Positions 1-64,000 of a stretch of 64,000 nucleotides of DNA are shown here, piece by piece. The number at the start of each line of letters is the position of its first letter. Within the stretch, counting starts at the first letter, position 1. The DNA comes from Brachycybe producta (Eukaryota; Arthropoda; Diplopoda; Playtdesmida; Andrognathidae), in NCBI GenBank assembly GCA_036925085.1, contig JAUPFP010000048.1, positions 637,001-701,000 on the forward strand, in the 5' to 3' direction. The position numbers were made by a program, and so were the translations under genes. Under the pieces are notes generated by a model, which worked only from the letters and a program-made list of their open reading frames with translations, had not been told where the DNA came from and made no database searches.

Positions 1-697
1 AGGATGTTTGGCAGCCCTTTGAAAATTTAATTTCTGAAACGAATGTAGTTTGGCAATTAGCTTTTATATTGATTAGCAGCTGTAATGTCTTTGTCTTTGT
101 ATCTTCATTGATTAGGAAGACCTATTAGACACAGTCTTAATTTAAACAAATACATTTCTAATTTGCACCTTTTGGCATTAATCGAAGACAATAGTTTGCG
201 CAGTGCACACAACAAGTACATTTATGTTTAAAGTTGTTTTCAAATCTGAAAAAGTAGTTGTTGCTATTAGAGATGGATCACGCGCACTGAAAAACAAACC
301 AGAAAATAGAAATAAACTAATGTTTGTTATATTTCCGTATTCCTCTGTGTTACTTTGTACACAATGGCACTTCTGATAAATGCCTTACAAAGTAGTATTC
401 AGTGGAATTTTTTTTCAGTGTGTGTGATCTATCTCTTAGATTCTATGTGCAGCATTGAGAATCGCAACTTTTCCAAAGTCCAAAAATACATTTAGAACTA
501 AAAATGACCAACCATGTATAGTGACAAAATCTTTCAGATTGTAGTGAATGTTTGCATTACTAAATTGTGGAATTCCGAATTCGCAATTTGGAATTTATTT
601 TTACTCAATTCTATAGCAAGACTAATGAAATAAGTAAAATGAATACTAGGACCAGCAGACAGTATTTAGGAGCAATTAAACATACTGTAGGTTGTGA
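1..697. other. AT-rich spacer, nothing recognised
   Basis: No open frame of note, no inverted repeat and no similarity to other parts of the window was seen here. The stretch ends where a LINE-derived reading frame becomes recognisable. Confidence 0.6.
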
Positions 698-1260
698 TTG
701 GGTAATCCGACAGTTGCCTTCTTTCCCCTACACACTGCAGAATTAGTTCATTTTGCCAAAATATTTCAAAGTAGGGCTGCTAGGTTTGTTTGTGGCAAAT
801 TTGAGAATGCTGAGCATAATAAAGAAAATGCCTTTCAGGGCTTGATTGGGATCATTTCCTTGCAAGGCGGTCAGGTTTTAGTCTTTACATTTTTAAGCAA
901 ATGATAGAAGGCATCAAGTAAACTGCGTAGGGTATTATATTTTGGTAGGTGTGACCCCCTCGTAACAAATTTAGAGAAATCTTGGCATGAACAGATTCAT
1001 ATAACTGTTTTTTTTTGTTTCAAGAGTGATTCAACGATGGAACTCGCATGCAGGAGATTTTGTGCGTGAAATTCCAATTGTGTTATGGTGCTCCGAATTT
1101 TCTGACAATGCATTATATCAGCTGCACCAAAAGACATTGCTATTGTTGGGTTTATATCTTGGGGTTTTGACAATGCATTTCGCATGCTGCAATTGGACTT
1201 TTGTACCTCTGCCAGAAACGTTCTTTTTTGGCTTCTTGTGAAGTAGTTTTTCAAATTCGA
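698..1260 (+). pseudogene. CR1-like LINE 3' end, decayed
   Basis: Remnant of the extreme C-terminus of a non-LTR retrotransposon reverse-transcriptase protein plus its 3' UTR. The frame 698-904 contains SRAARFVCGKF, matching the QRRAARFV motif that follows the RT domain in many CR1/L2/RTE-like LINE proteins. Further on, in another frame, VIQRWNSHAGDFV resembles the terminal xVIRxWNSLP motif. The 3' part (about 1125-1235) recurs on the minus strand at 9440-9560 and 28620-28690, which gives the family 3' end. Several stops and frame changes make it dead. Family naming is by motif only. Confidence 0.6.
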
Positions 1261-1958
1261 AAGAAGCTTGGCGTTTTTTAATGTATAATATACAACTACA
1301 ATGTATAATGTACAATGTTCGAACGTACTGGGTTATCAGGATTATCATAAAATTTAGTTGTCTGCAATCTGAGCTCTTCTATACAGGATTGACTGAATGT
1401 TACAATCATGTTCTTGAATAAAATTTGATTTCAAGAAATACTAAAGAGAACATGTACAGTATATTGTATAATGTAGCCTAATGACTTCTAAGAAACTATA
1501 TTTTCTTAAGAAAAATAAGTTATAATTAATAACAGATCAAGGGTAATCACAAAAAGTCAATGAAATGCAGTCAAACACTAGTAATGAAACATTAGATTTC
1601 TGTTCTTGTGAAAACATTTTAAATGAGATCAGTTGTAAATTTTGCATTCATCCACCGCAACCATTACAAGATAACTTTAAATATAAGAAAGATTGCGGGA
1701 AATTATGTTGCTAGACAATTTTTAGCGCAGCACAACACGAATTTTTCGACAGGGAAATTTCGAAGCACAACATATACAAAAATACCGACTAGAATAGTAA
1801 AGAAACTAGCTTTTCATATTTTTTTTTAAAAAAATAGCGTGAATGTAAGTTTGAAGAAAAAAATTTAACGTTAGGCTTATCATAAATGTTTAGTTTCAAA
1901 GATAAATTTTTGAAAAAAAAATTCAAAATGTTATAAGATTATAAATTAGAAAATGCAA
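1261..1958. other. AT-rich spacer, nothing recognised
   Basis: Low-complexity AT-rich DNA with short A and T runs. No coding or repeat signal supported. Confidence 0.6.
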
Positions 1959-2737
1959 TGTGACACTCTGTATTCACAGAGTTGTGGAACACCCTGTCGA
2001 AATTCCTTTCTGACAGTATGGCACCCCTTGGTGCACAGATGTTCAGACTTGGGTGGCCCGACTTCTGAGTGAATTCGTGGAACCCAGATGGACCGTGGGA
2101 ATTGGGAATAGAGTCCCAGAAATACCTTTCCTTTTAAGGTTGTATTCCCAGCCCAGGGTAATGATTGGCCCAGCGGGTCAATCATTGAGCCCTGAGGTGA
2201 CAGTTGCCCCTCCCAGGAGATGGAACAAGTGTGCCGTGAGACATGTGTGAGGACAGTTGGAGTTAGAGTTTGGAACTAGAGAGTTCACGTCCTAACTCAG
2301 TTGCTTGAGAGTTCAAGTGGAATGTAGAAGAGTGTTGACAACAATGTAACGTATATCAGAGTAAAGAGTTTTATATTATATTTACGCAAATTGTGTAAGG
2401 GTTGTGGTCATTTTTAGGGGTTCGAAACCCCACTAAATCAAGGTAATAACAGAGGTCCTCGGACACAGTCTGAGTCCCTCTGCTTGGAACCTCCAGGAAC
2501 TCAAAGTCTATAAGGAAGAGAAGTGCCGTCGACGTTGTAACGCTCTATACCGAAGGTTCCCAAGAGTGCAAAGTCTTTTTGTGGACTTAACCAAGAGTGA
2601 TTGCATCGGTCGTACAATTAAATGTCGCAAGCGGTAAAGTCAACCCCCTCAGCAACGGCTGGCCCGCCAACCGAGTCGGTGGCATCCCCAATTCAAAAGA
2701 GTCGAAACGGGGGTGTCAAAAGGCAAGCCACATCACA
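1959..2737 (+). mobile_element. Solo-LTR-like block
   Basis: A GC-richer block that stands out from the AT-rich flanks, starting TGTGACACT and ending ATCACA (TG...CA). Flanking tetranucleotides are GCAA and GCAG, a near-match to the 4-bp duplication of the intact element at 42496-52841. It contains an inverted repeat at about 2160-2187 (AATGATTGGCC / GGGTCAATCATT), followed by GCCCTGAGG and a TGCCCCTCCCAGG motif. Very similar words occur in the same order in the minus-strand block 31686-32576. No internal coding region is attached, so a solo LTR formed by recombination is the simplest reading. The right boundary is the weaker one. Confidence 0.55.
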
Positions 2738-3106
2738 GCAGTTGCTTACAAGTATTCTAGTTTTGAAAAGGTTGAATTTCATTCACTCATTTCAGTCACT
2801 AATTAAATATTGTGGCGTTCTTCACCTAAAATACTTGCAGTCATAGGGTGCATTTTAGTGCCTCAGAGGTAAACTGTGTTAAGGCTTAAGTCACCAAACC
2901 TAAACTGAAAGTTTTTTCTTCTTCATTAAAGTTAATAGGACTTAACATGGTACACCACTATCTAGCGGCAGATGTGCAAAACTGTGAACTTAACAATGTT
3001 TACCACTGACATAAGTTGACAAGTAGATTCATTAGATATAAAAATTGCGTTTTTTTTAAATGTGACAACATACTTTACCTCCGAGGTACTGATTTGATAC
3101 CTGGTT
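2738..3106. other. Spacer, nothing recognised
   Basis: No coding or repeat signal supported between the LTR-like block and the small MITE. Confidence 0.55.
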
Positions 3107-3110
3107 TTAA

Positions 3111-3214
3111 GCGGCGATCACACTGGCTATTTTTCTCGCAAGAAACTTAACTTTGCAGAACCACGTTGCAGCGAACCTTGCTTTAAATTTTGCCAATGTG
3201 ATTGCCACGTAAGC
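3111..3214. repeat. Very short MITE with TTAA at left end
   Basis: About 100 bp bounded by inverted ends GGCGATCACACTGGC and GCCAATGTGATTGCC (two mismatches). The left end is preceded by TTAA (3107-3110); the right side has TAAG, so the duplication is imperfect. The TTAAGC start is shared with other MITEs in this window (24118, 16205, 59747). Confidence 0.5.
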
Positions 3215-5274
3215 TAGTAGTTCCCGTGATATGAACAATTGTTTGGATTTTTAACTTCTAACAGGAGCAATAGGATGTATTGGTAGTCTATGTATTACAT
3301 AGTATGCATCTTAACCAAGTTCTCGCTGATATGAATTGTTCTCTTCAACTGTGTAATCAGTTTCTTTGTATCAATTGTATTACTACAGAAGGTACTTGTA
3401 TCAATTTCATAGGGCATTCACCCACTGTATTAGTGCGTTCTCACATGCCCATTTAGCAATAATGCAAGCTTATTTCCATGCGTTATTTTTGAATTGCCTT
3501 AAATTTTCTTTTTTAAAAAAACATAGTTTAGGTTTATATCAGACATGTTTTCGTTTTTTCACAATCTTACTGGCTTATGTACTGGTACTTCTACATCTAA
3601 TTGCATATACCATTTTCCTATTTGTTTGTTTATGGCTCTATTATAAGACATATATGCAAAGTAAAATGGGCAATAATTGCAGTTATTGTAAACATGCGAG
3701 AGGTGTTAAATGATAGGTTCGCGTGTATTCCCATTTTCATATTTGATCTTTTATGATAAAAATGAAAACATTTGGCAACAAAATTTTCCATCTTTATTGA
3801 CATGTAGTAGCTTAATGATGTTTTTTTTCAAAGTAATATTAGTCGCCAACTTTTTCAACATGCTTCTTTTCTATTTATAAACATAACTGGTATATGGAAA
3901 CATGATACTGTATTTATCATGTTCAGAACAAAAAAAAAGTCAAGGCTAAAATAACTGATTAAAAAAGTTAATCAAGATAATTTTTTTCTCTGTTATATAG
4001 GCTACATGGTAATGCAAACATGATTTATTTTAGGATCAATTTATTCAGAGATAACCCCCAAAAAAATGGCTCCAATTTGAAATTAAAATTAATGAACTCT
4101 TGCATTTTTTATCACATGGATGTCGATTTTTTTTTGTTAACTAATAGACGATAAAAAAAATAGAAAACTGGACAAAATGTGTCACATTAAACGTTATCAT
4201 CAAATGGACCATTTTAACAAATAGATATAACAATTTTCACGATGACTTTACATTTATTATTTATTTTAATAAATGGAACTTTGTCAAACGGTTTTTTTTT
4301 TTCATTTTTATGGTCATTTGCATAATGGCATTGGCAATTTAAGAAAAAAAAATTACTTAATAAACCAGAATGAGGAGAAAGTGGAGGGTGGGAAGTGGGG
4401 AGGGATAAAATCCCTGCCAAGTTTCTAATCATGGGGAAATTTTTTCATCAGCAAACTTAATCTTGTCAAGGTAAGCTTAAGGTAATGCAAGAAGTATAGT
4501 ATTATGAATGTACTTCAAAGTGTTTTATGTCTTCGGCTTAATGTAGTAACTATAAAAATAGTGCATTAAAAATGTGGATGTAATGGATATGACAGGTAGG
4601 GATTCCTGTAGGGCCCATGTTTACTGTATATGTATACCTGTTACGACGTTTTTTTTTTTCTCGCATAGCCCTAGGGGTTTTTTCTTAGAGGGTTTTTGAA
4701 GAAAAATTCTACCCTCACCCTCACCCCACATTTTTCTTGAGAGAGGGTTATTTTATGAGAGAGTGTTAGATGGAGGGTGATGAATAGTTTGTGCACCGCT
4801 AGCAACACGGTCGTTGCAACATTCTCATTCAGTTAAAACACCCATTTTTCTTGCGATGAAAAGTCATTATATTGAGTTGATTTTTAGAATTTTTTTTTAT
4901 TATCACGATATGACAAGTAGGATGGTTATAAACGACGACAACGGGTTTAATAATTTCTTTTTTTAAAAGAGAAGCTTAAATAGCTTAAATTTTATCAATG
5001 AGTATAGGGAGCCTAGATGATGATGAAAAACAAAACAAGGATGAGTACAGAGCTAATAGATGACAAATGAACAATTTTAACACACATGAGGGGTGCATTT
5101 AAGAATGCATTACAATGCATGATCGCAGTACGACAATATTGTTTGAGTGGCGTTTGAAAACGTCGAATTTAAAATTTGCGTGAAAACGACTTCAGTCAAT
5201 TCTGCAGCATTACCGACTGAAACAAGTAAAATTTACTGCTTTCGGAAGCCACCTGGACGATTGGATCTCCTTCG
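3215..5274. other. AT-rich spacer
   Basis: Long AT-rich stretch with homopolymer runs. A 115-codon hydrophobic frame at 3366-3713 is present but has no recognisable motif, and its composition is what AT-rich DNA gives by chance. A short CCCTCA repeat occurs near 4710-4728. Nothing else supported. Confidence 0.55.
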
Positions 5275-5755
5275 TACTAGCCCAACGTAAACAGGAGGTG
5301 GATAGGTAGGGATCGTTTTCGTTGCTAGACTAGACCTTGATGAGAGATGCAAGTGCGATTTTGTGTGTATACACCACCTATCATGGTTGGGGGATAGTAC
5401 AGTGAACGGGCTAGCTTCTATGCTTAGTAACCACCCCATTTACTATCCTAATATAAACCAGGCTTTATGCAGATGAAAACCCAGTACTCAGTCATGTCAC
5501 TCTTAGCATGTTGTATGCTGCTTTAATCTACAATTTTATCAGTTCTTATTAAATCCTGCTTTACATTAGGATAGTAAATGGGATAGTCACTAGGCCTAGA
5601 AGCTCGCCCGTTCACTGTACTATCCAACGAGCAGGATAGGCAGTGTTTACACACAAAATAGCACTTAAACATGAGGCAACGAAAGGCAACTTGTCGTCTC
5701 TATTCCTTGCGCTAGTCCTAAAACCTCTGCACCTCCTGTTTACGTTGTGCTAGTA
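5275..5755. repeat. Large foldback element, arms about 190-200 bp
   Basis: Left arm 5275-5462 and right arm 5555-5755 are inverted copies of each other across almost their whole length, separated by about 90 bp. Anchors include CAACGTAAACAGGAGGT near the outer ends, ATAGTACAGTGAACGGG in the middle and TTTACTATCCTAAT near the inner ends. A further partial copy of the inner end (TTTACTATCCTAATGTAAAC) lies at 5899-5918. The structure suggests a foldback or MITE element, possibly with a second partial insertion. No transposase is present. Confidence 0.7.
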
Positions 5756-7663
5756 TGCAGGGGAGAGTGGGCAGTCCAGTGAACAATGGTGTGGTGGGTA
5801 TAGGATCGTGGGATAGTGAATAGCCTGCTTTCTAATGAACTTTTCCTATCCCAAGTCCTAGGTCAAGTTTGTCACTAGAAAGCTAGCTACTAATTCATTT
5901 ACTATCCTAATGTAAACGAGGCTTTATTCTTATGCATTAGTGATGTAGATAAAATCTAAACGCAAATGGAAAAAATAAAATATGTGCAGGAATTCTCGAA
6001 CGCCTTCAACACAATGTTGTAAGGCAGCCATAGTACTGAGATAGTTTTCCATATGTAGCCATAGGCGATACATATTATGTATGGTATGGTGATTTTTTTT
6101 CCTTGCAGTATTTTTTCCATTATATTTACTATTAGTATATGGTTTCTGAAGTAAATTTACGATCATGGGTGATATGTGTCTTGAAAATGGGTGTTACGTT
6201 TTTGCAATAACCATTTTCCCTGAAGGCAATAATTATTGTCCCTATATTAAGTCTGAATGTCGCCACATTAGCTTTTTCTGGCTCTCGTTTCTAGCTCTCA
6301 AGCTAAATTCAAGTGTATGAATTTGTTTGGAGTGAGGGTACTTGACGGATAGACACCGTTTATTCATTTACAAATTCAAATTTCGTAGCTTGATAGTTTA
6401 TCACTTTTTATTTTTTTCATTCATTTTTTCATTTATTTTCTTCTCTCCAACAATTTCAATATGCTAAATAGCCTTTTTATCAATTATTTGGAGAGGATGA
6501 TGTACTGTATATTATGAAAACCATTTTCAGTATGTGAATTTTTTATGACTGACATTTACGTCCGATTTTGTTTCAAAATGAGCAAAAAACAAACTCATAA
6601 TTTAAAGTTTACAACTTTTCTTTTGAGAAAAAAAGAGAAGAAAAAAATACTTTATGGAACTTATTTAGTTTTCATAAGCTCCTTTTTAGAAGTTGAAATA
6701 GAAAAATAGTTGATTTAGCAATGATTACAATTTGAAAACAAAAAATGTAATTTTGTTTTCTTTGCTTTTTTTTCAATAAATAGAGGACAATTTTCGTTTA
6801 AAAAAATTTCATAAATTTGGAGTATCCTTGAAATTATGACAGTTGCTGTGCTATGGTATGTTACGGCAATTGCAGTCAACGCGGAGCAAGCAAAGGAAAA
6901 AAAATTACATTCGTCATATATCAGCTGCAACTGTAGAAAGGCCCAGGAACTTCACATATGGCATTCACGCCCAAATTCGATAATTAAACGTAGCACTCAG
7001 GCACGTATACACGTAGTGGCCACGGCAGCACAGTGGAAAATACTGCCAGTGCTGAGGTGTGTCTGAGCAGATCATTCACTTTTTGGCAGACTTGATGCTT
7101 AGATATAGAGCATGCAAATGATGTCAGATTAGCAATTTTGGCCTTAAAAAGAAACTTAAGTTTCTCTTTACACAGAGGCATAAAAAGTTAAGGTAATGGA
7201 AAAACTGTAAAGGGAACCCTGAATCCCGTTGTGGCTATGACGCCACAACTCAAATTCTTTAGCATAATTTATTTTACCTCCTCTCTTTTATATGATGGTC
7301 TTACATAGTTTGACCCCTAGCACTTCCCAATTAAGTCTCTTTTAATAGATCCTGCAAACCATTTTACAATGGGGTTATGTTCTCAAATTGTTATTTGATA
7401 AATTGCTGCTCTTTTTATTCTGGCAAAATACAAGTGAGCCTTATTTCTATTTTAAATCTACTGTTTGTAGTAAATAGAAGTTTCTGGTTCATTATTTTAT
7501 AATGGAAGTTTAGGCCAGAAACACAAAAACCACCGAATCCCCCAAACCCCTCCAAAACATTCTCATATCATGATAGTGTGTATACCAGTTAGTGAATGTC
7601 GTAGATATGACACTATACTATGTCAAAGATATTGTGAGCGTTACAACATTATTATCTAGACTA
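5756..7663. other. AT-rich spacer with one partial foldback fragment
   Basis: Apart from the partial inner-end copy of the foldback element near 5815-5925, no coding or repeat signal was recognised. Short frames overlapping on both strands around 6715-7181 look like chance. Confidence 0.5.
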
Positions 7664-8151
7664 CTAGTGGGGGCAAACGACGGGAGCAAAATTCACAGGC
7701 AATTGTGCCCAGCATTAGAATTTCTTTTCTCCGCCCTTTTATGCCGTCAGACCAAGTAACAAACCCAACAACCCAATTCATAAAAGGGCGGAGAGAAAAA
7801 AATTCTAGTTTAATTTTACTACTATTATCCCCTCCCCTTTTTTATATTTGAAAGAGAAAATGAGCGTTTCATTTTCTCTGGTGTGCGCATGCGCGTCGTT
7901 TTTTCCTTTTTTTACTCCTTTCATTTCAATTTCCATCACCCCCTCCGACTTTTCTCTCTCCCCCCTCTACACTTTCCAACCTTTTCCCCGTTTCCAATTT
8001 AATATCATGGGGTTCTTGGATAGGAAGGGTGCAACATATAGTTGACCTTGAGAAAAAAAAGAGGTTCATTTCTTCATTTAAATTTATATAAATTCCGACG
8101 TGGTTCAAGGGTTAAAACCGTTACTCACATGAAAAGGACAGACCTGGCTTA
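7664..8151 (-). mobile_element. Helitron-like non-autonomous element, long form
   Basis: Member of a repeat family found at least eight times in the window. Read on the minus strand it ends in a GC-rich segment, then CTAG followed by T, which is the CTRR-T terminus of Helitrons; in better copies a CCCGTCAT...ATGACGGG hairpin stands about 8 nt upstream. This copy has a degraded terminal hairpin. It carries the internal foldback (arms about 7716-7744 and 7778-7806) found in long-form copies, then a TC/AG-rich body and a conserved AATTTATATAAATTCC block. No Rep/helicase is encoded. Confidence 0.55.
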
Positions 8152-9439
8152 ATATATCTAGACTAGACTATAGTATAACGTTGGTACAAAGTACGGGAAT
8201 CTAGCAGTTAAAGGCTGCAAAGGCGTGCCGCTAAGTGAATACCAACTTTGCCAAGAGTCTGATCTTGTGACTTGTAATAATAGTCATAGCAAAGGCAACC
8301 TAAAACCTTGAATTTTATGTTGCTATCGTGCATAACGTACTCCCGCAGTAGCCAATTACAGTATTAGCTATATGATTACGGTCTGTCTGTTGGACGGTTC
8401 AACTAAATTATTTATTAGCTGTGACATATATGATACAGATGTGTCATATGACAGTCTTGTTTCTTTTGAATTCTATTTCACGTTCTTTTTTATTTGTATG
8501 TTTTGCAATTAAAGCTTATAAATCATCTTAAATGCATAAATTGGGCATAAAATTCATATTACAGCATATTCCATTTACCAAACATGCATTAACAATTACA
8601 TCTTTTGTTTGTTTTGACAAAACAAACTTTTGAGGTAGACAGTTAACTGAGACAAGCACCTTCCTTGTATTGAAACTTGATTGACAATATTCTCCAAATG
8701 GATATTTCCTCGTAATTGTGTTAGAAAAAAATGTTTGGCAGGTGGTGTTCTCAAAAATTAATGGCCATTTTAAGTAAACTAACAAAACGACAACTGATGA
8801 TGGTGGTGGCCTTTTCGTGTTGAAAATGAGAAAATGGTCAAGTTGACAACAATAGACACTATAGATAATGACATGTATCAATAACATTTTATCGTTTATT
8901 TGCAAAGAAGTACTTTTTTTTGTTGGTGAAAGTGTTTTCTAAAATTGTCAGGAGAATTCGTTTCCTTTTAGTAAAGTGAGGTTATTTTGCATGATGAAAA
9001 CGTTTTCGTGCATTTGCTTGCTTAGTTGTGCATATGTATGCGTTTTGCAATGCTCACATTGGCAATATGTGCCATCATTATTCACTGCACTGCATGTTCT
9101 TAAGTAACTTGCAATAGCCAATTTGTTATTACTCTTGTATTTGCTGCTTACATTGGTATCTTTGACACTAAATTGTAGAAAACGTTAAATCTTCGGTCTT
9201 TGTAAGACATCATGCTAATTTCACAGCAACCTTTGACTCATTTCTTGGATTAAATCTTTTTGTTAAAACTAGTCAGTGTGTGATAGCCACTTCAGATAAA
9301 ATTTACTGAACCACCGGTTAGCTAATCAATCTGCTCAATTAATTATTTTTAAGGCGATACTGTAGAAAATACCTAAATGATTATATATGTAGGTATTGTT
9401 TGTTTATATGTATTTTATGTACATTGTCAAAAAAACTAA
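8152..9439. other. AT-rich spacer
   Basis: Contains a 125-codon minus-strand frame (8528-8905) with no recognisable domain. Nothing else supported. Confidence 0.5.
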
Positions 9440-9790
9440 TATGAATTTGAAAAATTACTCTACAAGCAGCCAATAAGGTCTGTGGCAGAGGGACAAAAGT
9501 CCAATTGCAGCATGCAAAATATATTGTCAAAACCCAAAGATACAAATCCAATAATACAAGTTTATTTTCATGCATAAAATCCTCCGCAAGTGAGTTCCAA
9601 ATGACGAGATGAATGATATGATTCTGTCTGCGAGAAAATATTTTTGATTTTGTTAAGAATGGTCACCAATAGCCTGTGCAGTTTACTTGAAGTTGGTTTA
9701 CGACGAGAGCCTTCTATCATCTGCTTTAAAATGTTTAGACTAAAATCTGGCCTTCTTGTAAGAAACCTGTCCCAACCAAACTCCCAAATT
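9440..9790 (-). pseudogene. CR1-like LINE 3' end, decayed
   Basis: On the minus strand the sequence translates in pieces to a WDRFLTRRPDFSLNILKQMI-like segment, typical of the region after the RAARFV motif in LINE ORF2 proteins, then a degraded WNSLA-like motif and the same 3' UTR seen at 1125-1235 (words such as GCATGCTGCAATTGGACTTT). Frames shift repeatedly, so it is a 5'-truncated dead copy. Confidence 0.6.
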
Positions 9791-12700
9791 TTCTAATTTC
9801 CAATTTTTAATAATTCTATTGATTTAGCATGAAAATTGATGGTTTTGCATATTGACTAATGAGATTCTGTTAATTGACTTATTTTCAACTTTAGCTGAAC
9901 AGTCATACCTTTCAATTATTTTCTGTTTTGTTACTTGTAATCTATAGACTATTATTCATCATGTTCTCAATGAGTTATTAGCAGAATATTTCAAATTATA
10001 TCAAAATGTCTGTAAGTGAAGAGAATGTTTCTTTTAACATTCCAAATTTACAATACAAAAGGTACAGTATAAAATACCATGGCGAATTGTTTATTTTCTT
10101 CTATTTAGTAGCAATGACTAAGATGAACGTGTGTTAATTTTGTGTTCATTTTTCACTCGTTTCAACTGTGACAAAAGAATTTTTTTTTGGAGGAACAACT
10201 CACTTGATATATTTTAAAGGAAAGGGACATAGACAGAGATGAACTTACCACAAATGCCCAGAAGAAGAAGAAGAAATAGTAGCAAAAGATTGAAATTCCC
10301 TTTAGAATTCATTGTTTTGTTGATTCTGTGTTGAAAAGTCAGAAGAAATCTTTTCTAATGTTTGATCTGCTGTTTCTTTTCTCTTTTCCCTTGAGGTTTT
10401 TTATACATTTGATGTTGGTCTTACTCTTTTTTTACACTTGGCCCACAGGTGTTGATCAAATTTGATAAGTCTGAAAGTTTACAGTCCCTTATTCATTTTG
10501 TTAATATTGTATGCTTGAAGATTTATTTTATAATAATATTATATATATATAAAGTTAATTTTCCTTCGGGTGTTGTTGGAAAAAAGTGCGGTTTTTTTTT
10601 TTGGTGACCTTTGAGAACTCACTTTTCTAAGAATGAAATGTGTGTTTTGAAGATTGTTCACTAAATACACTAAAGAATTTGTTGACGTAAAATAGTTAAT
10701 TTTATATGAAAATGACACATATATGAATGAAGCTGAAGATTTTGTTATGGTCTCAAATAAAAAAAAAAGCTTTGAAAAAAATGTTTTGCAACTTTGTTTT
10801 TTTTTTTCTAAAATTCTTTTACACTGAATAAAAAGGTGCTAGTTGAATAAAGACACACTGATCTTGTTATAGTTTGAAGTGGTCAAGTTATAGCCGATAA
10901 AGATGTGCGAGTGCAATCCACATACCACAACAGTTTTGAATGAGAAAAAAGCAGAAAGAAGAAGAGTGAGAATAAAAACCTGAAAGCGTTTGCAACATTA
11001 TATATATGTAATATTATAGGAGGCAGCTTTCTAATAGAAACAGTTCTAGGCACTATGCAATGTCTAGAAGAAGAAAAAAAAAAGTTGAAGATTTTTTTTG
11101 CAGAGTTATGAGAAGAAATTTCCTTTCTAGAAAAAAAAATTGAGAGGAAGAAGAAGTGTTAGGCTACGTTTTCGATTGGTCGTTGCTGTAAGCCAGAATG
11201 ATGCTTGTGGTAGAGAAAAAGAGCTTTGATGCACATTTTTCTGAAGCAATATGTATGTAATAGTTTGCACGCAGTTTTGCTAGAAGTGATGCTCGCTGTT
11301 GGAGGTGCAGATCGCAAATGCAGTTGAAATGAACCTTGTCTCTTCAATGAAATAACAGAGAGATAGAGGGAGAGAGGTGATGGTGATGGTCGTGGTATTG
11401 GATCGTTGAATTGCATGTGTGTAGCTCGTTGGCTGGCTGTTTGTTCTTTCTTCTTTTTCTGAAAAAAAAAGTATTGAACGCGATTGTAGCGCCAACGTGT
11501 TTGCTCTTTACAAACTTAACACTTAGCTTTCTTTTTTTTTTTCTCTCTCTCTAGGTAATAGGTATGTCATTGTACACTTACTGTACATGTATGTGGCATT
11601 GTTTTGACAACAATTTGTGTTTGTTGCTGATACGTTTTTTTGTTCTTGTTTTGCGTGTGTTTTTGTTGCGATTATTCATGTTTTGTGTTGCAAATTCATG
11701 TATAATTACGGGCCCATCCTGTATCATACAGTATACCCAAGGGGATACAACAGTATAGGCCTAGTTTGTAACATGCCCTGGAAATTTCATGGTACATCGG
11801 TTGGTGGTCGCTACTAGCTAGTCAACTGTGTTAGGTTCACTGCTGATGTTATCATTGTTTATATATGTTAAGTGTGTGTTTCTTGTGGTGGGTGTATGCG
11901 TTTTTGATGTTTTGCTTGTATATTGGTTTTTGTGGTATGTGTGTTTTATTCTGGTATGTGTTTCTATTTTTTTTTTTGGAAAAGAGGGGGGGGGGGGGGG
12001 GGGGGAGCGAGGGTGCATTTGAGAACGGCACAAAGTTTTTAGATTTTTGACTGCGAAATTGTTCAGGCAGGAGGAGGGGGTTTGAAAACGAAGGGTCAGT
12101 TTGTTTGAAATTGACACCAGTTACTTCAGGAGTAAAACAAGTAAAACGATGTCTTATTAACAGTAGATGATTTCTTGGCGTGACTGAAATTGAACACTTC
12201 ATTATAATGAATTATGGGTAACATATCCTAATCGACTCATGAATGGCTGCATGCATATTCTATAACTGTAAGGGGTGCTGTTGTGGCTGTTTAAAGCTGA
12301 CAGTCACTAAAATGTTCCTAGCAATACAACAAACATAGACGTTATCAAATGCGCCCAACTTATGCCGTGTAGTATTATTACTACTGAAGGAATTGTGATA
12401 GTATGAGAAGTGTAGATGTGGGAGTCGTTTGATTAAAGTTTGAAGTTTAACTCTAGTAGTGTGTTGCAGTGTGGCACATGTTGCCGCAGTGCTATTTTTA
12501 TTCTAGTTTTTTTTTCTGTCTTTCGAAAACATTGAAACTTTGTGACAATCTGAGCTTGAAAACCGCATTTTATTGCTTTTATTTCGTCTGAGCTTCACTT
12601 TTTTTTTTCATTCTGTTTCTGGCTTTTTTTTTCTCTCCCTTTCTTTCTCTGAAGTCCGGAAGTTAAGTGACGCGGAAGTTGGCGTCTGTGACTTGTTGTG

Positions 12701-13174
12701 TACCCTATGTTTTTTATTCTTGTTGACCCAAAGAAAATGTGTGTAAATTACAAATATGATTGTATAACTGTATATATTTTCGTAAATTATATGGCTTCTG
12801 TTATAAAGCCCTTGAATAAAATATCATTCATTGATTTCTTTTATGTACATGTATAAATATCTGCAGCATGTGTCAGACAGGTTTTTTTTTAAACTGGCAT
12901 TAATAGTCATTTATGAATTTATCAATTTTTTTTAAATTCGCTTTTTTATAAAATGCACATTACGTGGTTTTTCTTAGCCAAGGATGTGGCACGTGATCTG
13001 GCAGTAAAATGGCCGACATATGACTGTGCCGATACTCATGTGTGACTGTGCACACCAGAACGATTTAGCAGCAAATCATTGTGATGGGTGTCTAGCGAAT
13101 TAATGCTACATTATTTGTATGTTCAGACTAATCGTGCTCGTACTCGGGGTCGCACTTGTACCCTTCTTGACTTG
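9791..13174. other. Long AT-rich spacer
   Basis: No gene recognised. It contains many T and A runs, a polyadenylation-like AATAAAATATC near 12815, and the poly-G run listed separately. The region could be non-coding transcript or 3' UTR, but nothing in the sequence decides this. Confidence 0.5.
11986..12005 (+). repeat. Uninterrupted run of 20 G
   Basis: Twenty consecutive G residues in an otherwise AT-rich setting. It also explains the proline-rich and glycine-rich short frames on the two strands around 11818-12202. Confidence 0.95.
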
Positions 13175-13178
13175 TTAA

Positions 13179-13820
13179 GAGCCTATATGTGTGACAGATG
13201 ACAGATGACAGATGACAATTATAGTTCCACTTTTCGCCGTTTAGTGGCGCCCCACAGCTAAGCCATTGAAACCAATGAGAAAGAGAAATTCCTATTTTAA
13301 AAATACATGGTTCAGGCTAATGTTTTGTTTTCTGCAACGAAAATTGTTATTTTCAAAATTCAAATTGCAATATGTACATAACAATATTGCTCATCTAGTG
13401 ATACATTGGTACAAATTTATAATTAGTTTTTCTATTTTTAATTTCATTTTAAAATCTCGTATTTTTTTAGCTCATGTTAAATCCCATAGGCGACAAAAGT
13501 TCCTCCGTTTATACATTTTATAGGATCTAAATTTCTCACTAACCATAAGTTTCATGATACCCTAAAATTTGACCACTAATTGTATACGACTCAAATTACT
13601 CACCATTGTAGATCAAAAGTTGCTCTTTCTTTTTTCAATAGTGCATATTTACCCAAAAAAGAGTCGTTATTAAAATATACCCACTTTTATCCATCGAAAA
13701 GAGAGAAAATGGCGGACAAAAGTGTATCAAAATTGATTTTTTTGCCACATGTTGACGTCACAGCTACAGAAGCGCCTACATGCAAAGATTTTTGTAAGTT
13801 TTTTTTTTCACTGTAGGCTC
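13179..13820. repeat. TTAA-flanked MITE (GAGCCTA ends)
   Basis: A 642-bp segment whose ends are inverted (GAGCCTATATGTG at left, CACTGTAGGCTC at right) and each abut TTAA (13175-13178 and 13821-13824). The ends resemble those of the element at 21026-21588 (GAGGCTATCG). It contains a GACAGAT triplication at about 13193-13216 just inside the left end. Short frames inside show no transposase motif. Confidence 0.65.
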
Positions 13821-14015
13821 TTAAGTGCGTACTCGTGTTTTTGTCAACTGATAGTTGAGAGTTCAGTTACTCGAGAGGTTTTGAGCCGTGCATATATACG
13901 GTGAGCAATGACGATGTTTTGATTACCAGTGCAAGTTTTATTATCATGCACTCATTGTTGGGAGAAACGAGTGCAGCGAGTCAACTAAACTGTACTCGTT
14001 CCTTTGATTTCTTAT

Positions 14016-14128
14016 AATTCACCTAAACACATTTGAATTGAATTCATTTAACTCGTGTGTGTACAAGGTATAATAACTTGCACACACATGAGTTAAATGA
14101 ATTCAAATTAAATGTGTTAAGGTGAATT
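14016..14128. repeat. Long hairpin, about 52-bp arms with 8-nt loop
   Basis: Arms 14016-14067 and 14076-14128 are inverted copies with only a handful of mismatches (AATTCACC at both outer ends, CATTTAACTC / GAGTTAAATG in the middle), closing on an 8-nt loop. Could be a small palindromic MITE or a precursor-type RNA hairpin. The sequence does not decide which. Confidence 0.75.
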
Positions 14129-14237
14129 GTACAGAATCCAGTTAAGGACATGAACACCAAATAAAAATTCACTTTATTATTAATATTTTAAATTGAAATA
14201 CTAAATCAATATTTTGTCAATAATGTTTATATATATA

Positions 14238-14711
14238 CTAGTGGGGTAACCCATCATAAATGACGGGAGCAAAATTCACAGGCAATTGTGCCCAGCATTA
14301 GAATTTCTTTTCCTCCACCCTTTTATGACGTCACACCAAGTAACAAACCAATTAGAAATTGATGACGTTCATAAAAGGGCTGAGCAAAAGAAATTCTAAT
14401 GATGGGCACAATTGCCTGTGATAAACTGTAGTTTAATTTTGCTACTATTATCCCCTCCCGTTTTTATATTTGAAAGAGAAAATGAGTTTTTCTTTTCCTT
14501 TCATTTCAATTTCAGTCAGTCATGCCACTTATCCGCCCTCCACGTTTCTCTCTCCCTCCCTTCTACACTTTCCAACCCTTTCCCCTCTCCAATTTAATAT
14601 CATGGGGTTCTTGGATGGGAAGGGTGCAGCATATAGTTGACCTTGAGAAAAAAAAGCAGTTCATTTATTCAAATTTATATAAATTCCAATGTTACACACA
14701 CAGACCTGGGA
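14238..14711 (-). mobile_element. Helitron-like element, long form, both ends present
   Basis: On the minus strand the element runs from TCCCAGGTC (14711) to CTAG (14241-14238) and is flanked by A on the 5' side and T on the 3' side, as expected for Helitron insertion between A and T. A hairpin (CCCGTCATTT with ATGATGGG, slightly degraded) stands just upstream of the CTAG end. The internal foldback has arms of about 65 bp (14273-14337 and 14357-14425) containing TGACGTCA-like words. The mariner remnant at 14727-15434 lies just beyond its 5' end. Confidence 0.65.
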
Positions 14712-14726
14712 TATTATATATATAAT

Positions 14727-15434
14727 AGGGTGAGGCAAGATAACTTCCTTATTTCATAATGCAATAAAACAAAAAGTACTAAAGATATATTTTTAATTTT
14801 TTTTATTAAAAATTTAAACATTTAAAGTTATGGTTTACATTGTTTTAAAAATCATATCGGGTAAGTGACGCCCCCATTGTTGATACACTGGTTGAACCAA
14901 ATTCTACTGTTTCTTATCACTCTTTCCAGCACATTGATGGGTATGTTGGCCGTTTCTTCCTGAATGTTTTTTTTCAGGTCGTCCAGAGTCTGTGGGTGGT
15001 TGGTATAAACACTGAATTTCAAATACCCCCACAAAAACAGGTCACAAGGGGTCAAATCGGGTGAATGTGCCGGCAACTCCAAATCACCCTTCAGTGAGAT
15101 GAGGTGCCGTGGGAAGTGCTCTCGCAACACAGCCATCGATGCCCTTGAAGTATTCCACAAAAGAATTAATTTCTAGTCCGGGACAGGACTCAATGGCACA
15201 ATATTGAAAAGATTTCGGAAGGCATGCTGGGTTGAAACCACCGAACAGCCATTGGAAAAATAGGCCTCTAAGGCAAACACACACTGCTCGTTACTCCAAT
15301 GCATGATCGCAACTGAAACACAAGTTAACAAAACTTTAGAATCCCATCTCAAACGAGACCACGCACAGCTGCCTGGGAATCCCATCAGCTTCAGAGTGCT
15401 CATTTCAAATAAGGAAGTTATCTTGCTTCACCCT
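14727..15434 (-). mobile_element. Internally deleted mariner-type transposon
   Basis: A 708-bp element with near-perfect terminal inverted repeats (GGGTGAGGCAAGATAACTTC at left; GAAGTTATCTTGCTTCACCC at right), inserted in TA-rich DNA. On the minus strand the region about 15303-15172 encodes HWSNEQCVFALEAYFSNG, the N-terminal helix-turn-helix (DUF4817-like) segment of this transposase group. Positions 15160-14852 encode the C-terminal part with HSPDLTPCDLFLWGYLK, which carries the last catalytic Asp. The middle with the first two acidic residues is missing, so it is a non-autonomous deletion derivative. Confidence 0.85.
14852..15160 (-). pseudogene. Mariner-type transposase, C-terminal part
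   Basis: Frame of 102 codons. It contains PRHLISLKGDLELPAHSPDL followed by TPCDLFLWGYLKFSVY, the hallmark of a Tc1/mariner-superfamily transposase group common in arthropods and other invertebrates, and a C-terminal helical tail (VLERVIRNSRIWFNQCI). The third acidic catalytic residue is preserved; the first two and the rest of the catalytic core are absent through internal deletion. It cannot make a working enzyme. Its N-terminal counterpart lies at about 15172-15303 in a different frame. Confidence 0.85.
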
Positions 15435-15470
15435 GTATATATATTTAAGTATTAACTCAATATTTTCAGA

Positions 15471-16165
15471 CTAGTGGGGTAACCCGTCATAAATGACGGG
15501 GGCAACCCGTCATAAATGATGGGGGTAACCCATCATGTATGATGGGACATTCTAGTTGAACTATTTTATTCAAATACTGAAGGTCACTTAATGAAGGACG
15601 TTTCCTTCTCCCCTCTCCCCACCACCCTCACATGTTTGCTTAAAGGTTTTTGTCCTTGTTCGTACAGCGTTACATATCGCCAGACATACTTGGCTTAATA
15701 TATATATATACTAGTGGGGTAACCCGTCATAAATGCCGGGAGCAAAATTCACAGGCAATTGTGCGCATGCGCGTCGTTTGTTCCTTTTTTACTTCTTTCA
15801 TTTCAATTTCAGTCACCCCTCCCACTTTTTCTCCCTTCACGTTTCTCTCTCCCCCTCTACACTTTCCAACCTTTTCCCCTCTCCAATTTAATATCATAGG
15901 TGTGCAACATATAGTTGACCTTGAGAAAAAAAGCCATTAATTTATTCAAATTTATATAAATTCCGCCGTGCTTCAAGGTTTGTACAGCGTTATTACAGAT
16001 AGATACACACGCACACAGACTTGGCATAATATATATTTAACTAGTGGGTAACCCGTGTCCCGTGCTGTATGACGAGACATTCTAGTTTAACTATTTTATT
16101 CAAATTCTGAAGGTCACTCAATGAAGGACGTTTCCTTCTCCCCTCTCCCCACCGCACTCACATTA
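15471..16165 (-). mobile_element. Tandem array of three Helitron-like units
   Basis: Three family members lie head to tail, each beginning (plus strand) with CTAGTGGG: 15471-15697, 15711-16028 and 16041-about 16165. They are separated only by short TA-rich stretches. The first unit has its terminal hairpin in triplicate (CCCGTCATAAATGACGGG, then ...GATGGG, then CCCATCATGTATGATGGG). The second is a short-form unit lacking the internal foldback. The third is truncated. Head-to-tail arrays are a known product of rolling-circle Helitron transposition. Confidence 0.6.
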
Positions 16166-16204
16166 TTTAAATGCATTTAAATTATCAGCTGTGTACTAGG
16201 TATA

Positions 16205-16630
16205 AAGCCGATGCTACATGTAGCAACAATTCAGCAACTTTAGAGCAACATAGCTGTGTTGCTCTATTGTTTCATGAAAGTTCTGTCATAAGAGCAACAA
16301 ACCCGAATTGTTGCTCACAGATTGAAAGCAACAGAATTTTCAAACAGAACTGGGTTCTATTTTTGAGCAACCATTTCAGCCAACAGCCAATTAAAACGGC
16401 TTGAATAATCACATGACTATTTCAAATTTTCAACTGATGAAGAAGAGAACGACGAAGCAAAATGTCTACAGTCTTTGGCTCACAACCTCTTTATTTCATT
16501 GGTTGTTGCTTTCATGTAAGTTTCATGAACGTTGCAACATGTATCATAGGTGTTGCTTGCAACAAATTGGAAACTACTGTTACACTACAACTAGTATTGT
16601 TGCTTGACTGTTGCTACGTGTAGCATCAGG
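16205..16630. repeat. MITE with GATGCTACATGTAGCAAC-type ends
   Basis: About 426 bp bounded by inverted ends (GATGCTACATGTAGCAACA at left; TGTTGCTACGTGTAGCATC at right). The right end abuts TTAA (16631-16634), the left TATA (16201-16204), probably a mutated duplication. The interior is rich in GTTGC/GCAAC words in both orientations and has no transposase. Confidence 0.65.
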
Positions 16631-16634
16631 TTAA

Positions 16635-19600
16635 GGATTCCTCTAGAAAATTAAAAATTTAATAAATTTCATGATCTAAAAAATGTATCTAATTACAGCA
16701 TAGTAGTTTCTTAAAGAATTTCGTTTTTATTTTTAAACATTTTAAAAGGGTTCCGTGGCAAAATTAATTTGAGAAATACTTTACAGTGTAGTAAAATGGA
16801 AAAGCAAAGTTATTATGTGCTTCCAGAGCATCCGAAAATTTTGGAGGAATGTTGTTGAGGAATTGACATTATTACGTCATATTTATAATTAAGGTCACAG
16901 TCATTTGTAATCGTCAGCATTTCAACTGATTTAACAACTTTTAATGAACTTCGTGAGTTTGTGCGATTTTCATCAATGAAAAACTTTTTTTTTAGAGAAA
17001 GAGTGAAAAAAAATGCTATGTTTTAGGCATTAAGGCGAAGCCCTTTAATCGGAGAGGAAAAGGTGGTGTAAAAAGTCGCGCGTGTGATAGATAGTTTGAT
17101 CTCGGGTTAAAAGTACGAGCATACATGTATGACCTACTTTAATAGACGCGTTTTTCCAAGGCCTGGTAATAAGTAGGTACAATATATGTCCATGTCTTAG
17201 TATACTGGCTACACATCATGCATAATCTGTGGCAGAAACATAACTATTTATCGAATACTTAACGCGATATTTAAGTCCTGTATAATCATAATAATCACGA
17301 CAGTTTACTTTGTAAGATAGTTTGCGTGTTATACCAATTAAGCTAGCCATACACTACGAGACTTGCCTTCCAGAAAGTTTTTTAAACAGACCTTTTTTAA
17401 AAAAAAATTCAAATAATTTCTTGAACCCTTGTACTGTTTTAGGCTTATTTGGACTTCTGGGACTAGTTAAGCGCAAATGATGCCTTGCCTTTTCTGGCCA
17501 TTTAGAGCAATTAAGAGCCTAGATATTCCAGAGTTTTAAGTGCCATGATACACAGTCGATTTTGCGGTTCTAAAGTTGTTCAGTTCAAATGGCTCTAGCA
17601 ACCAAACTGCAATTTTGAAACGTCACAAATTTAAATTATTACTTGTAGACCATATTAAGGGAATACATCTGAAGAGGTGGCTAGCAAAATGAACCTTTTA
17701 GTGTCAATGGTCTTTAACGTGGGTCAAGCAAATTAGCATAATTCGAAATTGTTTAAAATTAAAAAAAAAACCTTTAAATATTGCAATAAACCGATTTTAA
17801 TGCCTGGCCACAACATTTAAGAAGTGATTACAACTTCAATTATCGTTAACGAATTCAATTGAAATCACTAAAGGTAGCTAGCGTCGATACCATGTTTTCG
17901 GACACATCAAATTTCACATAACATTGCGTCTATGAAGTCGTGTAGCACGTGCCCACTGAAGTGTCTAGGCTCTGAATGTATGATCATGTGCGACTGAACA
18001 TTACGTGTGTTTGTGTATGCATAGCATACATGCAAGTATGCATGCACAGATGTGTACGCGCACGTGCAAACGTATTTGCATATACTGTATGTATGCTTAT
18101 AGATATTTGTGCTTGCACGTGTACATGAGCCCAGTAAGTGTCTGCAAGCACGCATGCGTACATCAGTTTGCAATTTCTGCCCAATATGTATTGCCTTGTG
18201 AAACAACGTTTTTGTTTATTTGAATTTGAATAATTTCTTTGTTAAGCAGCCCTGAGGGCCTACGGCAGAGGAACTATTTAGTACGAAAGCAGATAAGAAC
18301 GTATTAATATTTATAAAAAAAATATTTAGTGCAAGAAATAAGACACATGTTGCTTTAAATCTTGCACAGTGTCTTGTAATAAAATACTAAACGTTTTCTG
18401 CTAGTTGGTGCGCAAGAGGCAGTTGCAACTCTTAAGAAAATCATTACAGAGACTATAACAATTTATTTTTAAAAAATACAATATTACATCTGGCTGTATA
18501 TATAGGGCCTATAGCGAGTTTGATCTCATTTTTAGGTTATTCAGGTTATAGTTAGCAAGAGCATTACACACGTAACTTGTTACTTTTTTTTAAACAGAAC
18601 TTTCCCCTTTCCCCATTATTCTAGCTTATGTTTTTGCATGGCTGATGTTAGACTGCGATTTCTTTTTCCCTAATAGCGGTTTTCACATCCTTTATATTGT
18701 GTTTTTGTTGAGATTTTTATGTATTCTGACATGTTTTATGCTTTTTGACACAATAATACCTCGTTGTTTGTGACTATAAGTGTGTGTGGGCATATGAGGT
18801 GGATAGCAGTGCCTGGATATAAGATTCGGTGGGTTTTTTTTTCTTTCCTATCTTTATATGTTTCTATCATACTTACGAATATATACTCGTATATATAAAT
18901 CGCAACGACATCTGTTTCTTTGAATTTTTCTAGCTGTGATCTCAATCGATTTTTCGGTGAAAAATGTCGCCGCTTATGCTACTGGCGAATTTGGACACTG
19001 TTTTAGTAACAAACTTGGCAAAAGTTTTTGCTTGTTTTACGTGTTTTTTACCCCCTTCATTTTTCTTTTTTTTTTCCTCATACATTTTACTTTGAAATGT
19101 TACAATGTAAATACAAGAAGCTTTTTTTATATATATATTAAGGAATATACAAAAGCTCAGTTTGTTTTGTGTACTTGAGTATTTTATATTGAGGTTTTTA
19201 TACGTATTTAATTGCAAATAACAAGAAAAAAAGAAAGAGAGAAAAACATCAATATTTATTTTAAGAGAGAAAAATATACCCTATTAAATGGGTTTTAATG
19301 TACGCCATAAGTACAGTCCCATTGGGTGTGAGTATATAGGAAAAGAGAAATAGAGAAATGAGAAGAAAAAAAAAGAATAATAATTGAAAGTGTTATTAAG
19401 TGCTTTGAATTATTAATGTTGCTTTAATATTGGGAATATTTTTGTTTCAAATGTTTATGTAGAACCAACCACATTCAGAATCGACAATGATAAATGTCTC
19501 ATTTTTCTTTTTTTTTATCCGTTTTTTCCCGTTCGTCAGTTTTGACAATGGAAATAATAATAATGGTCCTACTAACATTTTTCTTGTTTCAATGATTCGG

Positions 19601-20082
19601 ATACTTAACTATTTTATTTTCAAAAGTTGTAATACTCGGTATTTTTAGACACTTGAGAGAGGTCTCTCGTCTGATTAAATATTTATTTAGATTGTTTTTA
19701 GTAATTACGCATGGTTATTTATCTTAAATGTTGCTGTTTGTACAGTGCTAAATAGGACCTTTTTATACCGTAACAACTCTTCAAGTGTACAAGTGCGGTG
19801 CGGTATGAGCATTACAGTTATTGCAAAATATACAAATGAATGAAAACAATGAAATAATAGAACTTTTTAATATTTTGCTTTTCAGAAGCAACATCAAAAA
19901 GAAAATTGAAAGTGTGATAGAAACTACATGCATAAGTAAATGCATCGCATAAAGTTATTTTCTTGTTTGATATCTTTGTCTTTATTACATTTTAAGCCAA
20001 GAATAATTTAATTGTATTCTATATATCTATTTAGCATTGCACTCACCACTACATGCTTGTTGGCTGTTTGCCACTATAGTGT
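16635..20082. other. Long AT-rich spacer
   Basis: No gene recognised. At 18003-18165 there is an irregular alternating purine-pyrimidine tract (TGCATGC, GCGCACGTGC, CACGTGTAC) similar in style to the 30-bp minisatellite at 53161-53490. A TTAAGAGCCTAG word at about 17511 resembles the TTAA-MITE end but no partner end was found. A possible LINE tail lies at 18244-18290. Confidence 0.5.
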
Positions 20083-20787
20083 TGTGAGCTTTTGACGTCG
20101 ACTCTATTTTTCTCACCAACTTGTAGATGTTGTTTCCTGTAACTCGTGCTTCTCTGCATCGCGCGGTGCCCGCACGGAGAAGATTCGAGCTACAAAAAGA
20201 GTTGGATGGCGATGGATTGCGATCATCCTCCTGCATGTGGGTGAAATCTGTGCAGAAAGATGGTGGCCATCCTATTCTTCGTCGATGCTGATATACATCT
20301 CCTCCTGTTGATAGTTACCAGCAGTAGAAGATGTTGTAACTGCATCAGGATTTGTATGCGCTCTTTACCATAAGGTGTCTCCGGCCTGTGTAGAGAAGTT
20401 ATTAGTTTCGGAACATAAAGACAACGTAGTTTCTTATTGTAACACTTTTATTCATCTTTGTAAGGGAACATAAAGATTACAAAGACGAATGTTGTTTATC
20501 AAAGATGCGTCCTCATGCCCATGTTGTGGCACGGAATAATCAACGTAATACAACAAGTTAGAGCAAAGACAAGGACTAGGAACAAAGAGGAACACGGTCC
20601 TTTTATACCTTGGACCTGTGTACACCTACGAGGTGTAACCAGGTCCAAGTGACCATGGTCCTAAGTGTATCACTCCGTGCTAGGGTATGAGTCAGAGGTG
20701 TGAGTCAGAGAGGGGAAGGGGACGAACAAGAGTTGTTTACCCCCCAGGCCATGGTTTTGGCGGTATCACAAGTTGCCGGATGTTACA
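20083..20787 (-). mobile_element. Solo LTR of the 42496-52841 element family
   Basis: Reverse-complement relative of the 686-bp LTRs at 42496 and 52156. Read on the minus strand it starts TGTAACATCC, shares CCGCCAAAACCAT and CCTGGGGGGTAAACAACTC with them, and ends AGCTCACA. Flanks are GTGT on both sides (20079-20082, 20788-20791), a perfect 4-bp target duplication. TATAAAA (20601-20607, minus), the U3 hairpin (20609-20649) and an AATAAA signal (20447-20452, minus) are all conserved. It is clearly diverged from the intact copy and so older. No internal region remains. Confidence 0.9.
20609..20649 (-). promoter_or_regulatory. U3 hairpin next to TATA box, solo LTR
   Basis: A 41-bp inverted repeat (19-bp arms with two mismatches, 3-nt loop) whose arms contain CTTGGACCTG and CAGGTCCAAG, placed one base from TATAAAA. 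It matches position and sequence of 42635-42675, with a changed loop. Confidence 0.8.
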
Positions 20788-21021
20788 GTGTTGCCTTTCA
20801 ATTTTGTATGTTAGGAGTTAAAAAGTAGCCTACTGATGATCCTGTTGGCTGTGGTGAAACTAGTATAGGTAGCCTCTCCTTTTGGTGTTGTGCAAACTAG
20901 CCTTTGTGATAGGTGACTATCATTTGTATAGTCTATTTGGAGTTTAAGTTTGACTGTTGTTTTTCGTTGTTGAATTCTCAGTGTTTGTAATTAATCATAT
21001 TTGGCTTTTTAAAAAAACTTT
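20788..21021. other. Short spacer
   Basis: Nothing recognised between the solo LTR and the next MITE. Confidence 0.5.
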
Positions 21022-21025
21022 TTAA

Positions 21026-21588
21026 GAGGCTATCGTCATGAACAAAATCGGTATGAGGCAATAGATTATTTGGTATAGCTGTTTAACATGGTGTGTGTTT
21101 GGTTTTCGTTTAGTCGTTCTTTTTGCGCGTAGGTATTTTCGAAACTTAATTTAAAATGCAATATGCACTCAAATATACTGTGAATCCACTGATACTTTTG
21201 CAAAACCTAGTTATAAGTCCTTCTATTTTTAAAGGAAGTTTGAAAATAGCGCACATGTTAATTTCCATAGACGAATAGTTCGTTTTAATCGTATATGGAA
21301 ATTAGCTTGTAGGCTATTATCAGAATTATAATAAAAATAGAAAGAACCATAACTAGGTTTTGCAAAAGTATTACTGGATTCGCAAAATATTTGAGTGCTT
21401 ATTGCACTTTAAATTACGTTTCGAAAATAACTGTGTGTGAAAAGAAAGAAAGTAAACGGTAATACCAGATATTGCATCATCCTAATCTGAGTATTTCTTA
21501 TATAGACATCTATAGAAAATATATTTTAATGGAGATGCTGGCGCCATCTTCTGGTTATTTTCTTAAATGTATCTATGCCGATAGCCTC
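21026..21588. repeat. TTAA-flanked foldback MITE
   Basis: A 563-bp element with perfect TTAA on both sides (21022-21025, 21589-21592) and ends GAGGCTATCG / CGATAGCCTC. Inside is a second long inverted repeat: about 100-bp arms at 21133-21230 and 21325-21430 sharing TTTTGCAAAACCTAGTTAT, with the whole folding into a large stem. TTAA duplications are typical of piggyBac and Kolobok-type elements. No transposase is present. Confidence 0.75.
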
Positions 21589-21592
21589 TTAA

Positions 21593-23538
21593 AGCAATTT
21601 AAGATTGCCCAGTAACACAGAGAAGTTATAAACTCTGGATTTTTATTTTGGGAGTGTTTGAAATTTGGTTAGAAACTCATAAACATTTCTCAGAATTTAC
21701 ATAAAACCAAATAAATAAATGGAAAATTTTGGGAAATTATAATTTCCTAAATATTTTTAACTTATTACCAGTATCACTCCTATACGTTAAATTTTGAAAT
21801 TGTGTTTTTGTGTCCCGCTTCACTCTCCAGAATGTTTAAGTAACAAGGAACAAGAGGATATTTTAAAAATGTTTCCCGCACTTCACTCGCAGAATCTAAA
21901 ATTCTATGCATTTATTTATTCTAAAGCTTTCAACAAGATCATGTGTAACACAATTTCACTGACTTCAGTGTTATTTTCACGCTGAAAAATAGACCAAATT
22001 GCCTTAGCAAAAGTGGAAAAGTCAGAGAAAATCAAATTAGATATTTGATAGGAACCCTAGTTGGGTTTACTTTGCATGTTCACCATGTATTGTAGTTTTT
22101 AAAACGGATGGTGCATTCAAAAACCGACTATCTTCCTCACATTCTTATAATAGTGCTAGTCATATTTCAGCTTCTAGTAGTAGTAATTTTTATATAGAAC
22201 ACATACATGTATGTTAGGTTGAACAAATGGCCATTTATGATACATTTTAAATAATACAGTACAAACTCCAGTTTTCAAATTTTGTCACATCACTCAAATC
22301 ATCAATTGTGCACTAAGTTTTAATATTACGTGAGAATTTAGGTTGAACCGTATTCTTAATTATTCAGTATGATAGACGGTGAAACTGAAAACCTTGAAAA
22401 CACTTTCCATCTTCAACACTGTGTTTTTGGCATTTTTAGATTTTCTCTGTTTCCACCTTGAAATGCAATTTATTCTAACTAGTGCACCTACTGTAAGTAG
22501 TAAGGATGTGTGTAGGTGTCCTCCACCCCCTGCTGGGAGATTACAAACGCACTACTGAATATCAGTTAAATTAATGAAATAGCAACCGGATGGTTTTTAC
22601 TGACGACTTCAAAGTTTCAGTAATATTTCATCTGACTTTGTGCTTTAATTAGTTTTTCTTTCTTGTTTTGTGTTTAAATTAACGAATCCCCAATTACGTT
22701 AATTCTTTAAGATGATTAAGTGGATTATCCTGTTTAATCTGCATGAAATGATTACAATTAGTGTTGTTGATTGTTATGGTCTCTTTAGTTTTCACTTTTT
22801 GTCTTTTCTTGATTTTATTTATGATATTTTGGAACTTTATTTTTGTCTGATTTCAACTGTTCTTGTAAGAATTTTCTTTATAAGACTACAATGATGTTGT
22901 TTTGTTTTCCTAATACTTTCTGTTTGCTTTCGAAATCTCCAACACAATCATTTTTGTTTGGTTTCGCTGTGTGTGTTTTTTTTTTCTTTTATTTTGTCTG
23001 TTTTGTAACGATTTTTGTTAACATCTCAAGTGGGAATCCATAAATGTCTGTAATTGGTTTGTTTTCTTATTTTATTCCTGATACTGCAAATCACATTTCC
23101 ACCCAGAAAACACACCTGCACCTACACACCCTGAATTACATCGGAGAGGGGGGGTCATCACTTGTATATTTCTATTTGTTTAGCTAAATTTGTTTTTGTT
23201 TTCTCTCAAAACAATATCATAAGACGAAGCCCTTGTCAAATTTGTCCAATCAACTTTTACAATTACACATCGTGTACTGTGTACTCGTATTCTTGATTGC
23301 TGCTAGCTGTTTTATGTCAACTTAATATGAGGCATCTTCATTGATTTTTTTTCCCAAAATTAAGTTTGAATCAGGGGGATGATGACCATTCAATAGATGT
23401 TTGAACAAATTCACTTAACGAAATCGAGTTAAGTCTGTTGGGATTTTGAGCAACGTTTATATTAAAAATAGTTGTTCAAATTAAAAAAAAAATAACATTA
23501 AAAAGTCAAAACGAAGTTGAACAAGTTAAATCTGTAAA
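21593..23538. other. AT-rich spacer
   Basis: T-rich and A-rich DNA. Short frames at 21794-21985 and 22712-23043 have no motif. Nothing supported. Confidence 0.55.
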
Positions 23539-23540
23539 TA

Positions 23541-23752
23541 CAGTAGAGCGTCGATTATCGGCAGTTCGGTTATCGGAAGTTCGGAACCAATTGTTTTACT
23601 TATTCTCATGGAAATACTACTTGTGTAAATAAGAAAAGAAATTTTTGAAATCGGTTTTTTCGCCACTTTTTAATGGGAGTTCGATTATATGAACTTTTGA
23701 TTATCTGAACTTTCCATGTCCGACATTAATTCCGATAATCGACGTTCTACTG
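23541..23752. repeat. Pogo/Tigger-like MITE with TA duplication
   Basis: A 212-bp element beginning CAGTAGAGCGTCGATTATCG and ending CGATAATCGACGTTCTACTG, flanked by TA on both sides (23539-23540, 23753-23754). These terminal repeats are the CAGTARAACGTCGATTATC type known from pogo/Tigger elements. The interior repeats TTCGGTTAT and TTCGATTAT words. No coding capacity. Confidence 0.85.
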
Positions 23753-24117
23753 TACTAGCAAATAAAACATTGTTAACAAACCTGTTTTTGGGAACAAAAC
23801 AGGTTTGATAGAGGGTGGTAGCAATATTTTTGGTTTTAAATTAGTTTTCTTTGCAATAAAAACCTCATGTAGGGAAACAATACTTGTGTCAATCAGTCAA
23901 CTTAATCAAAATTACCTTTAAGTTCATTGTAAATGTAACCTATTCGAATAGGAATATGTTAAAAGTTGGTAAGCAGACATAATGGATATGGTATTAAGAT
24001 TGGAATACATCATAATCTAGGTTATTGCCGGTAGCCTAGCATCCAAAAAAAATCAGTACCTTGACTAAGGATTAAGCCAATAAAAATGCTACCAGTGATA
24101 CAGTAAGTTACCCTTAA

Positions 24118-24436
24118 GCCGAGTTTACATGGCGATAGTTATTTCGTGAGAGTTGCTATCATGACAGTTGTGGTAGTTCACCCTCATGATAGAAAGTGTT
24201 TACACGGCTTCAGAGTAGAGTGATAGTTTTGACATGACAGTGCGATGTAGACAACAGTGGTTTATCTTTCTCTGGAAGCCAAATATCCCTACAAACTGAA
24301 TGTGGTCATTCAACAATAAGTATATTACGACAGTTTTTTATGTACGGTGATAGTTACTATCATTGTCGCAATAGTACTGTCAACTATCTAGTGAAACGTG
24401 ATAGGGTGAGCGACATTGCGATAGCGGCTATTACCC
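24118..24436. repeat. Candidate TTAA-flanked MITE rich in GATAGT palindromes
   Basis: TTAA lies on both sides (24114-24117, 24437-24440). The left end GCCGAGTTTACATGGCGATA resembles other MITE ends here, while the right end is only partly complementary (GCGATAGCGGC). The interior is full of GATAGT/ACTATC words in both orientations. Boundaries are plausible but the terminal repeats are weak. Confidence 0.45.
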
Positions 24437-24440
24437 TTAA

Positions 24441-27400
24441 GCACAGTAAAGAAACACAGTCATAGTAGATAAGAAGTTCCACTGCACCACTTTTAAATCT
24501 GGAATCTGTGTAACCAAAGTTTCCCTCCCGTCATTTGCTGCGCCCTCTTGTAGAAGATTCGGATCAGGTGATTTCAGTACATATGCCAATGCAAAAACAG
24601 AGGATGCAAGAAAAAAGTGCTTCTACTATGACTGGATATAAGGAAGTGATTAGAACATTCTTCCAGAGGGGATGCTAGCTGAAATGATTTACGTTGCCAA
24701 AATTTCGAGTTAAAAAGTGGTAGCAGTGTGAAACATCCTCTTAATTTACTATACAAGTATGTAGGTCTTGAGTTTCAGGAATTTTTAGATGGTGTAATTA
24801 TTTTGGTTTGTCTGTTGTTCATGTCTTTTGTTAAGAAAAGTATTTAAACTAGTTGAAGAGACAGTAACATTTATGAGCTTAAATTTTAAATCACAAAGAA
24901 TATATGTGCTCGCACGTCCGATGTCCTTAGAAAACTATAGAAAAGACACTACGGACTACTAGACGACGGAATCACCAATCTTTGTCTCCTACTACACTGA
25001 AGGCTCTGACACCTAGTGCAGCTACTGTCGTTTACACTTTGCATCAAGGTGACAGAATAGATGTTTTTGTTTTTGTTCCACTGGACGGTGGCACTGTAGT
25101 ATGGCTATATGTTCTATAGGAGATCTTTTCTCTCCTACCCTTGGGTTTTGAAAAAAAATGTTTTTCTAACCAACGTTTTTTTAGGAGAAACATTACAAAA
25201 AAATTCAAAGTGTTTTAGAAACTAGAATACTTAATGATAATGTTAAGTTTTTTCATGATGCTATCTTTAGACAGTTTCAAAAAGGTGAAAAGAGTTTTTC
25301 ATGGCAAAACCAGCTTTTGAAAACAATTTGAATTTTTTGGTAATGTTTTTTTTTAAAAAAAGTTTGCTTGACGTTTTTGTGTCCAAATTAAAAAAAACGT
25401 TTATGGAGCATAGTATTAGCCACTGTTGTGGCGCCTTCCGAGGGAAACAAATGCAAAATAAATATCTATTGTGCCATCTTAAGTAAGTAACCTTTAAGTA
25501 GTAATTGGAATAAGATTGCGAGAAGACTTTACTTGTTTACCAACTTAATTGGATTACACCTTTTTTGTTTAAACGAATTCAATTATCTGGTCAATGATAC
25601 CAATGCACTATTTTTTTTTTTGTAAACAGCATACAATGATGGGCTTTGGTGTTTATTTGATAATTTAAAAGTTTTGGGTCTGTAGTATAACTACAAAAAT
25701 GTTTGTATTCAAGTCTCTCAGGAAAATTAGTTTCAAACCATCTATCAAAATTGTCATCCCAACAGAACAGAAACCAAAATGTCGTTTTGTTTTTTTTCTT
25801 CTTCTTCTTCTCCATAATAAAAATTCTCTAGAGGCTACTAGATTGCAAAGGTTCTTCTGCCTGTATTTTTTTTATACGAAACTTGTGTGTTAAATCTTCT
25901 AATTTATGACTTCCCATAAACACTGCAAAATGTATTCGTTTCTCCTTCAGTCTCTAAATATGCATAATGTTTCCTGAAATTACCATGGCCGAATGCCAAC
26001 TTTTTTGTTTCTTTCCTTTTGGCTTTTTTTTCTCTTCTTCTTCTTAGAAGACAAATGTCACTTAAAAAATGTTCATTTTATGCATAACTTTTTTTTTTTT
26101 AAAAAAAAAAAAGTTGTATTAAAGGATACAACTTTTTTTTTCGTTTGTTTTACAACCCTAAGACCAGATTATGGGTTTTAAAAGTGTGTCTTTCTGTATA
26201 TTAGTGTTATTTCAACTGTGTACATGTCTGTTTATGGCTAGTGTGACAAACAAGTTTGCTAGTAACTAAACTAGAGTACAAGAATCACTTGAAACTAAAA
26301 TGATGAAAGTAACTTCATAATGATAGTTTAAAAAATAAGTTTTGTAATTTTTTTCTTAAGAAAAAGCAAATTTCGCGTTTTTCATTATTTATATACTGCC
26401 ATAACAGGTTTATTTTGAAAAGAATCGTTGTGTATTTGATTTTTTTATGATTTCTTTACTTTTATAGTTTCGAGCAAACTTCAACTTCTTCTAAATCATT
26501 TTATTTTGGCTGAAAATGAAATAGTTTGTAATGTAAAGCCGCGTACAGTTCAAGCTCGCAAACCGTACTAGAAGAGTTCGCGAACTAATTTTGGTCTGTA
26601 TGTGGTTTTAGCTTCTTAACATTATTAAGCATTTTCCTGCATTTGATTGTGAAATGAAGCTGACATTTTTTAGCTGAAACTGAAGGTTCTAGCCGAAAGT
26701 TTGTTACGGGATAAATTATCCGATTTTATAAGATCTGATAAGATGCTTGTTGTAGCTGACAAGCTAGTGATGTCATCATGACATGATAGTCATCAACCAA
26801 TAGGAATAAAACAACGGCCGCTGCATGCGAATAATTCTCTTATGAAGGGCCACATGACATCGATCTTGTGTATTAAAATAAATTTATTTTGGTGCTTGAA
26901 ACTAATTTTATGTGAACTGAAAAGCTGATATGTTTTGTTGTAGCTGAAGATATCTGAGCATAATAGTGGAAATTTTTTCGCACTGAACAGCTAAGCTTCA
27001 GTAAAACTTTTTCATCTTAAGGGCGCTACTAAACCAGCCCTTTAACCCCTTGTCAATTTTCCAAATATGAAAAATTAAGCATAAGAGAATTAACAAGCTT
27101 TAACCATCACGACATGCATGCGTTCGAACAATTTAGGTTGAAACGCTATGGGTGGGCTGAAAACGGAAGTCGAAGTTTTAGTCATTAATGCGAATGACAG
27201 CCATCTTGAATTTTATGGCACTGTTTAATGAGTGATGCGTGGGTTGCTTGTTTGATTGAGACTCAAGACAGACAAGAAACAGTTGTTTATAGCGTGCTTC
27301 CAATTTGTCTGTTTTGTCTCTATTATGATTTGGAAGAATCCTCCAGAAACAAATTAGGGGTTGACATGACATTGTTTTTGAAGGGGTTTTATATTTTATC

Positions 27401-28570
27401 ATTCGGAAAAAAAAGCCAATTGGAGTCAAAGTAGAAAAACAGGAGACACTTGAAAGGGCTAATGCTGCTATTTCATTTCCGTTGTAGTCTCTTTTAGCCT
27501 TTTGAATGTTGAGTGTCAGGGGGTGTGGAAAATTGAATTAAATTGGAGAAATGTTTTTCATCTTCGTGCATGTCGTATAACCTAAAAGCATTTTTTTTCT
27601 TCAAGTGACTTTGTCGATCCTTGTGGATGTACTTGATTAAAAGTTGGTTTTAACTTATTTGAAGCAAATTCTGACACTATGAACTTCACAGTTGATATTC
27701 TTTTTATTACAAATGACACCAACATACTATAGGACTAGAATAGGCAATTGTTATTAGTTATGTATTGTAGGGACCTCGCTTAACGATAGAAATGCATTCT
27801 TGAAAGAAAAAAAAATCGCATCATTAATCATATCATTGTTAACCAAATCATAACTGAAGTAAAGTCAAATGTTAAGATGCTGTTTTTGTACAAAACTTTA
27901 GGGTTTTGGCTCTACGATAATTAATGTCTAGTGAGGTAACGTTAAGCGTTGCAATGACTACTTGCTTTGTTCAAGTTGTTTTTCTACAATCTAGATTTCT
28001 GTTGAGTCATTGGTAATATTGTTTTAAATTTGACCTATATAGCCTACTTGAATTTAGGCTATGGGTTTAACATATTAAAAAATAGATTAAGTATTCAAAT
28101 TTTGATAATTGCTTCATTAATTCTTAAGATATAATATCTTTTATTGTTTGCATAATAAACTTATGACATGACTATTGATGGATAGAAATACGTTGATACT
28201 TAATCGATTGCTGGTAGCTTTATATGTTATGCATACTTTCCTGATTTGGTTGCATGCTAGGTAGGCTATCAACGGTCACATAGGCTTTATAATATTTCTG
28301 CTGTTTATTCTATCTCGCCTAGATAGACCAAGGTTCATTTTGACATTTTTAAATGTTTATTCTTATCAGTCGTATTAGTAAGTTTTCCAGCTTTACTACC
28401 AGCGAGAAATTAAATTGTTTCTTGATGTTTGCCAATAAAAATGGCACGTAATTGCAAACTTGCTGATATTGTTTGACAATGTTTATGAGCATGTTATTTG
28501 AAGTGGAAACCATTGATTCGATTGTGAGACCGGTTTCCCTCCTATCTTGAATTGTTGAGGTATTTGAATT
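24441..28570. other. Long AT-rich spacer
   Basis: No gene recognised. It includes a perfect 30-bp palindrome of 12 T and 12 A flanked by AAC/GTT (26086-26115), a TTC run near 25796-25811 and a possible MITE end (TAAAGCCGCGTACAG) near 26536. The segment 27765-27960 begins with a pogo-like word (GGGACCTCGCTTAACGATAG) but has no clear second end. Confidence 0.5.
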
Positions 28571-28690
28571 TTAAAAATTACTCTGAAAGGAGCCGAGATG
28601 ACCTGTGGCAGAGGCCCGAGGGAGAAAAGTCCAATTGAAGAATGTGAAATGCATTGTGATAACCCAAAGATATAAACCCAATAACAATTG
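28571..28690 (-). repeat. LINE 3' UTR tail fragment
   Basis: Minus-strand copy of the tail found at 1125-1235 and 9440-9560: it shares words for TTGGGTTTATATCTTTGGGTT, the CAATTGGACTTT block and the ...CCTCTGCCACAGG end. Too short to contain protein sequence. It marks another 5'-truncated LINE insertion. Confidence 0.55.
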
Positions 28691-29252
28691 CAATGTGTAG
28701 TATAGGTAAAGAGTAGTATAAAAAAACTGCAACTGCATAACCAATCTTATATATTTGTTACCTGCAGTCAAAATAGGAAGTGCTTTTTGACGTGTTTTCA
28801 TTTTTGAAACACCTGTGGTTGAATGATTTTGTGTCACTTCCTGTTGGGTTTCACTTTCGTTCAATAGTGTTAACCATGTTGTATAAATACAGTTGATTTT
28901 ACTCCATTAAGAGCAAGTTTAACTGTGGTAAATTTAACCAGCTTTGTGTCTGTCGTACCTCCTCGTGTATAAATGGCACGGGTGGACACTCGACAACTAT
29001 ACTTTTATGAAGCCAAGGAAGAAAAAAAAAACATAATGAGGGTAGAATATAAAACATTAAAAAAGCAAAGATAAATGCAATTAATTATGTCATTTATTTG
29101 GCATCATAAGCAGAAACATAATTACCAAAAACGCATTTCAACAAATAACCAAAAGCAAGTTTGTCTTAACAAAACTGTGATACATTTCTGTTACTCATCT
29201 TTTCACTTTAATTCGTTTGTTTAATCAACAGGAAGATGTATGAAAGATCTAA
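28691..29252. other. Spacer, nothing recognised
   Basis: No coding or repeat signal supported. Confidence 0.55.
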
Positions 29253-29418
29253 GCTATAAGTAAGGCAAAAAGAATTATGCTTTTTGCAATCAAAGAGGCA
29301 GGTTAGAGAATAGCGTTCTTCTAAAATTTTAAAATACAACTGAATTAGGATTGCTAATTAACTCTAGTCCAACCTCTTTGATTGTAAAAAGCATAATTAT
29401 TTTTGATTTAGCTATAAG
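29253..29418. repeat. Palindromic element, 46-bp arms
   Basis: Arms 29253-29298 and 29373-29418 are inverted copies (GCTATAAG...TTGCAATCAAAGAGG against CCTCTTTGATTGTAAAAAGC...GCTATAAG-side sequence) with few mismatches and a 74-nt centre. Probably a small MITE. The centre has no coding potential. Confidence 0.7.
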
Positions 29419-31685
29419 GTGTAGTTGTCATCGAAAAGTAGAGCCACTTATTATTGACAAATACAACCGAGTTGGTGGTTCCACAAATACACTGGGGAAA
29501 TTTGCAATTTGACTGATTTTCTATTTACATGTAGCTCTAACGTGCAATATACAGTATATACTTTATATGAAAGTATAATGTTGTAGTAGCTTTATCAAAA
29601 GCATTGGTATATCGATTATAACATGCTTTTACATGTAACGTCTTGATTCTCATTGACCTAATGTATTTGATAACGCATTTTTTTACCATCTGACAGGGGT
29701 TGTGTTATTTTTACGGCTCCCATATTTCACTAGAAGTTTCATATCTCAATATGTATTTTTTTTATTTCATTGCTAAAATGGCTTGTAATAATCGAGAGAC
29801 GGTTCCAGTGAAACAATTTTTATTGATCTAGCTATAATAATTGTTCAATCCTAATACTACCACGTGGATCCATATGAACCCCAACAAAACTTTCAAATAA
29901 TAGAAAATGCATTAAATAAACTGTAAATAAGTTGAAATTGTATGGTTTTGTTACAAATATGTTTCTTAAAAACATTTATTTCTTGACAAATTGCAATGAG
30001 AATTGTGCATGTTAGAACAGGGTTGTCTTCTTATTACTCACAGCATATTTTGTTTGGAAATAACATTATATGTGGAGTACATATTGACCCCCCAATGGTA
30101 AAATGTGCACCCAAAAGACGACGTTTTGTCACATTTTATATTTTATTACTATTTTGATAATTTTAAGCCAAACCTTTTCAGAAATTAATAAATATTTCCT
30201 GTAATTATTAAAATTGATTATGATAAAATAAGTTTCAGGATAGAATTTATTAATTTCTATTATTTTATTATATATGGGTAACATATGGACCCCAATGGTA
30301 AAATGTGCATAAAATTGGCAGCCAAGATTGATATTTATTTTGCAAGTTGGTCTCATCTCTTGTATCATGGGCATTTTATGTCGTGTCAAATAGACGTATT
30401 GTGTATTGCTTGCTAAGCAGATGAAAAAGATTGGGTATGACTAACACCACCTTAAGCTTATTTTACTTTAATACACGCCAAAAGAATATGTTATTTCTGC
30501 ATTGGGAGATATTCCCGTGTTTCGTTTCTCGACTAGAGTTCCATTTATTTTCTTGTTTATTATGCATGACACAACACTCAATCAGATGTAGGGGTCCTTA
30601 TTATAAATAGACAAACTTTGAAAGATACATAACTAACTACACAACAAGTCTTTGTCTGTATAAAATACGTTCTTAGTTTTCGCAATCAGCCAATGCAGCA
30701 GTGCTGTTTCTTCACTTGTTGTTGTATTGTTGCTTATTTTTCCTTTCTTGCTTTTCAAATTGAGACGTCGCTCACTTCGAAATATTTTCAAGTGTGTGTG
30801 TGTGTATATTTTATATATGTAGTACATTCGTTATTATAACTTCTTGTCTTTGAAGTCTCGAAAGATTTCTGTTCTTTTTTTTTTTTTTTTGATGTATTCT
30901 CTAAAACGCAACATTTAATTGCATTTCTCTTGGTAAATAGAAGGAGAGCTCTGACATTTTCCGCTTCTTTAAACACACACACACACATGTGCTGCATTTT
31001 GTAAAGTTTATTTTGTTTCATAGTTTAATTTTTAAGGGTGCTGCCAAACTTCGTTTAATTTACATTGTACTTTAGTTTGTCATTTGATCTGCTTGGAGGT
31101 CACTGACTGCACAGTAACTTTTGAGGTAGATAAAGTTTCAGTACATAGTTTATTTTTAAAGATACCAACAGGATTGCCACTCAACCTAAAAACCTGGAAA
31201 TGTCAGGGAAATTAGTAAAAAAAAATTGTAAAACCTGAAAAAGTCAGGGAATGTATTTTCTGAAATTCCAATTCCAGTGATTCAAAAAAACTGCCAAAAA
31301 TTAAAAAATGAAATACTATGAACATTAATATACGGCTTAGGAGGGCTCAACAGGGTACGGGTACGGGTGTCTTAGAAAGCTTAAAAAATGGCAAAGATAA
31401 TGTCGATTTTTATTACAGTTTACATAAGGTTTTTTTTTTAAAACACCTGCAAAAAATCCAAATTTGGAATGGATACGATAGAAGATAAGATAGAAGTTAC
31501 GTGTCTGAAATTACAATTTTTGTTTGTTCTGCAACAAGTAGCAGAACTAGTAAATTTAATAGGATGGCCAACGTTTTCTAATAAATGATCTTGTTGCATA
31601 CATTTGTTTGTATTAGTTTTTTTTTGTATTTCATTAGGTGGCTGCACTTCTGCATTGATACCAACAACAAAAAACAAAATTATAT
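29419..31685. other. AT-rich spacer with one direct repeat
   Basis: A direct repeat of about 30 bp (ACATATNGACCCC then CAATGGTAAAATGTGCA) occurs at about 30078 and 30282. A GT run at 30791-30805 and an AC run at 30972-30986 face each other. An ACCTGRAAAAGTCAGGGAA-type word, common in hAT MITEs, occurs at about 31193 and 31235. No gene recognised. Confidence 0.5.
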
Positions 31686-32576
31686 TGTAACAAGGCTGGC
31701 CCTCGACCAGCCTGTTGCTCGTTTTGTCTGTCTCTTTGTTGGATGGCTGGTCCCAGACCAGCCGGTTGAGTCCGGGTCGTGCGACGCTCCACACTTTCCA
31801 AACTCGGGCTCTTGGACCTGCTCGGTGATCCAGGTCAACTTGTTGACCTGGATGCGCGGCCCTAGGTCGCGCCTCCGCTTCTTACTGGAGTCGGACTCCC
31901 TCCTAGTTCCCACAATTTAAAGAGATAGTGATGACTTCACACTTCCCAGAGGTGTGATCGCAAACAAGAAAGACTTTTCTTTTTTTTGCGATACTACTGT
32001 TTTATTTTATAAGCGACTGTAACATTTTACAAGTGATAATATATAAAATACATAAGCGACTGATTCAACTTTTCAAGAAATTCTAAGTCCAAAGTGGGAC
32101 TTTGATTTCACAACACACTGTCAAAAATGTGACATCAAAGAATCAATTTTAGAAAATCAGCCTCGAGCTTGCCTTGTGCAAGTACTTTTATCTCTCCGGC
32201 CCCTGGGAGGGGCCACTCTGTCCTAGGGCTCACCCATTGGTCTGATTGACCAATGGTCAGTCCCGATTCCCAAATATCTCCTTATTTGGCATCACATTCT
32301 AAGAAGAATTTGCATAATTCCAGAGAAACTATTCTGGAATTAATGGCCATTTTCAATCGTGTGAGAAACTTCAAATTTTCTATTTGAAGTTTCTACTTTT
32401 AGAAACTCTGTTTTCTATAATCGCTTAAACTGTCAAAATTCGCGAGAATTCCGACCGACATCTTTTGAGACTGGTCAGTTTTGGACACCACATGGTGCCA
32501 TCCCGGGGAAAGGGGTTCAGAAGTGAGCAGCCTCACTCACACATGTGCAGCTGGCACATGTGTGGGTGGTGTCACA
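31686..32576 (-). mobile_element. Solo-LTR-like block, related family
   Basis: GC-richer island, 891 bp. Read on the minus strand it begins TGTGACACC and ends TTGTTACA. It has a hairpin (CATTGGTC...GACCAATG, near 32236-32256), then GGCCCCTCCCAGG and GATAAAAG as a TATA-like box, then an AATAAAACAG polyadenylation-like signal: a U3-R-U5 order. The CATTGGTC hairpin plus GAGCCCT and CCCCTCCCAGG words are shared with 1959-2737. Target duplication is not clean (AAAT versus ATAT). The 118-codon frame across it is incidental. Confidence 0.6.
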
Positions 32577-32851
32577 ATTTATATTGGTTCTTTAAAAAAC
32601 TTAACTGCAGTTAAAAAGATTACCACAATTAATTTTCAAGTTTAAAAAAAAACGCAAATAAATTAGCCATAGTTAAATTTGTGAACAACGCAGTTTAATT
32701 AAACGTAGTTAATGATATAACTAGGATGTTTTTTGTGGTGAGCACTTCAACATACATTTTTTATGCAAACAACATGGCAGAGATTTTGATAGTACTCTCG
32801 TTTTTAACTAAAAAAGACGAGAGAACATGTTAAAAGATTTAAAATCTAACA
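32577..32851. other. Short spacer
   Basis: Nothing recognised. Confidence 0.5.
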
Positions 32852-33108
32852 CAATGATTCCCAAAAGGCGTGCCACGAATTTTTTTATTTCACATTTAAA
32901 TTTATTAATATAATTTGATATTTTCAAATAAAATTTAACTTTATAGGAAAAAAAGCAAAATGTACAATACTTTGCTCGTACGCACTAAAGCAGTGGTTTT
33001 CAAAGAGTATGTAACGGCACAGTAGTGTGCCGTGAGTTATGCTAGGCGTGTCGCAATTTCTCTATCTAAAAATGACTGCCATGAGCAAAAAATGTTTGGG
33101 AACCACTG
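32852..33108. repeat. hAT-type MITE, degraded or nested
   Basis: Right part 32991-33108 starts CAGTGGTTTTCAAAG and ends GTTTGGGAACCACTG, classic hAT/Charlie-like termini. A second matching terminus, CAATGATTCCCAAAAGG, lies at 32852. GTGCCACG and GTGTGCCGTGAG words inside are typical of these MITEs. No convincing 8-bp duplication was found, so the element is old or a composite of two insertions. Confidence 0.6.
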
Positions 33109-33699
33109 ATCCCCAACAGAATGTGGAACCCGAATATAATATGTTTAAAAATGCAAACACGCCTAAAGTACAGGTCTGTTAGTTTGTCTACAGTCGTTCT
33201 GAGTAACTTAGTTCATTCATTCATATACAGTTGAGAAAGTTTCTTAAAACACAACTTGTTTCTGATAAGTTGATAACATAAAACGAACAGACGTTCAATT
33301 TTACGCTAAAGTAAAAGGTAAAAAGCAAAGCGAAAGTACACATTTGCATAATGTTGCAATGGTGAATCGTAAACAAAGTTACGCTGATAGGAAAAATTAC
33401 ACCGATTTACTGGTTGATTTATTTATGTAGATCTAATTGCACTATTTTTTAATAATAGAAATGGGGTATAGTTATTTGGTATAGGTTGTACAAATCCTAA
33501 ATTTTCTCGAATCCGAATCGGAAAAGGTTCTCGAATCTCCCAAACCACTCGAATCTCTGAAATTCTTCATATTTAAGAATCCTATAATCATTAAGAAGAT
33601 ACAAATAAATGAAATAAACTATTAACTTTTAAATTATTAATAATTTATTCATAAAAAACAGTGTGCCACAAGGTGGTATTGGTGATCCGGGTGCCACCG
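33109..33699. other. AT-rich spacer
   Basis: No coding or repeat signal supported. Confidence 0.5.
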
Positions 33700-33960
33700 A
33701 AATTGCAACAATCGCCGTTTTTATAGGATCTTGCAAGAAAAGAAGCAAAAAAGGATGTCTGTATGTCCGTATGTCCGGAACCTCGAGTTTATGGGTCAAA
33801 CAACTCAAGAGAAATTTTCATTTTTTGACAATTTTTGCTTATTTGAATTTATGTGGTTTTTTGGTCTTTGGAAGTCTGTTGGGCCCTCCTGAGTACATTT
33901 CAGTGCTTTTAAGGGCATCTAGAAGACTTTCATTTTTTGCCATTTTTTGATAATATTTAT
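33700..33960 (+). repeat. Dispersed repeat shared with 42190-42480
   Basis: Shares TATAGGATCNTGCAAGAAAAG, then AAAAAAGGATGTCTGT, GTCCGGAACC and a CAACTCAAGA block in the same order with 42205-42305, which lies inside the hAT element at 41550-53640. It is probably a fragment of the same hAT family. The 95-codon frame 33663-33950 overlying it is not convincing. Confidence 0.5.
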
Positions 33961-34019
33961 GGACTCAGAATATATAAGTTCAAAAATTCATTGCAAGTGA
34001 ACAGACGAGTGGGAATGGA

Positions 34020-34545
34020 ACTGTTGGAATCTCTAAATTACCAGAGATGTCTGGAATGCAGCGATGTCTTCATCTAAAACAAGAAATAGAAATGGTGCAG
34101 CGTAGGGCTGCAAGATTTGTAAAGGGACGGTATGCGTATACTGACAGCGTATCGTCTATGCTCCAAGAGCTAGAATGGGAATCATTAACAGGCCGAAGAA
34201 ATGAGCAAAGCCTCGCTCTTCTGGGACGTTTGCTGTCTTGTGATAACATTACCCTGCTTAATGGTTTACTAACTAGAAATCCTCGTAAAGGTAGATTTGG
34301 GCAATCAAAAACTTTCAAAGAATTAATGGCTAGGACTGATGCATATTTTTGGTCTTTTCTTCCTAATGTTATTAGACTATGGAATTCTCTTCCTGTGAAT
34401 AGTTCTTTGTTAGGACGATTTCAATTTCATGATGATGTCTAATTTTTAAATAATGACAATCAGTCGTGATTGGGAGCAATCCCTCTCTGCCACATGGCTT
34501 TCGAGCTGATTGCAGGTGTATTTAATTGAATTGAATTGAATTTCC
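34020..34545 (+). pseudogene. CR1-like LINE C-terminus and 3' tail
   Basis: Best-preserved LINE end in the window. The 131-codon frame 34047-34442 contains EMVQRRAARFVKGRY, MLQELEWESLTGRRNEQ and a final WSFLPNVIRLWNSLPV, the usual order after the reverse-transcriptase domain of CR1/L2-like LINE proteins. After the stop, a short UTR ends in an ATTGAATTGAATTGAATT microsatellite (34524-34541), the kind of 3' tail such elements use for priming. The RT and endonuclease domains are missing, so this is a 5'-truncated insertion. Confidence 0.8.
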
Positions 34546-36510
34546 AGTGTGCACTGCAAGCTTTAAAAGTTACGCCGTTCAGATGCTCCGCATGCGCCGT
34601 ACACGCCGTACACATGCGTTCATACGCATGTAACAAAGAAAGAAAATTGGTTGTTTGATATATGAAAGTGTATATTAAAGCAATGGAGGTCTATAGGGTT
34701 CTTTGAATCTTTTGTTTTGTTAGTGAACGCTTCTTTTGGACGTCGATGGAGTTAAAACTAATTTTACCAAAATTTTTGACAGTCTTTGAAGATTCGAATT
34801 TTGAAGATTCGAATTTTCGAATTTCCCATCTTTATTATTTGGATAATTATTTAAATTTGATAAAATTTAAATTGACCTCAACAGAACCTATTATTAGTCC
34901 ACAAAGTAATTTTCTCAGAAGTGTATTGGCATTTGTTCAGTTGTTGTTAAAAGTTTGCGACTGATTAAAAAAATATAGGCTTCAATGAAAACCGTACCAT
35001 TAGACATGACAAGTACATTTTTACTGGTTTCTGTTCATTTTTCACAAGCTCTCAAATATGTTTTGAATACTTTTTTTTCTATACACGCATTTAAATTGAC
35101 TTTGTTGCTCTAATGTAATAATACATCACTGTTTATAGAAACGTAAAAATAACACCCCTGTTATGGACTTAATTGGGAACATTGTTATAGGATGAAAAAC
35201 GACTTTTACCCATTATGTGTATTGTAGTATTATCATCTTCATGTTTAATGGCTAGTCACGCAAAGAGTTGATTGTCAGCGGGAATGGATGTTTTCATTGC
35301 AGAGTACTCAGGCAACTATGTATAGATTCTGTTCGTTTTTTAAAAAAAAAATACAAGTTGAGATTTTTGCGTAGACTAGTTTTAAGTTGACTTTACTGAG
35401 TTTACTTTGTCAAAATTCATTGTTGTTTAATCTCGTTGATTTTTTTTTTGTTAAATAAACAAGAGGAGGATGTAGGGATATTTTAACAATACTGTACATT
35501 GAGTGTGTTTTGCTTGTAAAAAAAAGTCTCTATATTTCATTTTATATACGTCGAATGAAGGAATTTGTAGTTAAACTTGGTGTGTGTGTTTTATAGCCAA
35601 AGTGGAGAAATGTCAGTATGTCGGTATTAGGTCTGTGTAATTCATAGTTTTATTAAATTTGTCAAATATCAGTAGTTACAAACGCAATTGTGTAGATTTA
35701 CTCCAGAATTGTTTATTTTGCTACTGTCTGATAGTCGTGCAGAATAACAAATTTTCTCTTTTAACACTTATCAATTTTCCAATTTAACATGTAATATTAT
35801 ACATATTTCACGTATAATTACGGTTTAAATGAAGCCGCAAAAATTAGATTACTTTCAGAATTTACATAATATAGAAGGATTTTTAAAAAACTCGTAAGAA
35901 ATTTAAATTTTCTAATTATTTCCTTTTTATTTACAACTGCTTTATGTGGTACTTAAAATTTGTTTTTTAAGAGTCACTCTTTTTACGAGAATTTATAATT
36001 TTAAAGAGGAACCATAGGAAATTGGTTTGCATTTTCTTATAAAAAAGATAATATAATATACAGTGGACGTGATTTTTATTTTCAGAAACGAAATAATTGA
36101 GATTAGCTTTCATTTTGCGCAGAATCATGTAAAGAACAAAACGAAAAAAAAAAAAAAAAACTCAACAAAAACAGTTAACGAAGAAAGAAATCCTCTTAAA
36201 ATGTTGTATCTAGATTAATGATCATCTACCATTCTATTTAACTTTGATATTCTTATCTTTTACTACAGATTTTCTACATTTTATTTTTGCTCCTTTTCAA
36301 CTGTCTTTTCTATTGCAACTGAAACTTTCTAAATCAAAATATTCTCTTTTGTTTTTCATTCTCAATCTCAACGTTGAAATGATAAAAAACTGACAAAGAA
36401 CATGAATATTGTTATAACCGTACACTGCCAATAACATCTTCAAATGCGGTTAACTTCAAAAGTGCCAGTGCAATACTTAAAATAGCAACAAGTATCAATT
36501 ACAATTACAA
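34546..36510. other. AT-rich spacer
   Basis: At 34640-34735 a block (TTTGATATATGAAAG then GCAATGGAGGTCTATAGG) matches 53518-53575 inside the right part of the hAT element. Elsewhere only AT-rich DNA with homopolymer runs. No gene recognised. Confidence 0.5.
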
Positions 36511-36600
36511 AAATGTACTCTGCTAGCTGCCAATAGGCCTATGGCAGTGGGAGATAAAAGTCCACATGCGGCATTAAGCATTGTCAAGCAAATATACATG
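36511..36600 (-). repeat. LINE 3' UTR tail fragment
   Basis: Shares the GCTAGCTGCCAATAGGCC-type end, CAGTGGGAGATAAAAGTCC and GCATTGTCAAG words with the other LINE tails, on the minus strand. Very short and placed directly before a Helitron-like copy. Confidence 0.45.
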
Positions 36601-36628
36601 CACATCTATATACATTTATATATATATA

Positions 36629-36866
36629 CTAGTGGGGTAACCCGTCATAAATGACGGGAGCAAAATTCACAGGCAATTGTGTGCATGCGCGTTGTTTTTT
36701 CCTTTTTTTACTCCTTTCATTTCAATTTCAGTCATCCACTCCCACTTTTCCCCCTCCACGTTCTCTTTCTCTTTCTCTCTCTCTCTTTCTCTTTCTCTTT
36801 CCTCTCTCTCTATCTTTCTCTTTCTCTTTCCTCTCTCTCTCTTTCCTCTCTCTACTAATTTATTAT
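36629..36866 (-). mobile_element. Helitron-like element, short form, truncated
   Basis: Begins CTAGTGGGG plus the perfect hairpin CCCGTCATAAATGACGGG (plus strand), so on the minus strand it ends hairpin-CTAG-T. It lacks the internal foldback: AGGCAATTGTG joins directly to the GCATGCGCG block. The body has expanded into TC-rich simple repeat (36765-36857). It breaks off into Tc1-derived sequence at about 36867. Confidence 0.6.
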
Positions 36867-37860
36867 TATCATGGCAATCTGCTTAATCATCACGTATGGT
36901 GATGTACCAAATGTTCTCTATAGGATTTAAGTTGAGGGAACATTTCGGCCGTTCGAAAGTGGAGATATTTTGGTTTCGTAACCATTTCTTCGTTAGGTTA
37001 CTGGAGCAAACTGATGCATTTTCTTGCTGGAATACTAAGCTAATTGTAGGGAATCGATGTTTTTTAAGGCAGTGCATATCCTCCCAGCATTGTCTGATAA
37101 ATGATGATATTTGTTTTGGTTGAAATGAATCCTAAGCTATGCATTTCAAAAACTATGCTATTCATTCCAAAGACACTAAATGTTTCCCATATCATTAGGC
37201 TCACTAACTGCCAAAATTTTGATTAGAAAAATATTGTTTTCCTCATATCCTTCCAATATGAAGAAAAGAAGGGAAAAAAACTTTAAAATCATCAAGATTG
37301 AATTTTTCCCTCTCAGAAAGTTTGGTGGTGGGAGCCTAACAATATGAGAAGTGTTTAGTGTCCCTAGTAGCTTTTCTTTCATTTCAACCAAAAAAAGAAT
37401 GTTTATTATCAGACAATGTTATGAGAGTGTTTACCAATGGACTAAAGTGTTAGCTTAGTATTCGAGCAAGAAAATGCACCAGTTTACTACAGTAACCTAA
37501 GGAATGAATGGTTAATAAACCAAAATATTACCACTCTCAAATGGCCAATGTGTTAAGCAGATTGCCATGTAGAGCTGAAAAGTGGCATTTTAGCTGCTTC
37601 TGGGCAGAATTTTTGTAAATTTGCTTAGAAATATTGTTTAAAGTATGTAGAAATCAATGTTTTAAGTTATAAAACATTAGGACAGTCGTATACTTTATTA
37701 TTTTTAATGTTATTGTTGTGTTCAGTATGTGATTTTGTCACAATAGTTAATAAAAGTGAAAAGGTCATTAGTTCGTTTATAATTATAAAATGGCCATTAT
37801 CCAGTTTTTAATTTTCTAAATTTTTATCTTTTTAAGAAAAAAATTTCCGCCTAGCAGAAC
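36867..37860. mobile_element. Tc1-like relic with head-to-head arms
   Basis: Minus-strand 36883-37077 translates to FQQENASVCSSNLTKKWLRN and onward to LNLNPIENIW, the C-terminal part of a Tc1-type transposase including the NPIENxW motif of the third catalytic region. A second copy of the same region lies inverted on the plus strand at about 37377-37575 (FEQENAPVYYSNLRNEWL), followed by Tc1 flank sequence to about 37860. The 250-bp centre is the same as at 39391-39640. No complete transposase is present. Confidence 0.7.
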
Positions 37861-38293
37861 GTATAAGCCTGCCTTGTGTTGAAAAAATGAAAATACAAAA
37901 ACTCTGGCCAGGACTTGAACCAAACCACCTCTCACTTCTCTGCCAAAGACATAACCAAATTTGCTACCAATGTAAATTGTGCGATCAAAGGTGACCTACA
38001 TGACCCACATGGGTTAATTTATTCTTTGAAAAAAAAACGTGATGCAATAAAGCCTGCTTTCCTGGCTGCCAACTTTTATATGTTCAGGTTTTTTTTTAAA
38101 TTTGATTATTTTTCACAAAAATAAGGTAACTGGAACAAAATTGAACATTCTAATGTAGCCTACCAAAAAGCCCATCTAAAGATGTGTATACTGGTTAATT
38201 TTCACGATTCTAGAGTGTGTAGTTTCCGAGAACATTCGTGCACAAAGGGAGTGAGGGAGGGAGTCAGCCCTTAGCAAATTATGATATTAGATA
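37861..38293. other. Spacer
   Basis: Nothing recognised except short T and A runs. Confidence 0.5.
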
Positions 38294-38688
38294 TCCCAGG
38301 TCTGTGTATCTATCTATATATCTGTCTTTGAAGTAATGCTGTACAACCATTGAAGCATGTTGGAATTTATATAAATTTGAATAAATGAACGGCTTTTTTT
38401 TCTTCTCAAGGTCAATTATATGTTGCACACTCCCCATCCAAGAACCTCATGATATTAAATTGGTGAGGGGAAAAGGTTGGAAAGTGTAGAAGGGGTGAGC
38501 AAGAGAGAAATGTGGAAGGGGAAAAGGTTGGAAAGTGTAGAGGGGAGAGAGAGAAATGTGGTGGGAGGAAAAAAGGGGAGGGGTGACTGAAATTGAAATG
38601 AAAGGAGTAAAAAAGGAACAAACAATGTGCATGCGCACAATTGCCTGTGAATTTTGCTCCTGTCATTTATGACGGGTTACCCCACTAG
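38294..38688 (+). mobile_element. Helitron-like element, short form, both ends
   Basis: Runs from TCCCAGGTCTGTG (38294) to a hairpin (38659-38676) and then CTAG (38685-38688). The flanks are A before and T after, fitting insertion between A and T. It lacks the internal foldback: GTGCATGCGCACAATTGCC spans the junction. The GGGGAAAAGGTTGGAAAGTG segment is duplicated internally. Together with 14238-14711 it defines both ends of the family. Confidence 0.65.
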
Positions 38689-38720
<32 letters not shown>

Positions 38721-39695
38721 CAGTGCATTTCAGATATATAGACGCACACCCAAAATGGGTTATATCTTGAGTGAAACTTGATGGATTCCTCTGAAATTTT
38801 CACCATAAACAGATCATTTTTTATTACAAACTTTCTGCTAAACAAAATTTTTATTCTTAAAAAGGTAAAAATTAAAAAAATTAAAAACTGGAAAATGGCC
38901 GTTTCATAATTATAGATGCACTAATGAACTTTTCACTTTAATTAATTATTGTGACAAAATAACATTCGGAACACAATAGTAACATAAAAAATTATAAGGT
39001 ATATGACTGTCCTGATGTTTTAGACCTTAAAACATTGTTTTCTACATACTTTAAACTAGATTTATAAACATATTTACAGAAATTATGTCCCGAAGCAGCT
39101 AAAATGGCACTTTTCAGCTTTGATATTGCAGTATAATCATGGCAATCTGCTTAATAATCACATACAATGATGTCCCAAAAGTTTTCTACAAGATTTAAGT
39201 CCGGGGGACATGCCGGCCATTCGAGAGTGGTGATATTTTGGTTCCATAGCCATTCCTTCATTAGGTTATTGGAGGAAATTGGGGCATTTTCTTGCTGGGA
39301 TACTAAGCTGTTATGGAATTGATGTTTTATGGCAGTACATACTCTCGTAACAATGTCTGATAATCGCTGATATTTCTTTTGGTTTAAATAAAGGCTGAGC
39401 CTGCTTTTCAAAAACTAAGCTGCTCGTACCAAGGGCACTAAATCTTCCCCATATTATTAGGTTCCCCCACTGCCAAAATTTTGTTTAGAAAAATATTGTG
39501 GTTTTCTCCTCACATCCTTCTAATATGAAGAAAATAATAAAAACCATCAGAATCATCTTGGATGAATTTTTTCCAATGGTGGTGGGAGCCTGACAATATG
39601 CAAAGTGTTTAGCACCTTTGGAATGAGGAACTTTGCCTTTATTTCAACCAAAACAAATATCAGCGATTATCAGACATTGTTACGAGAGTATGTAC
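38721..39695. mobile_element. Tc1-like relic, one intact terminus, inverted inner arm
   Basis: Starts CAGTGCATTTCAGATATATA directly after TA at the end of a TA microsatellite. The minus strand 39151-39411 encodes ENAPISSNNLMKEWLWNQNI and CPPDLNLVENFWD, a decayed Tc1 transposase C-terminus. At 39642-39693 an inverted copy of the ATATCAGCGATTATCAGACA region appears, giving the same head-to-head design as 36867-37860. The right terminus is lost at the junction with the next Helitron-like copy. Confidence 0.75.
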
Positions 39696-39698
39696 GAG

Positions 39699-39985
39699 AG
39701 GGAGGGGGTGGCTAAAATTGACATGAAAGGAGTAAAAAAAGGAACAAACGACGCGCATGAGCACACCAGAGAAAAAGGGGACGGGATAATAGTAGCAAAA
39801 TTAAACTACAGTTTATCATAGGCAATTCTGCCCAGCATTAGAATTTCTTTTGCTCAGCTGTTTTATGAACGTCATCAATTTCTAATTGGTTTGTTACTTG
39901 GTCTGACGTCATTAAAGGGCGGAGGAAAAGAAATTCTAAGGCAGGACACAATTGCCTGTGAATTTCGCTCCCATCAGACCACTAA
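39699..39985 (+). mobile_element. Helitron-like element, long form, 5'-truncated
   Basis: Contains the internal foldback (outer words AGGCAATTCTGCC and GGACACAATTGCC) and ends CACCAGACC-type sequence then CTAA followed by T. CTAA also fits the CTRR terminus. The terminal hairpin is decayed. It directly abuts a LINE fragment at 39986, and its left part is missing at the Tc1 junction. Confidence 0.5.
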
Positions 39986-40250
39986 TATGAATCTGTCCTA
40001 GCAAAAACCTTCCTAATTTTCCTAGTATGGTCAGCCCTGCCCGTGTATAGTGCTTTTTGAACATCACTAGACTGTGGTTTAGGACAATTGCCACGTGTAA
40101 TTTCCCCAAACGATTTCAAACTTAACTCAGCCCTGCGATGTGCCAAACTATACAATTATAGCACTGACAGCATCTCAGTGACACAATCTGTAAATTTATG
40201 CCTGTTGCAAACAAACCTAGCTGCCTTACACTGAGCCATTTCAACTGAGT
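39986..40250 (-). pseudogene. LINE C-terminal fragment
   Basis: On the minus strand the frame reads CKAARFVCNRHKFTDCVTEM then, after a stop, AELSLKSFGEITRGN and ends VFARTDSY, matching the RAARFV...TDSY order of the LINE at 34047-34442. It stops exactly where the Helitron-like copy ends, so the latter probably inserted into it. Non-functional. Confidence 0.6.
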
Positions 40251-41541
40251 GAGTGAGTGTGACAAAGTGGGTGATTAAAAACGCTTAGAAACATTACATA
40301 TTTGCATACAGAATACATTTAACTGCAGGCCATCTCTACTAAGCCAATTTTTAATTTGAACGTCATAGCTGGTAAGCTCGATTAGGTTATTTATATTTGA
40401 CTACATCTATACTCATATTTTACATGAACAGTGATTTACGACAGTATCAGATTGTGAAGATTTCTTTCTGATATTGTAGGCTTCTATAAGTTATTAAATA
40501 TCATATTTTTCTAAAATATTCGGCTTTGTGTGTGTATTTATGGTGGAGTTTTTTTTTTCTTGCTTTCCTACTTCTCTATTAATGGACATTGATCATAACA
40601 ATCGAACAATTTGCTGTTGCAATTATCAACAATCACTAGGGGAAATGCTTTTGATCATTAATAAAAAAATCAATTAAAAACATTAATTGATTGTGCTTCA
40701 TTTGATTTTGAGTTTTTATGTTTTGCAAATTATTTTGGCACACACACACATACAATATGAAATACGAGAAATTGCATTTGGTTTCATTGTTCTGATAAAA
40801 TCTAAATTTTTTTTAAAGTGTGAGGCCCAATTCTATGTTACAAGAAGAAAAAAATTGGTATTTTAATTAGCTTCCTTTTTTCGGACCCTAAACCTTTTAA
40901 TAGAATTTCTGCACTGATGGTGAGCAGAAATTTCAATTAATTGTTTCTATTTAAAGATAATTGGAACCGCCGCAAACTTCAGAAAAACTAAGTAATTACA
41001 TGTACATTGTGTAAGTCGTGTAGTAAGTTTTAACACATTTTCCTATTCTATAGACATGATGTTTTTTGAGTGAAAGCTTATGACATTTGGGCCCAATTTC
41101 AAGAAGGGAAACTAAGCACTTAAAATATGCTACCCTTTGAAAGTGTTTCCAACATTGAAAACCCTTGTTGTACATGTATATACCCTATAACTTAAACAGT
41201 GGTTCTCTATTTGCACTTTACTTAGCTGTACGGATATTATCGTTATTCCTGATTACTGCTACATTGTAAATGCAGTCGATTGACGGCTGCATCTTTGCCC
41301 GTTTGTTAAATGCATTTGCAGCTCGGATGGCATCGTTTTACGTACCTTAACAAACATCGATGGTATTATATTTCTGTGCGCACACTTTTCCTGTTTGAGT
41401 TCTCGATTTGTTAAAAAATATAGTCGGCCCCTTGATAAAGGCAATCACTGCAAACAATCTTAAATTGTAAGCGTTCTGTATAATAATATTATATTAGATG
41501 GGATTTTTAAAGTTAATTTAAGTTTATATGAAATAAGTAAG
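40251..41541. other. AT-rich spacer
   Basis: Nothing recognised. Short frames such as 41259-41444 show no motif. Confidence 0.5.
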
Positions 41542-41549
41542 GTCATGAC
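41542..41549. repeat. 8-bp target duplication of hAT element, left
   Basis: GTCATGAC, repeated exactly at 53641-53648 on the far side of the composite element. Eight bases is the hAT duplication length. Confidence 0.8.
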
Positions 41550-41762
41550 TAGGGTAGGTAAAGATTTGTGATTACAACTATTTTATTTTTCAATTATTCA
41601 GCTTACTTTTAGCAGATATTTACAAAACTATGCAAATTAAGCTTAATAAGCACTAATTGAAATCACACAAATCATACAATTAGGCAAAAATTTTTAAAAA
41701 TTACACAAAGTGCAATAAATGCACAACAATCACAAATATGTCACAAAAAAGTTAAAAATAGG

Positions 41763-42034
41763 TACACTGGTCTTACAGTACAGGAGCAACTCACTATTCT
41801 CGATCTTAAAGATGAGCCACTTCATAAGCTGCAGAAATCTCTGGATAAGAATTTTGATTCGATAAAATTTACAGATTCTAAAAATGGATTTAGTCATAAA
41901 CAGAAAGTATTGTATGCTTCACTTGTATCTGTAGATGTTGAGCATTCATTTTCCATCTATAAGGCCGTTCTGAGGGAGAATCGCACACAGTTTACCACAT
42001 AAAACGTTGTGCATTTCAATGCTTTTCTTAAATG
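41763..42034 (+). pseudogene. hAT transposase C-terminal (dimerisation) fragment
   Basis: Continuous frame for about 79 codons (TVQEQLTILDLKDEPLHKLQ ... KVLYASLVSVDVEHSFSIYK) to TAA at 41999-42001; a few more in-frame codons follow to TGA at 42032-42034. SVDVEHSFSIYKAVLRENR corresponds to the VxVERSFSxYKxxLxxxR motif of the hAT C-terminal dimerisation domain. The rest of the transposase (zinc finger and RNase-H-like core) is absent. Its location inside hAT-type termini supports assignment as the element's own decayed gene. Confidence 0.75.
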
Positions 42035-42189
42035 AATAAGTATGATATTGTGTACGAAATATGCTAATGTGATTATATCATCCATTAATTCATGTGATAG
42101 CCTGTTTATTTGTACTTAAGAAATAAATTTGTGAACGAAAAAAATCACGATTGTTTCACACAACTGACCATTTTTTGACCTCCATTGCT

Positions 42190-42480
42190 CTAAAGAGCAA
42201 TGGAGGTATATAGGATCATGCAAGAAAAGGGGAAAAAAAGGATGTCTGTGTGTGTGTGTGTGTGTCCGGAACCCGATTTAGTTCCTTGAACAACTCAAGA
42301 ACGGAATGAGATAAAGACATGCAGCATTTTTTATTTGATTCCGTGGGTCAATATGAAGCTCCTGACAAAAAATTAGAAAATGTTACCCAGGGGTTATTTT
42401 TTTATGAATTTTTTAGAAACAAATTTTGAGTTTTTGGTCATAATTTTTAGTGGGTCGAACAACTCGAAAACGGGGCCACC
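42190..42480 (+). repeat. Internal hAT repeat block with GT run
   Basis: Contains GCAATGGAGGTATATAGG, a (GT)n run (about 42247-42265) and GTCCGGAACC. Similar blocks occur at 33700-33960, and the first motif also at 34681 and 53545. An adjacent perfect short inverted repeat (CCTCCATTGCTCT / AGAGCAATGGAGG, 42180-42210) is present. Confidence 0.55.
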
Positions 42481-42634
42481 TACAATAAAATGTTATGTAA
42501 CACCCTGTAAATCGTGATCCCGCCAAAACCATAGCCTGGGGGGTAAACAACTCTCAACCGTCCCTCCCTCCTCTCTGACTCACCTTTCTGACTCATGCCC
42601 CAGTGGCGGATTGATACATAAAGGACCATGGTCA

Positions 42635-42675
42635 CTTGGACCTGGTTACACCTCGCAGGTGTACACAGGTCCAAG
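42635..42675 (+). promoter_or_regulatory. U3 hairpin directly upstream of TATA box
   Basis: 19-bp arms (42635-42653 and 42657-42675, two mismatches) with a CGC loop. The right arm is AGGTGTACACAGGTCCAAG. One base separates it from TATAAAA. Repeated at 52295-52335 in the 3' LTR and conserved in the solo LTR at 20609-20649. Likely a DNA-binding palindrome or structured regulatory site. Confidence 0.8.
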
Positions 42676-42676
42676 G

Positions 42677-42683
42677 TATAAAA
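42677..42683 (+). promoter_or_regulatory. TATA box, 5' LTR
   Basis: TATAAAA within GGTATAAAAGGACC, placed in U3 about 140 nt before the polyadenylation signal. The same motif is at 52337-52343 and, diverged, in the solo LTR at 20601-20607. Confidence 0.8.
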
Positions 42684-42815
42684 GGACCATGTTCCTCTTT
42701 GTTCCTCAGTTCTTTCCTTTGCCTGTTTTTGCGATACATTCCAAATCATGGGCCTGAGGATTTACAGTTAGTATTTTACTATTCACCCTTGTATCTGTAC
42801 TTCTTACAAGGAATG

Positions 42816-42821
42816 AATAAA
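42816..42821 (+). terminator. Polyadenylation signal in LTR
   Basis: AATAAA within GAATGAATAAAAGTG. The copy at 52476-52481 in the 3' LTR would serve the genomic RNA. Conserved in the solo LTR. Confidence 0.7.
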
Positions 42822-43183
42822 AGTGTTGTAATAAGAAGTAGCGTTGTCTCTATGTTTATGTAAATAACTTCTCTTCAAAGGCCGGAGGTTTCATAGGGCA
42901 GGAGCTATACGATTCTCAGCAGCTACAACATCTTCTCTAGTCGGAATACCGATGGAGAAGATGTATATCAGCATCAACCGGAAGAGAGAGAGATGGCCGC
43001 CACTCTCCTGCATTGATTTCACCCCCATGCAGAAGAGTGACTACAATCTATCTCCATCCAGCTCTCTCTACAGCTCGGATCTTCTCTGTGCAGGTGTCAT
43101 ACTGCTCAGAGAAGAAACGAAAAGTAGAAAATGTCATCTAAAGGTTGGTAATAAAATATTGGTTGATGTCAAAAGCTCACATT

Positions 43184-43199
43184 TGGTGGAGGTGCGGGG
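43184..43199 (+). other. Primer binding site, tRNA-Ala type
   Basis: TGGTGGAGGTGCGGGG begins two bases after the LTR. Its first 12 bases are complementary to the GCACCTCCACCA 3' end of common animal tRNA-Ala species, and the match continues with one base missing. This fixes the 5' LTR boundary at 43181. Confidence 0.8.
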
Positions 43200-43299
43200 T
43201 ATAGCTCCATCTGCCTTCTCCGACCTGTAAACAGAAGCCGTCCTTTGTCCTAAGTCTCGTGATTGTGCCTCACGAGGCTTCGTCCGTCCTTTCTATGTT

Positions 43300-43650
43300 G
43301 GAGCCACGTATGGAGACCCTCGATAGCGTCAAAGTCAACCGCGTGGCGCCTGTCTGTAAAACCGCGTATGGAGACCCTCGATCACGTCAAAGTCAACCGC
43401 GCGGCGTCCTTTGTGTTGGAACCACGTGTGGAGACCCTCGATAGCGTCAAAGTCGACCACGTGGCGCCTTTGTAAAACCGCGTATGGAGGCCCTCGATCA
43501 CGTCAAAGCCAACCGCGCGGCGTCCTTTGTGTTGGAACCACGTATGGAGGCCCTCGATAGCGTCAAAGCCAACCGCGTGGCGCCTTTTTATGTTGGGATC
43601 ATGTATGGAGGCCCTCGATCACGTCAAAGCCAACCGCATGGTACCGTTTT
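43300..43650 (+). repeat. Tandem array of about 58-bp units in leader
   Basis: Six units built on ACGTATGGAGRCCCTCGAT and CGTCAAAG...CAACCGCG...GGCG. Two alternating types (GATAGCGTC and GATCACGTC) give a higher-order dimer of about 115-120 bp. The array lies about 120 nt after the primer binding site, where packaging or enhancer sequences are often found. Overlapping short frames (43259-43754) look like by-products of the repeat. Confidence 0.85.
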
Positions 43651-45627
43651 TGTGGAATCGCGAAAGAGACTTGTGGCTACACACACCACGTGTCGACCGC
43701 GCGATTCTGTGTCCTGTCCTTAGAGACACGTGGGAACGAACTTTTGTCTGCTGACCGCTTAGCACTCGGAAAGTGGACAACCGTTTGGACACACGTGTTT
43801 CCGTCCGTGTTTTTGTATTTCATGTTTCCATTACAATCACCCACTGTCACCTTCACTCTTCTTTAATTTTCAAAGTGAAACCCACACCACGTGGGCAACA
43901 CTTTAAACAAATTCTTCTTACTCTCCGAGAGGAGTTTGCAGTCTCATTATGAGATGAGCAAACAAATCTCATCTACTAATCTATCCACCTATTAATAGGC
44001 TTTTAAAGGACGTGTGTGTCTTTTAAAATGTCCTATTATCTTCACTCTTCATCTTTAATTTTCAAGCAAAATTCTCCCTAACTCTATCTCATTGTTAGGG
44101 GGCTTACAAGCTTAGAACACACTTTTCCTAGCCACGTGGGACTTTCTTGTCCCCCCTTTTCTTTGTTCTTTGTTTTTACACTTGTGTTTCCCTTGGGACC
44201 CTCTATGTCCCAAGTCATGTTCTTCAATTTCTTCATCATCATCACCTCAATGCATCATCACATGAACTTTCTCCATTGGACAACACTGAAGCCCGGCCGC
44301 CATCTTGGATCGACCGGACACTCTTCAAAAAGCGCCAACGGAGCGGTTTTTCGCTCCATGTGACTCATTGTTGTACCTTCTCTCATCTTTTTGTGTTCTC
44401 TTCTCTTCTCTTCTCTTCCAGAGGGTTGCACTCACGCGCCCCCTGGCGGAGTTCCTCTTGTTAGAGAAAACTTCTCTTTTTCTTTGAATTTTCTCTCTTT
44501 TTGTGTCTTTCTCCTGGCCACCATAAAAACGTGCCCCGGAGGAACTTTTCAATCATCAATTTTTGGACATTGCAATAAACTGAACCGGAAGCGGCCACCT
44601 CAGCGCCACCTACGGACTTCTTCCTTCTACTCAACATAGTCCCTCACTGGGCACTGACTCTGTCTTTTCATCCAGAGCCATCCAGCAGTGAGGACTCAAA
44701 ATTTCTCCAGTCTGAACATTTCTTCTGGTTCACCAAGTATTTATCTTGTTGAACACACTTCAATTTCTACACTGTTTTACTGTTTTAATAAAACTAAATT
44801 GAAACTTTTGATGTGCGGGCACCGCACCTAAGTTTTAAACTTTCAAAGTAAAACAGCTTTCTTTTCTTGCTTCTTTGGAGAGTTCAGCCATCTTGAACTT
44901 CTCCTTTGTTTGTGCATTTAAAAAGTTCAGCCATCTTGAACTTTTTGTTCTTTGTGTGTTCTTCACACACACACTCTTCATTCTTGTTTCTAAGTAAAAC
45001 TAAAAGTGCGGGCACCGCGCTCTAGCTTTACTCTTCGTATTGCTTTCCCCTTCTTCAGGCAATTGCAATACACTTTCATTTCTAATTCACTTTCCGCAGT
45101 GCAATCTTGATTGGGTGGTGTACCACGCTCGAGGTTGTATTGTACATCTGCTGTTTCTTTATTGAGGTTTTTGGAATTCTCGTAACCTCCACGTGGTCGC
45201 CAAATACCGCGTGTCGAGAGAGATCCTTCCAAAATCTGACGCTCAATAAAGAACTCACGACGCCACACCAGTTGGGAACCAAAACTCATCACACGCCCAA
45301 CTGAGAACACGATCAACCCGACACAACCATCACCACACTAACGGAGTGAACGGCCACTTCGTTATACACGTCACAAGCTTAGGTAATCTATCGTTACTCA
45401 GTGTATAAGAGTACGATAGTGTCGGTTGCCGACAAGCACTAAATTGCCAACGCGCAGTGACATCACCGACCTACAACTTCACGAACTGAACGAGTCCCAT
45501 CATACTGGAACCCGAAAGTATAGCTCAGAGTGTACTCGAGAACCCTCGGAGCTGCACACAACGACTTGGACTTCGCCGGACTCGTTCGTCACCGCACATT
45601 CACATTACACAAGCCACTTCATTAATC
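43651..45627 (+). other. Long leader with repeated hairpin motifs
   Basis: About 2 kb without a credible gene. Notable content: six CACGTG palindromes (eight in the whole leader), a 20-bp motif containing TTCAGCCATCTTGAA present twice (44881-44900, 44924-44943), and a GC-rich hairpin GTGCGGGCACCGC present twice (44813-44825, 45006-45018). A GCCGCCATCTTGG word resembling a YY1 site lies at 44296-44308. Upstream frames overlapping the gag start (such as 45426-45665) do not begin with ATG. Confidence 0.7.
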
Positions 45628-48009
45628 ATGGCTACCTCACACGACAATACGGGGTCCCTGTCTGATCACCAGGGTTCGCACGAAGATCTGTTGGAAGTAC
45701 CCGTGACTACTGATGTGACACCACCGCCGCGGCCGACTGGGGCCGAGTTTGACCACCTGTCACAACAAGTGGCTGCACTCTCGACTCGTATGTCTCAGTT
45801 CATAGACGACCGATTCACACCGAATCGACCGACTACACCACGGCGGACAACACGCACACACCGACTTCGCGACGATGACTCGGACGCCTCTTCAGCCCCC
45901 TATGTTGGCTACAGAGAGCGTCACGATCGTTACGAAAGACATTACACACCGCACACACGTCATCTACCGCGTAACCCTGACTGGCAACAACAAGGGCAGT
46001 CAGATGATCCGCGTCACAGAGATGAGCGTGCGGAAATACCGATCACGACACGTGCTGATTCTCCTCACTCGCTTGTCCGGGTTGCACGTAGCGGTCGCCG
46101 CTCGACACCCCCGGAGCAACAGCCTAGCCAAGGAGCGACACAAGGCACTTCAGTTTACGCGCCACGTTTTCCACCGCAAGGGGTAGGTCTGATGCCGGCT
46201 GGAATGTCAAACGTCCAGGATGGCATCTATCGACCAACCCCCAGAGAACCCTCCGTGGAAGAATTCAATAAGAAATACAGCGGTCGCCACCCAGCCGACT
46301 CAATCCAAAAATTCAACGGATTGACAGGTTTCCGTCCCTTCCTGGAAGAATTCGAGGAAGTAGCACACCTGTACGGTTGGAAAGACCACCACAAGGAGGA
46401 ATACATCACGGGGTGTTTCACTGGGGCCGCCCGCACGTGGCTGAGTAAACTGAGGTATGAGCTTCAGGACATTCCTTGGCCAGCACTGAGAGTACAGATG
46501 GTAGATACGTTCGGGAAGCCGAACGAACTGGCCATCTTGGAGAAAAAGTATACAGAGATGCTCCAGAAGGAAGGTGAGAGTACACAAGCTTTCATCTGGG
46601 AGTTTATGATACTCGGCGACCGAGTTTACCCGCAACTTGACGATCAGCTGCGTATAAGCCAGTTGCGCCGCGCTCTACATCCCACCATACAGAACGCCGC
46701 GCATCACGCATCTACGACGTCGTTCAAGGACTTCGCAAACGCCGTCCTCAATATGGAGGTGGTCTTGCTGTCCTTGGATAAATGGCCGACGGAACCGAAA
46801 CCCGCAGCTGATTCACAGTCGGGTAAAGGAGCATCGAAGACCGACCAGGAGCCGGCGGCAGCCGCCAGCCCTAAAGACAAAACACACCGGTCTAGGCATG
46901 ATAAAAAGCCTAGTCAGACTGCTGCCACCAATTCAAACCGACACTCTGCAGCGGACACCCAACCAGAGACCACTCGCACGTTCGACAAGAGTAAGTCGAC
47001 GTGTTATAATTGTGGCAAATTGGGGCATTTCGTCCGTGAGTGTCGGCAACCAAAGAAGAAGGTTGCAATCAAGCAGTTTGGAGAGCCGGTTACCGACTAT
47101 GACATCAAAGGAGAGGTGCCTGAAACGGATATCATCACCGAAGACGGCGTTGAGTTTGCTCTAATAAGAGTGGCGGGACAAATCCGCCGGATTCCTCTTC
47201 CAGCAGCAGACTCAGCCGCCGGAGCGCCTACTCCTGATAAACCCGACAACGACAGTTCTGACGACTCTGAGGATATACCAGTCAAGGTGCTCGACCGGGC
47301 TCCTGCACATAAATGGACCCCGGACGATCTAATCGTTTGGCAGGACACGCTCGACGTCCTTAAACAATCCGTCAAGGAGATTGGGTGCCGTGAAAATAAA
47401 ACAATAGCCATCATGGCTCCCGGAACCCAATCGCCGACGAAGGGCCACTCCTGCTGCCGAAGACTAATGACAACGGTGTATGAGCAGCTGGTAAGCAGCT
47501 GTTCACCTCAAGAAGTCGGAGACTATGATGCCAGCGACAAGAACCCGCGCATCGCCGTCACGATCAACGGAAAGAGTATACGGATGCTCGCGGACACCGG
47601 AGCTACGGGCAGCGTTATCACCATTGAACTCGCGCAGGAACACAAGTTCGAAATCGAGCCTGTGTTAATCCCACCCAACATTCAGGGTGTGGGAGGCCAA
47701 AGGATCACCGTGGTGGGGCGACTCGCCGCGACGGTCCAGCTAGGCCCCCACGCTGTGCGAGGGCACTTACTAGTGATTACCGGCCGGCACGAAGCCATCT
47801 TAGGCCGAGATCTAGGCCGGGCTCTGCACTTAGCTGTGTCCATGACAACAAACAAAGTATACGTGGAGGACGATCTCTTCGAATCCACACTCCGACAAAA
47901 ATGCATTGAAGCACACATCGGATGGGCTCTGGGAGAAACTTCCGTAGAGGCCCCTGGCAAATCTGCCAGCACCTCTAAGGAAAACCTCGAAACTCCACCC
48001 CGTAAGTGA
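45628..48009 (+). CDS. gag-pro: Gag-protease polyprotein
   Basis: 793-residue structural polyprotein expected to form the cytoplasmic virus-like particle and to cut itself. The N-terminal third (1-215) is charged and probably flexible, with a short helix near 37-60. Residues about 218-400 are a retrotransposon Gag capsid-like domain (FNGLTGFRPFLEEFEEVAHL, then TGCFTGAARTWLSKL). Residues 459-472, CYNCGKLGHFVREC, are a CX2CX4HX4C zinc knuckle. The retropepsin domain has LADTGATGSVI with catalytic Asp at 656 and the AILGRD motif at 723-728. Start is the first ATG of the open frame, with A at -3 and G at +4. Unusually, protease is in the gag frame and nothing polymerase-like follows; the frame ends just after the protease. 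The last two codons overlap a GTAAGT splice-donor-like word. Confidence 0.93.
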   Translation: MATSHDNTGSLSDHQGSHEDLLEVPVTTDVTPPPRPTGAEFDHLSQQVAALSTRMSQFIDDRFTPNRPTTPRRTTRTHRLRDDDSDASSAPYVGYRERHDRYERHYTPHTRHLPRNPDWQQQGQSDDPRHRDERAEIPITTRADSPHSLVRVARSGRRSTPPEQQPSQGATQGTSVYAPRFPPQGVGLMPAGMSNVQDGIYRPTPREPSVEEFNKKYSGRHPADSIQKFNGLTGFRPFLEEFEEVAHLYGWKDHHKEEYITGCFTGAARTWLSKLRYELQDIPWPALRVQMVDTFGKPNELAILEKKYTEMLQKEGESTQAFIWEFMILGDRVYPQLDDQLRISQLRRALHPTIQNAAHHASTTSFKDFANAVLNMEVVLLSLDKWPTEPKPAADSQSGKGASKTDQEPAAAASPKDKTHRSRHDKKPSQTAATNSNRHSAADTQPETTRTFDKSKSTCYNCGKLGHFVRECRQPKKKVAIKQFGEPVTDYDIKGEVPETDIITEDGVEFALIRVAGQIRRIPLPAADSAAGAPTPDKPDNDSSDDSEDIPVKVLDRAPAHKWTPDDLIVWQDTLDVLKQSVKEIGCRENKTIAIMAPGTQSPTKGHSCCRRLMTTVYEQLVSSCSPQEVGDYDASDKNPRIAVTINGKSIRMLADTGATGSVITIELAQEHKFEIEPVLIPPNIQGVGGQRITVVGRLAATVQLGPHAVRGHLLVITGRHEAILGRDLGRALHLAVSMTTNKVYVEDDLFESTLRQKCIEAHIGWALGETSVEAPGKSASTSKENLETPPRK

Positions 48010-48159
48010 CGACGAAAGCAACGGCCACCCACGCTGTCAAGAAACCAAACGCGACGAAAATAAAACAATAATTCACCAGTGTTTATTTCATGACTATGGA
48101 AATAAACACCAGCAACCACCAAATATCAACAATAGAAGAGCGGGAGGAATTTAAGAAAC
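48010..48159 (+). other. Inter-ORF spacer, first part
   Basis: AT-richer DNA after the gag-pro stop, ending at the 89-bp tandem duplication. No gene. Confidence 0.6.
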
Positions 48160-48337
48160 AACTGAGGACAGTTGTCAAGAGGTGGGGGAGGGGATAAAAG
48201 GAACCCCCCAACGAATAAACAACCCCACAGCATCAACAACCCCTCTAAAACTGAGGACAGTTGTCAAGAGGTGGGGGAGGGGATAAAAGGAACCCCCCAA
48301 CGAATAAACAACCCCACAGCATCAACAACCCCTCTAA
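48160..48337 (+). repeat. 89-bp exact tandem duplication
   Basis: Units 48160-48248 and 48249-48337 appear identical. Each contains a GGTGGGGGAGGGG tract followed by ATAAAAGGAACCCCCC, a TATA-like word with a GC-rich upstream element. The lack of differences means the duplication is recent. Confidence 0.9.
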
Positions 48338-49574
48338 ACACTCTCAAATAACTCCCAAAACTCTACAAAATTCACACAACTTTAATTTTTGAAACACTTC
48401 TAAACTTTTCAACATGGCCGCCAATATTTACATATTGGCAACCATTTCAAACATGCAATAAACTACACCGGAACCACGTGGCCTTCACAAACAACTGTCA
48501 ACCACGTGGTACACCTGGGAAAAACGCCGAAGGCTAGTCAAGGACGTTCAGAAGAAAAATCAAGAGCCATAAAAGGGTCAGCAAAAGAAAAACACCGTGC
48601 TCCCCTTTATTATGGACGAACGTCATTGACCATGCTGTTGACAGTAGAAGGATAGAAACTTCAAAGAGACAATTGCTCTGGGGGCCAGACCAATGCACTG
48701 GGACTTCAAAGAAAAAAAAAACGAACAACAAAAACTGCTGGCCATAAACAAATAAAAAAGGAAGAAAATCAGTTTTGAAGATTTTGTGAGAGCGGACACC
48801 TTCAATTAAAAAATAAAATTGAAGAACCTGTCACCCTCTCAATTAAGATCGAATTGTGGGACACCAACTCCTGCCCCACTCCCCCCTAAAAATAATAACA
48901 AACAGCAAGGTACATTAGTAACCTTGCTGACCTATTCTTTCCAAAAAAGGCATTAAGGAAAAGAAGGGGAGAAAGTTAATGGGCAACTTCACACCTCGGT
49001 GTGAAATAAAATAACGGCCCTTCCCCCTCGAGATTCCTTAGTCCTTTTGTTTATCTAAAAATAATAAACAGGACCGACTCTGATAAGAATTAGATCAACA
49101 CCTCTCACATCTAATATCGGTGGGACAACCCCCACCCCCAATAAATAAAGTCGTGAAGAAACCAATTAGAGTAAGGTGTCTTATTCTAAAAGGGGCCGGC
49201 CCTTCTAACTTTTAAAATTAAATAAGAAAGTGACCAAACTTGGTCAATTACCACTCGATTTGCTCTCTTCAAAGAAGCACTCGTTTTTGTTCATCTCTTT
49301 ATGCTCGATCTTCTTCAATCATCAAATCTTCAATCTACTTCTGTGCCAAGTTCCAAATTTTAATTTCGAACTTCTTCAGTTTTGTTGTCAATCCAAAGCT
49401 TGAGTACCACCTTCAAGCCTTTGAACTCACGTGCAGTGCATCAGGCCTTCAGAACTCTTTGGACCTCTTGAAATAATAACAGAGTGATCGGGGACCGATT
49501 TCTGTTATTATTTGGAAGTAACCACCAGCAGCGGGACTTTTGAAAAAGTAAGAACTTTCTAACTCTTAAGAAAT
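48338..49574 (+). other. Inter-ORF spacer, second part
   Basis: About 1.2 kb of AT-rich DNA with stops in all frames. Contains two CACGTG words (48475, 48503), another at 49428, and a CTAAC...TTAAG acceptor-like sequence just before the ORF2 ATG. No polymerase remnants were seen, so this is not simply a decayed pol. Confidence 0.65.
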
Positions 49575-51752
49575 ATGCCAGGTAGAGGCTCATGGAGAGG
49601 AGGCAGAATGATGTCTGCCTCTTCTAGTGAAGATGAGACGGAGAGTGGAACGGCGGGGACCGCTGAACCCCTCTCTCAATCTACCTGCCAGCTACAAAGG
49701 GCGGGCGCCGCCAGTGCGCCAGTAACGAGAAGAGAGTCGCCAAACATAATAGATAGGCGCCGCACCTCCTCCGAACCGGAGAATTTTCACCGGCGTGGGG
49801 AGAAGCGCCTAAAAGCAAGCTTCAAGCGACCTGCCAATGTCGGGCGCGAAGGGAAGCCTGCTGCTCCAAGCAGCATCGTCCCCTTCGACGTCACGACATC
49901 AAAACACTACTGGGAGGAGCGGGAAGACCGCATCGATATTAATACAATGGCATGGGGGGTTAACCAGGCGTTCCGCGATAGCATCGCGCCTGGTCAACCC
50001 ATTCCGGGTGGAGCTGAAGCAAGAGGGAAGCGTGGGGGAGGTGGATCTGTGCCCTCCCCCCTCGAAGACCTCCACTTGGAGATGCAGAGGGAGGCTGCCC
50101 TTCGCCAGGCAGCCAGAGATAAAAAGGAAGGGGAGGACAATCTGGCGTACCTCCGTGCGGTTTGCGCCCGCCTTGTCGAGCTGGGCTTACCGTGTACGGC
50201 GCAACTCCCGAAGGAGGAGCTCCTGCGAATCGAGGCCCGACTCCAAGAAGCCGCCCGAGTTACGTCATCGGCCACGTCATCACCTCCGTCCTCAAACTCG
50301 CCAGCAACCCTGACAACTGGCCTCTCCACATCTCCTTCTCCACCCATAACGCCACCAGAGCCTTTCCAACACTGCTCACCGGTGCCGTCAATCACTCCGC
50401 CGCCTCCTCCTCATACACCATTATCGTCACCACCAACCTCCCGATGTGCCACGCCTCCACGCAGCGAGGCCGCCACACCAACTCCGACTCCAAAGCTACC
50501 TTCCATAGTGGTGGTTCCCCAACCTGTTCGTGTTCAGGTTCCCACTGGGGCTCGCCCCAAGGAGCCTCAACAGTCCTACAGGGGCCACCACTCTCCTCGA
50601 GACTCTCTTCAACGGCCACAACCACGTCGCTCTTCGCCACGTGGTTCCCATCTTTCGCCCCGACGCCGACCCGACGGAAGAAGTCAGCAGGAACAACGTG
50701 GTTCCTCTGGACGCGGCCCTCCGCCGCGTAATAACTTCGACCCAAGGGTCAGGCAAGACCTACAGGATCACCGAGTCCAACTGGACCGCGACCATCGCTA
50801 TGAAACTCGGGGCCCTCCTACTTGGGTCCCGCGTCGCTCTCCTCCTCCGCCACCTCCGGGCCGCCCTTCTGGACAACCTACGCCTACACCTTTGATGCCG
50901 CCACCTTCCGCAGAGCGTGCCGCGTTCTTGAAAAAACAGAAGGCCATCACAAACCTTCTGCAAGACGTCATGCGACAGGGAGGTGACCCCATGGAAGCAC
51001 TGGGCCGTGCACCAGGAAGTGCCAAGCCACTGGAGGCGCTGAGCAGGAAGTCGGCATCGAAGCGACTACGTCAGCGGGCCCGCGATATGGCCCGGTCCGC
51101 CTTGCGCCATGCCAGGCCTATCACGGGCGCATCAGTTTCTTTGGAACCTGCGGCTCCAACACCAGCCCGACCAGCCGCACCGCCCACTGTACCCCATGCC
51201 GGGGCTACTCTGGGGCGGTTACCGCTGGATCATCCGTTCCGTGCAGCCACCTCCGGCGAGAGGTTGCTCAACAATCGGTGGGTCACTTGGCAGCGCGAAG
51301 TGCGCTCTGCCAACACCCTTTACGTAGGACACTTCTCTTTGGAGGAAGGGTTTCCCCGTCTGGACCTCCCTCCCCGGGAGCGATATGTCGTGGGACTCTC
51401 CCGCCTAACAAGTGTCCTCATCACCATCGTCTTCCCAAGAAGACGGATTGTTGAAACCACCAGTTTCGCCGGAGATGCCATCGATGAAGCCACGGAAGCC
51501 CTTTTGGGAGCTTTCGTCAACTCCGTCTTTAGACTGCCAGCTGGACAGACGTTCCGTACCAGTCGCCACTACATTCCGGAACCGGATCCTCGCTACCGAA
51601 TCGCCGTCTTATGGGACGCCGCTTGGGCTACACTGTACAACAAGCGGTCCTCCCGTAAGATTATCGGGGACCGGGACATCTTCAATATCTTCCACCGGGA
51701 TCTACCTGACGACCAGGGACAATGGCTGTCTGCCGCATCCAGCTACCGATGA
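49575..51752 (+). CDS. Unrecognised 725-aa protein of the LTR element
   Basis: Function unknown. Start ATG at 49575. Residues 1-12 include GRGSWRGGR, an RG-rich start; 13-100 are charged and serine-rich. Around 105-140 is a more ordered stretch (SKHYWEEREDRIDINTMAWG). About 163-235 is strongly helical and charged, possibly coiled coil. About 237-445 is a proline/serine/arginine-rich low-complexity region with freely varying third codon bases, as expected for a real coding frame. From about 447 helices resume (FLKKQKAITNLLQDVMRQGG), and 545-725 looks like a folded domain (LLNNRWVTWQREVRSANTLY ... RYRIAVLWDAAWATLYNKRS). There is no membrane segment or signal peptide, so envelope is unlikely, and no YxDD, DDE, zinc-finger or protease motif. 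Higher GC than the spacer before it. A nucleic-acid-binding or particle-associated role is only a guess. Confidence 0.85.
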   Translation: MPGRGSWRGGRMMSASSSEDETESGTAGTAEPLSQSTCQLQRAGAASAPVTRRESPNIIDRRRTSSEPENFHRRGEKRLKASFKRPANVGREGKPAAPSSIVPFDVTTSKHYWEEREDRIDINTMAWGVNQAFRDSIAPGQPIPGGAEARGKRGGGGSVPSPLEDLHLEMQREAALRQAARDKKEGEDNLAYLRAVCARLVELGLPCTAQLPKEELLRIEARLQEAARVTSSATSSPPSSNSPATLTTGLSTSPSPPITPPEPFQHCSPVPSITPPPPPHTPLSSPPTSRCATPPRSEAATPTPTPKLPSIVVVPQPVRVQVPTGARPKEPQQSYRGHHSPRDSLQRPQPRRSSPRGSHLSPRRRPDGRSQQEQRGSSGRGPPPRNNFDPRVRQDLQDHRVQLDRDHRYETRGPPTWVPRRSPPPPPPGRPSGQPTPTPLMPPPSAERAAFLKKQKAITNLLQDVMRQGGDPMEALGRAPGSAKPLEALSRKSASKRLRQRARDMARSALRHARPITGASVSLEPAAPTPARPAAPPTVPHAGATLGRLPLDHPFRAATSGERLLNNRWVTWQREVRSANTLYVGHFSLEEGFPRLDLPPRERYVVGLSRLTSVLITIVFPRRRIVETTSFAGDAIDEATEALLGAFVNSVFRLPAGQTFRTSRHYIPEPDPRYRIAVLWDAAWATLYNKRSSRKIIGDRDIFNIFHRDLPDDQGQWLSAASSYR

Positions 51753-51835
51753 GGCCAGGTCCGGCGGGATTACCCCCCCGTACGGTTCATGGACCCAGGA
51801 TCCTCCCCACCCTCCGCAGCAGGGATAGCTGCGCG

Positions 51836-52137
51836 CCACATGTACTCATGTGGTTGCCACCCATCCGGGTGGCATTATCGAAAAATTTATAAAAAAATAA
51901 AATACGTTGCAACTGTTCTTTTCTTTTTAGATTTCAATAGCGGCTCGCCACTCAGCGAGCATTAATTATCTTTGTTTTATGTTTTCAGCCTTTTCCAATT
52001 TTTAAGGGCGCTGACACTTCGGTGCCAGTGCCTTTCCATAACCACCTCTGTACACGGTAAGTCCTCAGCCACCCATGTCTCCCCGCTGCGTAACTTGAAA
52101 ACCTTCCACCCTTGGCTGGAGTACGAGGACGTACTCC
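51836..52137 (+). promoter_or_regulatory. Cluster of short hairpins before 3' LTR
   Basis: Five stems in 300 nt: CCACATG/CATGTGG (51836-51853), TGCCACCC/GGGTGGCA (51855-51874), GCTCGC/GCGAGC (51943-51960), CTGACAC-TTCG-GTGCCAG with a UUCG tetraloop and one mismatch (52011-52028), and GGAGTACG-AGGA-CGTACTCC (52118-52137). The last lies 18 nt before the LTR. Resembles a structured export, stability or packaging region. Splice-like CAG (ends 51988) and GTAAGT (52057-52062) words also occur. Confidence 0.6.
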
Positions 52138-52145
52138 AAGCAAAG

Positions 52146-52155
52146 TTGGAGGGTA
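52146..52155 (+). other. Polypurine-tract position, weak
   Basis: TTGGAGGGTA lies directly before the 3' LTR. The GGAGGG core is a short purine run where the plus-strand primer is expected, but it is weaker than a typical polypurine tract. Confidence 0.4.
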
Positions 52156-52841
52156 TGTAACACCCTGTAAATCGTGATCCCGCCAAAACCATAGCCTGGG
52201 GGGTAAACAACTCTCAACCGTCCCTCCCTCCTCTCTGACTCACCTTTCTGACTCATGCCCCAGTGGCGGATTGATACATAAAGGACCATGGTCACTTGGA
52301 CCTGGTTACACCTCGCAGGTGTACACAGGTCCAAGGTATAAAAGGACCATGTTCCTCTTTGTTCCTCAGTTCTTTCCTTTGCCTGTTTTTGCGATACATT
52401 CCAAATCATGGGCCTGAGGATTTACAGTTAGTATTTTACTATTCACCCTTGTATCTGTACTTCTTACAAGGAATGAATAAAAGTGTTGTAATAAGAAGTA
52501 GCGTTGTCTCTATGTTTATGTAAATAACTTCTCTTCAAAGGCCGGAGGTTTCATAGGGCAGGAGCTATACGATTCTCAGCAGCTACAACATCTTCTCTAG
52601 TCGGAATACCGATGGAGAAGATGTATATCAGCATCAACCGGAAGAGAGAGAGATGGCCGCCACTCTCCTGCATTGATTTCACCCCCATGCAGAAGAGTGA
52701 CTACAATCTATCTCCATCCAGCTCTCTCTACAGCTCGGATCTTCTCTGTGCAGGTGTCATACTGCTCAGAGAAGAAACGAAAAGTAGAAAATGTCATCTA
52801 AAGGTTGGTAATAAAATATTGGTTGATGTCAAAAGCTCACA
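52156..52841 (+). repeat. 3' LTR
   Basis: 686 bp, identical in all compared positions to 42496-43181. Followed by GTTA (52842-52845), the target duplication. It supplies the polyadenylation signal at 52476-52481 for the element's transcript. Confidence 0.95.
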
Positions 52842-52845
52842 GTTA

Positions 52846-53160
52846 TCAGACCTAAAATTATGTAAACATTCTGACGATGAAACTGGAAAAAAATTGGAAT
52901 TTTAGAGCGATTCGATATATAAAATTTCGATTTTTTAAAAACGTAATTTTTTTTAAAAAAAATCTCGATTCTTCCTCTTTCCAGTTGTAGCATTCAAAAG
53001 GGGGACTTTTCTATTATTTAGGAGGGGTGTTCCTTTCTATGTTCTGTTATTATTTTGTATATTAGAATACATGTGACGTATTTTCATTTTAAACCCATAT
53101 TATTACAAATGAATTGTAACTATGTCATGTACATGAATGTTTATCTATATACACATGCAC
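52846..53160 (+). other. Right part of hAT element, AT-rich
   Basis: Non-coding AT-rich DNA between the LTR and the minisatellite. A palindromic stretch of T and A runs lies at about 52930-52970. Nothing else recognised. Confidence 0.5.
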
Positions 53161-53490
53161 ACACGTGTGTAAATGTCCATGCACATGCGCACAAGTGTGT
53201 ACATGTGCGTGCGCATGCGCACAAGTGTGTACATGTGCGCGCGCATGCGCACAAGTGTGTACATGTGCGCGCGCATGCGCACAAGTGTGTACATGTGCGC
53301 GCGCATGCGCACAAGTGTGTACATGTGCGCGCGCATGCGCACACGTGTGTAAGTGTGCGTACGCATGTGCACACGTGTGTAAGTGTGCGTACGCATGTGC
53401 ACACGTGTGTAAGTGTGCGTACGCATGTGCACACGTGTGGAAGTGTGTATATGCATGTGCGCACATGTGTTCATGTGCGTACTCATGCGC
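53161..53490 (+). repeat. 30-bp minisatellite, 11 units, alternating purine-pyrimidine
   Basis: Eleven consecutive 30-bp units. Five central units follow ACAAGTGTGTACATGTGCGN + GCGCATGCGC; three later ones follow ACACGTGTGTAAGTGTGCGT + ACGCATGTGC; others are variants. Almost strictly alternating purine-pyrimidine with nested palindromes (GCATGC, TGTACA, ACGTGT), so prone to Z-DNA and cruciforms. Because 30 is a multiple of three and units lack stops, long frames are open on both strands; these are probably not genes. Confidence 0.95.
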
Positions 53491-53640
53491 ACACGTGCAA
53501 CAATGAAAAAAAGTTGGTTATTTGATATATGAAAGCATATATGAAAGCAATGGAGGTCTATAGGGTTCCTTGAATCCCTTGTTTTTACTAAAATCACAAC
53601 ACAAATGAAGGTCTAAAAATCACACAAATTACCAACCCTA
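53491..53640 (+). repeat. hAT right-end sequence
   Basis: Contains TTTGATATATGAAAG and GCAATGGAGGTCTATAGG (also at 34650-34700), then AATCACACAAATTACC and CCCTA, the right terminal repeat. Confidence 0.65.
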
Positions 53641-53648
53641 GTCATGAC
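53641..53648. repeat. 8-bp target duplication of hAT element, right
   Basis: GTCATGAC, identical to 41542-41549. Itself palindromic. Confidence 0.8.
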
Positions 53649-54243
53649 AATATCTTTCAAAATAAACGTTTTGAGGCCGTTTTGATTGAATCCACTAGAT
53701 ATTTCGTTTTTCCACATAGAAATGATTTAATACAGTAGCCTATTTTTAAACTGTTTACACATGAAACATTTAATTTGAAACATCATAAATTCATAATGAA
53801 TATTTTGTTATTCATTTACTAGTCTAGTTTCTAGCAAACTGGATTTTTTTTTGATGAACACTATAACTTTTTCTTCTTCACCTTACAGAAAGAATATTTA
53901 ACGACTCTTTAGACGGTTTATGACTTTTTATTTGATGTCGAAATGCTTGAATTGCATGAATTCTGTTGTTAGTTTTGTCATGTTGAGCCTAATAAACCTA
54001 AGGACCTGCGATTTATACTTTGTACATATCACGTGTATATAGAAAAGCTGTGTATGGATCGAAAAATAGAGAACGTGATACCAAGTTTTAATTGGAGCTT
54101 ACAGCTTTTATTTGTTGACTTTCTTGAACGTTTTGACCTCTCTGCATGTGACACTTTTGCCAACAATAAAATGTGTCGAATTGCAAAATGTGTCTGTGTG
54201 TGGTGAGGTTCTATGCAGGAGAATTTCATATTCATATATAAAT
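53649..54243. other. AT-rich spacer
   Basis: Nothing recognised. Confidence 0.5.
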
Positions 54244-54295
54244 AGGCCTATGACACTAAAACTTCAATATATTGTAGTTTTAGTGTCGTAGGCCT
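54244..54295. repeat. 52-nt near-perfect palindrome
   Basis: Arms 54244-54263 and 54276-54295 (AGGCCTATGACACTAAAACT against AGTTTTAGTGTCGTAGGCCT) pair over 20 bp with one G-U wobble. The 12-nt centre contains the palindrome CAATATATTG. Size and pairing resemble a small-RNA precursor, but a tiny MITE is equally possible. Confidence 0.75.
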
Positions 54296-54929
54296 TACAA
54301 CGCCTACTCTTTTTTAAGTCTTGATGTTATGTTTGTAGGAGTGGAGCTTATTTTGTGCGTCAGCAGGTTTTTCAAAACGGGTTATTATTTGTGAACATTG
54401 AAATGAGACGACAGGGAACAAGTATTGAGATTCAAAGTAGGGGTAAGGAGGAGTCGTATGGGGGAGAGGAAGGTTATGATGGATGGAAAAAAAAGAGAAG
54501 CCTTAAAAAAAGTTTGAATGGATGAAAGGAATTAGTAAGAAAGAGATGTTGTGGAATGTGGGTACACACTTTTTTGTACCCTGGATTTTCATAGCATCTT
54601 TTTGTGTGTTGTTGTTGAGGGTTTTGAAGGGAGGAAAAGAGAGGAGGGAGGAGGGGGAGAGGTAAGAGAAAAGGTCTATTTCTTTTTCTTTTTTATATCA
54701 TGATCTCAGCTCGAATAAGATGCAATCGGAATGAAGAAATTTCACTCTCATCATCAACCAACCAAGTCGTATATAAATGTAGTGTTGGAATAGAAAGAAA
54801 TGGGAAGATGAGGGCGTGAGTTGGGGTGGGAGAATTGAAGGAGAGGAAAAAGGGACTTGAATAAGAAGTGAGATGAAATTTTTTTTTCTCTCCTTTTTTC
54901 CCGTTGTCAAACTGTTGGCTTAAAGCCGA

Positions 54930-54965
<36 letters not shown>

Positions 54966-55240
54966 AAGAGAGTGAAAGTAAGAGAAAGTGCATAACCATT
55001 TGATACGCCCTACCAACCACTCTTTGCCTCGCCCTCACTTTCTCTCTCTCTCTCGAAAAAAAAATTTTCTCCTTCAGACCGTGAGAAGGAGACGAGGGTT
55101 ATATTTTTTAAATCTCTCTTGCGATCGATTCTGTAGATCATTGCCGTCTGTCTTCGGTCTCTTTTCCTTTTTTATACATTCTAATTTAGAGCTTTTCAAA
55201 GTTAGACCCAAAACCAATAAAGCTTGCGTGTGTTAACTTT
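54296..55240. other. Purine/pyrimidine-skewed region with GA repeat
   Basis: From about 54420 to 54980 the plus strand is purine-rich (GGAAGG, GAGGAGGG, AAAAGAG), culminating in a GA dinucleotide run at 54931-54960. It flips to TC-rich at 55020-55080. Serine/leucine-rich short frames on the minus strand follow from this bias. No gene recognised. Confidence 0.6.
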
Positions 55241-58200
55241 TCAAATTATCATTGAGTGTTTAAGGTATGTTTCGAACATTTTATTTTACGTGTACTGTAA
55301 TATGTTTTTTAGAAACATTATTTAAGAAAAATAAATTTAAAAGTTTGATAGAAACTATAGTAATTAGGTGATTATCTTAAATTTAAAAACGACTTAATTT
55401 TTCTTTTTTTGTGAAAATTTTACAAATTATTATAAAGTGTGTTATTTTTAATGATATCATGATAGATTAACATTATTCATCTGTTATTCTAGTCTCTAGC
55501 AATCTTAGAAGTAATTTACTTAAAAAAGTAAAGGTGTAAAGAGGGGAAGGATACTTAAATAATTACATCGATTATGCAAATGTTTGTCTGAACTTTTCTT
55601 AGAAAATTCGTGATGATCGCAAAATTATTTGCACATTCTGTTTGTTATTCATCGATTTATTCAGCAGTGTGTTGGGTTCCAAAATTTAAAGTGTTTTTTT
55701 TTTGGATTTTACAGGATGATTAAATAAGTTAGAACGGGAAAAATACCATCATATTTTGGTACAATATGAGGCCACATTTAAGATTAGATTCGGATCGAAA
55801 ACTAAAAATAATTCCTAAAAAAAAAAAGACATTGGTGTTAGCAGTGATTGCCCACGTACAGGATTTAGGCGCCCGTTTCTTATTTTGATAAAGTCGCCCA
55901 CGAGGATAGTGTTTGCGTCTTTGTTGCTCTGAAAGAACAAAATTAGGAAAAGAGAGAAGAAAACAAGCAAACCTGGAAAAGTCAGGAAAAAGTAAAATTG
56001 AATTTTGATGAGAACCTTGATCAGACAGCGCATAAACAATCCAACGAAAATTCTTAGGATTCCTGATATCACTTTATTTTATCGAAAATACCGTATGTTA
56101 AGTGTTTCACTCTGTATAAAATTCATTTTCTTTATTTTTGACGATTTTATGTAATTTAGATTTGGTTGTCTTGTAACCTTACCTTCAGAAGCTGTTCGTT
56201 TTTTTTTTTTTAGTTTTTGCAAAATTACCATCTGTCTATCATTTTTGCTTGAACCTCGTTATGATTTTGTCGAGTGGTTCAGTTCCCCTTATAGTTGTGA
56301 GTCACGCCTACTTTTTTTCTACTCTCGTCTCTCATTTCATTTCTAGGAGCACACGACATTAAAGGATGGAGGCGGAAGAACCGCGCCTTTGAGTCAATTT
56401 ATCTTGAATAATTATGTACTTATTATAGGTTAGGTTACACTTGTAAATAACTGTCTATAAACCCTTTATGGACATGTATTATATAGGAGTCTTTGTATAC
56501 ATAATGGCCAACCCACTTTAAGAATATGACTGGATTTATATATAAAGCTTGTTGTGCACCTCATAAGATATATGAATAACTACAGTATGTGCCTAGCTTA
56601 AAGGCCTATATTATGATTGTCATTTGTGTGCGTGTTCATGTGTCTTCGTAGTTGTGAGTGGATGTCTGCGTGAATGAGAAGAAGTTGTGGTTTTGACAGA
56701 CTTAAGGTTTTGAACTTAAACCTTATTATATAAGTTTTAAAAAAATATTATAAAATACTAAAAAATTACACTCTGAACCAATATTGTTTAGTAAAGATTG
56801 TAACACAATCTTACAAATTTCACAGATTAAAAAAAATATTAGATGAAATTCTGTGATGTAAAACATTTTCAAAATAAACGAAAAAAAAAATCGCATTTAT
56901 TTCATAAACCACAGGGTTTTCGCAATACGAAATGCTAGTAAGTTAAACTATTAAAATATTCTCGAGAACTTTATTTTAATGTCAAAAACGTCACAAGAAA
57001 AACTCTTGTTCCAATGTCTTTTCAATGAAATTTTATGCAAAACCTCCAAATGTTTATTAACATGTAACATAAAGGCTTTGGTTACGATCTTACAACTAAG
57101 TCTGGCGCAAACGGGCAATATGTAATAGTGACGGCAAAATGAATTCCCAGCCAAAGCTGTGTATCACAGTTTATGGCTTGTTGTGTTGTCATTTTGACGT
57201 CACTATTTCGTATTGTTCTATATCGTATTCCGTAAGTTGGTAACCCGGGAGCTTCATGCTGTTTCAATCTTTTATCTTAAAATACTTTTTTATGGCAAAA
57301 TAAATAAATAATGTGTAAGTAAATTTTAAAATCGTCGATGCTTTCAGAGGAATTTTTTCGACTTTCGGTTCAAAATTTATTGAAATGACCATGATTCATT
57401 TCCTATACTAATTTTTAAAACACATGTAATTTAATCTTAATGCCGCATCTAAATCACAGAGTAACCAAAATTTTATTAAATTTTTCTTATGCATTTGCAT
57501 AATTTGCAGTGACTAAACTTACTTACGAATTGTATTAAACGATGTGATTTACATTGTAAAACAAACTTCAGGGATAAAATATTTAAATAAGAGTAACAAT
57601 TCTATGATTGCAACGTGAATTCATAGAAATTTTATTACTGGTAGTAAGTTTTGTACTACTTGATTCTCAACCTTTCCGAGGGTTTCTTTTTTAGTGTAAA
57701 ATTTTGTGAACTCCTAATGAAACCTTTTATATTGGCTATTTTTATTATGGGTTTTGTTGCGACGGTCATTGTATTTCTGCTAGCAGTGGTTGCTACTCAT
57801 AGGGAGTGTAACACTGGAGCTTTTAGTGTGTGTTAGAATTTAGTTTTTTTTGGTCCTACATACCGTATATTTAAAGTGGATAATCAGACAAGCTGAAAAG
57901 TCATTAGTTAATTTGCAGTATCACTAATAATTGTAAAGTGTCTGCTCATCAACTATCAATTTAGGTAATTTTCGAAATCCCCATACAGTAGCAAGTTAGT
58001 AACACTGCAATGTACTTTATAGTCTGGACATCTTTACTTGACATTTGGACAAACAAGTGAGTTACGTAATGGGTAGCCAAAAGTTGAACTTTTAGCATTC
58101 TGTTCGGTTTAAAACAAACAGTGATAGATGGAAGAAGAAAACTTTCGCAGGCAAAATTTAACAGGCAAAAATGTTGGCAACCCATTTACATCCCATCCAT

Positions 58201-59742
58201 CATTCCAAATTTCAAGTAAGGCTGGATGGCTGGACTGAAGATAATGCCTTAACAACACTTTAGGCAGTTTGCACATTACCTGAAATTGTAATAACTTTGC
58301 GGAGTGGTTTTCTAAATTTACTAGTGAACTCCGCAGCATGATTGATTTTCTACTTTTGACAGTACCAAAATATTCACTATGAAAACTTTTTCTTTCTCTC
58401 TGGTTTATTTTCAAAAAGAGAGGGAAGGACATAAAAGGAGTAGAGGGAAAATGTAGTGAGGTTTAATCGACATGTATCGTGTCCATTTATTTTTGTTGGC
58501 TACCTTTTTGAGGTCTTTTTGAGAGGCGTGACCAGATGCTGTGGACAATTGACGTTTGATGTTATTACCCCAGTTACTAGTAAAGGTTCTTAAACACTTG
58601 AAGTTCCATCAAGTACTTGTAGTAAGACGTCACAAAATAGAAAGAGAAGTTTTTTTTCTCACTCTTCATGGTAATGGTTTGTAAAGGAGACACATGTTGT
58701 CTTTCACAGATTTTTCAACTACAAATTCCATTTCTAACTTAATGCTCTTTTTTATTGTGTTATGTTATTTTGAAATCAGCAATTTACAACTAAATGCATT
58801 CAAAATGGATTCCAAACCAAGATTGTTTTATTTTATGGTAGTTTCTTTAATGGAGTTTTTTTTTCTTTCTATCTTGAAGAAAACCTAACATTTTGGTTAT
58901 TCTCAATTAACTTTTAATGGCTTGCTTTTATATTATTAGTTTCTCTTTTGAGTATGCTGTTACTTCCAAGAATTTCTAATAAATAAATATTTGATGGGCG
59001 GAGGGTGGAGGAGGAAAAGTCATTTTTTTTGTTAGTTTTAAATTAATATTTAATAATAATTAAAATATATCAGTATTTACGAGAGGAATGAGTTTTTTTG
59101 TTCATTAATAAATCAGAAATGCAACATTGAGCATTTATTAAATTATGTCGAGCAATTTCAAAACTTTGATTATCGATTATGGACATAGTGTATATATTAT
59201 GTAAAAAGGCTTTAGGGTTAATTTATACGAGTAATAGGTAGCCATTTCCATTCAGTAAATATTTAGACGTGTTTTTTTTTGGAAGAAAATTAAATTTAAG
59301 GTAAATAGTTTTTTTTTGAAGAGACATTGAGCCTTGACTGTAATGAATGATTTATCTTAAGATGCTTAGAAGAGAATACGGTCTAAATTCAATAAAGAAG
59401 GGTCTTTAATGTGTAAATGCCTCTAGAACTCTTATCTTGTCTATCAGGTTTAAAATAATGAGGAATTTGGATATGTTTTAGTAACTAGAAAGATAGCTCA
59501 GTCACTTAAGTGCATCCTCATATTGATATATTTCAAAATAAGCAATTTATGTGTGTTTGAAAATGACCCAATTTTAGGCAGGCGATATTTTTTTTTTATT
59601 TGTTTCTATAAAAAGTTTATTTTGAAAGATATTATGAAAATACACTTAAGTGGCTGAGCTACCCTTCTAGTTTCTAAAACACTTTCTAGTTTATGTTAAT
59701 TTTGCTGCAATTAGGCCCCAGCTCCAATGTTGTATTACTATG
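55241..59742. other. Long AT-rich spacer
   Basis: No gene or clear repeat recognised. A hAT-MITE-like word AACCTGGAAAAGTCAGGAAA lies near 55970 (minus-strand context unclear). The near-inverse words AACTAGAAAGATAGCTCAGTC (59483) and GCTACCCTTCTAGTT (59658) form a weak inverted repeat of about 190 bp. Confidence 0.45.
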
Positions 59743-59746
59743 TTAA

Positions 59747-60118
59747 GTTAGGTTTACATTAGCCAACAAAGTGGTGTAATGTGTTGTAAAAACGTGGTAC
59801 ACTGCAACCCACCACACTCTACCACATTTTATGTGTTTGTCTGTAGCAAAGAAAATGTTGTAGCCAATAGGAGGCACCCAATACCAGTCAACCAGTTATT
59901 ATACAGCAACCGGTTACCATCAATGCCTTGATGTCTCTTCCATGATCACTGTTTCAATGATTAATTGCAGAAGGAACAAATAGATAGCAGTGCTGTTCAT
60001 ATGCTTATAAATGTTGCCTTGAACACACAGTTTAAATACTATGTGTGGTACACCACACTCTACAACTCATGTTATGTACCATATTTGCAACATTTATGTT
60101 GTCAAATGTAAACCCACC
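59747..60118. repeat. MITE with GGTTTACATT ends, TTAA at left
   Basis: About 372 bp. Left end GTTAGGTTTACATTAGCCAA follows TTAA (59743-59746); right end reads TTGTCAAATGTAAACCCACC then TTTA (60119-60122, one base off TTAA). The interior shows GTGGTACAC and ACCACACTCTAC words on both sides in partial inverse order. The ends resemble those at 24118 and 5555. Confidence 0.6.
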
Positions 60119-60858
60119 TTTAGATAGAAAACACATAAAACCATCGTAGGTGGAATCTCTATATTCAGTATCTAATGTATATGACTGTATATTGGGTATC
60201 AAATATTAGCCCAATTTTGTTTTCATGCGTCATGCAGCTTGTATTTTATTTATGTTGTTTGTAAAGGTAATTCTGAAACATGAATCTGTTTCAATGAGTA
60301 AACATAAAGAGCTAAGTTTACTTCCAACTAAAACAAAAAAAGCATTTTTGTACACCTGTTTTGCTACCATGAAAATGGGCTTCAAACATTGAGCATATGA
60401 GTACAACATTTCTAGAGATTTTTTCTTATTCATCCTTATCTTTTTTTTTTTGGAAAGAATGTAGAAGAAATGAATTACTCTCGATTGTCCCCTTGATCCT
60501 CGTTTTATCTCATACTTGAATGTTTTTTTTTTCCTTCCCTTCTACTTATTTCAAGATAAACGGCTTCATTTAGTGGTCATGAGTTTTATTTTTATGTCTA
60601 ATTTCCGCATTAGATTTTGAGTAGCAGAAATGCAATTTTTCCTCTTCTTATTTATACTGTTGGCTATTTGATGATGATGAGGATGATGATGACGATGGTG
60701 ATTACTGATTAAGGTTTTGCGGTTTATATGCGGATATCCACAATAACATTTCTGTCATGTTTTATAGTGATTTTTTTCAGATTTCTTTTATTTTTATTGT
60801 TTAAAAAGCACGATGAACCCACTCAGAGGTAACAAAGAATGATACGAATATTAATAAA
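60119..60858. other. Spacer with GAT trinucleotide repeat
   Basis: A short imperfect GAT repeat lies at 60669-60700. Otherwise nothing recognised. Confidence 0.5.
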
Positions 60859-61352
60859 CTAGTGAAGTAACCCGTCATAAATGACGGGAGCAAAATTCAT
60901 AGGCAATTGTGCCCAGCATTAGAATTTATTTTCCTCCGCCCTTTTATGACGTCAGACCAAGTAACAAACCAATTAGAAATTGATGACGTTCATAAAAGGG
61001 TGGAGGAAAAGAAATTCTAATGCTGGGCACAGTTGCCCGTGATAAATTCTAGTTTAATTTTTCTACTATTATCCCCTCTCCTTCTTTTTATATTTGAAAG
61101 AGAAAATGAGTTTTTCATTTTCTCTGGTGTGTGCATGCGCGTCATTTTTTTCCTTTTTTACTCCTTTTCGGTCAATTTCGGTCACCCCCTCCCACTTCCC
61201 CCTCTACACTTACCAACCTTTTCCCCTCTCCAATTTAATATCATGGGGTTCTTGGATGGGGGAGTGTGCAACATATAGTTGACCTTGAGAAAAAAAGCGG
61301 TTCATTTATTCATTTAAATTTAAATTTATATAAATTCCGACGTGCTTCAAGG
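60859..61352 (-). mobile_element. Helitron-like element, long form, cut by an LTR
   Basis: Plus strand begins CTAGTGAAGTAA then the perfect hairpin CCCGTCATAAATGACGGG, so the minus-strand 3' end is hairpin-CTAG-T. The internal foldback (about 60895-60960 against 60980-61050) is well preserved, including TGACGTCA. The element stops at CTTCAAGG where the LTR-like block begins. The remaining 5' portion, known from other copies (TTTGTACAGCG onward), is not found on the far side. Confidence 0.65.
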
Positions 61353-62001
61353 TGTAACATCCCCGTTTCTGTAGGGTTAGTAGAGAGATCTCGGCTAGCC
61401 ATCTAGAAGTGTCGAATGGATGTTGATGATTAAGTCTTTCGGTCTATTGGCTCCTGTGTTGCTTACTTAACCACCAGGGACACAAGGGTCGGTACCTCAG
61501 GAGACCTGTGGTAGAGAATAGTGTAGAGATGTCTTCTTACACATGGCTGCTGGAGACTTCGTTGTCCGGTGGAAAGATCGGCTAAGTGGCGGCTGTAATT
61601 CTAAGTCCCACTTCCATGAAATAATCGAGTCCACACATTGAATTCATAAGTTGAAATAATCTTTATTCAATAAACAGGGAGTCCTGTAGATTGAGAGAGA
61701 TATCGCTTCCGTGTTGCTATGTCTTAAGCATAAAGACGGTCTGTCTCTCAATCCACAGGCTCTTGTATTTATACCCAAAATACAATACAAACATCTGATT
61801 ATGATAACAAAGGCTCCAGGTGTGTCCAAGTCTCTTGGACACACTCGGACCTGAAAGTGAGCTATCAATTAACAAAAACAAAAACATCTATAAGATGTAT
61901 AAAATATAACAATAGAGAAGGATCTTCGTTGATCCTTCTAATAACAATTAAATCCAATTATCTATTCAGACAAAAAGGACTTCTTCATCCTTTTCGTCAC
62001 A
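61353..62001 (-). mobile_element. Solo-LTR-like block
   Basis: Read on the minus strand: candidate start TGTGACGAAAAGG (62001), a hairpin with perfect 11-bp arms GTGTGTCCAAG / CTTGGACACAC (61820-61844), then TATAAATACAAGAGCC as promoter, AATAAAGATT as polyadenylation signal and an end ...GGGGATGTTACA (61353). This is the same order as the other LTRs here. Flanks AAGG and CTTG do not form a duplication, so the outer boundary or later rearrangement is uncertain. Confidence 0.55.
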
Positions 62002-64000
62002 CTTGGCTGGAGTTTCACTGGCCAAAAGTTTTACATTGTCAATTCTTCCAGGAACTATCCTATAAATGCAGTCATGAAAATTTAAACCCACAATTTATTA
62101 ATGACATCATCAATAGCCTGTTTAGGAAGAATTAAATCAGGAATATCATAATATAAATGGGCCTAAGTTTCTTTGTGAACAAATACATTGATAGATTTTG
62201 CTTCTGTGAAATCGATAGTTTCGAGATCACCTGTTGATTTGGTTTTCTGTTGGGACAGTATACTATATAGATAAAGTTTAAGTGCGAAATGGAGGTATTA
62301 GTCAACCTATGTGAAATAATGGCGATGGTGAGTTTCATATGCAAACAAAAAAATAGACGTGGCAAATGTAACCAAAAAATAAATCATTGATAAAAAATCA
62401 TGTGATTTAAATCACTGCCACTCTGTCTCACCGGATGTCATACTTTTGCTTAACTCTGTATCAAATTGCTGAAGAAATGGATATAGAAATCTATAAGAAA
62501 TGGTGTTTATGATATTTATTTTTTGTTTTCTCTTATGTTAGAAAGTGGCGAATTTTGAGAGATAATATCTTAGAAAAACGTTTCTGAACTGAAACAGCTG
62601 TTACAAAAAGCATACACAATGATACTTAAGACGATCTCTTTTTCTAAGCTATTTTATCTTGGTAAAGACTTATGTAGTTTTATTTGCTTTTGTTGAGATA
62701 TATATATCCATCTATCTAAGCTCGTATATATTTTTTTGTTATTTAGAGCGATATTGCTGTATTTTTTGTTGTCTTGTTTTCGATATTTTTTTGAATGTAA
62801 CAAATGTGTGTAAAAGGTGAATCGAAACACACACACACACAAAAAGAAAGAAAATTCAATTTGACCGATTCAAAAAATAGTATACAAACTATTATTGTAT
62901 AGTAGGCTAAACTTATATAGTATTTACTAACATTACTGTATTATTTGGTTTCTATGTTTTCGTAGATCTGACCATTTTTGAAGTTGTTTTTCTTTGCAAG
63001 TTTTTTTTATATATAAAATTTTCTTTTATATAACTCATAAGTTTTTTTTTTCATCCTAAACTTTGCAAGTTTACAAGTAAAGTTTACTTTATTGATCTTG
63101 GATGAAAAAACAAAGAATTCTTTTGGCTTAATGCCTATTTTGTTTAAAATAACACATTTATCAACTATAAATTATCCTGAGGTTACATTTTCTCTTTTTG
63201 TGTGTGTGAGTGAGTGTGGAATTAATGAGAATTGTTTCTTGTCCATGGGGTGTTACTATAAAAATAACTTTTTTTTTTGTTCAAGCCACATCTTCACTTT
63301 AAATGTCTGTCATTTGTTTCAAAAGTGAACATGTATACATGGCAATTTTTTTGTTCTTTTTTTATTTTTAAAACGCAGAGAAAAACTTATAAAACTTGGA
63401 ATTACAACCCATGGTTTTTATATATATATAAAAAAATTTTTTTTTTGTAATATGGAGTCATAGTCTGTTGAGTTTTTATGCGCGAGAAGTTGGATTTTTA
63501 TCTGACGGAAATTGGCAGCTGTAATATACCACAGCCTCAGTGGCTTACGCATGTTTTTTTTTTCTTTACCATCAAACTTTTATCACTACTTCAACCTTGT
63601 TATGGGTTTGTCACATTTAATGTGAGCGCGGTCGTTTGCAAGCTGAAATAAGAGAAAATCTACTGTATGAAGTTGAAGTAACATGGGTTGTACATTTGAA
63701 AACGCATGGATTTGTTGCATTCGTATATTAGGGTATTCGGTATATATATAGGGTTTGTCAACTTCTAACAACATCACTTGCAGAATACATGCATCCATTG
63801 TATGACTGAATTAGGATGCATTACCCATGATGCATCTTAACCAAGTGTTCAATACTAATAATTTCTAACAACCGTCTGCTGTTAATAGCAGTGGCACAAC
63901 CAGGGTTCTGGTCTGCGAGGGGCTAATTAAATATTAAATAAGTATTTGATATCTCGAAAAGGGGGGGAACAATAAACACTAAGTATTATAAACATAAAAT
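62002..64000. other. AT-rich spacer
   Basis: No gene recognised. Short AC run at 62828-62840, T runs, and a possible TATA-rich stretch at 63420-63440. It might hold the internal region of the LTR at 61353-62001, but no Gag or polymerase motif was visible. Confidence 0.5.

What the first reader, a model, noticed from the sequence alone, without database searches (positions are those of the whole stretch)
42496..52841. Freshly inserted LTR retrotransposon with gag-protease and a second ORF but no polymerase
Both LTRs look identical, the 4-bp duplication is intact, and both ORFs are open over 2.4 and 2.2 kb. Yet no frame on either strand carries reverse transcriptase, RNase H or integrase. Known non-autonomous LTR elements usually lose all coding capacity or keep gag alone. 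Keeping gag fused to protease while carrying a large additional intact gene suggests a stable two-component system: this element may provide particle protein and a partner polymerase, or parasitise the partner while delivering ORF2.
Basis: partly seen in the sequence, partly recalled or inferred. Interest (0 to 1): 0.88.

Follow-up and report, generated by a model that had tools for sequence, protein, structure and literature searches.

The report
Gag half of two-part retrotransposon
The element is a freshly inserted LTR retrotransposon that carries the particle genes but no polymerase, and the same genome holds about a hundred partner elements with the same ends that carry the polymerase but seem to lack the capsid gene, so this jumping gene appears to be split into two parts that need each other.

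Summary
In detail: 686-bp LTRs with no difference, TSD GTTA, gag-protease ORF1 (793 aa), ORF2 (725 aa), and no RT, RNase H or integrase in 107 stop-to-stop segments. It is not a one-off deletion: a nucleocapsid tag counts 298 sites genome-wide, all 62 scored ORF2 copies (of 2,893 candidates) are open, and gag and ORF2 show purifying selection. In the same genome I found a partner, here called A-pol: 125 sites for an RT tag, 72 of 112 scored RT places in frames of 1,570-1,597 aa (protease-RT-RNase H-integrase), no Gag capsid or zinc knuckle in the copies read, and a short ORF2. Window LTR plus PBS is 99% identical to that of at least 8 A-pol copies. None of the 112 scored RT places has one of the 150 listed gag places upstream. 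So the window element is most likely the Gag half of a two-part Ty3/Gypsy retrotransposon whose halves lost complementary parts. A relative (family B) shows the complete layout, with ORF2 as 3' module. Pol-less elements with Gag and a further ORF are known in plants; I found no description of a complementary LTR-retrotransposon pair without a complete master. Mutual dependence, expression and ORF2 function are inferred, not shown.

The parts
42492..42495 (.). target-site duplication GTTA, left copy
   Evidence: sequence; 9 of 9 other copies with both LTRs read also have 4-bp repeats, by eye
42496..43181 (+). 5' LTR (686 bp, TGTAACACC...CTCACA)
   Evidence: identical to the 3' LTR; 99-100% in the 40 scored genome hits, at least 8 of which head A-pol elements
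43184..43199 (+). primer binding site TGGTGGAGGTGCGGGG, 2 nt after the LTR
   Evidence: position; its reverse complement followed within 0-4 bases by TG: 366 forward + 651 reverse matches genome-wide (one site can match twice) against 0 for the reversed control
43182..45627 (+). 2.4-kb leader; 43296-43641 holds a 116/60-bp tandem repeat; 43500-44500 is 99% identical in A-gag copies and in 9 A-pol copies
45628..48009 (+). ORF1, Gag-protease, 793 aa (gag domain aa 260-351, CCHC aa 458-474, protease aa 637-731)
   Evidence: Pfam; gag core without stop in 148 of 150 scored copies of 2,312 candidates; pooled dN/dS 0.083 over the first 566 codons
47328..48248 (+). segment with the protease, missing in the protease-minus sub-form of the family
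   Evidence: 4 of 10 compared copies; 629-aa frames like theirs in 38 of 149 transcribed rows (of 150)
48010..49574 (+). non-coding spacer where the complete relative has RT-RNase H-integrase; 89-bp exact tandem duplication at 48160-48337
   Evidence: colinear pieces 73-93% identical in an old copy
49575..51752 (+). ORF2, 725 aa, pI 10.8, Pro/Arg-rich, no transmembrane-like stretch, no N-X-S/T site; conserved parts about aa 43-236 and 554-718
52138..52155 (+). polypurine tract region before the 3' LTR (AAGCAAAGTTGGAGGGTA)
   Evidence: identical in the one A-pol copy read there
52156..52841 (+). 3' LTR (686 bp)
52842..52845 (.). target-site duplication GTTA, right copy
   Evidence: sequence

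Best explanation
The window element (A-gag) is the particle-protein half of a two-part Ty3/Gypsy retrotransposon. It makes Gag (and in most copies protease) and ORF2. A second, apparently also young family (A-pol) with the same LTR, PBS, PPT and 5' leader makes protease, RT, RNase H and integrase and a short ORF2, but no capsid or nucleocapsid. RNAs of both are packed into particles built from A-gag's Gag, reverse-transcribed and integrated by A-pol's enzymes. Shown: anatomy, shared cis signals, tag counts, open frames, purifying selection on gag and ORF2, no listed place with both halves. Inferred: co-packaging, mutual dependence, and ORF2 acting on the element RNA (for example as a nuclear export factor like CERV of Cer1).
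For: Partner: the RT protein of one A-pol copy gives 112 scored places of 3,156 candidates, 103 without a stop, 72 in frames of 1,570-1,597 aa. Integrase places fall in the same frames. Four near-identical copies (L093-L096, 3.8 kb each) have protease, RT and RNase H but no gag domain or zinc knuckle; in L094, whose matches were printed, ORF1 matches only from aa 535. A short ORF2 accompanies A-pol, mostly in frames of 365/371 or 416 aa. Shared ends: window LTR+PBS (750 bp) is 99-100% identical in all 40 scored hits of 2,197 candidates, at least 8 of which lie 5.27-5.31 kb before an A-pol RT; LTR ends, PBS and PPT are identical in the one A-pol copy read end to end in pieces. Mutual exclusion: 0 of 112 RT places have one of the 150 listed gag places 0-8 kb upstream on the same strand; of 40 leader hits 27 have gag only, 9 RT only, 0 both, 4 neither in the typed lists. 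Of those 4, two are A-gag, one has ORF2, and C48:1178706 is unassigned. Counts with up to 2 mismatches: 298 A-gag and 125 A-pol tags, control 0. Selection: 15 of 57 variable codons change the amino acid in the first 566 codons of ORF1, 20 of 49 in ORF2, below neutral expectation. Ancestral layout: an old family B copy has gag-PR-RT-RH-IN-ORF2.
Against: No expression, particle or mobilisation data. Gag and RT lists were capped, and the gag list held only places almost identical to the window, so a rare complete A element or one with a diverged Gag could be missed. One RT place (C11:3206681) lies in a listed frame of 5,498 aa that I could not read; its protease-RT spacing is the usual 1,377 bases. 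Family B has 10 places with integrase in an open 2,287-aa frame and could supply Gag and pol to both halves. A-pol selection was tested on four copies only and is uneven: syn 2 / non 4 and syn 1 / non 0 for the two closest pairs, syn 9-10 / non 3-5 for the other four. LTR pairs of near-identical A-pol copies were not compared; the one A-pol copy read end to end is old (LTRs 95.8%, YLDN in RT).
Confidence: 0.7

Rival explanations
1. Family B, a gag-pro-pol-ORF2 Gypsy element in the same genome, is the true master; A-gag and A-pol are both satellites of it.
For: An old B copy has the complete layout; 10 places hold integrase in an open 2,287-aa frame at 78% identity to A-pol's; the PBS is identical; an open RT stretch was read in one B copy.
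Against: B LTRs differ in sequence and ends (TGTGACACC...GTTACA against TGTAACACC...CTCACA) and B's PPT differs. A-gag and A-pol coding regions stay open in large numbers, which satellites of B would not need.
Confidence: 0.13
2. A complete A element exists (in the lists that were cut off, in assembly gaps, or polymorphic) and drives both halves.
For: Lists were capped: 112 of 3,156 RT and 150 of 2,312 gag candidates scored; one RT place lies in an unread 5,498-aa frame.
Against: The integrase search ran past the A family into family B: 123 rows at 88% identity or more come before the first B row (by my transcription), none in a frame above 1,597 aa; 0 of 112 RT places have a listed gag place upstream.
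Confidence: 0.1
3. A-gag is only a parasite: it keeps ORF1 and ORF2 by chance or recent origin and is mobilised by A-pol with Gag from elsewhere.
For: 38 of 149 transcribed gag rows have the 629-aa frame that lacks the protease, so part of ORF1 is dispensable in cis.
Against: Purifying selection on gag and ORF2, 62 of 62 scored ORF2 copies open, and the same layout in two copies at 66-79% nucleotide identity.
Confidence: 0.05

Closest known systems
Athila pol-less families, Arabidopsis (PMC2410132, passages read)
   Same: LTRs plus a Gag ORF and an ORF in the env position, no pol, whole families, purifying selection, mobilisation in trans inferred
   Different: the pol-bearing Athilas also have gag; here the pol-bearing copies read lack the Gag domain and zinc knuckle and share 99% identical LTRs
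RLG_Sabrina_SA / RLG_Wilma and RLG_Quinta / RLG_Cereba, wheat (PMC9744471, PMC11302176, passages read)
   Same: Gag-Pro without RT/IN, or Gag plus a domain of unknown function; same PBS and LTR ends as the partner (Quinta/Cereba)
   Different: the partner is a complete autonomous element; here no complete element with these LTRs was seen
Endogenous pararetroviruses ePVCVL / ePVCVL2, grasses (PMC5491270, passages read)
   Same: two functionally complementary non-autonomous genomes that share and homogenise non-coding regulatory sequence
   Different: pararetroviruses, not LTR retrotransposons; inferred from endogenous fossils, whereas the window family is young with open frames
BARE-2 / BARE-1, barley (only as cited in a passage of PMC9744471)
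   Same: an element with disrupted gag and intact other genes that presumably uses another element's Gag
   Different: BARE-1, the Gag source, is itself complete (recalled, not from a call)
Cer1 of Caenorhabditis elegans and its CERV protein (PMC10309623, passages read)
   Same: Gypsy-type element without a stop between gag and pol and with a non-envelope 3' ORF; CERV is needed to export the genomic RNA from the nucleus
   Different: complete element; similarity of ORF2 to CERV was not tested

Membership tests
LTR retrotransposon | two LTRs, TG...CA, TSD, PBS, PPT | tested here: met
Ty3/Gypsy lineage | Gypsy-type Gag and protease; in pol-bearing kin the order PR-RT-RH-IN | tested here: met
   Retrotrans_gag, CCHC, RVP; order in L032 and in L045/L042. 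No RT tree was built.
Autonomous LTR retrotransposon | RT, RNase H and integrase in the element | tested here: not met
   107 segments
Pol-less coding family (Athila type) | many copies, ORFs under purifying selection, no pol | tested here: met
Partner pair by the criteria used for Quinta/Cereba | same PBS, LTR ends and PPT in the partner | tested here: met
   LTR+PBS in at least 8 A-pol copies; ends and PPT in one copy
Bipartite complementary pair | partner lacks what this element has (Gag CA-NC) | tested here: met
   four near-identical copies and one old copy; list comparison
Bipartite complementary pair | no complete master element with these LTRs | tested here: inconclusive
   none seen; searches were capped and one 5,498-aa frame was not read
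Bipartite complementary pair | co-packaging and mutual dependence | not testable with these tools
   needs RNA, particle or insertion data
Retrovirus-like element with env | ORF2 with transmembrane segment and glycosylation sites | tested here: not met
   best 19-residue hydropathy 1.30, no N-X-S/T

The most novel reading that the evidence does not exclude
An obligate bipartite LTR retrotransposon: two co-active genomes with complementary deletions (pol lost in one, Gag CA-NC lost in the other), both keeping the ORF2 C-terminal domain, with shared LTR and leader exchanged between them, and no complete master element; a selfish element that has become a multipartite genome like that of multipartite viruses.
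Probability: 0.55. Interest if true: 0.92.

Novelty: new variant of a known kind. Interest (0 to 1): 0.82.

Why it matters
If right, this is a natural two-part genome in an LTR retrotransposon, young enough to study in action. It makes questions about cooperation between selfish elements testable: how two RNAs are co-packaged, why neither half takes over, and whether a split keeps transposition density-dependent. The ORF2 C-terminal domain, kept in both halves, points to a further function that has no recognised relative.

Tried and rejected
Rejected: ORF2 as envelope; a pol remnant in the spacer (no match of spacer or leader to six other loci at E<0.1; the spacer matches an old copy of the same family and no pol); a dead single deletion derivative. 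Structure prediction of the ORF2 C-terminal part gave mean pLDDT 38.7, so no fold search was made. A profile of three ORF2 homologues against the PDB gave one chance-level hit, E 0.37. Protein-database searches found nothing for ORF2 and one weak hit for ORF1. Host identity was not established; no tRNA or Rfam match lies in the window. Papers: searches were searched for pol-less, split or complementary LTR retrotransposons; no listing named a complementary LTR-retrotransposon pair. The pararetrovirus and Athila papers were found this way.

Results against the reading, or dropped: I transcribed 149 of 150 frame lengths. In one search four of 40 leaders matched neither list (three are A-gag by other calls, one is unassigned). 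Of 20 sites sampled, three (L051, L055, L062) matched nothing; of 18, two (L079, L086) matched nothing and L087 matched only the 3' part of the element. L072, downstream of a gag copy at 88.9%, matched nothing, so that copy may be truncated. One ORF2 copy (L014) was left out of the selection count for its length, and the ORF1 count covers only the first 566 codons. One short ORF2 place lies in a listed frame of 2,113 aa (C47:355389), not explained.
Full report
Observation. ORF1 is Gag, one zinc knuckle and a retroviral protease; ORF2 matches no Pfam family, PDB chain or database protein. A scan of 107 stop-to-stop segments of 45 aa or more on both strands found no RT, RNase H or integrase.

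It is a family, not an accident. The piece 43500-44500 had 723 candidates in the 295-Mb genome; the 40 scored were all at least 99% identical. Ten copies fetched in halves keep ORF2 open (10 of 10) and ORF1 open as far as read (10 of 10; in 6 the last 50 or so residues were not checked). 9 of 10 had two LTRs to compare, with 0 mismatches in 9 of 9 and 4-bp repeats in all 9. ORF2 protein: 62 scored of 2,893 candidates, all 62 full length without a stop. Gag core: 150 scored of 2,312, 148 without a stop. Two sub-forms exist: 91 of 149 transcribed rows have an 839-aa frame, 38 a 629-aa frame like that of the 4 copies read that lost the protease. A nucleocapsid tag, with up to 2 mismatches, counts 298 sites, control 0.

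Selection. In 11 copies, 15 of 57 variable codons change the amino acid in the first 566 codons of ORF1; in 12 copies, 20 of 49 in ORF2 (one copy of other length left out). Pooled dN/dS against the window copy is 0.083 and 0.19. Against a neutral share of 0.6-0.76 the binomial probabilities are at most 2.6e-7 for gag and 0.005 for ORF2. The copies are not independent, so these are guides.

Where ORF2 comes from. Many families share the PBS. Sampling them gave three relatives. Family C (L035, L037; LTRs identical over 583 bp) has gag, protease, integrase core and ORF2, but no RT was matched. Family B exists as a deletion form (L043, L039, L044; LTRs identical over 560 bp) with gag, protease and ORF2 and no RT or integrase matched; its frame is open through the three contiguous pieces. 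It also exists as a complete form: an old, frameshifted copy (L045, L042, L046; LTRs 86.6%) has gag-PR-RT-RH-IN and an ORF2 homologue, and 10 places hold integrase in an open 2,287-aa frame, not read whole. So ORF2 is the 3' module of a complete Gypsy lineage. Loss of RT probably happened separately in A, B and C: the two B forms share 98.8% of the protease residues compared, and C kept integrase (inference). Family A's pol-less layout is old: two copies at 66-79% nucleotide identity (L038/L047, L048/L073) share the protease-to-ORF2 arrangement.

The partner. One PBS site (C1:14255046, minus strand) proved to carry window-type LTRs (88-90% identical), the same LTR ends, PBS and PPT, and protease, RT, RNase H, integrase and a short ORF2 in several open pieces, but no match to Gag capsid and no zinc knuckle before the protease. 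Its RT protein gave 112 scored places of 3,156 candidates, 103 without a stop and 72 in frames of 1,570-1,597 aa; its integrase falls in the same frames. An RT tag, with up to 2 mismatches, counts 125 sites, control 0. Four near-identical copies (L093-L096) were read over 3.8 kb each: end of leader, a stretch that by eye resembles the Gag N-terminus, then protease, RT and RNase H. Pfam finds no gag or zinc knuckle in the four; in L094 ORF1 matches only from aa 535. A-pol also carries a short ORF2, mostly in frames of 365/371 or 416 aa, with the C-terminal domain.

Same ends, two bodies. The window LTR plus PBS (750 bp): the 40 scored of 2,197 candidates are 99-100% identical, and at least 8 lie 5.27-5.31 kb before an A-pol RT. 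Of the 40 leader hits at 99%, 27 have gag, 9 have RT, none both, 4 neither in the typed lists. None of 112 RT places has one of the 150 listed gag places 0-8 kb upstream on its strand. In the A-pol copy at C1:15563666 the late leader is only about 81% identical to the window (44918-45433, L093) while the LTR is 99%: the pattern expected if co-packaged RNAs swap their 5' ends during reverse transcription (inference).

How it most likely works. A-gag RNA is translated to Gag and, by an unknown start or splice, ORF2. A-pol supplies protease, RT and integrase. Both RNAs, with the same leader and PBS, enter particles of A-gag Gag, are copied by A-pol RT and are inserted by A-pol integrase, which sees the same LTR ends. 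A-gag copies without protease fit this, since A-pol has one. ORF2 is basic (pI 10.8) without a membrane segment; its 3' position matches that of Cer1 CERV, which is needed to export genomic RNA (PMC10309623, passages). I take an RNA-export or RNA-binding role as most likely, at about 0.4; similarity to CERV was not tested.

Known context. A pair of complementary non-autonomous genomes with shared regulatory sequence has been proposed for grass pararetroviruses (PMC5491270). I found no report of such a pair in LTR retrotransposons without a complete master (one open-access library only).

Limits. Searches were capped, and one RT place in a 5,498-aa frame (C11:3206681) was not read, so the absence of a complete A element is not proven. 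Family B might help. LTR ages of near-identical A-pol copies were not measured. Nothing here shows transcription, packaging or movement. That the PBS fits the 3' end of an alanine tRNA is recalled and untested.

Noticed in passing
G000 C1:12012257-12022455 (L035, L037): Family C: gag, protease, integrase core and ORF2 homologue but no RT or RNase H matched, with identical LTRs; whether this is a family-wide state was not tested.
   Followed up: partly
G000 C1 about 7711418-7720910 (L043, L039, L044): Family B deletion form: gag, protease, a long Lys/Ser/Thr-rich stretch and ORF2 homologue, one frame open through the three contiguous pieces (about 2,100 aa), no RT or integrase matched.
   Followed up: partly
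window 47328-48248: A protease-minus sub-form of the window family is common (629-aa frames), so one branch of the family does without its own protease.
   Followed up: partly
window 43296-43641: Tandem repeat of 60/116 bp in the leader, a possible packaging or regulatory signal.
   Followed up: no
window 48160-48337: Exact 89-bp tandem duplication in the spacer between ORF1 and ORF2.
   Followed up: no
window 53154-53497: 30-bp satellite-like array (CATGCGCACAAGTGTGTA... units) just right of the element.
   Followed up: no
G000 C1 (L032, L033, L034): Other elements with different LTR ends use the same PBS, so one tRNA seems to prime several Gypsy families here.
   Followed up: partly
G000 C11:3206681: An A-pol RT lies in a listed open frame of 5,498 aa; perhaps a run of N, not read.
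   Followed up: no
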